Origin: Anaerolineaceae bacterium
Lineage (GTDB): Bacteria; Chloroflexota; Anaerolineae; Anaerolineales; UBA11657
Assembly: GCA_003569365.1 (NCBI GenBank)
Contig: BGOS01000003.1
Location: 128,315-192,314 of the forward strand
Length of the DNA: 64,000 nt
Direction: 5' to 3'
Within the stretch, counting starts at the first letter, position 1; each line of letters begins with the position of its first letter. Shown piece by piece: positions 1 through 64,000 of the stretch. A model generated the notes under the pieces. It ran no database searches and was not told the DNA's origin. It worked only from the letters and a program-made list of their open reading frames with translations. The translations under genes and the position numbers were made by a program.

Positions 1-204
1 GGAGTCGAGACGCGCTTGCTGTTTGCCGGCAATATTTTGCGGCAGCCTGGTTACAAGGATATTGAGTGCCGGGTGGTGGGGGACCTTGCAAAATCTGATC
101 TGGTGATGGCGCATACCTTCTTTGTTGGCGTTTACCCCGGGCTTGACCAGCCGCGCCTGGATTACATGGTCGAAATGTTCGGCGAGTTTTTCGCCAGCCT
201 GTAG
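1..204 (+). CDS. C-terminal fragment of a DegT/DnrJ-type sugar aminotransferase/dehydratase (RfbH-like), truncated by window edge
   Basis: Reading frame open from window start to TAG at 202-204; 'NILRQPGYKDIECRVVGDLAKSDLVMAHTFFVGVYPGL' resembles the RfbH/DegT family C-terminus. Confidence 0.65.
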   Translation, partial: GVETRLLFAGNILRQPGYKDIECRVVGDLAKSDLVMAHTFFVGVYPGLDQPRLDYMVEMFGEFFASL

Positions 205-247
205 CCACGGCCGGGCGGTAGCGTTTTCGGTTGGTGTGGTTTAGCGC

Positions 248-960
248 GTGAAGCTTTCTGTTATCGTGTGCGTGTTTAATGAGCGCGAAACTATCCTCGA
301 ACTGTTGGAGCGGGTGCAACAAGCTGACCTTGGGCTGGATGGGAACGCGAAGTTATTCTGGTTGACAACTATTCCACCGATGGGACGCGTGAACTTCTTG
401 AGCTATATACAGCTACGCCGCGCTCTAACTGTAAAGTAATTTTCCAGACCGAGAATTTAGGCAAGGGTAACTCAGTGAGAACGGCAATTCCGCAGTGCAG
501 CGGCGACTTTTGTGTTACCCAAGATGCTGATTTGGAATATCACCCCCGCCATTTTGGCAGAATGCTCGGCTACGCAATGGAGCATGATCTCGACGTTGTA
601 TATGGGTCACGGGTGCTGGGTGGCAAACGTTATCATAGTTACGCAATCAATTATTGGGCTGTGCGGCTGCTCACTGCGCTTACCAATGTTTTGTTCGGCG
701 TGAGGTACACCGATGTTGCCACAAACTACAAGCTAGTGCGCACCAGCGTGCTCAAGAGTCTTCACCTTACTTGTTCAGGATTTGATCTGGATTTTGAATT
801 GAGCAACAAATTGGCGCTTGCGACACGAAGGATTGGCGAGGTGCCGATTGATTTTGAGCCCCGTACATTTGCCCAAGGCAAGAAGATCCGTGCACGCGAT
901 GGCATGCGGGCGTTCCTTGTTATTCTGCGGGACCGGTTTGTGCCGGGGGCTTGGCATTAG
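248..960 (+). pseudogene. Family 2 glycosyltransferase, apparent 1-nt frameshift near 331-337
   Basis: N-terminal part (MKLSVIVCVFNERETI) in the 248 frame; remainder (REVILVDNYSTDGTREL...QDADLEYHPRHF...) in the frame of the 475-960 ORF; aligns along its length with the intact paralogue at 964-1704. Confidence 0.8.
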
Positions 961-963
961 GCG

Positions 964-1704
964 GTGAAGCTGACCATTATCGTATGCGCGTTTAATGAGC
1001 GCGACACTATCGAGCAGTGCCTTGGACAGATCTTAGCTGCCGATCTGGGCGGCGGATGGGAGCGCGAGGTGATAGTGCTCGACAACTGCTCAACTGATGG
1101 AACCCGCGAGATCCTGCAGTCGTCTACTTGGCCAAGCACGAGGGTTGTGTTGAACGATCGAAACCTCGGCAAGGGTGGGTCGATCCGGTTGGGTTTTGAA
1201 TTGGCGGCTGGTGAGTACTGCGTCATTCAAGATGCCGATCTGGAATATCCGCCGGAGCAGCTTCGGCGCTTATTGGAGGCGGTGGAGGCGCGCAGTGCTG
1301 ATGCGGTACTTGGTTCGCGGGTGATTGGCGGTGCGGCCCGATACCACTACTTGCATGCCTTTCTTGGAATACGATTGCTTTCTGGATTAACCAACCTTAT
1401 GTTTGGCAGCAATCTGACGGATGTAGGCACGGCGATCAAATTGGTGCGAAGCGATATCGCAAAGTCGCTCAATCTCGTGTGCAACGGCTTTGACTTGGAT
1501 TTTGAGCTGGTGAACAAGATATTGTTAGCCGGTTTTGCGGTGCATGAAGTGCCGCTCGATTATTTTCCGCGCACATACGCGCAGGGAAAAAAGATCACGG
1601 TGCGGGACGGAGCCAAAGCGTTATGGGTGATTGTCAGGGATCGGCTTGGGCTTTCGCCGGTGCTGCGGCCTGATGCTGTTTTGATACGGCGTGTTGTAAA
1701 GTAG
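964..1704 (+). CDS. Family 2 glycosyltransferase (dolichyl-phosphate mannose synthase-like)
   Basis: 246 aa; LTIIVCAFNERDTIEQCL, VLDNCSTDGT, QDADLEYPPE motifs; GTG start. Confidence 0.85.
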   Translation: MKLTIIVCAFNERDTIEQCLGQILAADLGGGWEREVIVLDNCSTDGTREILQSSTWPSTRVVLNDRNLGKGGSIRLGFELAAGEYCVIQDADLEYPPEQLRRLLEAVEARSADAVLGSRVIGGAARYHYLHAFLGIRLLSGLTNLMFGSNLTDVGTAIKLVRSDIAKSLNLVCNGFDLDFELVNKILLAGFAVHEVPLDYFPRTYAQGKKITVRDGAKALWVIVRDRLGLSPVLRPDAVLIRRVVK

Positions 1705-1713
1705 GGGGACAGT

Positions 1714-2670
1714 ATGCGGATTGCATTTTCGGGTTCCATTGCTTATGACTACTTGATGACTTTCCCGGGAAGTTTTAAGGATCATATTCTTCCCAACATG
1801 CTTGATCGACTGAGCTTAAGTTTCTTGGTGGACAAGATGGACCGGCGCTCCGGCGGCATTGCCCCAAACATTGCCTACAACCATGCGCTTTTAGGCGGGG
1901 ATGCAACGATTCTCGGTACGGTGGGAGTCGACTTCTCCGGCTACCGTGAGAGTTTGCTGGCAGCCGGGGTGAAGCTTGATGGTGTGCGAGAGGTGGAGGG
2001 GTTGTTCACGGCGTCATTTTTTGTGACTACTGATCAGGATCATGCGCAGATTGCATCTTTCTACTCTGGCGCGATGGCGCGGTCGAGTGAGGTGCGCTTG
2101 GCGGAGCTGAAGCCACCACCGGATTTGGTTGTGATTTCGCCGGATGATCCCACTACGATGCGGGAGCGGGTGCTTGAGTGTGGGTCGGCGGGCGTGCCTT
2201 ACTTATACGATCCCGGCCAGCAAATTGTGCGACTGGATAATGATGATCTGCGCGCTGGGATTGCGGGAGCTCACATGTTGTTTGTGAATGACTATGAGTT
2301 CGGATTGCTGGGGCAGAAACTGGGAGTCAGCGTTGAAGAGATTGTGGGGCGGGGTACGATTTTGGTAATCACCAAAGGAGCTGCAGGGTCGGTGACCTAC
2401 GCCGACGGGCGGGAGTGTTCGGCACCCGCATATCCAGCTGCGGTGGAAGCTGATCCGACCGGTGTCGGCGATGCCTTTCGGGGCGGCTGGCTGCGCGGCG
2501 TGGCAGCTGGTTTGTCATGGGATCTGTGCGCGCGCGTTGGAGCTCTCACGGCAACATATTGCTTGGAGCACGTGGGCTCGCAAGGGCATCGTTATTCAAT
2601 TTTGGAATTTGTGGAGCGGTTTCGCAAACTGCACGACGACCGGGGAGCGCTGGATGTTTTTTTGCGCTAG
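1714..2670 (+). CDS. PfkB-family carbohydrate/nucleoside kinase, adenosine kinase-like
   Basis: 318 aa; N-terminal GSIAYDYL, C-terminal 'DPTGVGDAFRGGW' PfkB signature; next to S-adenosylhomocysteinase, matching the adenosine salvage step. Confidence 0.85.
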   Translation: MRIAFSGSIAYDYLMTFPGSFKDHILPNMLDRLSLSFLVDKMDRRSGGIAPNIAYNHALLGGDATILGTVGVDFSGYRESLLAAGVKLDGVREVEGLFTASFFVTTDQDHAQIASFYSGAMARSSEVRLAELKPPPDLVVISPDDPTTMRERVLECGSAGVPYLYDPGQQIVRLDNDDLRAGIAGAHMLFVNDYEFGLLGQKLGVSVEEIVGRGTILVITKGAAGSVTYADGRECSAPAYPAAVEADPTGVGDAFRGGWLRGVAAGLSWDLCARVGALTATYCLEHVGSQGHRYSILEFVERFRKLHDDRGALDVFLR

Positions 2671-2709
2671 CGCCCCAAAGTTGATTGTGAAATAGTACAA
2701 TATGGCAAT

Positions 2710-2741
2710 CGGGCGCCAAGGGCTGGCAGCCCGTTTTCTTT
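2710..2741 (+). terminator. Intrinsic terminator after the PfkB kinase gene
   Basis: CGGGC-GCCA-AGGGC-TGGC-A-GCCCG hairpin followed by TTTTCTTT. Confidence 0.6.
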
Positions 2742-2829
2742 GTGCCGTAGAGTTTGGAGTTGTCTAAGCTGGGCGGAGTGGTGCGTGTTTAGTGGAATTG
2801 CGCTTCGTTGCGTTGTCCCATCTAATTAA

Positions 2830-4119
<1,290 letters not shown>

Positions 4120-4145
4120 ACTACGGCGATTTACTGTGGTGTCTG

Positions 4146-4181
4146 CGAGCCCAAGGTTTTACCTTGGGCTCGTTTGTTTTT
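4146..4181 (+). terminator. Intrinsic terminator after ahcY
   Basis: Perfect 11-bp stem CGAGCCCAAGG/CCTTGGGCTCG, TTTTA loop, then TTTGTTTTT. Confidence 0.9.
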
Positions 4182-4294
4182 CGGGCGGGTTGCTAGGGGT
4201 TATTTTAAAAAATGGACTGTTTCAGAATTTACTGAATCGATTTCAGTTTGACCGCCCTGCAGCGATTTTAGTTGGAGAGGGTTGCTGGTGGTTG

Positions 4295-5341
4295 CTAAAT
4301 CAATCCCATTGCCTGGCACAGCTCGGCATTCTGAAGTGAGCCGCCAGCCGCGCCCTTAATAGTGTTATGCGAGAGCACCACATAGCGGGCGTGCAGTACG
4401 CTGTCGGTGCGCACGCGGCCGATGACAGTTGTCATGCCGCCGCCAGCTTCCCGGTCCAAGCGTGGCTGCGGGCGGCTTGGTTCGGAGCGCACCTCGATTG
4501 TGCGGGCAGGCGAGCTGGGCAGGCTGGCAACGATTGCAGGCGGCTTGAACGCTTGGAGCACAGCTGTGATTTCGGCGGGCGTTGCGGGAGTATCAAACTC
4601 TACTGTAACGCAAACTGTGTGGCCATCCAGCACGGGCACCCGGTTTGTGTGGGCTGAGATGGGAAGCAGTGCGGGTTCAATGTGCCCTGGTTGTAATGCC
4701 CCCAGCATCTTGCAGGTCTCCCGCTCCATTTTTTCTTCCTCGCCACTGATGTAAGGGATTACGTTATCTGTGAGGTCCATGGCGGGTACGCCGGGATAAC
4801 CGGCGCCTGAGGCGGCCTGCATGGAGACGGCAAAGATGCGGCGCAAGCCAAACGCAGCCTGCAGCGGTTTGAGTGAGACTGTGAAGCCGGTTGCTGTGCA
4901 GTTGCAGTTGGTGGCTATCGAGCCGGACCAGTTGCGGACACGGCGCTGCGTCGTGAGCAGGGTGGCATGGTCGGCGTTTACCTCCGGGATTAGCAGCGGC
5001 ACGTCGGCCGCCATGCGATAGGCAGATGCATTCGAGAACACGTGGTGGCCGGCAGCAGCAAACGCAGGCTCAATGTCGCGCGCAAGATCGGCCGAGATGG
5101 CGCTGAATACGATTTCCGCATCCAGGCCGGGCTCGGTCTCGCTTACGCGCATCGTGCGCGCCCAGTCCGGCATGTCGCCGGGCAGTATCCAACGGCAGCC
5201 TTCTCCGTAGGTCTGGCCAATTGTGCGGTCTGAGCCGGTCAACGCCGTTACTTCAAACCACGGGTGGTTGTGCAGCAATTGTACGAAGCGCTGTCCGACT
5301 GCACCGGTAGCGCCCAACACTGCGACTTTACGCTTGCTCAT
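4295..5341 (-). CDS. asd: Aspartate-semialdehyde dehydrogenase
   Basis: 348 aa; VAVLGATGAVGQRF N-terminus; 'GSIATNCNCTATGFTVSLKPL' active-site region. Confidence 0.92.
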   Translation of the reverse strand: MSKRKVAVLGATGAVGQRFVQLLHNHPWFEVTALTGSDRTIGQTYGEGCRWILPGDMPDWARTMRVSETEPGLDAEIVFSAISADLARDIEPAFAAAGHHVFSNASAYRMAADVPLLIPEVNADHATLLTTQRRVRNWSGSIATNCNCTATGFTVSLKPLQAAFGLRRIFAVSMQAASGAGYPGVPAMDLTDNVIPYISGEEEKMERETCKMLGALQPGHIEPALLPISAHTNRVPVLDGHTVCVTVEFDTPATPAEITAVLQAFKPPAIVASLPSSPARTIEVRSEPSRPQPRLDREAGGGMTTVIGRVRTDSVLHARYVVLSHNTIKGAAGGSLQNAELCQAMGLI

Positions 5342-5363
5342 CGACGAAGTTCTCCACTATGTG

Positions 5364-6773
5364 TCAGGTGACGATCAAATTGTGTATGGCGCGTACTGAG
5401 TTGTCCGATTGTTCTGCGGCCACAATCAGGCTGATGCTGCATTCGGACGAGCCTTGGGCAATTGCGAGAATATTGATGTGCTGGTTGCCAAGTGCGGTAA
5501 ATACGCGGCCGGGAATTCCCGCAACAGTACTCATTCCCGAGCCAACGACGGACACAATCACCACGCCAGTTCGGTCCCAGATGCGGTCAATTTCGTTGCG
5601 CGAGAGTTCGCCTGTAAATTCGCTGTTCAATGCGGTGATGACGCGTTCGGTGCTTGGGCTTGGTACCGTGAAGCAGATGCTCTGCTCGGAGGAGGCTTGC
5701 GTGATTAGTGTGACGCTTGTGCCTGTGCGTGCAACAGCGCCAAATGCGCGCGCTGCAATGCCTTGCACGCCCAGCATGCCGCGTCCTTCAATGGTAACGA
5801 GGCTCTGATCTTTGATTGCAGTTACTGCTTTCAACGGTTCGGCGCTTGAAGATCCGGTGCCGTCAGCCACAATGCGCGTTGCCGGCCCGGTCGGGTTGAA
5901 GGTATTGCGGATCCAGAGCGTGCCGCCGTGCTCAATCATCGGACGCACTGCCAGTGGATGAAGTACCTTTGCGCCGTAGAACGCCAGCTCTGAGATCTCG
6001 CGGAAGGTGACGGTTGGCAGCGTGCGGGCGTTGGGCGCGATGCGCGGGTCGGTGCTCATCACGCCATCTACATCTGTCCAAATAACAACTTCATCCGCAG
6101 CCATTACGCTGCCAATGATGGCAGCGGTGTAATCACTGCCGCCGCGCCCGAGTGTGGTTATGGCACCAGCGGCGGTGGCGCCAATGAAGCCGGTTATGAC
6201 TGGTACAGTGCGATTCTGCAGTAGCGGCAAAAGTTTCGCGCGGCAGAGCTCGCGTGTTGTGTCAAAGTCGGGACGGGCCGCTTGAAAGGTTGCATCTGTG
6301 CGAATGAGCTCCATCGAGCGCACGGCTTCGGCTGCGCACCCGCTTTCGCGAAGGTGGCCAGCCATGATGTGCATGCAGATGCGTTCGCCGAGCGAGGAGA
6401 TTGCATCCAATGCGCGTGGGGATGCCTCGCCAAGTACCTCCACAGCATGGCAAAGCGCGCGGAATTCTCCGATGTGCGTGTCGATGCGTTCCCGCACGAG
6501 GGACTGCTCCGCGGGTGTTGTAAGCAGGGATACGACAGTGTCAGCATGGCGGGTGTGCAGTGTGGCGGCGAGGTCCTGCCAGCCACGGTTGCCGCGGGAT
6601 GCACTGTGGGCGCCCTCGAGGAGCAGGTTGGTGACGCCACTCATGGCTGAGACAACGACCGCGACTCGTGTGCCCTTTGCATGTTCGGCACGCACGAGCC
6701 CGGCCGCCACGCGGATCGCTTCGCTGCTGCCAACGGAAGTGCCGCCAAATTTCATTATGCTAAGCGTGGTCAT
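5364..6773 (-). CDS. lysC: Aspartate kinase
   Basis: 469 aa; MKFGGTSVGS, GFIGATAAGAITTLGRGGSDYTA, C-terminal ACT repeats. Confidence 0.95.
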   Translation of the reverse strand: MTTLSIMKFGGTSVGSSEAIRVAAGLVRAEHAKGTRVAVVVSAMSGVTNLLLEGAHSASRGNRGWQDLAATLHTRHADTVVSLLTTPAEQSLVRERIDTHIGEFRALCHAVEVLGEASPRALDAISSLGERICMHIMAGHLRESGCAAEAVRSMELIRTDATFQAARPDFDTTRELCRAKLLPLLQNRTVPVITGFIGATAAGAITTLGRGGSDYTAAIIGSVMAADEVVIWTDVDGVMSTDPRIAPNARTLPTVTFREISELAFYGAKVLHPLAVRPMIEHGGTLWIRNTFNPTGPATRIVADGTGSSSAEPLKAVTAIKDQSLVTIEGRGMLGVQGIAARAFGAVARTGTSVTLITQASSEQSICFTVPSPSTERVITALNSEFTGELSRNEIDRIWDRTGVVIVSVVGSGMSTVAGIPGRVFTALGNQHINILAIAQGSSECSISLIVAAEQSDNSVRAIHNLIVT

Positions 6774-7030
6774 AGGTCTGTGGCGAGTGTGAGCCAGGGG
6801 CGCGCGCGTCCGCTAGTTTGCAGTGCGAATTGTTTTAGGCGGTGCGAGAAGTCGAGTTGGAAAGAAGCGGAGTTACGGGCTGAGTATCTTTGATCTGATT
6901 ATAGTGTGAGTGCTTGTGGTGCTTTACTGTGCAGATTTTATCAGAGAGTGGAGCGTTGGGTAGTGGTGTTGGGCAGCTGGTGCTTGCGCGTGATTATAAA
7001 AGATACAATTGACTTGGTCGTGGTTGAATT

Positions 7031-8380
7031 TTGCACCCTCTAGATCCTTACGAAGTGCTGGGCGTGCGCCCCGGATGCTCGGCTGATGAAATTCGGCGGG
7101 CGCTGAATGCTCATATTGCGGCTGTGAACTACAGCTTGGACCCGCAGGCGGTGGAGCGTTTGCCACAACTCTACGATGCTGGTGCGGCTCTGCTTGCGCA
7201 GGCAGGGGAAGCGCGGGTGACCGGCCAAATTGATTTGGATGCCCGGGTGCGGCAGCGCCGGCGCCGGGCGCGCAGTGCCTCCCTGCCTGTTTATATGGTG
7301 TTTGCAATTGGTGTATGCGTGGTGTATTTTGTGGTGCGGCCGAGTGACGCGATGGGTGCGATTTGGCGCGTGATTGATCTTGTGACGGGCCAGCCGCAAT
7401 GGACTGTTTTGGCGGCAGTGCCAGCAACAATTGTGGCTGAGCAGGCAGGGCCCGGTGTCGAAGCGACGATGCCTGCTCCGGGCATATCGGTGGAGGTGGC
7501 AGCTCCGAGTCAAGTTGTTTCGGCTACGCCAGTACCGATTGTGGCAAGCGCAACCGCCGCAGCCACCATGGTTCCTGAGTTGCGGGCTTGTATTGCGGGT
7601 CCCGGCCTAAATGTGCGGGCTGGTCCCGGCACCAATTATGAGCGCATAGAGCTGCTCACGAGCAATCAGTGCGTCGTAATAGAAGCAGTCGATCGCAGTG
7701 GCTTATGGGTGTTAGTGTCTGCTAAGGATGCCTTTACCGGTACGGGCTGGGTTTCACTGCCTTATCTGTTGCTGCCGAAGGGGGAACTAAAGGTGCCGGT
7801 TGCAACGGCGGCTGCGCAGCCTTTAGCTCCGTCTGTGGCAGCTGCTCCGGTGCCGGCAGTAGAGCCGGCGGCGCAGCTGGTACCCGCCGCGGTGGTTGGG
7901 CTTGGCCAAATAAAGAATGCACCTGAAGCGTGCCTGATGACTTTAAACGGAGCGACAAGCGCTGAACTCAACCAACAGCTGCAGGCATTGCTTGCTGTGC
8001 AGGGTACGCGCGGGGTGGGGCGCACGGATATGGAATTTGGGCTGAACTATGTGCGCTACCGCGACGGCAGCTGTGGCGCCATGGGTGACGCTAAAGTGAC
8101 TTTGAAGCAGACGGTGCTAATGCCGTGCTGGGCTCCGCCACCGGAAGCAGAAGCGGCGCTGGTGGCGCGCTGGCAGGTGCAGATGATGGACCGGATTGCG
8201 GTGCATGAGCAGCGGCATGTGGATATCAACATTGGTGGCCGCGAGACGATAGAGGCGGCAGTGCGCGCAGTTACGTGCGAAAACATAGAAGCAGAGTTCA
8301 GCCGGGCTGTGGCGGCAGTGACGGCGCAGCATGCGCTGTTCGATGCAGACTCAGCCAACCACACCGCGCGTTGGCCTTAG
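7031..8380 (+). CDS. Multidomain membrane protein: degenerate J-like N-terminus, TM helix, bacterial SH3 domain, C-terminal DUF922-like putative Zn protease
   Basis: 449 aa, TTG start; DPYEVLGVRPGCSADEIRRAL; TM 'LPVYMVFAIGVCVVYFVV'; SH3b 'LNVRAGPGTNYERIELL'; 'HEQRHVDI' HExxH. Confidence 0.7.
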   Translation: MHPLDPYEVLGVRPGCSADEIRRALNAHIAAVNYSLDPQAVERLPQLYDAGAALLAQAGEARVTGQIDLDARVRQRRRRARSASLPVYMVFAIGVCVVYFVVRPSDAMGAIWRVIDLVTGQPQWTVLAAVPATIVAEQAGPGVEATMPAPGISVEVAAPSQVVSATPVPIVASATAAATMVPELRACIAGPGLNVRAGPGTNYERIELLTSNQCVVIEAVDRSGLWVLVSAKDAFTGTGWVSLPYLLLPKGELKVPVATAAAQPLAPSVAAAPVPAVEPAAQLVPAAVVGLGQIKNAPEACLMTLNGATSAELNQQLQALLAVQGTRGVGRTDMEFGLNYVRYRDGSCGAMGDAKVTLKQTVLMPCWAPPPEAEAALVARWQVQMMDRIAVHEQRHVDINIGGRETIEAAVRAVTCENIEAEFSRAVAAVTAQHALFDADSANHTARWP

Positions 8381-8536
8381 CGTTCGCCTGCTGATTTTGC
8401 GGGTGCTCCGTCCCCGCGAAAGAAAACAAAGTATCTGTAGTCCGCTTAAGGTGTTATTTGATGTAAGAGGTTGCTAAGGTTTGCGTGCGCCGCTCTATTC
8501 GTAAGTTGAGGTCAACGAATGTGTTCGGCTTGGGCG

Positions 8537-9121
8537 CTATGGTTTTTGGGGGTAAACGCCGCGCTCGACGATGTGGCAAATTATGTGCCCGACTGAAATG
8601 TGAAGCTCCTGAATCAGTGCAGTTGCCGTGCTGGGCACGGAGACACAGATCTGCGCAAGCTCGCGCAGTGGACCAGCGGCACCGGTTAAGGCTACTGTCG
8701 CAATACCGAGCGCGTGGGCAGCTTCAAAAGCGCGCAGCACATTTGGCGACGCGCCACTTGTGCTAATGCCAAGCAGTACATCCCCGCGTTTGCCAAGCGC
8801 CTGTACCTGCCGGGCAAAAATATCCTCGAACTTAAAGTCATTTACGAAACCGGTTAGGAAAGAGGTGTCGGTGGTGAGCGCGAGCGCAGGCAGGGCCGGC
8901 CGCACAAATCCTGCCGTGAGCCGGCTGGTAAATTCCGCTGCAAGGTGCTGGCAATCGGCCGCACTGCCGCCGTTGCCGCAAAGCATTAATTTTCCGCCAT
9001 TACGCAGGCATTCTATTATTTTCTGTGCAGCAGATGAAATTGATGCGGTGCATTCTGTGGCTGTTGCACGGCGCAAGTCTGCGCCGGTTAGCAAGTGTGT
9101 CTCGATGTGATCGGCAGACAT
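8537..9121 (-). CDS. gmhA: SIS-domain phosphosugar isomerase, phosphoheptose isomerase-like
   Basis: MSADHIETH...; CGNGGSAADCQHLAAEF and ISTSGASPNV; start set at internal ATG 9121 because the longer ORF overlaps ribH. Confidence 0.8.
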   Translation of the reverse strand: MSADHIETHLLTGADLRRATATECTASISSAAQKIIECLRNGGKLMLCGNGGSAADCQHLAAEFTSRLTAGFVRPALPALALTTDTSFLTGFVNDFKFEDIFARQVQALGKRGDVLLGISTSGASPNVLRAFEAAHALGIATVALTGAAGPLRELAQICVSVPSTATALIQELHISVGHIICHIVERGVYPQKP

Positions 9122-9125
9122 GCGC

Positions 9126-9596
9126 TTAGGCGCCGAGTTGTCGCAGCAGCGTGGCCATTTCAATGGCGGCCTGTGCAGCGTGCGCACCGTGATTGCCAGC
9201 TTTGGTGCCGGCACGCTCCCAAGCCTGCTCAATATTTTCGGTGGTGAGCACGCCAAAAATTACGGGCACCCCGCTTTGTTGTCCGGCACTTGCAATTCCG
9301 CTAGCAGCTTGGGCAGACACTAGCTCGTAATGGGTGGTTGCTCCGCGAATTACTACGCCGAGGCAAATCACAGCATCGTACTTTCGGGAATCGGCCAGCT
9401 TCTTCGCAATCAGCGGGAGCTCGAAAGCGCCGGGCACCCAGGCAACATCTACATCTGGCTCGGCAACGCCATGCATGCGCAGGGCTGTTTGGGCGCCGCG
9501 CAGCAGCTCCAAGCCGATGCTGTCGTTGAAGCGTGAAATTGCGATTGCGATCTTCAGGCCGGTGCCAATTAGATGGCCCTCAAAAAGTTTCCCCAT
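9126..9596 (-). CDS. ribH: 6,7-dimethyl-8-ribityllumazine synthase
   Basis: 156 aa; [39 protein letters not shown]. Confidence 0.96.
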
Positions 9597-9664
9597 GATT
9601 TAATTCTCCACGGTTGGTATTTGGATTTAGTGTCTAGGTCGCAGCTTGCTGGTCGGGTTTGGGA

Positions 9665-10876
9665 TCACCCAGGCAGGCTGTGGCCCATTTTCTCGCGCTT
9701 GGTTTGCAAATAGAAGTTGTTATGGCCGTTCGCGCCAACTATTAGTGGCACGCGCTCCGTCACCTCTATGCCGTGCCGGTGCAGTCCATCCTGTTTGGCT
9801 GGGTTGTTGGTGAGCAGGCGGATGCGGTTGACGCCGAGGTCGCGCAGAATTTGAGCAGCAACTCCGTAGTCCCGGGCATCCGCGGGCAAGCCCAGTTGAT
9901 GGTTGGCTTCCACGGTATCCAAGCCCCCGTCCTGCAGCGCATAGGCGCGGATCTTATTGAGCAGTCCGATGCCGCGCCCTTCTTGGCGCAGGTAAAGGAT
10001 GATGCCAATTCCAGCTTCCATTACGAGGCGCTGCGCCTCTGCCAGTTGGGCACCGCAGTCACAGCGCTGCGAGCCAAGCACATCGCCGGTGAGGCATTCG
10101 GAATGCAGGCGTACAAGTGGTACTTGTGATGCAGTTAGCGAGAGGTCACCAGCGACCAGAGCCAGTTGGGGTGGCTGGAGCAGCTCGTCCTGGTAGGCGA
10201 TCAAGCGGTAGTTGCCGAAGCGCGTCGGCAGTGTTGTTTCAGCGTGGCGGGTGGCTATTGCTGCGTGTTGGTTGCGGTACGCGCATAAGTCTGCGATTGA
10301 AATAATTTTGATGCGGTGGCGCGCGGCAAATTCTTCAAGGAGCGGCATGCGGGCCATCGTGCCATCTGGTGCCATGATTTCGCATATCACTGCTGCGGGC
10401 TGCAGGCCAGCCAGCTTGGCCATGTCGAGCGAGGCTTCTGTTTGGCCGCGGCGCGTGAGTACGCCACCAGGTGCGGCGCGCAGCGGGAACACATGCCCGG
10501 GGCGCCCGAGATCTGCTGGCGTTGTTTGCGGGTTGAGCAGGGCGCGGATGGTGGTGCTGCGGTCAAAAGCCGAGATGCCGGTGGAAACGCCGTGGCGGGC
10601 TTCAACTGAGATTGTGAACGGCGTGCCAAATCCGGACGTGTTGGAGTTCGAAGGCACCATCAGCGGCAGTTCAAGCGCGTCGAGGCGCTCGCCGGGCATG
10701 GAGATGCAGATCAGGCCGCACGCTTCCCGCGCCATAAAGTTGACTGCTTCCGGTGTGGCGAACTCGCCTGCGATTGCAAGGTCGCCCTCGTTCTCGCGGT
10801 CTTCATCATCCACGATGATGATGAATTTGCCAGCGCGAAAATCCTGCAGCGCAGAGTCAATTGTTGCCAGTGTCAT
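9665..10876 (-). CDS. ribBA: Bifunctional 3,4-dihydroxy-2-butanone-4-phosphate synthase / GTP cyclohydrolase II
   Basis: [19 protein letters not shown]-terminal [32 protein letters not shown]; start probably at 10876 (MTLATID). Confidence 0.96.
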
Positions 10877-11468
10877 GGCGCACCCCCTCAACCAGTGATT
10901 TGACGTACTTGCCGAGAATGTCGACTTCGATGTTTACCCGGTCCCCGATTGGTTTGCGGGGCAGTGTGATGTGCGTTTGGGTGTAAGCCACAAGCATGAA
11001 TGTGAAATGCTTGCTGGTGACATCCACCACCGTCAGGCTTGTGCCATCGATGGCGACATACCCTTTGGGAACAATCAGGCGCAGCAAGTCGGGCGCAGGG
11101 TCAATTGTGAGCCACAGCGAATCGCCTTCGGGCTGCTTCTTGGTGATGACGCCGGTACCGTCCACATGGCCCTGCACAAAGTGGCCGCCGATGCGGCCGT
11201 TGGCTGCAAGTGAACGCTCCAGATTTACTTCCGCATCAGTTAGCAGCTCGCCGAGGTTGGTGCAGCGCAGTGTTTCTGGCGAGAGCCCAACGGTGAATGA
11301 TTGTGGAGTGAATTCTGTGACAGTGAGGCAGGTGCCGTTGATGGCGATGCTGTGGCCAAGCTGCACATCCGCCAGCACGCTGGCAGCTGCTATGCGCAGT
11401 TGCCAGCTGTCCGCGCTTTGCCAGAGGCGTTGCACGCGCCCCACTTCCTCAACAATTCCAGTGAACAT
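10857..11468 (-). CDS. ribE: Riboflavin synthase, alpha subunit
   Basis: 203 aa; [10 protein letters not shown], internal lumazine-binding repeat (FTGIVEE.../[12 protein letters not shown]). Confidence 0.95.
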
Positions 11469-11499
11469 CAGTATGAATTAACTTTTACAGTCGCGGATA

Positions 11500-12648
11500 T
11501 TATTTTGTTTCGGCTGGCAGGTTGCCGATTACATCGGCTTCAATGCACAAGTCTGCTCCCAGGGTTTGCACTTGCAGGGCGCTGAGGCGCACGGCATCGT
11601 GCAAAGTGAGGGCGCCGGGGTCGCCCACAGCACTGGGTGCACTGCTGCCGCCAATTACCATTGGTGCCAGAAAGACGCATACGTGATCCACAAGTTTGTC
11701 ATCGAAGAGCGCGCCCAGTAGTTGCGCGCCGCCTTCGGCCAGCACGTTCAGATGTTCTCTGCGACCAAGTTCGGCCATAAGGCTTGGAAGATGAACGCGC
11801 CCATGCGCATCTGCGGGCAGAGTCCAAGTTTCAACACCCTTCGCGGTCAGCGCAGCCTGCAGCGAAGGGTTTATTGATTGAGTTGTGGCGAGAACGGCTT
11901 TGCCGGGCAACGCAGAATCGAAAACACGGGCTGTGGCTGGCACGCGGCCGCGGCTGTCAACAATCACGCGCAGTGGATGCTTTGGCTCGCGGTCTTGTAA
12001 TTCAAGGCGGGTTGTAAGCTGCGGATCGTCCGCAATGACGGTGCCGGCACCGACCAAGATGGCATCGGCGCAATCACGCAGCTTGTGGCCATAGGCGCGT
12101 GCCGCAGCGCCGGTAATCCATTGCGAGTTGCCGTTGCGCGTTGCGATTTTGCCATCGAGGCTGGCGGCAAACTTCGCAGTCAGATACGGAAGCTGCTGCG
12201 TCATGAGCTTGAAGAACGGCTGGTTAAGTTGGCGCGCTTCTTTTTCACAGAGGCCGATGTGCGTTGCGATGCCGGCTGCGCGCAGCATGGCGATGCCGCG
12301 TCCGTTGACAAGCGGGTTGGGGTCGGCCACTGCGGCGTATACCGTGCGCACGCCGGCCGCAATTAATGCGTCGGTGCACGGCGGGGTGCGTCCGTGGTGG
12401 GCGCAGGGCTCGAGCGTGACATAAAGTGCGGCACCCTGCGCGCGCGTGCCTGCAGCAGCTAGTGCCAGCGCCTCCGCATGCGGTGCGCCGGCGTGCGAGT
12501 GCCAGCCTTCTCCCACCACTTCGCCAGCCTGCACCAGAACGGCGCCCACCATTGGGTTGGGGCTGGTGCGGCCACAGGCGAGGGCAGCCAGATGCAAAGC
12601 GCGCTGCATGTGCCGGCGATGGATTGCGGCAGACGGTCGGGATGACAT
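11500..12648 (-). CDS. ribD: Bifunctional diaminohydroxyphosphoribosylaminopyrimidine deaminase / 5-amino-6-(5-phosphoribosylamino)uracil reductase
   Basis: 382 aa; SPNPMVGAVLV, HAEALAL, TLEPCAHHGRTPPC, KFAASLDGKIAT. Confidence 0.95.
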   Translation of the reverse strand: MSSRPSAAIHRRHMQRALHLAALACGRTSPNPMVGAVLVQAGEVVGEGWHSHAGAPHAEALALAAAGTRAQGAALYVTLEPCAHHGRTPPCTDALIAAGVRTVYAAVADPNPLVNGRGIAMLRAAGIATHIGLCEKEARQLNQPFFKLMTQQLPYLTAKFAASLDGKIATRNGNSQWITGAAARAYGHKLRDCADAILVGAGTVIADDPQLTTRLELQDREPKHPLRVIVDSRGRVPATARVFDSALPGKAVLATTQSINPSLQAALTAKGVETWTLPADAHGRVHLPSLMAELGRREHLNVLAEGGAQLLGALFDDKLVDHVCVFLAPMVIGGSSAPSAVGDPGALTLHDAVRLSALQVQTLGADLCIEADVIGNLPAETK

Positions 12649-12745
12649 TAGTTGCCGGCTGTGGTTGCCACTGGCTGCACGCGCCGCAGTGCAAAAAAAT
12701 TAACTAACATTTAAAATTTCGCCTCTCTCTCCAAGCAACAAAAAA

Positions 12746-12769
12746 CCCCGCGAACACTATGCTGCGGGG
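12746..12769 (-). terminator. Terminator-like hairpin proximal to ribD
   Basis: CCCCGC/GCGGGG stem; minus-strand 3' flank reads TTTTTTGTT. Confidence 0.6.
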
Positions 12770-12824
12770 CAAAAGCAAACCACGGGCAAGCACAGTAGGT
12801 GTGCTGCCCGCCTGCTAAACAAAA

Positions 12825-12853
12825 CACCCCGAAGCCTTAAAAACTTCGGGGTG
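12825..12853 (-). terminator. Terminator hairpin downstream of the FMN aptamer (likely expression platform)
   Basis: CACCCCGAAG/CTTCGGGGTG 10-bp perfect stem; minus-strand 3' flank TTTTGTTTAGC. Confidence 0.85.
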
Positions 12854-12899
12854 CAATAGCATGCAGAGCAGTCACCAAACAGGTGCCAGCTCAGATCTA

Positions 12900-13036
12900 C
12901 CTTCTTTCATCCGGACTATACCGTCGGCCTCGAAATTTCATCGAGTCGTGCTGGTGCGTTGGCACCGGCTTGCGGGCTTTACCGCCGATCGGGAATTGCG
13001 ACGCAATTATGTTGTCGCTCACCCTGCCCCGAAGGT
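12900..13036 (-). promoter_or_regulatory. FMN riboswitch (RFN element) upstream of the rib operon
   Basis: Minus strand begins CTTCGGGGCAGGG (complement of 13022-13034) and ends GCCGACGGTATAGTCCGGATGAAAG (complement of 12904-12928), both RFN-type conserved segments; directly upstream of ribD. Confidence 0.95.
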
Positions 13037-13226
13037 GTTATTCAGTTGTGGGTCAATTGTACCGCACTCCGTTGGAATGCACTGCGGCTACTATTTGCGC
13101 ATTTACGCTGGTACCGGATCGGTTGCGGGCGGGCTGCCGGTGTGGGAACTGCTGCTAGTTGCTGCCCGGCGGCCGGTAAAGCTGGTTCGTCTCGGAGGAC
13201 TCAATCGCACACAAATCTCTTAGTGT

Positions 13227-13260
13227 GTTCATGAAATCTTCATACTGGCATCGTAATCTA
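13227..13260 (+). promoter_or_regulatory. Putative OmpR-family direct-repeat box plus -10 for the 13315 gene
   Basis: TTCAT at 13228 and 13239 (11-bp period); TAATCTA at 13254; same arrangement upstream of the 14093 paralogue. Confidence 0.55.
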
Positions 13261-13314
13261 CTGTTGTAGCCGGGCACAGGGCCTGGCGTTGAAATCAGGA
13301 AATGGAGTAACAAA

Positions 13315-13758
13315 ATGTTCAATCGAATCTTTCGGATCAGTTTGATGGTGGCGATCGGCGCCATCTTGGTGGCGGCGATCGGGGCGGCTACAACCGCAGG
13401 CATTGCAGCCGCGCGTGGCGAGCTGGCCATGGGACATGAAGGCGGCATGCAAGCGATGCGCAGGGGTGACGGAAGCCACGGCATGGGAGACCAAATGGGC
13501 GCGGAGGCTGGCGAGACCATGGGGCACCGCGGCCAGCATGCAGAGATGCGGATGGGTGACGCTGAAACAATGGGCCCTGGTGCCAGCATGGGTGCTGGTG
13601 CAGAAGCTGACGTTCAAGCGTCGGCGCCGCAGTGGCTGATGGTTGCGCGAGGCTTGATCCGCGCAGTTGCGAGTGTGGTGCCGCTGGCGCTGATTGTTGC
13701 GGGAATCAGTTGGGTACTGCACCGCACAAACGCAAGCGGCCCGGAATTAGCTGCGTAA
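13315..13758 (+). CDS. Two-TM protein with Met/His/Gly-rich loop, copy 1
   Basis: 147 aa; hydrophobic ends flanking 'MGHEGGMQAMRRGDGSHGMGDQMG...MGHRGQHAEMRMGD'; RBS GGAG; paralogous to 14093-14482. Confidence 0.8.
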   Translation: MFNRIFRISLMVAIGAILVAAIGAATTAGIAAARGELAMGHEGGMQAMRRGDGSHGMGDQMGAEAGETMGHRGQHAEMRMGDAETMGPGASMGAGAEADVQASAPQWLMVARGLIRAVASVVPLALIVAGISWVLHRTNASGPELAA

Positions 13759-13770
13759 GCTGCCATCGAA

Positions 13771-13810
13771 ACGCCTGGTTCGCACGAGCGGGCCGGGCGT
13801 TTTTTGTTTT
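13771..13810 (+). terminator. Intrinsic terminator after copy 1
   Basis: ACGCCTGG...CCGGGCGT hairpin followed by TTTTTGTTTT. Confidence 0.7.
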
Positions 13811-14003
13811 AATTACAGTAGCATGCGGAATTGTAATGTGCGGGTAGTTTTGCGACGTGTCTGCCTTCAAATTGGTTTGATGAATGCGACCGGTCTAGCG
13901 CGCAATTTTGCAGTCCGCTCCCACGTTTGGCCGATGCCGACTGCCGGCACCATCATTGTGAACCAGTGTGCGCGGTAAAATTGGCGCAAGATCTGCGCCA
14001 GTT

Positions 14004-14037
14004 GTTCACAATATCTACATATTTGCTGGTTAATCTA
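14004..14037 (+). promoter_or_regulatory. Putative OmpR-family direct-repeat box plus -10 for the 14093 gene
   Basis: TTCAC at 14005 and TACAT at 14016 (11-bp period); TAATCTA at 14031; 26-nt box-to-(-10) offset identical to copy 1. Confidence 0.55.
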
Positions 14038-14092
14038 TAGGTAAGGCCGGGCGCAAGTCCGGCGATAAATCAACAAATTTGGGAGAAACATT

Positions 14093-14482
14093 ATGTTTTA
14101 TCGGATGTACAGGATCAGCTTGATGGTTACTATTGGAGCAATCTTGGTGGCTGCGCTGGGCGCAGCGGCTACCGCCGGCGTGGCAGCTTTGCGGGGTGAG
14201 CCGGGCATGGGTATGCGGCATCTGGGCGGCGGGGGCATGGAGATGCACATGCGTGGGCGGCATCATGACGGAGGATATGGCAAAGGACCGGAGATGGAGC
14301 AAGGCGAGGACAGTACAGTTAGCCCCGCGCCCGCCGCGACGAACATGGTGCGGCCGGTGCCGCCACAGTGGCTAATGATTGCGAGTGGGTTGCTCCGCGC
14401 AGTTGTTGCGCTTGTGCCACTTTCGTTGATTGTTGCCGGGCTCAGCTGGATCCTTCACCGCACGTCTGTGCCAACTACTTAG
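14093..14482 (+). CDS. Two-TM protein with Met/His/Gly-rich loop, copy 2
   Basis: 129 aa; 'MFYRMYRISLMVTIGAILVAALGAAATAGVAALRGE...PQWLMIASGLLRAVVALVPLSLIVAGLSWILHRT' matches copy 1 at both ends; RBS GGGAG. Confidence 0.8.
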   Translation: MFYRMYRISLMVTIGAILVAALGAAATAGVAALRGEPGMGMRHLGGGGMEMHMRGRHHDGGYGKGPEMEQGEDSTVSPAPAATNMVRPVPPQWLMIASGLLRAVVALVPLSLIVAGLSWILHRTSVPTT

Positions 14483-14606
14483 CATTCTGGCTAACTGTAT
14501 GAGTTATGAATCAGGCTGCGTTATCGGATGAACTTTCGCCGTGGGCTTGCTTCTGTCTGAGATGGTATGAGCACCTGCAGGTGATGGTACCGGTGGGAGT
14601 TATCAA

Positions 14607-15296
14607 GTGACCAAGACCATACTGGTGGTTGATGATGAAGAACGCATCACAGATCTACTGCGCTCTTACCTCGAGCAGGCAGCGTATCGTGTGCTGACGG
14701 CTGGGAACGGGCGCAGTGGGCTGGAGCTGGCACGTGCCGATAAGCCGGATCTGATTGTGCTGGACTTGATGATGCCGGAGATGGACGGAGTGGAGTGCTT
14801 GCGCCTTTTGCGGGCAGAGCAGACAACTCCCGTAATCCTGCTCACTGCGCGCGTTGAGGATGAGGACAAGGTGCTGGGGTTGGAGCTTGGCGCAGATGAC
14901 TATGTGACCAAACCCTTTAGCCCGCGGGTGTTGTTGGCGCGCATCCGTGCCGTAATGCGGCGGGGTGGACAGGCGGATCCCATCCCCAGTGTGCTGCGCG
15001 CAGGCAGAATTGTGCTTGACCGGGTTTCGCATGTGGTTTCTGCGGACGGGAAAGTTGTGGATCTGACACCGTCGGAGTTCGAGCTGTTGGCAGCGCTGCT
15101 GGGTGCGCCTGGCCGCGTATTTACGCGGCTTGAGCTGCTCGACCGGATTCAGGGCACTGCTTTCGAGGGCTATGAACGCACTGTGGATGCGCATGTTAAA
15201 AATCTTCGCATGAAACTTCAGGCTTGCGGAATGGATGCGCAGAAGTCCGTCGAGACTGTGTATGGCGTGGGCTACCGGCTGCGGCGCGAAGGCTAA
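14607..15296 (+). CDS. OmpR/PhoB-family response regulator
   Basis: 229 aa; receiver (VVDDEERI, DLMMPEMDG, KPFSP) plus winged-helix output (LTPSEFELLAALL...GVGYRL). Confidence 0.93.
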   Translation: MTKTILVVDDEERITDLLRSYLEQAAYRVLTAGNGRSGLELARADKPDLIVLDLMMPEMDGVECLRLLRAEQTTPVILLTARVEDEDKVLGLELGADDYVTKPFSPRVLLARIRAVMRRGGQADPIPSVLRAGRIVLDRVSHVVSADGKVVDLTPSEFELLAALLGAPGRVFTRLELLDRIQGTAFEGYERTVDAHVKNLRMKLQACGMDAQKSVETVYGVGYRLRREG

Positions 15297-16627
15297 TGTT
15301 TAAGCGCGGTTCCCTCGCCTTGAATTTGGTACTCGCGTTTGTTGCGGTAGGGCTTGCCGGCACGCTGTCGTTTGCCTTTATGATGCGGCGCGCTGGCATG
15401 GCGGAATTCGGCGATTTTTTTGAGATGCGTTACCGGGGCGATTTCGCGCGCGATCTTGTTGACTTGCACCGGCGTGATGGAAACTGGGACGATGCTGCGG
15501 AGTTTTTTCAGCGCCACGGCCGGCGGGCTGGCAATCGCCCTGAACCGGCATTGCTGGACGCAGACGGGCGCGTTGTAGTGCCGGGCGCTGGTTTTCGTGA
15601 AGGCGATGAAATTGAGCCCGAAGAGCTGCGCGCTGCCGTCCCGCTTATCGGGAAGAGTGGTCGGGTAGGTTGGGTCCTTTATCCGGCCGGACGGGAGCCG
15701 GTGCTCGGCCCGGATGAGGAACGGTTGATTATGCGCATGCGAAATGCGTTGTTGGGCTGGGCAGCTGGCGGCACCGTTGTGGCGATCGCGCTGGGCGTGG
15801 TGTTGGCAACGCGGCTCACCCGGCCGGTGCGGGCATTAACGGCAGCCGCGCGGGCAGTGGCTGCGGGCAAGTATGACAGCGCCGTTGTGGTTCCGGGGTC
15901 CGGTGAACTTGGCGACCTGGCACGGTCGTTCAATCAAATGAGCGCCAGCCTTGCCACCGCGCAGGAACAGCGGCGGCGTCTGTCTGCTGATATTGCCCAT
16001 GATTTGCGCACTCCTTTGAGCATCATATTGGGTCATACGGAGGCGTTGGCTGATGGCTTGCTGCCGCCCTCGGCTGCCACGTTTTCGGTGTTGCATGAGG
16101 AGGCGCAGCGCCTCGATCGGTTGATCGAGGATTTGCGCACACTGTCGCTTGCCGAGAGCGGTAGCATGCAGCTGGCTTTGTCTCCGGTCGAACCGCAGGT
16201 GCTACTGCAGCGCACCGTCAATGCGCACCTGCCGCAGGCGACGCAGCGCGGCGTGGACCTGCAGGTTGGAAGCGTAACTGAGCTGCCAACCGTCAAAATG
16301 GATTTGGACAAGATTTCGCGCGTGCTTGACAATTTGGTGGACAATGCGCTGCGCCACACGCCGGCGGGCGGGCGCGTGCTGCTGGGCGCGGAGATCCATA
16401 GTAGTGGGGTGCGGTTTACAGTTGTTGACACGGGTCCCGGTGTGGCGGCTGTGGATTTGGCGCACATTTTTGAACGCTTTTACCGCGGAGATGGTGCGCG
16501 CGGACGTGGTGGCAGTGGCCTCGGTCTCGCAATCGCCCGCTCGCTCGTTGAGCTGCATGGCGGGACAATTGGTGCGGATAGCGTGCCGGGTGCGGGAACG
16601 ACGATTCACTTTAGCTTGCCACTGTAA
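15296..16627 (+). CDS. Sensor histidine kinase with HAMP domain (BaeS/CpxA-like)
   Basis: Start ATG overlaps the RR stop (TAATG); HAMP, 'SADIAHDLRTPLSIILGH' H-box, N/G1/G2 boxes. Confidence 0.93.
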   Translation: MFKRGSLALNLVLAFVAVGLAGTLSFAFMMRRAGMAEFGDFFEMRYRGDFARDLVDLHRRDGNWDDAAEFFQRHGRRAGNRPEPALLDADGRVVVPGAGFREGDEIEPEELRAAVPLIGKSGRVGWVLYPAGREPVLGPDEERLIMRMRNALLGWAAGGTVVAIALGVVLATRLTRPVRALTAAARAVAAGKYDSAVVVPGSGELGDLARSFNQMSASLATAQEQRRRLSADIAHDLRTPLSIILGHTEALADGLLPPSAATFSVLHEEAQRLDRLIEDLRTLSLAESGSMQLALSPVEPQVLLQRTVNAHLPQATQRGVDLQVGSVTELPTVKMDLDKISRVLDNLVDNALRHTPAGGRVLLGAEIHSSGVRFTVVDTGPGVAAVDLAHIFERFYRGDGARGRGGSGLGLAIARSLVELHGGTIGADSVPGAGTTIHFSLPL

Positions 16628-16673
16628 TCCTAAGGTGCATGCGCGCTTGCCTGCATGGGCTAAACCGTGGAGT

Positions 16674-16910
16674 TTAGTGGCGCTTTGATCCGCGGCTGCG
16701 CATAGGCAGCGCAGGTTTAGCTGTCTCAAGGCTTGGAGCTGATTGTGCAGGTGTCCTACCACCTTTGGTCGGGAAGTTATTTCGGTGATGCACATGTCCC
16801 TTGCTCCAACCTTGAGCCAATAGTTCGGGAATTTCCCAAGGCTCCTCGGTGACTTTCTTTTCTGATCTATCTAATGCGCGAGTAGAATATTGGCGTGCAG
16901 ATTTATTCAA
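16674..16910 (-). CDS. Small hypothetical protein (possible)
   Basis: 78-aa ORF with TTG start (MNKSARQYSTRALDRSEKKVTEEPWEIPELLAQGWSKG...) filling an otherwise empty intergenic gap; no family recognised. Confidence 0.3.
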   Translation of the reverse strand: MNKSARQYSTRALDRSEKKVTEEPWEIPELLAQGWSKGHVHHRNNFPTKGGRTPAQSAPSLETAKPALPMRSRGSKRH

Positions 16911-16922
16911 GGTTTGTGACTT

Positions 16923-17627
16923 ATGTGCGGGCGCTTCACGTTAACCGCTGACGTTGGCGCTGTGCAAGCTGCGTTTAGCTGGGCGGCGCCGGCGCCTGAA
17001 GCCATGTTTGCCGGACCGCGTTACAACATTGCGCCCACGCAGACAGTTTGCGCGGTAGTTTCGGACGGTAGCAACCAACTCGTTCAGCTCAAATGGGGGC
17101 TCGTACCGGCATGGTCAAAAGCATCTCAAATCCTGCCGCCGCTGATTAATGCGCGGGCTGAGACGGTGGCGGAGAAGCCGTCGTTCAGGAGTGCGTTCCG
17201 GCACCGGCGTTGCCTGATTCTGGCTGACGGCTGGTTCGAGTGGCAAGTGCAACCTAACGGCAAGCCCAAGCAGCCGCACTGGGTGGGCTTGCATTCGCGG
17301 CATGTCTTTGCGATGGCTGGCTTGTGGGAAAAGTGGGGACCGCCCGGCGAAACGGAGTTGCGGACCTGCACAATCATCACATGTGAAGCAAGTGCTGTGC
17401 TTGCGCCGCTGCATGCGCGCATGCCAGTGATCTTGGCTCCCGAAAGTTATGCTGACTGGCTGCGGCCGCAGCCGGGAGATGCGCAGGCTTTGCGGGCGCT
17501 GCTGCGGCCGTTTGATGCCGAGCCGTTCGATGTGCGGCCGGTATCCACGATCGTCAACAATGCGCGCATTGATTCTGATGAGTGCGTGCGTCCGCTGGAT
17601 CCAATTGCTCAGGCTGGCGGCCAGTGA
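16923..17627 (+). CDS. SOS response-associated peptidase (SRAP, YedK/HMCES family)
   Basis: MCGRFTL catalytic Cys2 N-terminus; RYNIAPTQ; LINARAETVAEKPSFR; C-terminal VSTIVNNAR. Confidence 0.95.
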   Translation: MCGRFTLTADVGAVQAAFSWAAPAPEAMFAGPRYNIAPTQTVCAVVSDGSNQLVQLKWGLVPAWSKASQILPPLINARAETVAEKPSFRSAFRHRRCLILADGWFEWQVQPNGKPKQPHWVGLHSRHVFAMAGLWEKWGPPGETELRTCTIITCEASAVLAPLHARMPVILAPESYADWLRPQPGDAQALRALLRPFDAEPFDVRPVSTIVNNARIDSDECVRPLDPIAQAGGQ

Positions 17628-17637
17628 GGCGCGCAGC

Positions 17638-18819
17638 TTGAGGTCAACCCGCAGCACTCCGGGTGCGCTCCGTGTGCAAGGTTTTGGCACTTCAATCTTT
17701 ACGGAGATGACGCTGCTGGCGCGCGAGTGTGGTGCGATCAACCTTGCGCAGGGCTTCCCGGATTTTGACGGCCCATTGGAAGTGCAGGCCGCAGCGCTTG
17801 AGGCGTTGCGCTCCGGCGACAACCAGTACGCGGTGTCTCACGGGCAGCTTGATTTGCGCACTGCGGTAGCCGAGCACGCGCTGCGGTTTTATGGGCAGCA
17901 AGTGGACGGCAATTCCGAGGTGACTGTTACCAGTGGCGCCACCGAGGCAATTTTTGCTGCCTTGCAAGCACTTGTTGATCCTGGCGACGAGGTAATTGTT
18001 TTCGAGCCTTTCTACGACAGCTACGTGCCGAGTGTGGTGATGGCCGGGGGCGTGGCGCGCAGTGTGGCCTTGCGACCGCCGGCTTGGAACTTTGACCCGC
18101 AAGAACTTGCGCAAGCGTTTAACACGCGCACGCGCGCAATCCTCATCAACACTCCCCACAACCCCACGGGAAAAGTATTCTCGCAAGCCGAGCTTGAGTG
18201 CATCGCTGCTTTGTGCAGGGAGTGGAATGTGCTTGCGCTTGTGGATGAAGTGTACGAGCACCTTACCTATGATGGTGTGGCACATGTCCGGCTGGCGCAG
18301 CTGGCTGGTATGCGCGAGCGCACGCTGACTATCAGCAGTGCCGGCAAGACTTTTAGTTACACGGGCTGGAAGATTGGCTGGGTGATCGCACCACCGGCGT
18401 TGACCGCGGCGGTGCGCAGCGCGCACCAGTTCATCACCTTCTCCACGGCAACTCCGCTGCAGCATGCGGCGGCTGCCGGATTGCGGCTGCCCGACAGCTA
18501 TTTCTCTACGCTGGCGCACGAGTATTTGGAGAAGCGTAACTTTCTTGCGGGTGTGTTGCAGCGCGCGGGCCTGGGCGTGTTGGATTGCGCCGGCACATAT
18601 TTTTTGATGGCTGATATTGCCGCGCGTGGGTTTGCAGACGACGTAGAGTTCTGCCGCTTTCTCACGCGCAATGTGGGCGTGGCTGCGGTTCCACCTTCCG
18701 CGTTTTTCTCCGATGCTAACAAAGCATTAGGCAAGCGCTATGCGCGCTTCTCATTCTGCAAGAAAATGGCAACGCTGCAGCTGGCGGCGGAGCGCCTTGA
18801 GCAGCCGTGGAAACCGTAG
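17638..18819 (+). CDS. PLP-dependent class I/II aminotransferase (kynurenine/methionine aminotransferase-like)
   Basis: NLAQGFPDFDGP, TSGATEAIFAALQAL, HNPTGKVF, SSAGKTFSYTGWKIGW; upstream part of the ORF overlaps SRAP so start placed near 17638. Confidence 0.88.
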   Translation: MRSTRSTPGALRVQGFGTSIFTEMTLLARECGAINLAQGFPDFDGPLEVQAAALEALRSGDNQYAVSHGQLDLRTAVAEHALRFYGQQVDGNSEVTVTSGATEAIFAALQALVDPGDEVIVFEPFYDSYVPSVVMAGGVARSVALRPPAWNFDPQELAQAFNTRTRAILINTPHNPTGKVFSQAELECIAALCREWNVLALVDEVYEHLTYDGVAHVRLAQLAGMRERTLTISSAGKTFSYTGWKIGWVIAPPALTAAVRSAHQFITFSTATPLQHAAAAGLRLPDSYFSTLAHEYLEKRNFLAGVLQRAGLGVLDCAGTYFLMADIAARGFADDVEFCRFLTRNVGVAAVPPSAFFSDANKALGKRYARFSFCKKMATLQLAAERLEQPWKP

Positions 18820-19178
18820 TGCTTTGCGTTGCGCCGGGCGTAGCGCGGGATGTGATTGATTTTCTTGAGCAGCAGTTTTATGGTCGCGGTTGGGCACCGT
18901 TGGTGTTACCCGCCACAGAGGTTGCGCCGGAAAATCTAAAGGGCGTGCTTGCACTTGTGGCATACACGGCGGATTGGCCGGTTGAAATGTTGGAGCCGTG
19001 GTTGGCTGCCCTGCGGGCGGCGGCTGGTCCGCGTAAGCGCTTGCTGGCTTTGCTGCCGCGTGCGCCACATATGTATTCAGCTGAGATCCAGTCGTTGTGG
19101 AGTGCCGCTTTAGGTGGCGGTTATAGCACTGCGGATGCCATCTCGATAATTGATGACTTCGTTGCCGGCCGCGCCTAA
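18807..19178 (+). CDS. Hypothetical protein
   Basis: 123 aa, starts inside the end of the aminotransferase gene and ends inside the next gene's start; operon-like overlap. Confidence 0.6.
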   Translation: METVVLCVAPGVARDVIDFLEQQFYGRGWAPLVLPATEVAPENLKGVLALVAYTADWPVEMLEPWLAALRAAAGPRKRLLALLPRAPHMYSAEIQSLWSAALGGGYSTADAISIIDDFVAGRA

Positions 19179-20421
19179 CGGACAGCCGCGGCCGGTTGTG
19201 TTGCTGCTGGCAACCGCCAACACCTACCGGTCGCAGTCGTTTTCCGTCGCAGCAAAAAAGCTGGGGATTGAAATTTTGTGGGGATTGGACATGCCCGCCG
19301 CATTGTGCAGTGGCTGGCCAAATGTTGTGCCCTTGGAATTACGGGATCCTGCCGCAGCCGCTGCTGAAATCGTTCTGCTTGCAGAGCGCCGCGGTTTGAG
19401 CGCGGTGCTTGCCCTTGATGATGCTGCAAGCTTGGCGGCGGCCGATGCGTGCGCGCGCTTGGCGCTGGCGCACAATGCGCCTGCGGCGGCGTTGGCTGCG
19501 CGCGACAAACTTGTGATGCGCCAGTGCCTGCGGGCTGCTGGCGTGCCCGGTCCAAACTTCAGTGCGCATGGCCTTCATACTGATGCGGCTGCACTCGCTG
19601 AGCGCGTGAGCTATCCATGTGTGCTCAAGCCGACGCTGCTGAATGGGAGTCGCGGCGTCATCCGCGCCAATACTGCGGCGGAGTTTGTGGCTGCATGGGC
19701 GCGTGTGCGCGCAATTGTGCTGGGCGCGGCAGGCACACAAATTCTTGTAGAAGACTATATGCCGGGCGCTGAGGTGGCGGTGGAGTGCCTGCTAACAACC
19801 GCCGGCTTGCAGGTGATTGCGGTGTTTGACAAACCGGATGCACTGCATGGCCCGTTTTTTGAGGAGACGATCTATGTAACACCGTCGCGGCTATCCGATG
19901 CGGTGCTGGCAGAGATTGCGGCTGTGACCGCGCACGCAGCAGCTGCGCTTGGGTTGCGCACGGGTCCGCTGCACGCTGAGCTGCGCATCAATGCAGCAGG
20001 TGTATGGCCGCTGGAGTTGAACGCGCGCTCGATTGGCGGGCGATGCTCCAGTACTGTGCGGCTGGATTCTGGTGTGGCTTTAGAGGAGTTGATTCTGCTG
20101 CAAGCCGTGGGCCTCCCGCTGCCGCAGATTCTGCGGGAGCCGGGCAGTCGCGGCGTGATGATGATTCCGATTCCGGCTGATGGGTTGCTGCGCGAAGTGC
20201 GCGGTTTGGATGCCGCGCGGGCTGTTGCCGGTGTGGATGAGGTGGACATTAGCGCGCGGCTGCATTACCCGCTCGTGCGCTTGCCGGAAGGCGACGGTTA
20301 TTTAGGATTTATATTGGCGCACGCTGACACGCCGGCAGCAGTTGAGCAAGCGTTGCGGGCTGCTCACCGCTATCTGGATTTTGTGGTTGAGCCGCACATC
20401 CCGCTGCTTGCAAATCGATAG
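19153..20421 (+). CDS. ATP-grasp domain ligase (carboxylate-amine ligase type)
   Basis: VLKPTLLNGSRGVIRA, ILVEDYMPGAEVAVECLL, LHAELRINAAGVWPLELNARSIGG ATP-grasp motifs. Confidence 0.85.
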   Translation: MTSLPAAPNGQPRPVVLLLATANTYRSQSFSVAAKKLGIEILWGLDMPAALCSGWPNVVPLELRDPAAAAAEIVLLAERRGLSAVLALDDAASLAAADACARLALAHNAPAAALAARDKLVMRQCLRAAGVPGPNFSAHGLHTDAAALAERVSYPCVLKPTLLNGSRGVIRANTAAEFVAAWARVRAIVLGAAGTQILVEDYMPGAEVAVECLLTTAGLQVIAVFDKPDALHGPFFEETIYVTPSRLSDAVLAEIAAVTAHAAAALGLRTGPLHAELRINAAGVWPLELNARSIGGRCSSTVRLDSGVALEELILLQAVGLPLPQILREPGSRGVMMIPIPADGLLREVRGLDAARAVAGVDEVDISARLHYPLVRLPEGDGYLGFILAHADTPAAVEQALRAAHRYLDFVVEPHIPLLANR

Positions 20422-20469
20422 AACGGCGCCGGGGCTGCGCCAAACTAATTTGTGGTGCGTGATGCGGGT

Positions 20470-20805
20470 TTACTTGCGTTCGGGAGCTCCCTTGCTCGGA
20501 GCCCCTTTGGCTGACGGCGCGCCTTTTCCCGTGCCCTCACCTTCAGGTACCCAGTCTTCTGGCAGGCGGGCGCCTTCGCCAAATAAAAACTTGTCCAACT
20601 CTTCCATCAGCGTTTTGGTCGCTTCCGGGTCCGCAAGGTTTAGTCCGTAGTGATTGATGATCACTGTGGATTGGGCTTTCCACATATCCCAGCCCTGCTG
20701 TGAAATATTTTCAAAGATGCGCTGTCCGAGTGCGCCTGGAAATGGTGGACGCGCCATTCCCGGCAATGGTTTTCCGGTCTTCACACAATTAACGATTTGA
20801 GTCAT
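20470..20805 (-). CDS. yggX: YggX-family Fe(2+)-trafficking / oxidative damage protection protein
   Basis: VNCVKTGKPLPGM...PPFPGALGQRIFENISQQGWDMWKAQSTVIINHYGLNLADPEA; RBS AAGGGGA; Gly/Ala/Lys-rich C-terminal tail. Confidence 0.85.
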   Translation of the reverse strand: MTQIVNCVKTGKPLPGMARPPFPGALGQRIFENISQQGWDMWKAQSTVIINHYGLNLADPEATKTLMEELDKFLFGEGARLPEDWVPEGEGTGKGAPSAKGAPSKGAPERK

Positions 20806-21657
20806 ATTCCACGTCCCCTTTCAGTGCTTTATTTTGGCATGCAGGGAGCATTTTCGGTGCCGCCTTTGCGTGCCTTACTTGCCGCAGGCCACAGTGTAGT
20901 CGGTGTCGTAGTGCCTGAATGGCAGGTTGGTACTGGCGCCGCGGCTCCGCCTGCTGTCAATCCCGCTTTTATTTTGCACCGGGATGATACCATCTTCGGA
21001 ATCGCGGAGCAATCCGCTATACCAATCATATCTTTTCAATCGCACGGTAATCTTCCGGTTTGCGATGTGTTGGTGGTCGCATGTTTCAATCGGCGCATTC
21101 CGCCGACGGTGCGGGCGTTGGCCAGGCGGGCTGCGATAAATCTGCACCCGTCGCGATTGCCGGAGTTCCGCGGTCCGGCGCCGTTGTTTTGGCAGCTGCG
21201 AGCCGGGCTTCGATCTGTGGGCGTCTCGTTGCACCACGTGACGGATGAGCTTGACGGTGGACCGTTGCTGGGGCAGTGCAGCGTGCCCCTGCCGGAGGGG
21301 GCAGGCGGCCGGCAGCTGGACACACTGCTGGCTGCAGCAGGCAGTGCACTATTAGTGGACGCGCTTGCGCGTGGCGATTTTGAAGCTGTTCCACAGGCGG
21401 GTGAAACGAGCCGACAAGGTTGGCCGGCTGCAGCAGACTGGCTTGTGCCATGTGAGTGGCAGGTGTTGCGTGCGTTCAACTTTATGCGTGGCACCGATGA
21501 TTGGGGCGGTGTTTACACTGTGGCTGCTGCTGCGCGACCCTTGGCAGTGCGCACAGCATTGGGTTATCGCTTGGGGAGCGCGGAGCTGGGCGTGGTGCGG
21601 GAAGTGGCCGGCGCATTGGAAATCGGTTTTGCCGATGGCTGGCTGACGGTTATCTAA
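20797..21657 (+). CDS. Methionyl-tRNA formyltransferase-like formyltransferase
   Basis: LYFGMQGAFSVPPLRALLAAGHSVVGVV, INLHPSRLPEFRGPAPLFWQL, VSLHHVTDELDGGPLL; exact start uncertain (TTG 20797 or GTG 20824). Confidence 0.8.
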   Translation: MSHIPRPLSVLYFGMQGAFSVPPLRALLAAGHSVVGVVVPEWQVGTGAAAPPAVNPAFILHRDDTIFGIAEQSAIPIISFQSHGNLPVCDVLVVACFNRRIPPTVRALARRAAINLHPSRLPEFRGPAPLFWQLRAGLRSVGVSLHHVTDELDGGPLLGQCSVPLPEGAGGRQLDTLLAAAGSALLVDALARGDFEAVPQAGETSRQGWPAAADWLVPCEWQVLRAFNFMRGTDDWGGVYTVAAAARPLAVRTALGYRLGSAELGVVREVAGALEIGFADGWLTVI

Positions 21658-21684
21658 TAATTTGATTGGGAGACATTGAGGAAT

Positions 21685-22413
21685 ATGCAACTGTATTTAA
21701 TTCGGCACGGCCAGTCCACAAACAATGCACTTTGGGATGCAAGTCATTCCGAAGTGGGGCGTGTGGTTGACCCCGCATTGACGGCGCTTGGCCGGCAGCA
21801 AGCTATTGCGGCCGGCGCCTACCTTGCTGCGTCAAACGGCCCTTCCGGGAACAGCGAGCGTGATCCGCAAAACCGCACCGGTTTTGGTTTGACACATTTG
21901 TATTGCAGCTTTATGGACCGCGCAATCAACACTGGCCTTGAGATCAGCCGGGCAGTTGGCTTGCCGCTGGTGGCGTGGACTGAAGCGCATGAGGGCGGCG
22001 GATTGTATGCGGTTGACGCGACGAGTGGCGCGGTGGTGGGCGTCCCGGGCGGCAATCGCGAATACTTTGCAACACGCTACCCGGAGCTCGCGCTGCCCGA
22101 TGAGCTTGGCGCTGCCGGTTGGTACATCGGTGGCTATGAGGATGCGGATGGCTTGCGCGCGCGGATTGCTTTCTTTCGGCAGCAGTTGGCAGAGCGGCAC
22201 GCCGGTACCAGCGACCGGGTGGGGCTGGTCACGCACGGCGATTTTTACCATCACCTTTTGGCGGCAATTCTAAACATCCCTCCCGCTGACGGTAGTAACG
22301 GTTGGTTCTATTTAAATAATTTAGGAATTAGCCGGTTGGATTTTAGAGCGCAAGGGCTGCGCGTAATGTATTTGAACCGGGCTGATTATCTGCCGGCTTC
22401 ACTTGTTACTTGA
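21685..22413 (+). CDS. Histidine phosphatase family protein
   Basis: MQLYLIRHGQSTNN RHG motif; LVTHGDFYHHLL. Confidence 0.88.
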   Translation: MQLYLIRHGQSTNNALWDASHSEVGRVVDPALTALGRQQAIAAGAYLAASNGPSGNSERDPQNRTGFGLTHLYCSFMDRAINTGLEISRAVGLPLVAWTEAHEGGGLYAVDATSGAVVGVPGGNREYFATRYPELALPDELGAAGWYIGGYEDADGLRARIAFFRQQLAERHAGTSDRVGLVTHGDFYHHLLAAILNIPPADGSNGWFYLNNLGISRLDFRAQGLRVMYLNRADYLPASLVT

Positions 22414-24877
22414 GGGCGCGCTGCCTGTAGCAGGCTTCGGGCGGAAGCCGAGCAGCCGCAGCCCGTTCAAGACAACCAGCACTGAGCCGCCTTCGTGCCC
22501 CACAACTGCGTAGGGCAGTTTCAAATCAAGTGAAAAGATTGATGCCACCATCGCAGCAATCATCGCCAGCGCGAACCCGAGATTGACCAGCAGCGTGCGG
22601 CGGGCGGAGCGGCCGAGGGCGATGACATAAGGCAGGTTCAGCAGGTCATCAGCCATCAGCACCACGTCTGCCGTTTCGAGCGCAACGTCGGTGCCTGCAC
22701 CACCCATTGCAATTCCGAGGCTGCTGGCGGCGAGGGCCGGCGCGTCGTTCACTCCGTCGCCGACCATTGCCACCTTAACGTACTGGCGCTTGAGCTGCTG
22801 GAGAGTGCGCATTTTGTCAGTGGGCAACAGCCCGGCGTGGTATTCGTCCACGCCGGTTTGTTGCGCGATGCTGCGGGCTACATGTTCGTTGTCGCCGGTC
22901 AGCATAATCACGCGCTCCACGCCGAGCTGCCGCAGTTGGCGGACAGCGGCCGCAGCTGTCGGGCGCAGGGTATCGGCGTAAGCCAGGACTGCCAAAATGT
23001 CGCTACCGTGCTTGAGCAGCACTGCAGTGTGCCCGCTTTGTTCCAGTTGGTCCACTGCCTGCAGGGCACCTGCGTCCGCGTTTTCGATGTAGCGCGAGTT
23101 GCCGATTTGCACTTCGCTGCCGGCGACCGTGGCGCGCACCCCGCGGCCGGGCACGGAATGAAAATCGGTTGCACTAAGGGGGCGGATTTGCTGCGCGCGG
23201 GCAGCGCGCAATGTTGCCTGCGCCAGCGGATGCTCAGAAAACTCGTGCACACCGGCCGCGAGCGCGAGCACTTGGTCGGTCGTCCATTGCTCACTGGCGT
23301 GCGCCAATATCTGCACCCGCGCGAGGCGCAGCTGGCCGGTGGTTAGTGTGCCGGTTTTGTCAATTGCCACCGCCCGAATGGTGGCGGCTTCCTCCACGTG
23401 GGCGCCACCCTTGAAGAGTACACCGCGGCGCGCTGCATTTGCAATTGCGGAGAGAAATGGTGGCCGGTGTGCTGATAACCAGTGCGCAGGGCGAGGCTGC
23501 CACCATCACGGTGATGGCGCGGCTAAACGCAGCTTGAAACGATATTCCGCCGAGGAGCGGCGGAAGCACAATCAGCGCAGCGGTTGCCGCAATCACCACG
23601 ACTGCGTAGCGCTGCTCGAATGCGTCGATCAGGCGTTGGGTGGGCGCCTTCTCGCTTTGGGCTTGCTCAACGTGGCGGATGAGGCGCGCCAATGTGGAGT
23701 CTGCAGCTGCGCGGCCAACACGCACAAGCAGCGTGCCGTCGATGTTGATTGATCCAGCCAGCACAGCATCGTCCCGGCGCTTGTTTTTTGGCAGCGCTTC
23801 CCCGGTGAGTGAAGCTTCGTTGACGCTGCTTTCGCCCTCGATGACCACGCCGTCCAACGGTACGTGCGCTCCCGGGAGAATGCGAATGTGCGCGCCCACG
23901 GCAACTTGTTCCACCAGCATTTCCTGGGTGCCGGCGGGCGTGACCACGAGCGCCTTGTTGGGCCGCAATCGAATCAGAGCTTCGACCGCGGTTTTCGTGC
24001 GTCCGAAGGAGTAGGATTGCATTGCATTTGAGAGCGAGAATAAAAAGAGCAGCAGCCCGCCTTCGAAGGGCTGTCCCACAGCTGCAGCGCCACAGGCTGC
24101 AAGCACCATCAATAAATCGATCTCGATTACGCCACGGCGCAGTGCTTGCAGGCTTGCGCGCAGGCCGAAGTAGCCGCCCGCAACATATGCTGCGATGTAA
24201 GCGGCAAACATTAGCGCCGGTGGCCCGGCCCAATTGCCTGCGGCCCACCCGGTCAGCATTCCCAAAAGAGTTATGCCGGCCAGCCAGAATTCAATCGTTA
24301 CGGTGGAAGTCTGCAGCCCGTCCGATGTGGTGGCGGTTAGGGGGCGCACGCGTGCGCCAATTCGGCGCAGTGCGGATAGCAGGCCGCTGTCTGACAGCTG
24401 CGTTTGGTCGAACGTAACGGTCAGTGCGCCTCCCAGATAGCTGGCGGTGGCACGGCGCACGCCGGGCAGTGCCTGGACACTGCGCTCCAACCGGAGGCTG
24501 CAGCTTTCGCACAGGCGGCCGCCTTCGCGGTTTAGATGCAGGGTGCAAGTTTGCCAGCGGTCGTGGAATTCGCCAGTTGCGTCTCGCGCAAGTTTTTCAA
24601 CCTGCGCATCTGTGATTAACTGGGGGTCGTAGGTATAGACAACCGCGGAGCGCGTTGGGTCGAGTGCCACTGTGGAGATTCCACGCTGCGTGACGCTGGG
24701 TTGCTCTACCGCGGCAATACAGAGTTCGGTTGCTGCGGGAGTTGCCGCGGCTGCGGGTTTAGGGTTGGATTCGTCCTTCAATTTTCGTGCTGCTCGGGCC
24801 GTGCGGACTGGTCTTGCAGGATGACCACTTGTCAGGAATCGTAGTTTATCACGGGGAAGCGTGATACACTCAGGCAT
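22399..24877 (-). pseudogene. Heavy-metal-translocating P-type ATPase, apparent 1-nt frameshift near 23451-23458
   Basis: Upstream frame: EGESSVNEASLTGEALPKNK, ASPCALVISTPAT; downstream frame: (F)LSAIANAARRGVLFKGGAHVEEAATIRAVAIDKTGTLTTG...MVGDGVNDAPALA. Confidence 0.85.
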
Positions 24878-24881
24878 CAGG

Positions 24882-24910
24882 GACCCCGGCTCTTGTCGGG
24901 GTCTTTTCTT
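24882..24910 (+). terminator. Terminator-like hairpin in the typA leader (possible attenuator)
   Basis: GACCCCG-N8-CGGGGTC then TTTTCTT, 19 nt before the typA ATG; preceded by inverted repeat TATCACG/CGTGATA (24847-24866). Confidence 0.65.
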
Positions 24911-24928
24911 GTAAGGTACCCAACCATC

Positions 24929-26785
24929 ATGAAAGAGCTTCGGCGCGATCTGCGCAACATTGCAATCATTGCCCACGTTGACCACGGCAAGACGACTTTG
25001 CTGGACGGCCTGCTGCGCCAGGCGCGTGTGTTCCGCGCCAACCAGCAGGTGGTTGAACGGGTGATGGACTCGAATGACTTGGAGCGCGAACGCGGCATCA
25101 CCATCTTGGCCAAGAATACGGCGGTGGTTGTGCCCGATGCACATACCGGTATGCAGGTCAAGATCAACATTGTGGACACACCGGGACACGCGGACTTCGG
25201 GGGCGAGGTGGAACGCGTGCTCAACATGGTGGATGGTGTCATTCTGCTGGTGGATGCTGCGGAGGGACCAATGCCGCAAACGCGGTTTGTGTTGCGCAAG
25301 GCGCTTGAGCTGCGCCACCATGCAATTGTGGTGATCAACAAAGTGGATCGCAGGGATGCGGACCCGGCGCGGGCGCTGAACAAAACTTTTGATTTGTTCG
25401 TAGAACTGGGCGCAACCGATGAACAGGCAGACTTTCCGGTGGTGTATTGTGACGGCTTGACGGGACGGGCAGGCAATACCGCCGATTTGGGCCCGGACCT
25501 GCAGCCATTATTCGAATCGATTTTGCGCAATGTGCCGCCGCCGATGGTGGATGTGGATGCGCCTTTTCAAATGCTGGTCACCGCGCTGGGCTACGATCAG
25601 TACCGTGGCACAACTGCGGTGGGGCGGATATCTGCCGGCAAGGTGCGCGCTGGTGATGTGTTGGCGCGCTTTGCATTGTCTGGCGAGATGATGCGTGAAA
25701 CGGCGCAGTACTTGTATGTTTTTCAAGGATTGGATCGGATTGAAGTAGCCGAAGCGTCGGCGGGCGACATAGCGGCAATTGCCGGCTTGGAAGCAGTGGG
25801 CATCGGCGAGACGCTGGCCGATGTTGATAACCCTGTAGCGCTGCCGGTGATCCGGGTGGAAGAGCCCACGGTGCGCATGACCTTTGGCGTCAACACCTCG
25901 CCCTTTACCGGGCGCGAAGGCAAGTGGGGCACATCGCGAAAGTTGCGCGAGCGCTTGTTTGCGGAGATCCGCCACAATGTGGCGCTGCGTGTGGAGGAGA
26001 CTGATGCTGCTGACCGCTTTATCGTGGCCGGCCGCGGCGAGTTGCATCTTGCAATTTTGATTGAGACCATGCGCCGTGAAGGTTATGAGTTTGAAGTTTC
26101 GCGCCCCGAAGTTATTTTCAGGCTGGATGAGGACGGGCGGCAGTTGGAGCCCTATGAAGAGCTGCATGTGGACACCACACCGGAAACTGTCGGGGCTGTG
26201 GTGGAGATGCTTGGCACGCGGCGTGGCAAGCTAGTGGATATGGCCGACAACGGCCGTGGCCTTGTGCACTTTAAATATGTGGTGCCGACGCGCGGCCTGA
26301 TTGGATTACGGCATCAACTCCTCAGTGCCACCCGCGGGCTTGGCGTGATGAATTCATTGTTCCATGATTACGCGGCGATGGCCGGGGTAATTGCAAGCCG
26401 TGAGTCCGGCTCTTTGGTGGCGTGGGAGGCAGGCGACACCAACACTTACGGATTGCGTGCGGTTGAGGAGCGCGGGACGCTGTTCATGGGTGCGGGTGTG
26501 TCCGTGTATGAGGGCATGGTGGTGGGCGAGCACCAACGCGGCGGTGACTTGGCGGTTAACGTTTGCAAAAAGAAGCACTTGACCAATATGCGGGCCTCCA
26601 ACAAAGATATGGAAATCCGCCTGACCACGCCGCGCGAAATGAGCCTTGACGAGTGCATTGAATATCTGAGTGATGACGAGCTGCTGGAAGTGACACCGGA
26701 CAGCTTGCGGATTCGCAAGCGGGTGCTCGACACCGAAGAGCGCACCAAGTCGCAATCGCGGGCGCGAAAGAAGGCTCACGCCTAA
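24929..26785 (+). CDS. typA: Ribosome-associated translational GTPase TypA/BipA
   Basis: [86 protein letters not shown] region. Confidence 0.97.
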
Positions 26786-26799
26786 GGCGGCTGCAGTAA

Positions 26800-27846
26800 A
26801 TGTTGCCTGAGCGCCCCGAAACGGGCGCGTTGCCCGCGCGCGTGCGCGCCTACATTGCAGCGCTGGAAGCTGAATTGGCGCGACTGCGCCCGGACGCAAG
26901 CGCTGAGCGTGTAGCTGCTTCTGTGGCCGAAGTGGCCGGGCCTGCGCAGTTGATTTCCATAAGCAAAGCGGGTTTTGCCAAGCGTACGCCGCGGCACCTC
27001 TACGGCCGGCAGCGCCGGAGTGGCATGGGAATTTTTGATCTTGAGTTGCGCGGATCGGACGTGCCGGAGCTGCTTGCGCTCGCAGGCGATGATCAACATT
27101 TATTGCTTGTTACCAGCCGCGGCCGGGCGCATCGCCTCGCTGTAAATTCGCTGCCCGCAACACCCGTGCGCGGTCGGGGCCATGTGCTTGCGGAACTTGT
27201 TCCATTGGAAGCTGATGAAAACATTTGCTGTGCGCTGGTTGTGCCGGATTCCGGCTATGTAGCATTTGCCAGCGTGGAGGGTTTTGTGCGCATGCTGCCG
27301 GCGCACTTGCTTGGCGACCAATTGCGTCCGGCATTGGAAGTGTTAGACGTGATGCTTTACGGGGCGCCAGCTGCTGCGTGCGTTGTTGAAAGCGGAGCTG
27401 ATGTGCTGGTGGCTACGAGTGGCGGGCGGGCAATCCGATTTGCAGCCAAGTTGATTGGTGCGCCGGGTGTGCAGAGCATCCGTTTGGAAAATGGAGAGCA
27501 GGTTGTCGGGCTTGCCGCTGTGACCAACGAATCGCAGTTGTTTGTGCTCGGTGCTGACGGGCATGGCAGCGTTCGGCCGATGAACAATTTCGCTTCGAAC
27601 AAAGCGCCGGGCGCGGGCGGTAAATTGCTGTTCAAGACAGCTCGTTTGGTTTCGATTGCGTGCGTGCACGCGGACGGCGATCTGTTCGTGATTTCGCGGC
27701 TGTGCAAGCTAATCCGGTTTGCGGTGGCTGAAGTGCCTGCCAGCAATGGCGTGGTGCATGGGGTTGATTGCATGGCGCTGCGGGCGGACGAGACGGTGGC
27801 GCTTGCAGCCAGCGAAGGCATCCATGCAGCTTCCAACGGCGGTTGA
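26800..27846 (+). CDS. Stand-alone GyrA/ParC C-terminal beta-pinwheel domain protein
   Basis: 348 aa; repeated blades e.g. 'DQHLLLVTSRGRAHRLAVNSLP', 'DVLVATSGGRAIRFAAKLIGAPGVQSIRLENGEQVVGLA'; no gyrase catalytic Tyr/winged-helix domain. Confidence 0.75.
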   Translation: MLPERPETGALPARVRAYIAALEAELARLRPDASAERVAASVAEVAGPAQLISISKAGFAKRTPRHLYGRQRRSGMGIFDLELRGSDVPELLALAGDDQHLLLVTSRGRAHRLAVNSLPATPVRGRGHVLAELVPLEADENICCALVVPDSGYVAFASVEGFVRMLPAHLLGDQLRPALEVLDVMLYGAPAAACVVESGADVLVATSGGRAIRFAAKLIGAPGVQSIRLENGEQVVGLAAVTNESQLFVLGADGHGSVRPMNNFASNKAPGAGGKLLFKTARLVSIACVHADGDLFVISRLCKLIRFAVAEVPASNGVVHGVDCMALRADETVALAASEGIHAASNGG

Positions 27847-28603
27847 AGTCAATGTAGCCGGGTTGGGGTTTGGTTACCCGTCTGCTTCCGGTTCGCTGCA
27901 GACGCTGGCCGGTATCAATCTGAACATTCGTCCCGGTTCATTCGTTAGCATTGTTGGGGCTAACGGTTGCGGCAAGTCCACGCTGCTCAAATTGATGGCG
28001 GGGTTGCTGGTACCGCAGTCCGGGAGCATCACGCTTTCCGGTGAGCCGGTGGCGGCAATGCGGGCGCGCAAGCAAATTGCATGGATGGCTCAGGCGCCAG
28101 CGCTGCTACCGTGGCTGACTGTCGTGCAGAATGTGCGCTTGGCGCTGCAAATTAATTCGCAGCATGGCGCTTCCGTACACGATCCGGCTGCAATGGTAAA
28201 TGCGGTGGGCCTCGCAGAGTTTGCGGGTGCTTACCCCGCCACGCTGAGTGGCGGCATGCAGCAGCGGGCTGCGCTTGCGCGCGCGTTAGTGCTGAACGCC
28301 GGCTTGTGGCTGCTGGATGAGCCATTTTCCGCACTGGATGAGATGACGCGGGAGGCTCTGGCTACAGACGTGCTTGAACTGTTGTCGAAGAGTGGTGCAA
28401 CCGTGGTGTGGGTGACGCATCAAGTTCAAGAGGCTGTGCGGCTCTCCGATTACGTGTACGTGCTCAGTGCGCGGCCTGCGCAAGTGCAACGCGAAATCAA
28501 GATTGGATTGGCGCGACCACGGGACGAGCAAAGCGCCGGATTTATGGCGCTCGTTGGTGAGGTGCGCGCTGCGTTGGCTAACCCGCTGGAAGGTGTTTTA
28601 TGA
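27824..28603 (+). CDS. ABC transporter ATP-binding protein (NitT/TauT type)
   Basis: GANGCGKSTLLKLMAGL Walker A, LSGGMQQRAALARAL signature, LLDEPFSALD Walker B; overlaps end of upstream gene. Confidence 0.93.
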   Translation: MQLPTAVEVNVAGLGFGYPSASGSLQTLAGINLNIRPGSFVSIVGANGCGKSTLLKLMAGLLVPQSGSITLSGEPVAAMRARKQIAWMAQAPALLPWLTVVQNVRLALQINSQHGASVHDPAAMVNAVGLAEFAGAYPATLSGGMQQRAALARALVLNAGLWLLDEPFSALDEMTREALATDVLELLSKSGATVVWVTHQVQEAVRLSDYVYVLSARPAQVQREIKIGLARPRDEQSAGFMALVGEVRAALANPLEGVL

Positions 28604-29334
28604 AATGGTCTACGGCGTGGTTGAATGGGGGCGTGGTGTTGTGTGTTCTGGCAAGCTGGGAATGGTGGGTTCGCTCCCTGGACGTGCCGGTTTATTTGCT
28701 GCCTGGTCCGCTTGCAATTGCAACAGCTTTTGGCATGCATAGTCGCGGGTTGATTGTGGGTGCCCTGGTGACAACTGGCGAAGCACTATCGGGGCTGGTT
28801 CTGGGCAGTTTGTTTGGGCTTCTGCTGGCAATGTTTCTCAATTTCTGGGAGCGGTTGGAACCAGCTGTCATGGGGGTCGCACTGTTTGCGAAATCTACTC
28901 CGCTGATCGCAATTGCACCCATCCTGACGATTTGGCTTGGTTTTGGTCCGGCGCCCAAAATTGTGATTACTGCGCTGATCACCTTTTTCCCGGTGCTTGT
29001 GAATTCGCTAACTGGCTTGCGGGCGGCCGATCCGGCTGTGCATGCTGTCATGCAATCCTGGCATGCCAGCCGTTGGGAAGTGTTTGTGCACTTGCGCTGG
29101 CGGGCGCAGTATCCGTATCTACTGGCTGCATTGAAGAGTGTTGCGCCGCTGTCGCTGGTGGGCGCGGTTGTGGCTGAATGGCTGGGTGCGTCCAGCGGCC
29201 TTGGGCAGTTAATGTGGCTGGCCTACAACAATTTGAATCTGCCCCTGCTGTTCGCTGCTGCGGTTGTGCTTTCCTTGATCGGTAGTTTGTTGTATCAGGT
29301 TGTGGTTGTATTCGAGAGGCGCTTGTATATTTGA
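28600..29334 (+). CDS. ABC transporter permease (NitT/TauT type)
   Basis: Multiple TM segments; 'EALSGLVLGSLFGLLLA', 'ITFFPVLVNSLTGL'; overlaps ATPase gene by 4 nt. Confidence 0.92.
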   Translation: MKWSTAWLNGGVVLCVLASWEWWVRSLDVPVYLLPGPLAIATAFGMHSRGLIVGALVTTGEALSGLVLGSLFGLLLAMFLNFWERLEPAVMGVALFAKSTPLIAIAPILTIWLGFGPAPKIVITALITFFPVLVNSLTGLRAADPAVHAVMQSWHASRWEVFVHLRWRAQYPYLLAALKSVAPLSLVGAVVAEWLGASSGLGQLMWLAYNNLNLPLLFAAAVVLSLIGSLLYQVVVVFERRLYI

Positions 29335-29351
29335 GATGAGGACAATATTTT

Positions 29352-30356
29352 ATGTTTAGAGCGTGGGTTCAAAATATGATGCGGCCGTTGGGAGCGCTAT
29401 GGCTGGCAGTATCTGTCGTCTTGCTGGCTGGATGCCAAGTGTTAGCTCCTGCCCCCCAGTTGCAGCTAACATTTATGGCGGGCTACAAGCCGCAGGCTAA
29501 TCTCCCATTCGTTGGTGTGTACGTTGCGCAGGAACGGGGACTGTTCCAGAAAGAGGGACTCAGCGTTGATATTCAGCATTCGGGCGGCGGCGCAGATAAC
29601 TTGCAGCTGCTCGTTGCCGGGAAGGTTCAGGTTACGACAGTAGATGCGGCCGTGCTGCTGCAGCGCCGGGCTGATCCTGGTTTGCCGCTGGTATCGATTG
29701 CGCTGATAGGTCAGACTGGACAGCAAGCGTACGTGGCAATGCAGGCCTCGGGCATGCGCACGCCGGCGGACTGGGCTGGCGCGAAGGTTGGCTACAAGGG
29801 GGCGCCGCCGCCGGATTTGTATGCAATTTTGGATGCGGCGGGCGTCGACCCGCTGCAGCTTGAGCTTGTGTCTGTGGGCTTTGATCCGCATGTTCTGACG
29901 ACGGGTATGGTGGATGTCTACCCGGTCTTTAAGTCCAACGAGCCGGATATCTTGGCGCGTGAGGGGCACGTGTTGACTGCGTGGCAAGCGGCAGATTTCG
30001 GCGTGCCCAGCTTGGGTCTTACTTACGCGACTACAGCTGATCAAATTGCAAATAAGCCGGTGGAGCTGGCAGCGTTCACGCGTGCAACATTGGCGGGCAT
30101 CGAGTACGCGAGTACGCATGTGGACGAGGCTGTGGACGTGGTGATGAAGTATGCGCCCGAGGCAGATCGCGCGCACATGCGCTACATGCTTGAGACGGAG
30201 CTGGCGGCGGGCAGGCCGGCGGGTGGAGCGGGATTTGGAGCCCAGACTGCTGCGCAGTGGGCGGCGCTGCAAGCCATGCTGTTAAAGTACAAGGCGCTTG
30301 CGAACGCGGTGCAGGTTGATCAAGTGTTTACAACCCAGTTTCTCGCTGGCAAGTGA
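29352..30356 (+). CDS. ABC transporter substrate-binding lipoprotein (NMT1/THI5-like)
   Basis: Lipobox VVLLAGCQ; 'MAGYKPQANLPFVGVYVAQERGLFQKEGLSVDIQHSGGGADNLQLLVAGKVQ'. Confidence 0.9.
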   Translation: MFRAWVQNMMRPLGALWLAVSVVLLAGCQVLAPAPQLQLTFMAGYKPQANLPFVGVYVAQERGLFQKEGLSVDIQHSGGGADNLQLLVAGKVQVTTVDAAVLLQRRADPGLPLVSIALIGQTGQQAYVAMQASGMRTPADWAGAKVGYKGAPPPDLYAILDAAGVDPLQLELVSVGFDPHVLTTGMVDVYPVFKSNEPDILAREGHVLTAWQAADFGVPSLGLTYATTADQIANKPVELAAFTRATLAGIEYASTHVDEAVDVVMKYAPEADRAHMRYMLETELAAGRPAGGAGFGAQTAAQWAALQAMLLKYKALANAVQVDQVFTTQFLAGK

Positions 30357-30500
30357 GCTTGTTGCAGTGCTGAAACCAATGTTTCGAATGTTGGCTTGTG
30401 CGAAATACAGTCGGTGCCCTGAGGCTCTGGCGGAACTTGGCACGGTTGTCACTGGCGCAGGCGTGGAAAAACCCATTTGGAAATTCGGCACCTTCCGCCC

Positions 30501-30528
30501 TTGACAGTATTGTGGAAGCGCGTATCAT
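30501..30528 (+). promoter_or_regulatory. Predicted sigma70-type promoter of the arginine operon
   Basis: TTGACA (30501-30506), 16-nt spacer, TATCAT (30523-30528); predicted start site coincides with the leader ATG at 30536. Confidence 0.55.
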
Positions 30529-30535
30529 TTCAGGA

Positions 30536-30607
30536 ATGTTAGCGATTGTTTCGCGTCGCGCTCGTACCATCCAGACACCGGTCTGGCTTTTTGCGTTCGG
30601 GCAGTAG
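30536..30607 (+). CDS. Candidate arginine leader peptide MLAIVSRRARTIQTPVWLFAFGQ
   Basis: 23-codon ORF with Arg codons CGT CGC GCT CGT at 30554-30565, just ahead of mutually exclusive hairpins and argC. Confidence 0.5.
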   Translation: MLAIVSRRARTIQTPVWLFAFGQ

Positions 30608-30665
30608 CGGTAGCGCTGCACCATAGACGTGAAACCGCCAGGCAATAGCTGGCGGTTTTTGTTTT
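30571..30665 (+). promoter_or_regulatory. Candidate trp-type transcription attenuator upstream of argC
   Basis: 1:2 CCAGAC/GTCTGG (30571-30586); 2:3 GTCTGGC (30581-30587) with GCCAGGC (30637-30643); 3:4 terminator CCGCCAG/CTGGCGG (30635-30655) plus TTTTTGTTTT. Confidence 0.55.
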
Positions 30666-30676
30666 AATTTGCAATC

Positions 30677-31687
30677 ATGATCAACGTTGGAATTTTTGGG
30701 GCTACCGGCTATACGGGGCATCAACTGGTGCAGTTGCTTGCGCGGCACGCGCAGGTACGCATTGCGTTTGCAACCTCGGAGGCTGACGCGGGCCGGATGC
30801 TGGCGGACGTGCATGCGCGGGCGCCGGCCATCCGCCTGGTTGCGGCTTCCGATGCGAAGCTTGAAGGCTTGGATGCTGCGTTTCTTTGCCTGCCGCATGG
30901 CGCGGCGGCGCGCACTGCTGTGCAGTTGGTGGAGCGGGGCGTGCGGGTGATCGACTTGAGCGCGGATTTCCGGTTGCGGGATGCGGCCACTTACGAGCAA
31001 TGGTACGGCGCGCTGCATCCTGCGCCGGCGCTGCTGAGTGAAGCGGTTTATGGATTGACCGAGCATGCACGGCCGGCGTTGCGCGGCGCGCGGCTCGTGG
31101 CTAACCCGGGTTGTTATGTAACGAGTGTGCTGCTGGCATTGCAGCCGGTAGTGGCGGGGCGGGCGCTGGCTGCGGGTGCAACTGTGATCGCGGATTGTAA
31201 ATCCGGGGTCACGGGCGCGGGACGCACACCGGCGCAGTATCTGCAATTTGCCGAGGTGTCGGACAACTTTAGTGCGTACAAAGTTGGGCGCAGCCACCGC
31301 CATTTGCCTGAGATGGAGCAGCTGCTTGCCGATTGGGGTGCCGCCCCCGGGCAGCTTGTCTTTTCGCCGCATTTGCTGCCGGTGCCGCGCGGAATACTTT
31401 CCACAATTTATGTGCCGCTGGCAGCGGGGTGGAACGAGGCACGTGTGCGCGCGTTGTATGCGGCGGCTTACGCGGGTGAGCCATTTGTGCAGGTGCTTGA
31501 TGCGGGTGCACTGCCTTCGCTGGCGCAGGTGAACCATTCCAATCTTTGTGCGTTGGGAATTGCGGTGAGCGGTCAGATGCTGATTGTGGTGTCGGCGTTG
31601 GACAATCTGATTAAGGGCGCAAGTGGGCAGGCGGTGCAAAATATGAATATTATGTTTGGCTTTCAAGAACGTGAGGGCTTGGAATGA
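30677..31687 (+). CDS. argC: N-acetyl-gamma-glutamyl-phosphate reductase
   Basis: VGIFGATGYTGHQLVQLL; NPGCYVTSVLLAL; HRHLPEMEQ. Confidence 0.96.
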   Translation: MINVGIFGATGYTGHQLVQLLARHAQVRIAFATSEADAGRMLADVHARAPAIRLVAASDAKLEGLDAAFLCLPHGAAARTAVQLVERGVRVIDLSADFRLRDAATYEQWYGALHPAPALLSEAVYGLTEHARPALRGARLVANPGCYVTSVLLALQPVVAGRALAAGATVIADCKSGVTGAGRTPAQYLQFAEVSDNFSAYKVGRSHRHLPEMEQLLADWGAAPGQLVFSPHLLPVPRGILSTIYVPLAAGWNEARVRALYAAAYAGEPFVQVLDAGALPSLAQVNHSNLCALGIAVSGQMLIVVSALDNLIKGASGQAVQNMNIMFGFQEREGLE

Positions 31688-32643
31688 ATCTGAGTGACGC
31701 AAGCACGCAGCGCGCGGCGGGTCAGGTGCAGCACTTTCTGTCTGTGAGCCAATTTACGCTGATGGAACTTGAGGCGCTGCTGGAGTTGGCAACACGATTG
31801 AAGCACGACCATCTTCATGGTGGAAACGAGCCTGTGCTGCGGGGCAAGACGCTGGCGCTGCTATTTCAGAAACCCAGTTTGCGCACGCGGGTGTCTTTTG
31901 AAATGGCAATGCGCCATCTGGGCGGGAGTGCGTTAACGCTGCTGCCGGGCGAGGTGAGCGTTGGCAAACGCGAGACGGTGGCGGATGCAGCGCGCGTGTT
32001 ATCCGGCTATGTGGACGGCATCATGGCGCGCATGAGCAGCCACACGCAGTTGCTTAAGCTGGCGCACAATGCAACCGTGCCGGTGATCAACGGACTCACG
32101 GATTACAACCATCCGGCGCAGGCTTTTTGCGATATGTTCACCATGCGCGAGGAATTTGGCCGGCTCGAAGGCTTGAAGCTCGGGTATGTGGGTGATGGCA
32201 ATAATGTGGCTACGTCGTTGTTGGCTGCGTGCATGCTGCTTGGCATTCATTTTTATATTGCGTGTCCTGCCGGGTATGAGCTGTCGCGGAGTGTGATTGC
32301 GCGGGCGTTGGAGCTGCGCGGAAGTGCTGCAACAGAATTGGTGGAGACCACCAGCGCCGCGCAGGCCGTGGCAGATGCGGATGTTGTCTATACGGATGCG
32401 TGGATCAGCATGGGGCAGGAGGATGAAGCGACCGAGCGCATGAAGGTGTTCCCGCCCTATCAGGTGAACAACTCGCTGCTGGCGCGAGCCAAGCGCGGGG
32501 CGCGGGTGATGCATTGCCTGCCGGCACATCGCGGCGACGAAATTACGGATGACGTGGCGGATGGGCCGCAGTCGCTTTTGTTTGTGCAGGCGCATAACCG
32601 ACTGCATGGCCAAAAGGCAATCGTGGCGCACTTTTTGCGGTGA
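31684..32643 (+). CDS. argF: Ornithine carbamoyltransferase
   Basis: FQKPSLRTRVSFEMAM; LTDYNHPAQAFCDMFT; MHCLPAHRGDEITDDV. Confidence 0.96.
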   Translation: MNLSDASTQRAAGQVQHFLSVSQFTLMELEALLELATRLKHDHLHGGNEPVLRGKTLALLFQKPSLRTRVSFEMAMRHLGGSALTLLPGEVSVGKRETVADAARVLSGYVDGIMARMSSHTQLLKLAHNATVPVINGLTDYNHPAQAFCDMFTMREEFGRLEGLKLGYVGDGNNVATSLLAACMLLGIHFYIACPAGYELSRSVIARALELRGSAATELVETTSAAQAVADADVVYTDAWISMGQEDEATERMKVFPPYQVNNSLLARAKRGARVMHCLPAHRGDEITDDVADGPQSLLFVQAHNRLHGQKAIVAHFLR

Positions 32644-33398
32644 GCACAATGGCTGGTATTCGTGTGGTCAAAGTTGGCGGCAATGAGCTGGACAGTGTGG
32701 CGTTCTGTGAAGGGCTGGCGGGCGTGATGGCGCGCGCTGGGGAGCGCCTGGTTGTGGTGCATGGTGGCGGGCGCGCTGTCAGTGCGCAACAGGTCGCATT
32801 GGGGCTGCCGGTTGTAAAGGTCGCTGGCCTGCGGGTGACGGACGCCGCTGCATTGGCTGTTGTGGTTGGCGTGTTGTGCGGCAATACCAACAAGATGCTG
32901 GTGGCTGCGTTACGAGGCAGGGGTGTTAACGCGGTGGGTTTGAGCGGAGTGGACGGTGGCATACTGCATTGCAAGCAGCTGCACCATCCCGCAGGTGATC
33001 TCGGGTTTGTGGGTGCGGTTGAGCGCGTGGATGCGCATTTACTGCATGTCCTGCTGGATGCTGGTTTCACGCCGGTGCTTGCATCGGTGGGCGCAGGTGC
33101 AGCTGGTACCCTGTATAACATAAACGCGGATGCGGCCGCGGCAGCGGTTGCAGTTGCGCTGCAAGCTGAGCAGTTAGAATTTGTGACAGATGTTGCTGGA
33201 ATAGTGGACGGGCAGCGCGTTCAAGCGAGGCTGAATATTTCACAGGTGGAGCAATTGGTGTCTGACGGGGTGATCCGCGATGGAATGCTGCCAAAGGTGC
33301 AGGCGGCACTGCAGGCGGCGCGCGCGGCGGTTGCTGTTCGCATTGTTGACCTTGCCGGCTTGGAGAGCGGTGCGGGCACGATAATTTCGGTTGGATGA
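32640..33398 (+). CDS. argB: Acetylglutamate kinase
   Basis: VVKVGGNELD, VVVHGGGRAVSAQ, LEFVTDVAGIVDG; start may be ATG 32649. Confidence 0.92.
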   Translation: MSTMAGIRVVKVGGNELDSVAFCEGLAGVMARAGERLVVVHGGGRAVSAQQVALGLPVVKVAGLRVTDAAALAVVVGVLCGNTNKMLVAALRGRGVNAVGLSGVDGGILHCKQLHHPAGDLGFVGAVERVDAHLLHVLLDAGFTPVLASVGAGAAGTLYNINADAAAAAVAVALQAEQLEFVTDVAGIVDGQRVQARLNISQVEQLVSDGVIRDGMLPKVQAALQAARAAVAVRIVDLAGLESGAGTIISVG

Positions 33399-33411
33399 GT
33401 GGGAGTAGCTT

Positions 33412-34638
33412 TTGATCATGCCGCGTTCTAATCAGGTTGAAGCGCCCAGTACTGACGAGGTCATTGCGGGCGAGGCGCGCTACTTGGTGCAGACGTATAC
33501 GCGGCCAGCGCGCGTCTTCACCCACGGCGAAGGTGCGTATCTGTTTGATGCCACCGGCAAGCGCTACTTGGATTTTGCCGCAGGGATTGCAGTCAACGCG
33601 CTTGGGCATGCGGATCCGGAGTGGGTGCAGGCGGTTGCCAAACAGTCAACGCGGCTGGCGCATGTGAGCAATTTGTATCACACAGCTGAACATGTGCAGC
33701 TGGCACAGCGGCTGGTGGAGCACTCGTTTGCTGACCGGGTGTTCTTCTGCAACTCGGGAACTGAAGCCAACGAGGCAGCGTTGAAGTTTGCCCGCAAATA
33801 TGCCTTCGTGCGGGCGGCTGGGGCTGCAACTGGCACGCGTGTGATTGCGTTCGAGAACGGTTTTCACGGACGCACTATCGGTGCGCTTTCAATGACGGCG
33901 AAGCCGCAATATCGTGAGCCGTTTGCGCCGTTGGTGCCGGATGTTGTGTTTTTAGCGCTCAATGATTTGGATGCGCTGGCTGCAGCTTTTGACGGCCACG
34001 TTTGCGCGGCAATCGTGGAGCCGATTCAAGGCGAAGGCGGAGTGAATGTGGCAAGCGCTGAGTTCCTGCGCGAGCTGCGCCGCTTGTGCGACGAAAGCGG
34101 CGCTGTTTTGATTTTTGACGAAGTACAGTGCGGTTTGGGGCGCACGGGCAGCCTGTGGGCGCATACAGCCACGGGCGTGTATCCGGACATTATGACGCTT
34201 GCGAAGCCGCTGGCTGGTGGTCTTCCGATCGGCGCGGTGTTAGTTACAGACGCAGTGGCGGCGGCGCTGCGGCCGGGTGATCACGGCAGCACTTTTGCGG
34301 CTGGTCCACTGGTGTGCCGCGCTGCGCAAGTGGTGTTTGACCGCGTGTCTGACCCACAATTTTTGGCGCGGGTGGCGGCCAGCGGGGCTTACTTGCGCGA
34401 CCGGCTGCTGGCGCTGGAGTTGGATAATATGCTGCAGGTCCGCGGTGCTGGTTTGTTATTGGGCGCCCAGTTTTCGGTGCCGGTAAAGCCGTTGATCGGG
34501 GCGGCGGCCGAGTGCGGGCTTTTGCTGATAAGCGCAGGCGACAATGTGCTGCGCTTGTGCCCGCCGCTGATTGTGGATCAGGCGCAGATTGATTTTGCGG
34601 TTGAAACTATTGGCAGCTGCTGGAGTGCGTTGCAGTGA
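33412..34638 (+). CDS. argD: Acetylornithine aminotransferase
   Basis: FCNSGTEANEAALKFARKYA, VEPIQGEGGVNVAS, LIFDEVQCGLGRTG, TLAKPLAGGLPIGAVL. Confidence 0.95.
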   Translation: MIMPRSNQVEAPSTDEVIAGEARYLVQTYTRPARVFTHGEGAYLFDATGKRYLDFAAGIAVNALGHADPEWVQAVAKQSTRLAHVSNLYHTAEHVQLAQRLVEHSFADRVFFCNSGTEANEAALKFARKYAFVRAAGAATGTRVIAFENGFHGRTIGALSMTAKPQYREPFAPLVPDVVFLALNDLDALAAAFDGHVCAAIVEPIQGEGGVNVASAEFLRELRRLCDESGAVLIFDEVQCGLGRTGSLWAHTATGVYPDIMTLAKPLAGGLPIGAVLVTDAVAAALRPGDHGSTFAAGPLVCRAAQVVFDRVSDPQFLARVAASGAYLRDRLLALELDNMLQVRGAGLLLGAQFSVPVKPLIGAAAECGLLLISAGDNVLRLCPPLIVDQAQIDFAVETIGSCWSALQ

Positions 34639-35147
34639 TTATCCGGCCGGCTGTGGCGGGTGATGTAGCGGGCATCCACAGCTTGGTGACGGAGTACGCC
34701 GGGCGTGGAGATTTGCTGCCGCGCACGGCCGAGTCGATTGTGGAGACGCTGCCCGACTGGCTGGTGGCCGAGCAGGACGGGTTAGTGATGGCTTGCGTCG
34801 CGTTGCTTCCATACAACGCGAACTTGGCTGAGGTGCGTTCCTTGGCAGTGAATGGCGCGGTGCATGGGCAGGGCTGGGGCGCAGCGATTGTGGCGGCTGC
34901 GATTGCGGAGGCGCAACGGCGCGGGATACCGATGTTGTTTGCGCTGACGCGGGCCGTGCCATTTTTCTTGCGCGCCGGGTTTGCAATAACCGATAAAGTA
35001 TTCTTTCCAGAGAAGGTATGGCGCGATTGCAATATTTGTCCCGTGCGTGAGGCTTGCGATGAAACTGCGGTGGTGCTGCATTTGGATTCTGTGCCGCACC
35101 TTTACGCAGAGCAAGCAGAGGCTGGTAGTGGTAACGTAAGTGCATGA
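34635..35147 (+). CDS. GNAT-family N-acetyltransferase (amino-acid N-acetyltransferase-like, probable ArgA function)
   Basis: IRPAVAGDVAGIHSLVTEYA; VRSLAVNGAVHGQGWGAAIV; located inside the arginine operon. Confidence 0.8.
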   Translation: MIIRPAVAGDVAGIHSLVTEYAGRGDLLPRTAESIVETLPDWLVAEQDGLVMACVALLPYNANLAEVRSLAVNGAVHGQGWGAAIVAAAIAEAQRRGIPMLFALTRAVPFFLRAGFAITDKVFFPEKVWRDCNICPVREACDETAVVLHLDSVPHLYAEQAEAGSGNVSA

Positions 35148-35204
35148 GCGGGTTTGGATAACTGCAAGTCATTGCTGTCGTAAATAATTGTTTCAGGAGT
35201 TTTC

Positions 35205-36467
35205 ATGACTAAAGTATTGGTGAAAAAGGTGGTGTTGGCATACTCTGGTGGCCTCGATACTTCGGTGATAGTGCCGTGGCTGCGCGAGACTTACAACTGC
35301 GAGGTAATTTGTTTTTGCGCAGACATCGGGCAGGCAGAAGAGCTCTCAGGCTTGCCGGAAAAAGCGCTCGCAAGCGGGGCGTCCAAGTGCATTGTTAAAG
35401 ATTTGCGCGAAGAATTTGCCGGTGAATTTTTATTCCCAATGCTGCAGTCGGGAGCCGTGTACGAGCGCCAGTATCTATTGGGAACCTCAGTGGCGCGGCC
35501 GTTGATTGCAAAGTGGCAGGTGGCGATTGCCGAGCAGGAAGGCGCTGACGCGGTGTCCCATGGTGCAACGGGCAAGGGCAACGATCAGGTGCGCTTTGAG
35601 CTGACTTACAAGGCGCTCAACCCGGCGCTGAAGGTGATTTCGCCGTGGCGCGAATGGAACATCCGCTCGCGCGAGGATGCGCTGCAGTACGCCAAGCTGC
35701 ACAAGGTGCCGGTGACTGCAACCGTGAAGTCGATTTACAGTCGCGACCGGAATTTGTGGCATCTGTCGCACGAGGGCGGCATTCTCGAAGACCCGGCGCG
35801 CGAGCCGGAAGAGCCAATGTTTCAATGGACGGTGTCGCCGGAGAATGCGCCGGACAAAGCGGAGCAGGTGGAGATCGGGTTCGAGCGGGGTGTGCCGGTT
35901 TCGCTGAATGGCGCGCAGCTATCTGGCGCTGCTTTGATGGAGGCGCTGAACGTGATTGGTGCGCGGCATGGTATCGGGCGCGTGGACATTGTTGAAAACC
36001 GGCTCGTGGGTGTGAAGTCGCATGGAGTTTACGAAACGCCGGGCGGTACCCAGCTTTATGCAGCGCATCGCGAGTTGGAGAGCCTGTGCCTCGACCGGGA
36101 CACGCTGCACTACAAAGAGCAGATGGCGCTGCGCTATGGAGAACTGGTGTACGACGGCAAGTGGTATCACCCGTTGCGCGAGGGCATGCAGGCGCTGATT
36201 CATGAAACGCAAAAGTCCGTTACGGGCTGGGTGCGCCTGAAGCTTTACAAGGGCACGCTGCGCTGCGTCGGCCGCTTCAGCCCGTATAGCTTGTACCGTG
36301 AAGATTACGCGACTTTCGGCGAGGAAAATGTGTACGATCAGAAAGATGCGCTTGGGTTCATAACTTTGTTTGGTTTACAGATGAAGGTGCGCGCCTTGAT
36401 GGAGATGAGTGCCGGCGGCAAGACGCGTTACGCGTCGATGGATTACTCGGCTTTCAAGCGGGACTAG
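35205..36467 (+). CDS. argG: Argininosuccinate synthase
   Basis: [49 protein letters not shown]. Confidence 0.97.
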
Positions 36468-36560
36468 CTGATATGGGCAGCTGCCCGTGGGTTGCGTGCC
36501 GGGTTGGTGCGCGCGGCGGACCACTCCTCGGTTTGAACCGAATTAGCTAGTGAGGTAGTA

Positions 36561-37777
36561 ATGCGGGCAATTGCCGAAGGACACGCCACGACCCCCACCG
36601 GGTTTAACGGTGGATCGGCGGCCTGTGGTCTTAAGACCTCGGGTGCCACGGATGTGTTCCTGGTGGTCTCAGACTTGGAATGCACGGCTGCGGCCGTGTT
36701 CACACGCAACCGTGTGGTGGCTGCGCCAGTGGTTGTGGATCGGGAGGCGCTGGCGAAGGCACGCAGTGGTTACCGCGGTGTGATTGGCAACGCGGGGAAT
36801 GCCAATGCGTGTACAGGTGCGCAGGGCCTTGCAGACTCGGAACAGACGCGGGTGTTGGCAGCGCAGGCAATTGGTTGCGACGCACGACAGTTGTTTGTAC
36901 TGTCCACCGGTGTGATCGGCAGGCCGTTGGATATGGACAAACTTGCAGTTGGAATTCAGGCTGCAGCCAGGTCGCTGGACAGGGCGGGCGGTGCAGCGTG
37001 TGCGCGCGCGATGATGACAACTGACACGCGCCCCAAGCATCTTGCGGTCGAAGTGGTTCTCGCGGGCGGCACGGTGTCGCTGGGCGGGATAGCCAAAGGC
37101 GCTGGCATGATTCATCCGGACATGGCAACAATGCTTGCGGTCCTGACAACGGATGCTGTGATCGACGCGCTGGACCTGCAGCGCATGCTGGATAGTGCAG
37201 TGGCCGGTTCATTCAACAGTATTTCGATTGACGGTGACACAAGTACGAATGACACGGTGCTGTTGCTCGCGAATGGCGCGAGTGGTGTCGCGGTGCGCGA
37301 GGACTCGGACGTGGCCCTGTTCGCAGAGGGTCTGGACTGCCTCTGTTTGCATTTGGCACAGGCGATTGTGCGGGATGGTGAGGGCGCGCGCCGGTTTGTG
37401 ACGGTGCGGGTTACTGGTGCGCCGGATGGCGCTGCCGCGCATGCGATAGCAAATGTCATTGCGACATCGCCTTTGGTGAAGACGGCGTTTGCGGGCGGGG
37501 ACCCTAACTGGGGGCGCATTCTCGCAGCGGCCGGCAGGGCGGGAGTGGCATTTGATCCTGCGAACGTGTCGTTGGTCGTGCAGGCCGGCGGGCCGGCAGT
37601 GCAGTTATTGGCTCAGGGCATGCGTGCTGATTACGTGAAGCGGCGGCTGCGGCGGTATTCAACGCGGATGAATTTGAGGTGCAGCTTGCAATTGGCAAGG
37701 GTGCGGGCGCTGCGCGTGTATTTACGTGCGACTTTACCGAAGAGTACGTGCGCATCAATGCAGACTACACAACTTAG
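36561..37777 (+). pseudogene. argJ: Bifunctional ornithine acetyltransferase/N-acetylglutamate synthase, apparent C-terminal frameshift near 37635
   Basis: Main ORF carries the catalytic region (KGAGMIHPDMATMLAVLTTDA); conserved tail EAAAAAVFNADEFEVQLAIGKGAGAARVFTCDFTEEYVRINADYTT* reads in another frame from 37637 to TAG 37775-37777. Confidence 0.85.
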
Positions 37778-37805
37778 CAATGCTGTGAATACCTGGATGG
37801 ACTAA

Positions 37806-39185
37806 GTGAGCAATAAATTATGGGGCGGGCGGTTTAGCAAGGATACTAACGTGCTGGTACGCCGCTTGAACGATAGTGTTGAGTTTGATCAGCGCTTGTG
37901 GAGCGAGGATATCCGGGCGAGCGGCGCGTGGGCGCAGGCACTGGCGCAAGCGGGTGTTCTAACGAGTGCGGAGTGTGCACAGCTGGAGGCCGGGCTGGAG
38001 TCGGTGCGGGCGGAGTTTACGACGGGCACTTTTGAATTTGCGGCAGGCGACGAGGATATCCACACCGCGGTTGAACGTCGGCTCACCGAGTTGGCGGGCA
38101 GCGTGGGCGGCAAGCTGCACACTGGCCGCAGCCGCAATGACCAAGTGGCCACGGACTTCCGCTTGTGGATTATGCAAGCATGCGAGGACTTGGCGCGCGA
38201 GGTATCCGGACTGCAGGCAGCACTCATTGAAAGTGCTGCCGCGCATCTGCACGCGATTATGCCGGGCTACACGCACTTGCAGCAGGCGCAGCCTGTAACG
38301 TGGGGCCAGTGGGCTCTCAGCCATTTTTGGCCGCTGGTGCGCGACGCAGCGCGATTGGCGAACGCGCGCGGTGCGGCGGGCGTGTTGCCGCTTGGCAGCG
38401 GCGCATTGGCTGGCACTGCGTTTCCGGTTGATCGTGATGCGCTGGCACGTGCGCTTGGGTTCACTTCGGTTTCGCCCAACAGCATGGATGCGGTAAGCGA
38501 CCGGGATTTTGTGGCGGACTTTTTGTACGCGGGCGCAATGATTGGTTTGCATCTGAGCCGGCTTGCGGAGCAGTTGCTGCTGTTTAGCAGTGCGGAGTTT
38601 GGCTATGTGGTGGTTGATGATGCGTACAGCACGGGTAGCAGCCTGATGCCGCAAAAGAAGAACGCTGATCCGCTCGAGCTTGCGCGCGGTAAGACCGGAC
38701 GGCTGCTTGGCAATCTGCACTCACTGTTGGTGGTGCTCAAGGGCTTGCCTTCAACTTACGACAAGGATTTGCAGGAGGACAAAGAGCCTGCATTTGACAC
38801 GTTTGATACTCTGCTGGCTTTGTTGCCGGTGGTGGCAGGTCTTGTCCGGTCGCTTGAGGTGCGGCCACAGGCGATGGCAGCGCGTTTGCTGCCGGGCCTG
38901 CTTGCAACTGATTTGGCGGATGAATTGGTGAAGCAAGGCGTGCCATTTAGAGCGGCGCATGGTTTGGTGGGTGTGCTTGTGCAGCGCGCAGACAGATTGG
39001 GTATTGCGTTTACTGAGCTCTCGTTCGCGGAGCGACAAAAGATTAGTGTGCATTTCACAGATGAGGTTTGGGCGCGGCTGGAATTCGAGCATTCCTTGCA
39101 GCGCCGGGCGCAGACCGGCGGAACGGCTAAGGCTGCATTAGAGGCGCAGCTTATGGCTGCGCGCGCGGCGGTTCGCGGTGAGTAG
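37806..39185 (+). CDS. argH: Argininosuccinate lyase
   Basis: KLWGGRFSKDTN; HTGRSRNDQVATDFRLW; STGSSLMPQKKNADPLELARGK. Confidence 0.97.
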   Translation: MSNKLWGGRFSKDTNVLVRRLNDSVEFDQRLWSEDIRASGAWAQALAQAGVLTSAECAQLEAGLESVRAEFTTGTFEFAAGDEDIHTAVERRLTELAGSVGGKLHTGRSRNDQVATDFRLWIMQACEDLAREVSGLQAALIESAAAHLHAIMPGYTHLQQAQPVTWGQWALSHFWPLVRDAARLANARGAAGVLPLGSGALAGTAFPVDRDALARALGFTSVSPNSMDAVSDRDFVADFLYAGAMIGLHLSRLAEQLLLFSSAEFGYVVVDDAYSTGSSLMPQKKNADPLELARGKTGRLLGNLHSLLVVLKGLPSTYDKDLQEDKEPAFDTFDTLLALLPVVAGLVRSLEVRPQAMAARLLPGLLATDLADELVKQGVPFRAAHGLVGVLVQRADRLGIAFTELSFAERQKISVHFTDEVWARLEFEHSLQRRAQTGGTAKAALEAQLMAARAAVRGE

Positions 39186-39201
39186 CGGGGCGGTGCGGGT
39201 G

Positions 39202-39933
39202 CTAGTGAACCCAGCGTTCGCCGCCGTCCACTACCAAACTTTCGCCCGTGATGTAGTCTGACGCGGCAAGGAATAGTACTGCGGCCGCTACATCTTCTGG
39301 CGTGCCCCAGCGTTTCAGCAGTGTGCGTTCGGCAATGCGCCGCACTGCTTCCGGATCAAGCCGCTCTGGCGGCAGTACCGGCCCTGGAATAACGGCGTTG
39401 ACGCGGATGAGTGGTGCAAAAGCCACCGCGAGGTGCTCGGTTAGCGCCAGCAGTCCGGCTTTGGCGACGCCATGCGCCATAAAACTTGTGCTGGGGCGGA
39501 GTGCGTGCAGATCTGCAATGTTGATGATTACCCCGGCGCCCGCAGTTTGCATGTGCGGTGCGGCGGCGTTTGCGCAATGAAAGGCGCCGTCGAGGATCAC
39601 ATCCATCGTGCGCCGCCAAACTGCTTCGGAGAATGGAAGCGGCGTCTTGGTGTAAGTGGAAGCATTGTTGACGAGCAAATCGATACTGCCAAAATGTTTT
39701 GCAGTGGTTTGTACCAGCGCATTGGCTTCCGCGGCGTTGCCAACATCGGCCTGAATGGCGATTGCCTGCCCGCCCGCTTGCTGGATCAGTGCTACCGTGT
39801 CCTTAGCTTCTGCGGCGGACGCGTTGTAATTGATGGCAACGTTCGCGCCTGCGCGGGCGAGTGCGAACACGATGGCGCCGCCAACGCGGTGTGCACCGCC
39901 GGTAACGAGTGCGGTTTTGCCGCGCAGATCCAT
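39202..39933 (-). CDS. Short-chain dehydrogenase/reductase (pteridine reductase/FolM-like)
   Basis: MDLRGKTALVTGGAHRVGGAIVFALARAGANVAINYN; VNNAST; start at internal ATG 39933. Confidence 0.88.
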   Translation of the reverse strand: MDLRGKTALVTGGAHRVGGAIVFALARAGANVAINYNASAAEAKDTVALIQQAGGQAIAIQADVGNAAEANALVQTTAKHFGSIDLLVNNASTYTKTPLPFSEAVWRRTMDVILDGAFHCANAAAPHMQTAGAGVIINIADLHALRPSTSFMAHGVAKAGLLALTEHLAVAFAPLIRVNAVIPGPVLPPERLDPEAVRRIAERTLLKRWGTPEDVAAAVLFLAASDYITGESLVVDGGERWVH

Positions 39934-39977
39934 GTGGTTTGTTGGCGTTGCGGCTGGCTGCGCAGCGGCAGCAGTTT

Positions 39978-42932
39978 TCAGGCGGGCTGCGCGCCCGCGA
40001 CAGCGTGCTGCGCCTGCGCTTGCCAAACGCGCTCGGGTGTAAGGGGCAGGCTGCGGATGCGCACGCCAATCGCGTCGCACACCGCATTAGCTACAGCCGG
40101 CGCCACTCCATCCAAAGGAATTTCAGCAACCGCTTTTGCGCCAAATGGGCCGGTGGGTTCATAGGTGGGCACGAGGATGGCTTCCATCTCGGGCATCTCG
40201 TCGGCGCTGAAGATGCGGTAGTCGCCGAAGCGGGCGACCTGCATGCGGCCGAGCTCGTCGTAGGGCATCTCTTCGCAGACGACGTAGCCGAGGGCTTGCA
40301 CCATGCCGCCCTCAATTTGGCCAAGAGCGGTGAGCGGGTTGATTGCGACGCCGCAATCTACAGCCATCACCAGTTTTATGACGGTGACTTGCCCGGTGCC
40401 GGTATCTACTTCAACTTCCGCAAACTGGGCGCCGAAGGGCGGCGGCGAGTATGGCGATACGTACGAGGCGGTTGCCATTAGTTGCTGCTGATCTTGTGTG
40501 TGCAGGCTGTGCAGGGCAATTTCTGCGTGGCTTACGCTGCGGCCGTCGTTAGCGTGCACGCGGCTATTATGTGCCGTCATACCGTCGGCGCTGCAGTTGA
40601 GCATGAGAGCGGCGCGGTCGAACATTAAGTTTCGCAGCTGAAGGGCTGCTTTGTGCACTGCCATGCCCGAGATGTAGGTTGTGCTGCTGGCGTAGGCGCC
40701 AGTGTCGAACGGCGTAAAGTCTGTATCGGATGAATAAATGATTACGTCGACTGTGGGTACACCAAGAGTTTCCGCAGCCATTTGGGCAAGCACGGTGTCA
40801 CTGCCGGTGCCAAGGTCGGTGGCGCCAACGAGCACGTTGAAACTGCCGTCATCATTTATTTTGATGCTGGCGGCGCCCATGTCCAGGCCAGGGATGGCGG
40901 TGCCATGCATGCAGACCGCCATTCCGAGCCCGCGCCGTATGTGCGGGCGCTGCGGATCTTGATGCCAGTTTGCGTTTGTGCGGCGATCCCATGCGATGGC
41001 GGCGCTGCCTTGCGAGACACACTCGGGAAGGCCACATGTGAGCACGCGCTGTGGATCGCCAGCGCCTTCCTCCATCACTTCGCCTTCGCCGATGGCTGCG
41101 GTGATTGGGATGGTGTCACCCACGCGCACGGCGTTCTGCATCCGGAACGCCACCGGGTCGCGGCCGGTGAGCAGCGCAATCTCATCCATCAAACATTCCA
41201 ATGCAAATTCGGCCTGCGGGCCGCCGTAGCCGCGGTAGGCGCCGGCGGTCGGTTTGTTGGTGTAAACAATTTCGCCATGAAAGCGCAGAGCCGGGCAGCG
41301 GTAGGTGGAGAGTCCGCGCAGGCCGGAAACGCTGCAGACGGTAAGGCCGTGGGTGCCGTAGGCGCCGGTGTCTTCCACGATGTGCAAATCCAGCGCTTGC
41401 AGGTCACCTGCCTGGCTGACACCAGCGCGAAAGGTGAGTGTTTGCGCGTGGCGCGAACGCGCACTGGTGAACTCTTGCGCGCGGGTGTACTCAAAGCGCA
41501 CTGGCCGGTGAGTCGCAATCGTGAGATGCGCGCATAAATCTTCGATCAGCATTTCCTGCTTGCCGCCAAAGCCGCCGCCAATGCGCGGCTTGATAACGCG
41601 AATGCGCTTGACGGGAAGTTCCAGCAGCGGCGCAACCATGCGCCGCACATGGAACGGCACTTGCGTGCTGGTGCGGATTACAAGCCGGTCTTCGTCGTCC
41701 CACCAAGTGACTACAATGTGGGGTTCGATGTAGCCTTGATGGACTTGATGGGTGGTGTACGTGCGCTCGAAGCGCTGGTCGGCAGCAGCCAGAGCTGCTT
41801 CCACATCACCCACGCGGGCATGAATCTCCGCTGCGAGGTTGCGGTCACGGTCCGTGATTGAGACCGCGTCCGGTTCATCATGAATAACCGGGGCTCCGGG
41901 CCGCATGGCTGCGTGCGCGTCAAAGACTGCCGGCAGCTCTTCGTACTCCACTTCTATCAGGAGTAGCGCGGCGCGCGCAATTGCGGGCGTCTCGGCGGCG
42001 ACAACTGCCACCCGGTCGCCCACGTGGCGCACCTTGCTGTCCAGTGAGACCTGATCATAGGGTGGCGGGTTGGGGTGAGACTGGCCGCCGGACGCGTAGA
42101 CGACGCGCGGCACGTCGGCGTACGTAAGAACGGCATGTACGCCGGGCAGCTTGCGGGCCGCGCTGGCATCGATGCGCTTGATGCGTGCGTGTGCAACGGG
42201 GCTCGTGAGCAGTGCGCCATGCAGCATGCCCGGCAGCTCGATGTCATCTGCGAATACCGGTCGTCCTTTGGCTAGTTTTACGCCGTCCACTTTCGGTTCG
42301 GGGCGCCCGACGCTTCCAAGTTGCACAGTCGGCAGGACTACGGTGCGCGGCTCGGTTTGCACTTGTGTGGTGGAATTGCCGAAGTCCGGTGTCGGGGTTT
42401 CGCCCGGGGTTCGCGGTCCGAATAGAGCCTCAAACGGCAGGCCGCCGTGCGGATCAACTGGCGGCACAATTTCGCCGCGCAACATTGCGGCTGCACGCAT
42501 GACGGCTTGCACCGGCCGCAAGTACCCAGTGCAGCGGCAGAGCACGCCGCCAAGTACCTCGCGCACTTGTTCCTCCCGCGGCGCTGGTTCGCGGTTCAGT
42601 AATTCTTTCGTTGCCATGATCATTGCCGGCGTGCAGAAGCCGCACTGGATTGCGCCTGTGTCAATGAATGCCTGTTGAATGGGATGGATTTCGTGGCGCT
42701 CGGTAAGGCCCTCTACCGTCTCAATTTGCTGTGCGTCTGCTTGGGCAGCGAGCATCACGCAGGTGGGGGTCAGGCGGCCATTCAGCAATACGGAACAAGC
42801 ACCGCAGTCGCCGCTCTCGCAGCCATGCTTTACTGACCATACACGGGCAGTGCGCAGTGCATCCATCAGAGTGGTTTCCGGCGCGCACTCCAACGGGTGT
42901 GGTGTGCCGTTGATTTCAACGTTTATCTTCAT
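39978..42932 (-). CDS. Xanthine dehydrogenase/aldehyde oxidase family: fused [2Fe-2S] small subunit and molybdopterin large subunit
   Basis: 984 aa; N-terminal CESGDCGACSVLLNG and QCGFCTPAMIMATKELL...LCRCTGY; then molybdopterin domain (KPRIGGGFGGKQEML, TAGAYRGYGGPQAEFALE). Confidence 0.93.
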   Translation of the reverse strand: MKINVEINGTPHPLECAPETTLMDALRTARVWSVKHGCESGDCGACSVLLNGRLTPTCVMLAAQADAQQIETVEGLTERHEIHPIQQAFIDTGAIQCGFCTPAMIMATKELLNREPAPREEQVREVLGGVLCRCTGYLRPVQAVMRAAAMLRGEIVPPVDPHGGLPFEALFGPRTPGETPTPDFGNSTTQVQTEPRTVVLPTVQLGSVGRPEPKVDGVKLAKGRPVFADDIELPGMLHGALLTSPVAHARIKRIDASAARKLPGVHAVLTYADVPRVVYASGGQSHPNPPPYDQVSLDSKVRHVGDRVAVVAAETPAIARAALLLIEVEYEELPAVFDAHAAMRPGAPVIHDEPDAVSITDRDRNLAAEIHARVGDVEAALAAADQRFERTYTTHQVHQGYIEPHIVVTWWDDEDRLVIRTSTQVPFHVRRMVAPLLELPVKRIRVIKPRIGGGFGGKQEMLIEDLCAHLTIATHRPVRFEYTRAQEFTSARSRHAQTLTFRAGVSQAGDLQALDLHIVEDTGAYGTHGLTVCSVSGLRGLSTYRCPALRFHGEIVYTNKPTAGAYRGYGGPQAEFALECLMDEIALLTGRDPVAFRMQNAVRVGDTIPITAAIGEGEVMEEGAGDPQRVLTCGLPECVSQGSAAIAWDRRTNANWHQDPQRPHIRRGLGMAVCMHGTAIPGLDMGAASIKINDDGSFNVLVGATDLGTGSDTVLAQMAAETLGVPTVDVIIYSSDTDFTPFDTGAYASSTTYISGMAVHKAALQLRNLMFDRAALMLNCSADGMTAHNSRVHANDGRSVSHAEIALHSLHTQDQQQLMATASYVSPYSPPPFGAQFAEVEVDTGTGQVTVIKLVMAVDCGVAINPLTALGQIEGGMVQALGYVVCEEMPYDELGRMQVARFGDYRIFSADEMPEMEAILVPTYEPTGPFGAKAVAEIPLDGVAPAVANAVCDAIGVRIRSLPLTPERVWQAQAQHAVAGAQPA

Positions 42933-42941
42933 AATTTGAGA

Positions 42942-43793
42942 CTACGAATGATTATTAGACGCTAGTGCGTCCAATGCCCGTTGTGTCAGGACGGATGCCA
43001 TGGCATGCCGGTACGCGCTGCTGCCGCGGTAATCACTGCGGCTGCCAGATGTTGCGGCAGCGGCTGCTGCGGCGCTTTCGATGTTCGCGGCCGTGAGGGC
43101 GTTGCCAGCCAATGCCATTTCGGCTGCGGTGCAGCGTGCTGGTGTATTGCCTACCCCGCTGATTGCGATGCGTGCGTGGGTAACTTGGTTGGCCTGGGTT
43201 TGCAGGGCAGCGGCTACAGCAACTATGGCTTCATCTCGGGGAGTGCGCCGGACGGCGTGCAATGCTGCGCTCGTGACGGTGTCGGTGTAGGAAATTTGGA
43301 TGGGGAAACTTGCACCGGCGGGCGCGTGTGCGCCAATTGTTGACACGGTACCGTTGTCCCAGTGGATCTGCGCATCGAGTATCAGCCAAGCCAGTTGCAG
43401 GTCGGGCGGGCCATCGCCGGCGATGGCAGCGCCACCGGCGCAAGCCAGGTTGCGCAGTCCATAGTGGGTGCAATGCAAGGCCGCCGTAGCCACAATGCCG
43501 TTATTGCCTCTTTTTAGCAGGGGTGCATCGGCCAGAGCTTGGAGTGTGGTTGATGTACCGATTTCAATTAAACCGGACTTGGAACGGATGAAGTTTAGAT
43601 TTAGATTGCGCAGATCGAGTTGGAGGCCGGTTGCAACCGGGTACGGGGCTGGCACGCGCGGCTGGGTGAGAAGGACGTTGGTACTTTGCGATTGCTGCTG
43701 GATTACTTTTTGCGCGTCCGCTAGATCTGCGGCGCGGTGGTAGATGAATGTATTTGCGGGCACTGCTTGTCCGTTCTGTATAGATGTTAGCAC
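42942..43793 (-). CDS. FAD-binding (medium) subunit of molybdenum hydroxylase, divergent
   Basis: 'FIYHRAADLADAQKVIQQQ', 'LIEIGTSTTLQALAD', 'GLRNLACAGGAAIAGDGPPDL' in place of the usual RNxGTIGGN; adjacent to the fused subunit. Confidence 0.8.
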   Translation of the reverse strand: MLTSIQNGQAVPANTFIYHRAADLADAQKVIQQQSQSTNVLLTQPRVPAPYPVATGLQLDLRNLNLNFIRSKSGLIEIGTSTTLQALADAPLLKRGNNGIVATAALHCTHYGLRNLACAGGAAIAGDGPPDLQLAWLILDAQIHWDNGTVSTIGAHAPAGASFPIQISYTDTVTSAALHAVRRTPRDEAIVAVAAALQTQANQVTHARIAISGVGNTPARCTAAEMALAGNALTAANIESAAAAAAATSGSRSDYRGSSAYRHAMASVLTQRALDALASNNHS

Positions 43794-43821
43794 AGCAATA
43801 TTGCGGCGCGACGAGTGCGCA

Positions 43822-44316
43822 CTATTTGGCCGTTTCCTCGCGCACGGTGGTTACCGCAGCCCGGCAGTCGCGCGCAAGCGTCATGGCGATTTTCAGGTCT
43901 AGTTGCGCGTCCGCTGGTTTCTGTTGTTGCAGGCTCGTCGCCCAAATGCCAAGCTGGTTTGTAACAGCTTCGCAGGAAGTGGCGGTGCGCTGGAGGGCTC
44001 TGTGCACCGGTTCGAGCTGTGGCGCTGGCAGCGGCGTTTGACGGAGTTGGCTTGCAATAAGGCGCAAGGCGGCCAGCTGTGAGCGATAGTCTTTCTGCCA
44101 CGCTTCGTCGCGGTTGTAGCGCATTACAGTTTGAACCAGGGCGTCAAGGTTGATTTCGATAATGCGTACCTTGACCTGTGCGCTCAGGTTGAACGAACGC
44201 TTCAGCCCGCTAAAGCTGCGGGCTCTGGCTGCGGCATCAAGTTCAGCGGCCGTTGGACCGCAACCGGATAGTGCAATACATAGCCACAGAATTGCAACCT
44301 TGGATTGCGCGCTCAC
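43822..44316 (-). CDS. Hypothetical lipoprotein
   Basis: 164 aa; lipobox LWLCIALSGCGPT. Confidence 0.65.
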   Translation of the reverse strand: MSAQSKVAILWLCIALSGCGPTAAELDAAARARSFSGLKRSFNLSAQVKVRIIEINLDALVQTVMRYNRDEAWQKDYRSQLAALRLIASQLRQTPLPAPQLEPVHRALQRTATSCEAVTNQLGIWATSLQQQKPADAQLDLKIAMTLARDCRAAVTTVREETAK

Positions 44317-44355
44317 TGTGGGAGTTTACCCACGGAAGCCGTTTCCATGTGAGAA

Positions 44356-44736
44356 TTGGGTCCAAAGTTCATGGCGGGCGTGAGGCACGGCGAATTTCTT
44401 TATTGCTGGAGGCAATGCCAAAGCTGCCGCGAGCAATATTTGCTGTACACCGCGGCGCCGGACATGGAATTGCCACGGGCACTGCGGATTGAAGCCTTTT
44501 TGGCTCAGCAGGCTGATTGTATTGATTTGGCTGTTACTTATGAGGATACTGTGGCTGCGGTGCGCGGATCGGAGAGTTGTGATGTCTTTACGCTGGTGGA
44601 CTTGATACGCGACCCCAAAGGTGCACTGTGTTCGTTTTGTGGCGGATCTGTGGTGCTGGGAAGTTTTGACGGCGCGGAGGTTGCGGGGATCGAGTGGCGC
44701 GATAGTGTGGGCAACCGGATAACAATTGAAATCTAG
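44356..44736 (+). CDS. Hypothetical small protein with two Cys pairs (possible zinc ribbon)
   Basis: 126 aa; 'CWRQCQSCREQY' and 'CSFCGGS'; start possibly at ATG 44371. Confidence 0.6.
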   Translation: MGPKFMAGVRHGEFLYCWRQCQSCREQYLLYTAAPDMELPRALRIEAFLAQQADCIDLAVTYEDTVAAVRGSESCDVFTLVDLIRDPKGALCSFCGGSVVLGSFDGAEVAGIEWRDSVGNRITIEI

Positions 44737-44776
44737 TGCTATTTCGGTTCTGTGACATGGTACTTTCGGAGGGTAA

Positions 44777-45781
44777 ATGAGGAGCGGTGTGGCTTGTTGT
44801 CTTGCGGGAGACATTGGTGCGACCAATACTGTTCTCGCGTTGGTGACAGCTGCGGGTGGTGTGCGCCAGCCCATTTTGTTGCGCACGTTTCAATCTGCGG
44901 ATTATCCTTCACTTGAAGTGATCCTTGACGAATTTCTCGGCGGTAGTTCTGCAGTGGTGCAGCGCGCTACGTTTGGCGTTGCGGGACCTGTGATTGATCA
45001 GCGCGTGCAGATCACCAATCGATTGTGGGGTGTTGACGCACGATCGGTAGCAGCGCACTTGGGTGGGCTGCCGGTGCACTTGCTAAATGATCTTGAGGCG
45101 CTTGGGCATAGTGTGCCACAGCTGCAGGCGCAGGATTTGGTGGTACTGAATGCGGGTCAGCGTGATGAGCGGGGCGCGATCGGAATTGTGGCGCCGGGCA
45201 CCGGGATGGGTGAGGGTTTTCTGGTGTGGGATGGCAATGGATACCGCCCGTGTGTATCTGAGGGCGGCCATTCTGATTTTGCACCGAATAATGAGGTGGA
45301 ACTGGAGTTGCTCCGATACCTGATGGCGCGGTTTGGGCATGTAAGTGTTGAGCGCGTGTGCTCCGGTTTGGGGCTGCCCAATATCTACGCTTTTCTGCGC
45401 GATACCGGCCGTGAGATTGCGCCGGAGTGGCTGGAGGCGGAGTTGGACGCGGCTAACGACGCAACGCCCGTGATTGTTGGCGCTGCGCTTAGTGATGCGC
45501 GCGCGTGTTCAATTGCAAAGCGGACGCTTGATATTTTTGTGGATGTGCTTGCAGCTGAGGCGGGGAGTTTTGCTGTGCGGTTGCTGGCTACGGGCGGAAT
45601 TTATTTTGGAGGTGGAATTCCGCCGCGGATTTTGGCGCTGTTGCGGGAGCCGCGCTTTATGTCTGTGTTTCTTGCCAAGGGCCGGCTGCGGTCGGTTTTG
45701 GATGCAGTGCCGGTGTTCGTCATCAATAACAGTGGTGCGGGCTTGCTGGGTGCCAGCCATCATGTGCTGCTGGGCGATTGA
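44777..45781 (+). CDS. glk: Glucokinase
   Basis: LAGDIGATNTVLALV; FGVAGPVIDQRVQITNRLW; APGTGMGEGFLV; EGGHSDFAP. Confidence 0.92.
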   Translation: MRSGVACCLAGDIGATNTVLALVTAAGGVRQPILLRTFQSADYPSLEVILDEFLGGSSAVVQRATFGVAGPVIDQRVQITNRLWGVDARSVAAHLGGLPVHLLNDLEALGHSVPQLQAQDLVVLNAGQRDERGAIGIVAPGTGMGEGFLVWDGNGYRPCVSEGGHSDFAPNNEVELELLRYLMARFGHVSVERVCSGLGLPNIYAFLRDTGREIAPEWLEAELDAANDATPVIVGAALSDARACSIAKRTLDIFVDVLAAEAGSFAVRLLATGGIYFGGGIPPRILALLREPRFMSVFLAKGRLRSVLDAVPVFVINNSGAGLLGASHHVLLGD

Positions 45782-45813
45782 TTGGAAATACTTTTTGAGG
45801 AGGGAGAATTGAC

Positions 45814-46209
45814 ATGAATGTAAGTGCCACTAATACGGGCGGCTATAAGGTTGCCTTGAAGGCGGGGAGCCACGATTGGCTCTGTGATAGGCCGGTCGGG
45901 GAGGAGGGCAGTGACCTGGGCCCGACGCCGCATGAGTTACTGGTGGGAAGTCTGGCGGCTTGCAAAGTGATCACCGTACAAATGTATGCGCAGCGCAAAG
46001 GCTGGCCGCTAACGGGTGTAAATATTTCTCTTGGTTACCAACAAATTAAGGGCGATAGTACTTTGGAAAAGTTCGATGGTGAGATTCAACTCCTTGGTGA
46101 GCTAACTGATGAGCAGCGGCAGCGCTTGCATGAGATTGCAGCAAAATGTCCTGTGCACCGCATACTAACAAACCCGGTGGAGATTACTCTGACATTGGCT
46201 GCGGGCTGA
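45814..46209 (+). CDS. OsmC family protein
   Basis: 131 aa; 'GPTPHELLVGSLAACKVITVQMYAQRKGWPL', 'KCPVHRILTNPVEI'. Confidence 0.9.
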   Translation: MNVSATNTGGYKVALKAGSHDWLCDRPVGEEGSDLGPTPHELLVGSLAACKVITVQMYAQRKGWPLTGVNISLGYQQIKGDSTLEKFDGEIQLLGELTDEQRQRLHEIAAKCPVHRILTNPVEITLTLAAG

Positions 46210-46225
46210 GCGGGGGGCGGCGCCT

Positions 46226-47821
46226 GTGATGGATGCACCGGGCCTTGCGTGGCTGGCGCGCATGGACGCGGAGGATTGGGTGGGGCGCATCTGGCGGCAC
46301 GACCACACCCTGTGGAGTGCATCCCCGCACGAGGTTGGCAACCGGCTCGGATGGCTGCGGGCGGCAGAGCAAACCGCGCTGTCCTTGGTGCGTATGCAGG
46401 CATTATGTGCGGCACTTGCAGCAAATGGGATAAGGGACTTGGTTCTACTTGGGATGGGCGGCAGCAGTCTTGCGCCTGAAGTGTTGCGATCAGTGTTTGG
46501 GCAGCAGCCAGGCTTTCCACGCCTGCAAGTTCTGGACAGTACAGTCCCGCGACGGGTGACGCGGGTGGTCGCTGGTTTGGATCTGGATACCACTGTATTT
46601 ATTGTGGCGAGTAAGTCCGGCGACACGATTGAAGTACTAAGCTTATTTGAGTTCGTTTACGGGTTGCTGGCTGTACGGCATGGTGCCGCAGCCGGCCGTT
46701 ACTTTGTTGCGATAACAGATGCAGGCAGTGGCCTTGCGGAACTTGCAGCGCGATACAATTTTCGTGAGCTCTTCCTGAACCCATCCGATATCGGCGGGCG
46801 TTACTCTGCGCTCTCTTTGTTTGGAATGGTTCCGGCTGCGTTGATGGGGTGTGATGTACCGCGGCTTTTGCAGCGCGGTGCACAGATGGCTTTGGCTTGT
46901 GGCATAACCAATGACCTCGCAAGCAATCCGGGTGCCAGCCTTGCCGCAATGTTGGCAGCGCACTGCCAAGACGGGCGCACCAAGCTCACTTTGATCACCT
47001 CGCCGCTGCTCGATTGCATTGGTTTGTGGATTGAGCAGCTGCTGGCGGAGAGTACCGGCAAGCAGGGCAAAGGAATGTTGCCAATTGCGGGCGAGCCATG
47101 GTGTGCGGCGCCAGCGTATGGGGCGGACCGCGTCTTTGTGTACCTGCGATTAGCCGGTGACGATAATGTGGCGGCTGACAGGCATGTGGCTGCGCTTGAA
47201 GCGGCGGGGCAACCTGTGGTGCGGTTGGAACTCGCAGACGTTTATGATATTGGTGCGCAGTTTTTCGTGTGGCAGTTTGCAGTGGCTTTGCTTTGTGCAG
47301 CGCTTGGCGTTAATGCATTTGACCAGCCGAATGTGCAGGAGACCAAGCTGCTCATGGCAAAATCGCTTAAGGCGCTGGCGGGTGGCGGCGCGCTGCTGAG
47401 GCATGGTGACAGCAGTAGTCTCGGCGCATTGTTGAGGGAACGCAGCGCGGTTGATTGCCTTGTGGTGCTTGCGTACGTGGACGAGCTTGAGGTTGGCGAG
47501 GTACTGGCCGCGCTGCGCTTGGCTGTGCTGCGCGGGAGCGGGCTTGCAAGTACGCTTGGCTACGGCCCGCGTTATCTGCATTCTACCGGCCAGTTCCACA
47601 AGGGCGGCCCGGACACGGGACTGTATCTGATGCTGGTTGACGGGCGGGCGGACGATATTGCAATTCCAAATGCAGGGTATGGGTTTCGGAGTTTGATGCA
47701 GGCGCAGGCAGCCGCTGATTATGACGCGCTGCTGGCGCGCGGTCGGCGAGTGGCGCGGGTTGTGCTCAGTGGGGACATTGACGCACAGCTGACGGCGTTG
47801 CTGGCAGAGTGTGCGGGATAA
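46226..47821 (+). CDS. pgi: Glucose-6-phosphate isomerase-like protein of the Tal-Pgi fusion type (PGI part only)
   Basis: 'VLLGMGGSSLAPEVLRSVFG', 'FIVASKSGDTIEVLSLFEFVYG'; 'PNVQETKLLMAKSLK'; no transaldolase domain. Confidence 0.85.
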   Translation: MMDAPGLAWLARMDAEDWVGRIWRHDHTLWSASPHEVGNRLGWLRAAEQTALSLVRMQALCAALAANGIRDLVLLGMGGSSLAPEVLRSVFGQQPGFPRLQVLDSTVPRRVTRVVAGLDLDTTVFIVASKSGDTIEVLSLFEFVYGLLAVRHGAAAGRYFVAITDAGSGLAELAARYNFRELFLNPSDIGGRYSALSLFGMVPAALMGCDVPRLLQRGAQMALACGITNDLASNPGASLAAMLAAHCQDGRTKLTLITSPLLDCIGLWIEQLLAESTGKQGKGMLPIAGEPWCAAPAYGADRVFVYLRLAGDDNVAADRHVAALEAAGQPVVRLELADVYDIGAQFFVWQFAVALLCAALGVNAFDQPNVQETKLLMAKSLKALAGGGALLRHGDSSSLGALLRERSAVDCLVVLAYVDELEVGEVLAALRLAVLRGSGLASTLGYGPRYLHSTGQFHKGGPDTGLYLMLVDGRADDIAIPNAGYGFRSLMQAQAAADYDALLARGRRVARVVLSGDIDAQLTALLAECAG

Positions 47822-47892
47822 CAGCAGAGCGCAATTTGATTACAGCATGCATTGTGCGTTGAGATTGATAAGTTTTTTTAGGAGTAGATTTA

Positions 47893-48834
47893 ATGAACAT
47901 CGGTGGCTTGCACCATATTACAGCGGTTACTGCCAACGCCCGGGCAAATGTGGCTTTTTATACGCAGGTGTTGGGCTTGCGTTTGGTTAAGAAGACGGTC
48001 AATCAGGATGATGTGTCGGCATACCATTTGTTTTACGGCGATGCGGTTGGGAGTGCGGGGACCGAGATTACATTTTTTGATTGGGCGCAGGCGGGTCCGA
48101 ATGTGCCCGGGGCAGGCACGATTGTTTGTTCCCAGCTGCGGGTTGTGGATGCGGCTGCACTGTATTGGTGGCAGCAGCGCTTTCGTGAGCAGGGTGTTCG
48201 GCAGAATGCTGTTGAGGACTATGCGGGGGTGCAACGACTGGTGTTTTGGGACCCCGAAGGACAGGCGCTAGCGCTGGTTTCGGCAGCAAGCACGGCGCCA
48301 TATGAGCCTTGGGCAAACAGCCCGGTACCGGTGGCGCATGCGGTGCGTGGATTGCATTCGATTGTGATTCGGGTCCATGATTCAGCGCCTTCGGTGGGCT
48401 TGCTCGAGGGGGTGCTGGGTATGCGTGCTCTGCCCGCAGTAGAGCGGAGCGCGGAAGCAGGCGTCGAGATCACTGTAATGGCATCCACGGATGGGCCCGC
48501 GGTGTATGTTGAAGCTAACGCGAACTTTCCGGTCGGGCGCGTGGGAGCGGGGGGCGTGCATCACGCTGCGTTCCGCACGGTTGATGCGGCAGAGCAGGTG
48601 CGGTGGCGCGAGCGCTTGCTGTCACAGCGTGTGGGTGTCTCGGAGCAGATTGACCGGTTTTATTTTCAGTCAATTTATTTTCGGGAGCCCAACCGCATCT
48701 TGTACGAAATAGCCACTGACGGGCCGGGCTTTGCGACGGATGAGGATCCGGCGCATTTGGGCGAGCGTTTGGCTTTGCCGCCATTTTTGGAAGCGCAGCG
48801 CGCGCAGATTGAGGCAGGCCTCAAGCCGCTGTAG
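47893..48834 (+). CDS. Ring-cleaving dioxygenase / glyoxalase (VOC) family protein
   Basis: GGLHHITAVTANARANVAFYTQVLGLRLVKKTVNQDD; second VOC repeat from 'LHSIVIRVHDSAPS'. Confidence 0.9.
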   Translation: MNIGGLHHITAVTANARANVAFYTQVLGLRLVKKTVNQDDVSAYHLFYGDAVGSAGTEITFFDWAQAGPNVPGAGTIVCSQLRVVDAAALYWWQQRFREQGVRQNAVEDYAGVQRLVFWDPEGQALALVSAASTAPYEPWANSPVPVAHAVRGLHSIVIRVHDSAPSVGLLEGVLGMRALPAVERSAEAGVEITVMASTDGPAVYVEANANFPVGRVGAGGVHHAAFRTVDAAEQVRWRERLLSQRVGVSEQIDRFYFQSIYFREPNRILYEIATDGPGFATDEDPAHLGERLALPPFLEAQRAQIEAGLKPL

Positions 48835-49044
48835 AGATCGTGCTCAGCCGGCTTGGTGGCTGCAAGCGGGCGGGCAGGCAGCGGCGATGCGGGCAGCAAA
48901 ATCACCCGTGCGGCGGTGGTTGAGCTGCGCGTCACCTTTATTCAAAGAAATCGGATTATGGGCTGCGCTGCAATCCAGAGCAACAAGTGCGCTGCTGCCA
49001 GCGGAGCCGATTGTGGCCAACGCTGGCAGCAGTCTGGGAACGGG

Positions 49045-51066
49045 TTAACCGCCGATGGTAATGTCCACCAGAACCGGCCGGTCATGCAGGGGCTGTACTG
49101 GCCGCGCGTTGAGTGGGAATAACATTTTGAAGGCGGCGATCTGTTCGGCTGACATTTGAATGGGGTTGGCGAGCAGGAGCCAGTTGACGCCTTCTGAGCA
49201 AGGGGGCGTGGTGAGCGAACCGGAGTAGCGATAGGCGCGCCGGTCTTTGGGGAGCAGGGTCACCGGGTCGAGCGGCGCCGGTACCGGCTGTTCTTCGTCC
49301 GCTACAGCTGGCATGTGCTTCCATATTTCCGAGTAATTCGCGTTGGCAGCCCCGACGTTAATTAGCACACCCACGACTGCCAGGTTTCCTTCAGCGTCTT
49401 TGTGCACCAGATGCATTTCCATGGGCAGGGCACGGCCAAGCAGGGTGTGCTCGCTGGGAGTGTGAAAGTGAAACTGGAGCAGGTTGTAAGTTACGTTGTC
49501 TAGCGTGATGGTGCTGCCAGCATCAACGTTTGCCTGAATTGTGTGGCCGTTATTTTTCACCTTCATGCCTTCGGGCTGATAGTTGAAAGCAATGTCTTCA
49601 AGGCCGATCGGCTGGTATTTTTTGATGTCAATGGGGGATTGACTCATGCCGGTGCTGCAGACGGCATATTCTTCCGAGAGGGTTCCCCACGCTGCCGGGC
49701 CGACTGCGCCTTCATATGCCCAATGCGGTTTGGCATTGACTGCGGCGGCATCACCGCCGGCCGCATGGCCTGCGGCGTCTCCTGCGACCGTGCTCGTGCC
49801 ATCCGCAATCAGCACACCGTTAATCTCATGGATGACACCGTTTGTAGCCATGATGTCTGCGGTGGTTACTTTTACATTGCCGTTGATCATGACAGCGTCG
49901 TGGTCCACTGAGATGTTCAGCTTTTTTCCAGTCAGCCCTGTGTTGGCAGTGCGCCCATTGAGTGAGGCGATGTCAGTTGCCACAGCTTTGGTCATGATCA
50001 CGTGGTACATAAGCAGATCAACAAGTTTTTGTTTGTTGTCCGGTTTTAGCAGCGTGTCTAGAGTTCCGGCGGGTAGCGCTTCAAAGGCGGCATCTGTGGG
50101 GGCCAGCACTGTGAAGGGCCCCACGCCTTTGAGCGTTTCCACTAACCCGGCGGCCTCAATTGCGGCGACTAATTTTGTGAAGTGTCCGGCTTGGCTGGCG
50201 GTGGCCACGATGTCCAATGCGTCGCCGTGGGCTGCGGCATCGGCGGCTGGCGCTGCGTGGCTGTCTGCGGCTGCGTGCCCGGCTTCCGCGACCGCAGCGC
50301 CGTCCGGCATAAGCACTCCGTTGATCTCGTGTATCACGCCGTTGCTGGCCATAATGTCAGCGGTGGTGACACCCACTGTTCCGTTGAGCATTACCTTGTC
50401 GTGGTCGACCTTGACAGCAATTTGTTTCCCTTCGAGCCCGGTGTTGGTGGAATGGCCATTCAAGCCGGAAATATCGGCAGCCATGGCTTTGGCTGTGATT
50501 ACGTGATACATCAATAGATTTACAAGCTCAGCTTTGTTTTCCGGCATCAGAAGCGCTGCGAGCGTTTCCGGTGGCAGCGCGGCAAAAGCCTCGTCGTTGG
50601 GCGCTAACAGGGTAAAAGGCCCGGCTGATTTTAGAGTTTCCACCAAGCCCGCTGCTTCCACGGCTTTTATGAGAGTTGTGAAATGCCCGGCGTGAATTGC
50701 GGTGTCAACGATGTCTGCGCCAGCTGCTGCGTCGTGACCGGCTTCGGCAGCTTGTCCGGGTTCCGGCGTTGCGGCTTCGGCGGCGTGTCCGGCTTCCGCA
50801 GCCGGGCCCGCGCCGGCTGGTTGGGCAGTCAGCATCTCAGCCAGCTGCGCGCGCAGTGCTTCGGTTTCAGCCTGCAAAGTTGCATTCATGGTTACAGCTT
50901 CGCCAGCTGCGGCATCTTTTGCGGGCGCGGCTTCAGATTGGGCTGCATCAGCTTCCGGTGCAGCGGCCGCAGGTGCGCTGGCGCCGAAGCATCCGGTGAC
51001 AACGAGTGCAGCCACCACGAGAATTGGCGGTGCGTAGGTGCGGAAGTTCTTGAGATTGGAAAACAT
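49045..51066 (-). CDS. Lipoprotein with two fasciclin (FAS1) domains and a C-terminal alpha-carbonic anhydrase domain
   Basis: 673 aa; lipobox VALVVTGCFG; FAS1 motifs 'GPFTLLAPNDEAFAALP' and 'GPFTVLAPTDAAFEALP'; alpha-CA 'SQSPIDI', 'LLQFHFHTPSEHTL', 'PMEMHLVHKD', 'GSLTTPPCSEGVNW'. Confidence 0.93.
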   Translation of the reverse strand: MFSNLKNFRTYAPPILVVAALVVTGCFGASAPAAAAPEADAAQSEAAPAKDAAAGEAVTMNATLQAETEALRAQLAEMLTAQPAGAGPAAEAGHAAEAATPEPGQAAEAGHDAAAGADIVDTAIHAGHFTTLIKAVEAAGLVETLKSAGPFTLLAPNDEAFAALPPETLAALLMPENKAELVNLLMYHVITAKAMAADISGLNGHSTNTGLEGKQIAVKVDHDKVMLNGTVGVTTADIMASNGVIHEINGVLMPDGAAVAEAGHAAADSHAAPAADAAAHGDALDIVATASQAGHFTKLVAAIEAAGLVETLKGVGPFTVLAPTDAAFEALPAGTLDTLLKPDNKQKLVDLLMYHVIMTKAVATDIASLNGRTANTGLTGKKLNISVDHDAVMINGNVKVTTADIMATNGVIHEINGVLIADGTSTVAGDAAGHAAGGDAAAVNAKPHWAYEGAVGPAAWGTLSEEYAVCSTGMSQSPIDIKKYQPIGLEDIAFNYQPEGMKVKNNGHTIQANVDAGSTITLDNVTYNLLQFHFHTPSEHTLLGRALPMEMHLVHKDAEGNLAVVGVLINVGAANANYSEIWKHMPAVADEEQPVPAPLDPVTLLPKDRRAYRYSGSLTTPPCSEGVNWLLLANPIQMSAEQIAAFKMLFPLNARPVQPLHDRPVLVDITIGG

Positions 51067-51120
51067 TGAATTGTTCCTTGCACTTGTACTTTGAAATTTG
51101 CTCGCCCGGCAAGTACCTTG

Positions 51121-52686
51121 TTATGAGGCCTTGGCGCGTTCCTTTTCAACCAAAATGCGCCGTAGAATTTTACCAGCGCTGGATTTCGGGATGGTGTCGA
51201 TGAATTCCACTTCCCGCACCCTTTTTTGCGGGGAAAGATGAGACGCCACAAAGTCGATGATAGCAGCTTCTGAGATGGTGGCGCCGGGCTTCAGCACCAC
51301 GTAGGCTTTGGGGATTTCGCCTGCCTCTGCGTCTGGTTTTGGAATGACCGCCACGTCTGCGATGTCCGCATGCGTGAGCAATAGTGCCTCCAGCTCGGCG
51401 GGAGCCACTTGGAATCCCTTGTATTTTATTAATTCTTTCAGCCGGTCAACGACGGACAGGTAGCCGGCTTCATCACAGAAGCCGATGTCGCCAGAGTGCA
51501 GCCAGCCATTGCTGTCGATCATGGCTTTTGTGGCTGGCGGGTTGTTTAAGTAGCCAAGCATTACTTGCGGGCCGCGCAGCCACACCTCGCCGCGCGCGCC
51601 CGGACCCAGCGCTTGTGCGGTTTCTGTGTCTACTATTTGGCACTCTGTGTTTGGCAGGCACGGGCCTACGGCGCCCGCCTTCACCAGGCTGTCCGGGGTG
51701 ATGTGCGTGGCAGGGCTGGTTTCTGTCAGGCCATAAGCCTGCTTTACGACGCACTTCAGGCGCGTTGCAGCCTCGGAGGAAAGTTCCGGGCTGAGCGGTG
51801 CGGCGCCAGACATAATTACTTTCACGCTGGATAAGTTGTATTTGTCCACGAGGGGATGCTTGGCCAGAAACAGCACAATCGGCGGCACCAGATGCATCCG
51901 GGTGACTTTATGGTTCTGAATGATTTGCAGGAATTGTTCGGGGTCAAAGCGCGGCATTGTGACCACGGTGGCCCCCTGGCGCAGGCTAACGTTCATAATC
52001 AGCATCATGCCGTATATATGATAAAAGGGCAGCACGCCAATAAGCGTGTCTTTTTCGGACAGCTGCTCGACGGATCCGGCCTGGCATACATTCGCAACCA
52101 GGTTGTAGTGCGTTAGCATCACACCTTTTGGCAGGCCGGTTGTGCCACTTGAATAGGGCAGTGCCACAACTGTTTGTCGGGCATTAATTTGTGCGGCGGG
52201 AATTTTGGCTTCGCTGTTCAGCAGTGTGCTAAACGAAGTGGCGCCTTCGGCTTCGCCAAAAACAAATATCTCCTTGATGCCTGTGCGCTCTGCAGCTGCG
52301 CGCGCTCTATCGAGGAAAGGCGGTACGGTAATGAGAAAAGTTGCGCGCGAGTCAGTTAGCTGGTTTGCGAGCTCGTCGGCAGTGTAGAGCGGGTTGACCG
52401 TGGTGTTGGTGCCGCCAAGGCTGGCGACGGCATGAAACGCAATTGCGTATTCTGGCAGGTTGGGGCTAAAGATTGCCAGAGTGTCGCCAGATTTGAAGCC
52501 ACGCTGCGCCAGCCCGGCGGCAGCGCGCCGGATGCCATCGGTAAGCTGGCCATAAGTGAGCGTGCGTCCGCTCGGGCCATCAATCAGGGCAGCGCGTGCG
52601 GGGTAATTGGCGGCATGCTCAAACACAAATTGGGTGAGCGGCATCTCCGGGATGGTGATTGGCGGGAATGGACTGTTAAATATCAT
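51121..52686 (-). CDS. AMP-dependent acyl-CoA synthetase/ligase (4-coumarate-CoA ligase-like)
   Basis: 521 aa; LPYSSGTTGLPKGVMLTHYNL, YGLTETSPATH, GWLHSGDIGFCDEAGYLSVVDRLKELIKYKGFQVAPAE. Confidence 0.95.
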   Translation of the reverse strand: MIFNSPFPPITIPEMPLTQFVFEHAANYPARAALIDGPSGRTLTYGQLTDGIRRAAAGLAQRGFKSGDTLAIFSPNLPEYAIAFHAVASLGGTNTTVNPLYTADELANQLTDSRATFLITVPPFLDRARAAAERTGIKEIFVFGEAEGATSFSTLLNSEAKIPAAQINARQTVVALPYSSGTTGLPKGVMLTHYNLVANVCQAGSVEQLSEKDTLIGVLPFYHIYGMMLIMNVSLRQGATVVTMPRFDPEQFLQIIQNHKVTRMHLVPPIVLFLAKHPLVDKYNLSSVKVIMSGAAPLSPELSSEAATRLKCVVKQAYGLTETSPATHITPDSLVKAGAVGPCLPNTECQIVDTETAQALGPGARGEVWLRGPQVMLGYLNNPPATKAMIDSNGWLHSGDIGFCDEAGYLSVVDRLKELIKYKGFQVAPAELEALLLTHADIADVAVIPKPDAEAGEIPKAYVVLKPGATISEAAIIDFVASHLSPQKRVREVEFIDTIPKSSAGKILRRILVEKERAKAS

Positions 52687-52848
52687 GGTTGCTTCCTTTA
52701 CTGTGCAGACTATTATTTATAGGCAAGTTAGGGCGCAAGTAGTTCGGGGGCCTATGGGCGACGGCAGTATGGGCACATCTTTACGCGTATTTACGATTGT
52801 GTTTATGGCTCTTTTACATTGACTGCTGGCGCCAATTATAGACTGGAA

Positions 52849-52988
52849 CTAGTTTCTCTCCTTTGTGGGGGTGCGATGCTAGTACAGATTGCGTGAGTGG
52901 TCTGTATGTGCCCGACCGAACCCTGCGCTTTTGCGTCGTACCCCAGAAATTATTTAGCGCTCTGCATTGTGCCGGGCGCTTTTTATTT
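52849..52988 (+). ncRNA. Candidate structured small RNA with own promoter and terminator
   Basis: TTACAT-N17-TATAGA (52814-52842); long-range stem GGGGTGCGATGC (52868-52879)/GCGTCGTACCCC (52933-52944); inner hairpin TACAGA/TCTGTA; terminator hairpin 52956-52980 plus TTTTATTT. Confidence 0.45.
52956..52988 (+). terminator. Intrinsic terminator in an intergenic region with no upstream + strand CDS
   Basis: AGCGCTCTGCA-TTG-TGCCGGGCGCT (one mismatch) followed by TTTTATTT. Confidence 0.75.
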
Positions 52989-53043
52989 AATCCGGGCTGA
53001 ATATAATTGCTGATGGGCGGTTGGGCTATGTTTGTAATCGGAC

Positions 53044-53433
53044 TTGCGAATTATGTGGTTGGGGCTAACCAGGCTTGTGGCTGATACTGAGTCGATATGC
53101 ACGTTCCTGGATGAAAAGGTCGGTCATTTCGACGACTATGTGAGTAGTTTGGCGGTATTCCCGGATCGGGTTGAGATTATGATCGGGTGGCTGGAGCCGC
53201 GGAGTATCGTTGTTGCCGCCGGAAACATAGCCTGGGTACGCAAGGGTGCGTTCGCACAAAAGAACGTGATCACGATTATGCCGGTAAGCGGTCCGGCTTA
53301 TGAGCTCGTAGCAAATTGGGATGCAACTGTGAAGCTAGAGATCGTTGAGGCTTTGAAGTCCATCATGCCGGCGCCAGTCCGAGTAGTGGATGGCGATGCG
53401 AGTGGCACTGCAGCGGACGCCAGCGCGGGCTAG
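53044..53433 (+). CDS. Hypothetical protein
   Basis: 129 aa; TATAAT at 53002-53007 upstream; no family recognised. Confidence 0.55.
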   Translation: MRIMWLGLTRLVADTESICTFLDEKVGHFDDYVSSLAVFPDRVEIMIGWLEPRSIVVAAGNIAWVRKGAFAQKNVITIMPVSGPAYELVANWDATVKLEIVEALKSIMPAPVRVVDGDASGTAADASAG

Positions 53434-53470
53434 CTGCGGTCCAGAGATACCAAAGATGTTCACGCGGGTC

Positions 53471-54747
53471 CTACCCGCCGGTTAAATAGTCTGCCGGGTC
53501 GACGTGTGTTTCGCGTTGCATAATTTCGAAGTGCAAGTGCGGACCGGTTGAGTTGCCCGTTGATCCGGAAATTCCCAGCAGGTCACCTTTGGCAACTGTT
53601 TGGCCGCAGCTGACGGCGATGCTATCCAGATGTGCGTACAGCGTCTGCCAGCCCTTGGCGTGGTCCAGAACGATGGTGTTGCCAAAGCCCCATTCCGTCC
53701 ATTGCGCGAGTGCCACGATACCGCCTTTGCTGGCGTAAACCGGAGTGTTATATGGTGCGGTTACATCATAGCCGCGGTGCCGGTTGCTGTACCCGTTTCC
53801 ACTGCGAGAGCTGTAGGTGGTGGGCCAGCCAAAGCCGCGGCTGCCGGGGTCAGCGGTAACGCCGGCCGGCAAGCAAGCGGGCGGCAGGGCAATTTCGGAG
53901 CGCTCCATGAGCAGCGGTATGGTCATTCCATTGAGTGACATGATCGAGAGAATATTTGTGCCCGAACGCAGTGCAAGACCCGCGAAGGATTCGCCGGGCT
54001 GCACTAAGTAAGGTATGCCCAGCGGTGCAGGAATTTTTAATTTCTGGCCTGGGCGCAGAGTGCTGTTGTTTCCGAGTTTGTTGAACCGGCGAAGAACGTA
54101 GGGCGGCAGGTTAAATTTTGCGGCAATTTGGTTGATTGCATCCAATGGCTGCACAATGTAAAGCCCGTTCGTGGCCGCAAGTTTCTCCCGCGCTGTCTGG
54201 GGTGTCTCGACCTTGGCAAGTTGGTCGGGTTGGATGATGACTGCCTGCGCGACAGGTTCGGCGGCGGTTGGGGCAGCCAGCCCGCCGAGGCAGCAGGTTG
54301 AGCAACCGCTGCTGGCGGCTCGGGTGCTGCTGCGGGTGGGCTGGAGGCTGCTATCGGTATTGCGAGCCGCATTCCATTTACTATCGTGGACCGGGTTAAG
54401 AAGTTGGCCTCCATTATTGCTTCCATAGTGGAACCGTAAATGTTTGCAAGCGCCATCAGCGTTTCACCGCGGGTGACGGTATGGATTGTGCCGGACAGGA
54501 TTGGGATGAGCAACACTTGTCCGGGAAACAGCGTTTGACTCTTTAGGTTGTTTGCGCCGTGGATTGCGAGCAGAGAAGTGCTGAAGCGCTCGACAATGCT
54601 TGTGAGGTTGTCTCCGGGTACAACTTTGTAAGGGATTGTTTCTGTGGCGTGTACCGGTGTGGGCGGGTTCACACCGAGAATTAGGGCGGCAAGCAGGGTA
54701 ATTTTTAGGGCGTGGGCGGCATGGCTGAGCAGTGTTCGGCGCAACAT
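53471..54747 (-). pseudogene. Secreted LysM / M23 (LytM) peptidoglycan peptidase, apparent frameshift near 54280-54300
   Basis: N-terminal frame: signal peptide, LysM repeats (YKVVPGDNLTSIVERFSTSLLAIHGANN, HTVTRGETLMALANIYG); downstream frame: more LysM plus M23 'HRGYDVTAPYNTPVYASKGG...GPHLHFEI'. Confidence 0.85.
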
Positions 54748-54808
54748 GGGCGTTACGAGTGCAAGGAGCGTGCCTGCACAGACTGGTAAACTGTGGGCGG
54801 AGAATCAA

Positions 54809-54892
54809 GTGCTGATCAGGTACATTTTTGCTTTTGTGGTGGTAAGTGCGGTTGTGGTTGGCTTGGGCTTGTTGCTGCAGCTCGCTTATTAG
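54809..54892 (+). CDS. Possible single-TM microprotein (MLIRYIFAFVVVSAVVVGLGLLLQLAY)
   Basis: 27-codon GTG-start ORF preceded by GGAG at 8-10 nt; strongly hydrophobic. Confidence 0.3.
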   Translation: MLIRYIFAFVVVSAVVVGLGLLLQLAY

Positions 54893-54911
54893 GGCTTCGG
54901 CTGGTGCTGGC

Positions 54912-55493
54912 TCAGCGCAGGTAGGGCTGCAGCCACGCAAAGGACATGGCTCCTGCATAAGCGGTGAGGGTGGATTTGGCAATGTTGCCGGCCAAAGTAG
55001 CCGCGGTAAAGCGAGCCAGCGGCATTTTGATTATTCCGGCGGTGACCCCCGCAATATCAAAAAATGGATTCGGCACAAAAGCCAGAATGAAAACGATAAG
55101 AGTTGCGATTGATTGGCGGCCGCGCATCAGATTGAACATGCGTGCGTACGCCGGCCGGTCTTCAAGTAACGCACCTCCAGAGAAACCGGCAAGGTAGCCG
55201 CTTAGTTCCCCCAGAGTTGCGCCAGCGCCGGCAGCACATCCGACCAATGCCGGGTGCAGCAGGCTGCCCAAGGCGTAGGTATACACAAGGCCAGGCATGG
55301 GCAGCAGGACTGAGCTGCTGGCAAATGCGTTCACAATGAATGCGCTGGCGTAGCCAACTTGCTGCAAGGATTGAATACTGTCACGCAGCAGATAGATTGT
55401 GATTGAAAGCCCGCCCACTGCGAGCAGGCCTGCGAGGCGCAGCCACAATGCACCCGGCCGTAGTTTGGGAGTGGGAGGCTGCGGCTCTAACAT
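54912..55493 (-). CDS. VTT (SNARE-associated/DedA-like) domain membrane protein
   Basis: 193 aa; 'GATLGELSGYLAGFSGG', 'FVPNPFFDIAGVTAGIIKMP'. Confidence 0.88.
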   Translation of the reverse strand: MLEPQPPTPKLRPGALWLRLAGLLAVGGLSITIYLLRDSIQSLQQVGYASAFIVNAFASSSVLLPMPGLVYTYALGSLLHPALVGCAAGAGATLGELSGYLAGFSGGALLEDRPAYARMFNLMRGRQSIATLIVFILAFVPNPFFDIAGVTAGIIKMPLARFTAATLAGNIAKSTLTAYAGAMSFAWLQPYLR

Positions 55494-55499
55494 TGTTGG

Positions 55500-58400
55500 C
55501 TATGCGGGTGGGAGTTGGGCAATCAGGGCGCGCACGGCGTCCAGTTGGTTTTGGGCGGCATGGCGCAGGGCGCGTTTTGCAAAGTCCCGCGCAGCAGGCT
55601 CGTCTGCAGTGCTGTGGGCCGCCACTGCAAGCAGTAAAAGAACATCGGCGCGCTGCGGGCCGTTGTTTGTGTAACCCAAGGCGCGCTGGCCCTGCGCCTG
55701 TGCCTCGGGGAAGTTTTTGGAAGCCAGCGCAACTTGCGCGGAGTTTTGGGCAGCGCTGAAGAGCTTGCCGCGCAGCGTGGCACGCAGTGCGGCAGCGGTG
55801 TTGGTCTCACTGGCAGAGAAGTATGGGGTGCCTTGATTGAGGAAATCGATTGCCCGGTTGATCAGCGGCTCTTCGGTGGAAACGGAAAGAGCTGTGGCTG
55901 CCTGCAGCGCTGCAGCGGCGCGCGCCGGCGCATCGGGCGCAATTGCAATTGCGCTGGCAAAGTCGTTGGCGGCTAATGTTAAATCTGACGCGGCGGAAAG
56001 TCTGGCTGCGCCCAGCAGTTTCTCGTGCGCAGTAGTGCGCAGTTGTAGCAGTTCAACCCGGAGCGCTGTTGATTGGCCGGCGGGGGAGATTGCAATTGCA
56101 GCCGTGAGTGCACCTTCAGCTGCAAAATAATTACCGGCTGCAATTGCGGACTTTGCGTCAGTTTGGAGCGCGCTAACTGTTGCTTCTGCTGCCGGTGTTG
56201 GCACGGGATCGGTGACGGGTTCTGCGCCCAGCTTGCTGAGAATCGAATTGAGCGTGCCTGTAGCTGCTGATATGTGCGCTTGGTACTGGGCTGCTTCTGC
56301 AGCGGGTGTGCTGCGCACAGCTTGCGTCCAATAACCGATTGCGCTGCGCAGGCTGGCTTCTGAGCCTGCAGTTTCGGCGAGCTGCGCAAGCTGCGCGAGC
56401 AGGCGCACTTGCTGGTTTGTGGTGGTTGCGGCGCCAAGCGCTGTGGCTAACAATTGTGCCGCAAGCGCCGGTTGGTTGGCGGCGCTGAATGCGCTAGCGG
56501 CCCTGATGCGCCCGTCTACTAAGTCGCCACAGAGAGAGTCGCGGTTCGCTGTCAGTGCTTGAACATCATTTGCCGGGACTAATTGCAGCGCGGTCTTTAT
56601 GTCGGCGCACGTTGCGCTGGCTGCGACGCCGTCATTTTTATCCGGGACGGGCAGCGCAAGCATCTTGTAAATGATTGCGCGTTGCTTGCGGTCAGTGGCA
56701 TGGGCGAGCGCCTTCTGGAGGTCAGCGCGGGCTGCGTCCCATTCGCCAGCTTGTTGGTGCTTTGCGGCTGATTGCTCGAGCGCTGTGCGCAAGCTGGTAT
56801 GAAGATTTTCTTGCAGTGCGTCGACGGCACTTTGCTGTGTGGTGTCGGCGTAGGTACGCGCTTGATCGATTGAAGTTTGAGCAGATTCCAGCCACCGGAT
56901 GACAGGTTGCTGCATTAGGAAACTTGCCAGTGTGAGGTAATGCTCTGACCGGGCTGAGCCCGTTTCTGCTAAATCCGCCAGGTTGGAATATGCGCGCGAC
57001 ACTAACTCCGGATCTGCAGCTGCAGTGGCGCTTGAGGCCAGTGTGGTCCAGGCGGTTCGTTGCGCGTCGGGCGATGCATCGGCGGCAAAAGGCGTGTCAG
57101 GACTTGCGCCAAGCTGGGCCGCAATGGCGGCACGCTGGGCGGTGATGGATGCAATGCGTGTTTGGAGTGGCGCAAGTTCTGAGGTGTCGGCGAATTTGAG
57201 CGCGCTGGATGCTTCTTGGAGTCCGGCTGTGACTGACGCGAAATCTTTGCGCTGCGAGAGCGCGGTGGCCAGAAGCAACTTGATGCGCACCCGCTCAGAG
57301 CGGTAGGGTGAAAGCTCCAGCGCGCGTTGGTAGGCCACGGATGCTGCTTCTGCATCTCCATCTGCAAGGTTGCGTTCGGCTTGGGCAATACTGAGAGCTA
57401 CATATTTGATGCGGATACTTTCGATCAGCGTAACGACTTCCGGTCGCTGATCGCCGGCTGCTGTTAGAAGTGCGGAGTTGGCCCACGTCCAGGCGCGCGC
57501 CGTGTTTTCCGGTTGGTTAGTGTTGAGCGAAATTGTGGCGCGTGTCAGGTTGAGGCGCGCAGCGGCTGGTCCGCTCAAGGCAGTGCCCAGCGTATCACTA
57601 AGCAGGACAATTGCGTCAGCAGTGAAACCTTGCTCAGCGAGGGTTTCGGCGGTTTTGATCACTGCGCTTGCGAGGCGCTCCGAGTAGTCTCGCCGCAGCT
57701 TGTGCACGCTGGCGCGGGCACCAGTTGTGGAAGTGGCAAGTGCCGCATCAAGTTCGCCGAGTGCGAGCCGCAGGCTTTGTATATCTCCTGTGGCTGCGTG
57801 CAAGGCGGCCATTTTTATGTAGAGCGCTGCCCGGTCCTCGGCGGACGGCGCAAGCGAGACGGCCGTGGCAAGTTGTTCGATGGCGAGCTGCGGTGCAGGA
57901 TTTGTTGCGAGCTGGTCGGCAAGAGCGGTTAACTGTAAGTAGCGGGGCGCCGTGCTGCGGGTTGCGTAGGTGGCATGGTTGCCGGCCTGTTCGGGTGGCA
58001 CGGGCTGCCCCTGAGCCGTAAGGTCCCGCGTCCATTTTGATTGCTGAATGAGTATCTGTGGTTGGAGCGCAATGGGCGCAAGCAACCACGCTTGTTCTAG
58101 TTCGGCAACAGCGGCGGTTAATGCGGGCGCGCTGTTCGGGCCGGCAACTGCAGTTGCGACGAGTTGTTTGAGTTGCGTCTGTTGTGGCTCACCGGCGCTG
58201 AAGGCGAGCGCAGCGCGGAAGGTGGTTTCGGCCGCGGTGAAGTTGCCGGCTGCGAGTTGGGTTTCTCCTGCTGTCCGCTCGCGTTCCATGATTTGTTGCC
58301 GCACTTGGTCCCGCTTTTGTTGCAAGGAAGCTTGGTCGGTTTCGCTCGCAAATCTCAGGGCTTCTGCAAAACTTCCATCGGCTTCTTTTAGGTTGGCAGT

Positions 58401-61400
58401 GTCGGGAACAGCAAGGTACAGCGCAGCAAGGGATTGCAGTATGTCAACCCGCTGGCGCGCGGTTATTTCGAGGTTCAGGGTGGAGCGCAACCCTTCGATG
58501 GCGCTTTTGTTTTCTCCAGCTGCCAGTTGCGCGCTGGATTGGTTCTGCTGTGCGGTAAGCAGCCGCGCAGTGCAAGCCCGCCGCTCTTCGGTAAGGGTTT
58601 GGTATTCGCCGCCTTGCGCGTAGGTGAGAGCTTCGGAGTAATACGCGTATGCTTGTTGCAGCATGCTTAGGTCTTCAAATAGGTTGGCAGTGTCGGACAC
58701 GGCAAGGTGCAGCGCAGCAAGGGATCGCAGTATGTCAATGCGCTGGCTCGCACTTATTTCGAGGTTGAGGGTGGAGCGCAACCCTTCGATCGCGTTTTTG
58801 TTTTCTCCGGATGCCAGTTGCGCGCTGGATTGGTTCTGCTGTGCGGTGAGCAGCCGCGCAGTGAAAGCCCGCCGCTCTTCAGCAAGGGTTTCGTATTCGC
58901 CGCCTTGCGCGTAGGTGAGGGCCTCGGTGTAATACGTGTACGCTTGTTGCAGCAGGCTTAGGTCTTCAAACAAGCCATGGGTGCGTGCAAGAAAACGCGA
59001 AATCTTCAGGTGTTGTGGTGTGTCTGTGGCCATTTGGCTGGCACTGGCAAACTGCATGGCAGCAGCCTCGCGGTCTTGCGTCAGCAGGGCGCGGCCAAGC
59101 AGCAGTGTGTCTATAAGTTTTTGCTGAGGCACATCCGGTGTGCCGGTAGGGGCAAAGTCAAGCAGCACCTCTTCTTGGGCTGCGCTTGAGATCCCGATGA
59201 GCTCGTACTGCGAGACCATGGTGCTGCGGATGCCAGTGAGATCGGTGGCAGCCGGGGCAGCGGCCATGGCGCGGTGGTATGCCGCAATGGCAGCCAGCGG
59301 ATTGCCGGCCAGCCGGTTGGCGCGACCCAACGCCACAAGAATGGGAAATGAGGTGCGGACGAGTGCGCCGCGTTCGTAGAAATCCACCGCTGCGATGTAT
59401 TCGGCGTTGGCCTTAGCCGGGGTTGCCTCGGCGCGCTTCAAGTGCACGTCGCCAAGCAGCAAGTATGTGAGATCGTATTGGTCGTCGAGCGCGAGCGAGC
59501 GGAGCAGGCGGGTTTCGGCGCCGTCCAGATTGTTTAGCTGGCGCAGATCCAGCATGGCCCACTCATTCAGAGTGAGAACATTGTTAGGGCTGAGGGTTGA
59601 AGCGAGTGCGAAGTACTGGGCAGCCTCGGTTGCACGGGCGGTGCGTGTTGGCCCGGTAGGCGCGAGTTCCGCCCAGTGTGCCAGCAGGCGGGCAAGGCCC
59701 GTCGTTGCATCCGGGTGAAGCGGCTCTAAGGTCTGCGCTTGTTTGTACAAACTCATGGCGCGCTGGATCGCTGCCGTTTGCGCGGGTTCGTCGGTTAATT
59801 TGCGCGATTGTTCCAGCAAGGTGTTGCCGAGGTAGAGCGGATAGTATGGTTCCCGCGGGGCTAAAGCAATTGCTTCTTCCAAGAGCCGGATTGTGACCGG
59901 GTATTGAGCGTTGGATTGAAATGGCAAAGCGACGTGATGAAAGGTGTCCGCGAATATCGGTGCGAAATTTGTGTTAGCGGCTGTGATGAAGGTGAGCAGC
60001 GCACCTGTGGCAAGCGCGGCCCAGCCGGCAGATTGAGGCGCCCGTGCTCGTGGGTTAGCGCTAGCTAGATACGGCAGCAGCAGGCAGGGCACAATAATCC
60101 AAACGGCGTAGTGCGTGAAGACGGCACCGATACTGCGTACGGTGCGGGCCGTGCCCTCCGGGTCATTTGCTGGAAAGCGTGCTGTGCTGGCAAGCTGTGA
60201 AACATGCAGCGCAGTGAAAATTAGGACGCTAGCGGCTGCGGTCCCCGCGATCTTCAGGAAGGTTGAAAGATTTAGATGCGCGTTGTCGGAAATTGCAAAT
60301 AGCAGCGAACCAACTAACCAGGTGCAGAGGATGAGGGCTGCGGTTGCCAAAGGCTGCATTGCTGAGGCTGTTGCGCTGCCACCAAATGAGCGCGCAAGAA
60401 TTGCGGCTGAGGTTTGGGCGCGTTCGGGATTCAAAACAAGTATGTAAGCCAGGGTGATCATTACCGCGGTTGGCATCAGCGCTTGCATAAGCCATGCGGG
60501 TGGGTCTGTGGCTGCGGTGGTGCCTGGCTTTGGGCGGGAGCGGGCGTCTTTCGCCTGCGGTTGCGCTGCTGTGGCATGGTCGGTTGGTTGTGTGATGCGC
60601 GGCAGAATTGCGGCGGAAGCCAGCAGTAGCCACAGCACAAGGCGCGTTGCACCGGTTGGAATGCCAAAGTGAAGTTCCACAAAGTGCGCCGTCAGTGCGC
60701 CAATGATGCCGGCACAAAGCAGTAGTGCGGGAAAATTCAGTGGAGCCCGATGATGTTCACCGCTGAAGAATGCAGCGCCGAGCAGATAAATTCCAGTGCC
60801 TGCCAGCATTCCCAATGGCAGACCAACGCCCACATAGTGGAGGCCGAGGACGCGTGCAGTGGCAACTGCGCCGCTGATGGCACCGCCTACAGCCAGGATC
60901 CAATACAAGCGCCGCAAGCTGACGTTTGGCAGCAGGCCGGCAATGCCATAGAGCCAGTAGATCGCGATCGCAAAGAGCAGCAGGTACGCAAACGCGCCCA
61001 GCAGGCCGCCAAAGACGAGCGCATCGAGGAATTCGTTATGGGAGCGGTCTGGCGCGGTGGGCGAGTAAGTGAGGACTATTGTGGTGCCCTCGCCCTGCTG
61101 GCTGATTGCGCGCCAGCGATCGAGCTGCGCAAACTCCGGCGGGAAGAATTGCTGGAAGACGAAAGTGAGCGTCTCGAGGCCATAGCCTACAAGCGGCCGA
61201 ACGGCGTTCCAGCGGTCAGTGCCGCCGTTCGTGAATGGGATGGGTGCGTGGGGCAGTACCGACTCGAGCACCCCTTGCCAGATGAGCACGCGCTGGCGTG
61301 TGCTGGCGGGGCTGTCGCGCGAGCCGTCCAGCAGGTGTCCGAGGCGGCCGAGGGTGGTGTCCGCGTCGCGCAGTGATTCGAGCGGGCCCTGCGGGATGTT

Positions 61401-62342
61401 GAGTGCCGCAACGAAGACAACAGCCGCAATGCCAGCAGCTGTGAGCGCGGCAACCCATCGGCGCTTGCCGGTCGCTATCAGCACCACAATCGCGCCCAGC
61501 AGAACTCCCGGTACGATCGCAAGCACTGGTCCGCGGCTGCCGGTGTACCAAAGCGCAAGCAGCTGCAGCGGTACACAGAGTGCGTAAATGGCGGCGCGCA
61601 GCCAGTGCGCGCTTGTGCGCGGCCGGATGGTCCGCAGGCCATGGCAGGCGTGAATGAATGCGGTAGCCGTCAGTGGAATGACCGGCACGAGGAAACCGCC
61701 AACAAAAATCGGGTTGCCGAGGGTGGATGTAATGCGTGTTTGCGTGAAGAACTGCTGCCACTGGTACGTGTCTAGGCCGAAGCGCTGCATGACGCCATAA
61801 AATGAGAGCGGCACGCTTATAAAGATTAGTGTGTCCAGCAGGCGCCACAGTTGGCGGGCGGTGCGAATTTGCGTATACGCTGCCAGCGCAAACATTGCGT
61901 ACGCGAGCAATGAGTACAAGCCTTGGGCGCGCGCATGAGATCCCCAGATGCTTTGCGTGGGTGAGATCGAAAATGCAGTACTGATAAGTGTGAACAGCAG
62001 ATACAGTGCGGCAACTGCGGGCAATGGGTTTGCTGCCAACCATGCGCGCAAGCTTGCGCCACTTGGGAATGAAAGTTTCGTGCGGAGCGGGTTCCAGCCG
62101 GAATCGATGGCGCGGGTTACCGCCAGTGCCGCAACCACCAGGGCCAGTGTGCGCACAAGCGCCAGCTTGTCGGGTTCAAAGATGCGGGTGGAGTGCGTGT
62201 TGAAGAAGAGCGTTGCAACTACCAGCGCAGCCAGCCAGCAGGCTTCCATCCCCGCGCTGCAGGCAGCTGCCAGCCGGGATGTGACCGGTAGCGCGATACG
62301 CGATGCCGCCGCAGCAGATGCCAGCGCAGAAGTTTTAGTCAT
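55500..62342 (-). CDS. Giant membrane protein: O-antigen polymerase/ligase (Wzy-like) region plus very long TPR-rich region
   Basis: 2280 aa single ORF; multi-TM N-terminal part with 'HNEFLDALVFGGLLGAFAYLLLF' Wzy-like motif; then repeated TPR-like helices. Confidence 0.85.
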   Translation of the reverse strand: MTKTSALASAAAASRIALPVTSRLAAACSAGMEACWLAALVVATLFFNTHSTRIFEPDKLALVRTLALVVAALAVTRAIDSGWNPLRTKLSFPSGASLRAWLAANPLPAVAALYLLFTLISTAFSISPTQSIWGSHARAQGLYSLLAYAMFALAAYTQIRTARQLWRLLDTLIFISVPLSFYGVMQRFGLDTYQWQQFFTQTRITSTLGNPIFVGGFLVPVIPLTATAFIHACHGLRTIRPRTSAHWLRAAIYALCVPLQLLALWYTGSRGPVLAIVPGVLLGAIVVLIATGKRRWVAALTAAGIAAVVFVAALNIPQGPLESLRDADTTLGRLGHLLDGSRDSPASTRQRVLIWQGVLESVLPHAPIPFTNGGTDRWNAVRPLVGYGLETLTFVFQQFFPPEFAQLDRWRAISQQGEGTTIVLTYSPTAPDRSHNEFLDALVFGGLLGAFAYLLLFAIAIYWLYGIAGLLPNVSLRRLYWILAVGGAISGAVATARVLGLHYVGVGLPLGMLAGTGIYLLGAAFFSGEHHRAPLNFPALLLCAGIIGALTAHFVELHFGIPTGATRLVLWLLLASAAILPRITQPTDHATAAQPQAKDARSRPKPGTTAATDPPAWLMQALMPTAVMITLAYILVLNPERAQTSAAILARSFGGSATASAMQPLATAALILCTWLVGSLLFAISDNAHLNLSTFLKIAGTAAASVLIFTALHVSQLASTARFPANDPEGTARTVRSIGAVFTHYAVWIIVPCLLLPYLASANPRARAPQSAGWAALATGALLTFITAANTNFAPIFADTFHHVALPFQSNAQYPVTIRLLEEAIALAPREPYYPLYLGNTLLEQSRKLTDEPAQTAAIQRAMSLYKQAQTLEPLHPDATTGLARLLAHWAELAPTGPTRTARATEAAQYFALASTLSPNNVLTLNEWAMLDLRQLNNLDGAETRLLRSLALDDQYDLTYLLLGDVHLKRAEATPAKANAEYIAAVDFYERGALVRTSFPILVALGRANRLAGNPLAAIAAYHRAMAAAPAATDLTGIRSTMVSQYELIGISSAAQEEVLLDFAPTGTPDVPQQKLIDTLLLGRALLTQDREAAAMQFASASQMATDTPQHLKISRFLARTHGLFEDLSLLQQAYTYYTEALTYAQGGEYETLAEERRAFTARLLTAQQNQSSAQLASGENKNAIEGLRSTLNLEISASQRIDILRSLAALHLAVSDTANLFEDLSMLQQAYAYYSEALTYAQGGEYQTLTEERRACTARLLTAQQNQSSAQLAAGENKSAIEGLRSTLNLEITARQRVDILQSLAALYLAVPDTANLKEADGSFAEALRFASETDQASLQQKRDQVRQQIMERERTAGETQLAAGNFTAAETTFRAALAFSAGEPQQTQLKQLVATAVAGPNSAPALTAAVAELEQAWLLAPIALQPQILIQQSKWTRDLTAQGQPVPPEQAGNHATYATRSTAPRYLQLTALADQLATNPAPQLAIEQLATAVSLAPSAEDRAALYIKMAALHAATGDIQSLRLALGELDAALATSTTGARASVHKLRRDYSERLASAVIKTAETLAEQGFTADAIVLLSDTLGTALSGPAAARLNLTRATISLNTNQPENTARAWTWANSALLTAAGDQRPEVVTLIESIRIKYVALSIAQAERNLADGDAEAASVAYQRALELSPYRSERVRIKLLLATALSQRKDFASVTAGLQEASSALKFADTSELAPLQTRIASITAQRAAIAAQLGASPDTPFAADASPDAQRTAWTTLASSATAAADPELVSRAYSNLADLAETGSARSEHYLTLASFLMQQPVIRWLESAQTSIDQARTYADTTQQSAVDALQENLHTSLRTALEQSAAKHQQAGEWDAARADLQKALAHATDRKQRAIIYKMLALPVPDKNDGVAASATCADIKTALQLVPANDVQALTANRDSLCGDLVDGRIRAASAFSAANQPALAAQLLATALGAATTTNQQVRLLAQLAQLAETAGSEASLRSAIGYWTQAVRSTPAAEAAQYQAHISAATGTLNSILSKLGAEPVTDPVPTPAAEATVSALQTDAKSAIAAGNYFAAEGALTAAIAISPAGQSTALRVELLQLRTTAHEKLLGAARLSAASDLTLAANDFASAIAIAPDAPARAAAALQAATALSVSTEEPLINRAIDFLNQGTPYFSASETNTAAALRATLRGKLFSAAQNSAQVALASKNFPEAQAQGQRALGYTNNGPQRADVLLLLAVAAHSTADEPAARDFAKRALRHAAQNQLDAVRALIAQLPPA
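58390..58971 (-). repeat. Tandem 291-bp (97-aa) near-identical repeat inside the giant TPR protein
   Basis: Two units, 58390-58680 and 58681-58971, at exactly 291-bp spacing; protein repeat 'YY(T/S)EALTYAQGGEYxTLxEERRAxTARLLTAQQNQSSAQLA'. Confidence 0.85.
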
Positions 62343-62409
62343 TGATCAGTTGCAGGTGAGCGCAGCAGGCTTGGGCAAGCAGGCAGATGTTCGCTTGGTC
62401 TGCGTCCAG

Positions 62410-64000
62410 TTAGTTGCTTTGCAGCGCTGCCACAAGCTGCTGCAGGCGGGTACGTTCGGTATCGGGTGCGGATAAGAGGGCTGCTTGTGCGTGCGGCAGG
62501 GCGCGTTGCTTTTCGCCCAGCTCAACATATATCTGCGCAAGCGCGCTGCGCAGCGACCACTCTTCGTATTGTAGACCCATCTCGGCTTCCTGCGTGGCGG
62601 CGAGTGAGACTTGGTTCACTTTAGCAAGCTCGCGGGCGGTGATTGATTGTTCATAGTTGTGCGCGGCGTCCCGCATGTGTTTAGCGCGGTTGTCAGGATC
62701 CAAATTTGCGAGACTGGCGCACAGGTTGGCCCGCAGAACATAGGTGGGTGAGCGGAACTCCGGGCGCTGCTCAAGCAGCGCCGCTTTGAAGTGGGTGTCT
62801 GCCTCAAGCAGAAGTTCTCTAGCGTGCCCTGGATCGCCACTGCTTGCGTTGAAGAGCATCAGGCCGTAGAGCGCGTGGGCGCGGTCATAGGTCGGGTCCT
62901 TGGCGATAGCAAGCTCAAATTGTTTACGGGCGCCCGCGAGATTGTGCTGCGTGTCGTAAATGTGCTGGGCCCAGTCCACCATTAGGATTACGTGGTTTGG
63001 GCTAGTTTGCAGCGCACTGGAAAAGAGTTCGGACGCAGTGGTGGCCCATGTGCCGGCTGCCGCAGGATCTGAGCTGGACTTGGCGCGTTCAGCTGCGAGG
63101 CGCGCAAGATTGCCGGTGTGGTTGGGGCTAAGCGGATTTAGCAGTTGCGCTTCCGTGTAGCTTGCTTCGGCAAGGTTGTAGTGCTGCTCTTGCAAGTCAG
63201 GGGATTTGGCCGAGCGCGCGCTGCCAATTTCTGCCCGGCCGAGCAGTTGGCGGTACTGGTCCTCTGATGGTTGCATATCCAGCACTTCATGATAAAGCGC
63301 CACGGCTGTTGCGGAGTCTGCGGGTCCGTCGTATTTGCCGGCGTAACGCGCCACAATATCCGCTTGAATTCGACCGACGTTGAGGTTAATTGCTGCAATT
63401 ATGGAGGCGAGCATGATCGCGGAGGCAATCGCTATCTGGTGGCCGGGCGGCCAGGCGATTGGCTCATCGGTCCGCGCGAGTGCAAATCCGAGCGCAAGCC
63501 AGAGTGCCAGCATCGCGATGCAGAAGAATGAAAATATTGAAGCGCGAGTGGCAACGATATCCAAAAGTGCTTGCATTGTGACCGGCTGGTCACTGCTGGT
63601 GCCTGCGAGCCGCAGCAGCAGCTGGAGGATGAAGGCTGAGGAAATGCCCGCACCGAGCGCTGCGGCGCGCAGCCCAGTTGCCGGGCTGGGTGCAAGCCGG
63701 AAGGCTGCGAGCAAACATGTTAGCAGGATGAGTGTGAGTAGCGGCAGGCCGGCGCCAGCGAGGCCTTGCTTGTTGATCAGAAAATCATTGCTAATGGTGC
63801 ATGTGGCAACTGCGCACAGTAGTCCGGGAACAGCCCATGCGGCAAGGTTGATTGACTTGAGAGCAGGGGTTCGCGGTTTTCGTGGTTTGGCAGCAGTTGC
63901 GGGTTCCGCGATTGGTGCGGGCGCACTGAATTTTAGTGAAAGCAGCGCGCCGGCTAGAACCCAGAAATACGTGCGGCTAGTAATCGTGGCGATGCCGAAT
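62410..64000 (-). CDS. Second O-antigen ligase/Wzy-like plus TPR protein (5' end beyond the window)
   Basis: Frame stays open from 63714 to the window edge (…FGIATITSRTYFWVLAGALLSLKFS…); TM segments then TPR; paralogous in layout to 55500-62342. Confidence 0.8.
   Translation of the reverse strand, partial: FGIATITSRTYFWVLAGALLSLKFSAPAPIAEPATAAKPRKPRTPALKSINLAAWAVPGLLCAVATCTISNDFLINKQGLAGAGLPLLTLILLTCLLAAFRLAPSPATGLRAAALGAGISSAFILQLLLRLAGTSSDQPVTMQALLDIVATRASIFSFFCIAMLALWLALGFALARTDEPIAWPPGHQIAIASAIMLASIIAAINLNVGRIQADIVARYAGKYDGPADSATAVALYHEVLDMQPSEDQYRQLLGRAEIGSARSAKSPDLQEQHYNLAEASYTEAQLLNPLSPNHTGNLARLAAERAKSSSDPAAAGTWATTASELFSSALQTSPNHVILMVDWAQHIYDTQHNLAGARKQFELAIAKDPTYDRAHALYGLMLFNASSGDPGHARELLLEADTHFKAALLEQRPEFRSPTYVLRANLCASLANLDPDNRAKHMRDAAHNYEQSITARELAKVNQVSLAATQEAEMGLQYEEWSLRSALAQIYVELGEKQRALPHAQAALLSAPDTERTRLQQLVAALQSN

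Follow-up and report, generated by a model that had tools for sequence, protein, structure and literature searches.

The arginine operon in this stretch of DNA (the window, 64,000 nucleotides in all) is very probably controlled by a ribosome-mediated transcription attenuator of the trp/his type which senses charged tRNA-Arg. The parts of such an attenuator are found together in front of argC: an open reading frame (ORF) with clustered codons for the amino acid of the pathway, an intrinsic terminator, and an antiterminator just downstream of the sensor codons which excludes the terminator; the genes that follow make or charge the amino acid that would be sensed. We infer the start site, the translation of the ORF, the stalling and the response to arginine from the sequence. 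A point against this reading is that the leader in the window holds three Arg codons only. The parts and the basis for each are the following.

30501..30528, plus strand: promoter TTGACA-N16-TATCAT, presumably of the sigma-70 type; 11 of 12 consensus positions match
30536..30607, plus strand: ORF for a putative leader peptide of 23 aa, MLAIVSRRARTIQTPVWLFAFGQ; direct reading, homologous leaders before argC in relatives
30554..30565, plus strand: putative sensor codons CGT CGC GCT CGT (Arg Arg Ala Arg); direct reading, Arg clusters in related leaders
30571..30586, plus strand: hairpin 1:2, CCAGAC-ACCG-GTCTGG, putative pause hairpin and anti-antiterminator; reading and folding
30581..30643, plus strand: predicted antiterminator 2:3; folding, largely paired in 78 leaders
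30631..30663, plus strand: predicted intrinsic terminator 3:4, GAAACCGCCAG/CTGGCGGTTTT plus T run; reading, covariation in relatives
30677..31687, plus strand: argC, first gene of the operon thought to be controlled; TIGR01850, 4e-114
31684..39185, plus strand: argF, argB, argD, GNAT (ArgA-like), argG, argJ and argH; NCBIfam

The promoter was read as TTGACA (30501-30506) and TATCAT (30523-30528) with a spacer of 16 nt, and it was the only promoter-like site found in a scan of the 1 kb from 30000 to 31000. The ATG of the leader (30536) begins 8 nt past the end of the -10 box. From this spacing transcription apparently starts at or next to the ATG, and the ORF, which ends with TAG at 30605-30607, would therefore be translated as a leaderless message; TTGAC-N15..19-TAnnnT is found upstream of 54 of 78 related leaders. 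The sensor codons are codons 7-10 of the ORF, with the Arg codons CGT CGC at 30554-30559 and CGT at 30563-30565, and the arms of hairpin 1:2 are CCAGAC (30571-30576) and GTCTGG (30581-30586). When the sequence was re-read, the promoter, the ATG at 30536, the ORF, its Arg codons, hairpin 1:2 and the terminator all lay where the first-pass annotation had put them. It had also proposed an antiterminator of 7 bp between GTCTGGC and GCCAGGC (30637-30643). The pairing was recovered, but the helix is longer than that, since 30581-30587 with 30637-30643 extends inward by 30589-30597 with 30626-30634. Folded on 30577-30646, which is the RNA that stays accessible with a ribosome on the Arg codons and before the synthesis of arm 4, the antiterminator has an MFE of -32.1 kcal/mol (z = -3.3), and 1 of 200 shuffles was equally stable. 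When the entire leader is free, hairpin 1:2 and the terminator form in the folding. The terminator stem (30631-30641/30649-30659) is followed by the T run, directly before argC, and its pairing and that of the antiterminator are mutually exclusive.

The proposed mechanism is as follows. Transcription would begin at or next to the leader ATG. When Arg-tRNA is plentiful the ribosome would reach the TAG at 30605-30607 and cover the antiterminator, and the terminator would halt transcription before argC. When Arg-tRNA is scarce the ribosome would stall at CGT CGC GCT CGT (30554-30565) and mask arm 1; arm 2 would then be free to hold arm 3 in the long antiterminator, and RNA polymerase would continue into argCFBD-GNAT-GJH.

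The operon behind the leader had been described as a complete arginine operon, and the NCBIfam assignments confirmed this, in the order argC-argF-argB-argD-GNAT-argG-argJ-argH. It should be noted that argJ is apparently frameshifted near its 3' end (window 37500-37805), where a change of frame is needed to read the C-terminal stretch CDFTEEYVRINADY; this appears to be an assembly error or a real mutation.

A search for ArgC in 251 genomes of the order separated a close group (48-64% identity) from distant homologues (33-40%). Within the host order the same leader layout is present in 15 of 15 testable genomes with a close-type argC, that is, an Arg cluster in a short ORF, an arm 2 able to pair with the 5' arm of the terminator, and the terminator before argC; two further genomes of the close group fall outside this count, one on account of a run of N and the other of a contig edge. 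The layout which relatives had been expected to keep, short ORF, Arg cluster, antiterminator pairing and terminator, is thus retained even at about 50% ArgC identity, and examples of the leaders are MNTTLFSRRARSTYMTKCLASRVN, MIAAHGRRRARRSHRTPGLAHDLA, MFANCFDSRRRSQSQVLACVA and MSQPVVLDPRARRPRQTPPVWYLGLPE. No Arg leader was seen before the distant argC homologues inspected, and those examined in genomes of the family and of f5 have Lys leaders in its place. The homologues inspected at 35-40% identity lie mostly behind LysX-like genes and hence look like LysW-type lysine genes.

A covariance model was built from 14 leaders and then from 20, and was used to search the order (400 genomes), the phylum (400) and the class (396). 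Matches better than about 1e-5 were read individually; the weaker matches that the first model gave above this value turned out to be plain terminators and were left out of the counts. The accepted matches precede argC in numerous families of the class and also lie before a separate argG (G026), before a cluster containing argD (G051), and before alaS at about 18 loci of one family. In the genome of the window itself the model, built for the Arg/Ala scaffold, found the argC leader only; it also misses the known Lys leader there. Three loci should be mentioned separately. A second copy of the leader near argD (L184/L261, G051:C47) does not have its Arg codons in the frame of the aligned ATG but in another one (MLHPQVPARRSRFAFWF). 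The argC leader of G740 (L171/L186) has an early TAG which breaks the aligned frame, and another frame which starts with TTG carries Arg codons, so that in this one genome the leader may be broken or re-framed. Upstream of argC in a Latescibacterota MAG (L032, about 430-545) a leader-like ORF MRRRRRPSINTGVASVHLTLME lies behind a promoter-like site and is followed by a hairpin over the Shine-Dalgarno sequence of argC (CATGGAGGTCGTTCCATG); this may be an Arg attenuator that acts on translation, in a different phylum.

The stems were analysed in an alignment of 78 leaders which was fitted to the terminator stem; the antiterminator was not used for fitting. The loci are related by descent and were found by a model trained mostly on Arg leaders, and p-values from them overstate the case. 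The first-pass annotation had called for covariation in the stems. For the terminator this was found in abundance: the stem is 96.5% paired, 42 cells are changed on both sides as compared to 5.9 in shuffles, seven pairs have changes on both sides, and the covariation is above all controls. For the antiterminator it was found in part. Of its cells 96.9% are paired, against at most 50% when the pairing is slid, and A-U replaces G-C at the edge; double changes are few because the core GTCTGG/CCAGAC is nearly invariant, and with 14 sequences the covariation of helix 2:3 did not differ significantly from that in shuffles. In the more distant leader of G182 both arms have apparently changed from GTCTGG/CCAGAC to GTCCGG/CCGGAC, as judged by eye; the automatic duplex search chose another pairing. 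Hairpin 1:2 is clear in the window and in many relatives, and in some it is weak or has a degenerate arm 1, so that the pause step may not be general.

The sensor codons were analysed by picking, at each of the 78 loci and blind to the identity of the gene, the ORF with the strongest cluster of a single residue. Of 56 arg leaders, 52 have more Arg than Ala codons, 1 shows the reverse and 3 are ties; of 17 alaS leaders, 16 have more Ala than Arg codons and 1 is a tie. The identity of the codons thus tracks the downstream gene, with a Fisher p of 9e-15 which is too small since the loci share descent, although the contrast is large. In 45 arg leaders target codons are more numerous in the start-codon frame than in either of the other two, and in 3 they are fewer, the corresponding numbers for alaS being 14 and 1; the mean number of target codons in the start frame as compared to the other two is 3.5 against 1.3 and 0.9 for Arg, and 3.9 against 0.8 and 1.2 for Ala. 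The alaS leaders (L219-L237 and L178, family f20) carry their runs of Ala codons, for example MKQSCVISAAAAAQTSGLVTSAA, on the Arg-type RNA scaffold; an Ala leader was not seen at the alaS gene of the window genome. The choice among synonymous codons is also biased. CGU, CGC and CGA account for 218 of 245 leader Arg codons and for 714 of 1040 Arg codons of the genes downstream (p 1e-11), and for GCC and GCU the corresponding fractions of the Ala codons are 101 of 103 and 606 of 1106 (p 2e-22), both p-values being too small because of kinship. CGU, CGC and CGA are read mainly by tRNA-Arg(ICG), and GCC and GCU mainly by tRNA-Ala(GGC). The codons, beyond the residues alone, seem to be selected in the leaders. 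Taken with the conservation of the leader and of the pairings, the match between codons and genes supports the view that the logic of trp/his attenuation would here be applied to arginine, as had been suggested.

The genome of the window has a second leader, MKYICTPPCCGAAKQSKKTNSIMMGLVCFRLAKHTV, before its lysW-lysX operon (L258, G000:C23:225385 down to 225183, minus strand), with the Lys codons in AAG CAG AGC AAG AAG and a terminator directly before lysW of this LysW-type operon. Among the LysW operons fetched from the family and the order, 12 of 12 have a leader with Lys codons in front of lysW (in G004 the 3' part only, beside a run of N), and a count of these codons gave 69 AAG and 10 AAA. 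In G063, G086, G114 and G196 (L270, L271, L272 and L274), and likewise before the homocitrate-synthase operon of G936 (L260), there are two tandem Lys leaders, each followed by a terminator-like hairpin. In the family of the window the arms of the Lys leader, GGGGTT/AACCCC, differ from those of the Arg type; the Lys leaders are, as judged from this comparison, built on the plan of the Arg leader with a different sequence.

Leader attenuators are textbook knowledge for trp, his, leu, ilv, thr and phe, and the biosynthesis of arginine is taught as being controlled by ArgR/AhrC or T-boxes. The first-pass annotation had pointed out this usual control, and no sign of it was found. ArgR (PF01316) was not found in the window genome and was found in 0 of 36 leader-bearing genomes, some of which are incomplete drafts; the control search was positive in 9 of 14 known genomes. 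Rfam, with the models for T-boxes and lysine riboswitches included, gave 0 matches at the gathering score in twelve leader loci. One further match, to a minus-strand sRNA, was discarded as being at chance level (E 0.38).

It might be argued that the leader is an RNA element which works independently of translation, such as an arginine aptamer or an antiterminator bound by a protein, and that the ORF is incidental. The core GTCTGG/CCAGAC is indeed more conserved than the peptide, and the scaffold is used in several reading frames relative to the hairpin. Yet the target codons sit in the frame of the start codon, and there is no Rfam match. Moreover, Ala codons stand before alaS on an identical RNA core and Lys codons replace Arg codons before the lysine operons, on the same plan, which is hard to explain without codon-specific stalling of the ribosome. 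We consider an element of this kind very improbable.

Another possibility is that the ORF does sense arginine and acts mainly through Rho, mRNA decay or arrest by the nascent peptide, as described for ORF34 of speF; in Salmonella this ORF with Arg codons controls speF through Rho and RNase G (PMC6386406). The fairly constant motif RARR/RRxRR would be compatible with an effect of the nascent peptide. Against this, the leaders differ in the frame in which the part C-terminal to the Arg run is read, the conserved unit includes a strong intrinsic terminator with a U run, and the apparent selection acts on codons and not on residues alone. It is hence highly unlikely that the leader works mainly in this way. 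That the terminator merely ends upstream transcription, with a chance ORF in front of it and argC read from a promoter of its own further downstream, deserves hardly any credence: the upstream genes are on the same strand as argC and a terminator there would insulate argC, but a strong promoter separates the terminator from the upstream gene, the ORF is conserved across families jointly with antiterminator and terminator, and when the 320-nt intergenic region was shuffled by dinucleotides 3000 times an Arg-cluster ORF with a strong terminator within 80 nt past its stop was found 0 times (the ORF alone 387 times).

Beyond the attenuator in front of argC, we lean towards a wider model. It proposes that a modular leaderless attenuator is used throughout the class as the main control of the genes for arginine, for lysine and, in one family, for alanyl-tRNA synthetase, and that it replaces ArgR and riboswitches. 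The codon run would be swapped on a shared scaffold, sometimes in tandem (Lys), and each run would be adapted to one isoacceptor, with CGU/CGC/CGA for Arg, GCC/GCU for Ala and mainly AAG for Lys. Arginine genes, and in parallel lysine genes, would be under a conserved attenuator whose codons match the pathway, in a deep lineage where the searches found no ArgR. Since Arg and Ala sensor codons are swapped as modules on a single RNA scaffold, one can test directly how new specificities of attenuators evolve. From the strong codon bias it can be predicted which tRNA isoacceptor becomes limiting first on starvation, and with the covariance models these elements, which Rfam does not match, can be annotated.

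The known leaders trpL, hisL, leuL, thrL, ilvL and pheL of the Proteobacteria likewise have a short ORF with a run of pathway codons, the pairings 1:2, 2:3 and 3:4, and a terminator before the first gene. The leaders presented here differ from them in the amino acid, arginine and also lysine and alanine, in belonging to an unrelated lineage, in the apparently leaderless ORF, and in having arms common to Arg and Ala leaders. In Streptomyces lividans eight leaders, mostly leaderless, were described, including AlaL before alaS, which was called new in 2021 (PMC8079986). AlaL is Ala-rich and stands before alaS as here, but its sequence, MNVIGRNIFATARATSSPVAAA, has no obvious relation to ours, and the list of eight holds no arginine or lysine leader (PMC8079986). 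In 2010 it was stated that no leader attenuators were known outside Proteobacteria, Actinobacteria and the authors' own Bacillus case (PMC2965389); the his attenuators of Firmicutes, with a leader peptide and a terminator/antiterminator, are found outside Proteobacteria as here, but for histidine only (PMC9413887; PMC2965389). Two systems sense arginine by an ORF in a different way. Two consecutive Arg codons in the upstream ORF34 of speF act on ornithine decarboxylase via Rho, exposure of the RBS and RNase G, with no switch of an intrinsic terminator and no biosynthetic arg operon (PMC6386406). The Arg-codon leader ORF rbfL of Staphylococcus aureus senses arginine limitation and blocks the RBS of a biofilm regulator, so that starvation represses, and unlike here it has no terminator (PMC13009471). 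ArgR/AhrC and T-boxes regulate the same kind of operon, and neither was found here, in the 36 genomes and the leader loci scanned, respectively. The first-pass annotation had called an Arg leader attenuator unusual, and in the open-access papers searched no attenuator of this type for arginine or lysine biosynthesis was found. What appears to be new here is the specificity for arginine and lysine, the lineage, and the sensor codons which can be swapped.
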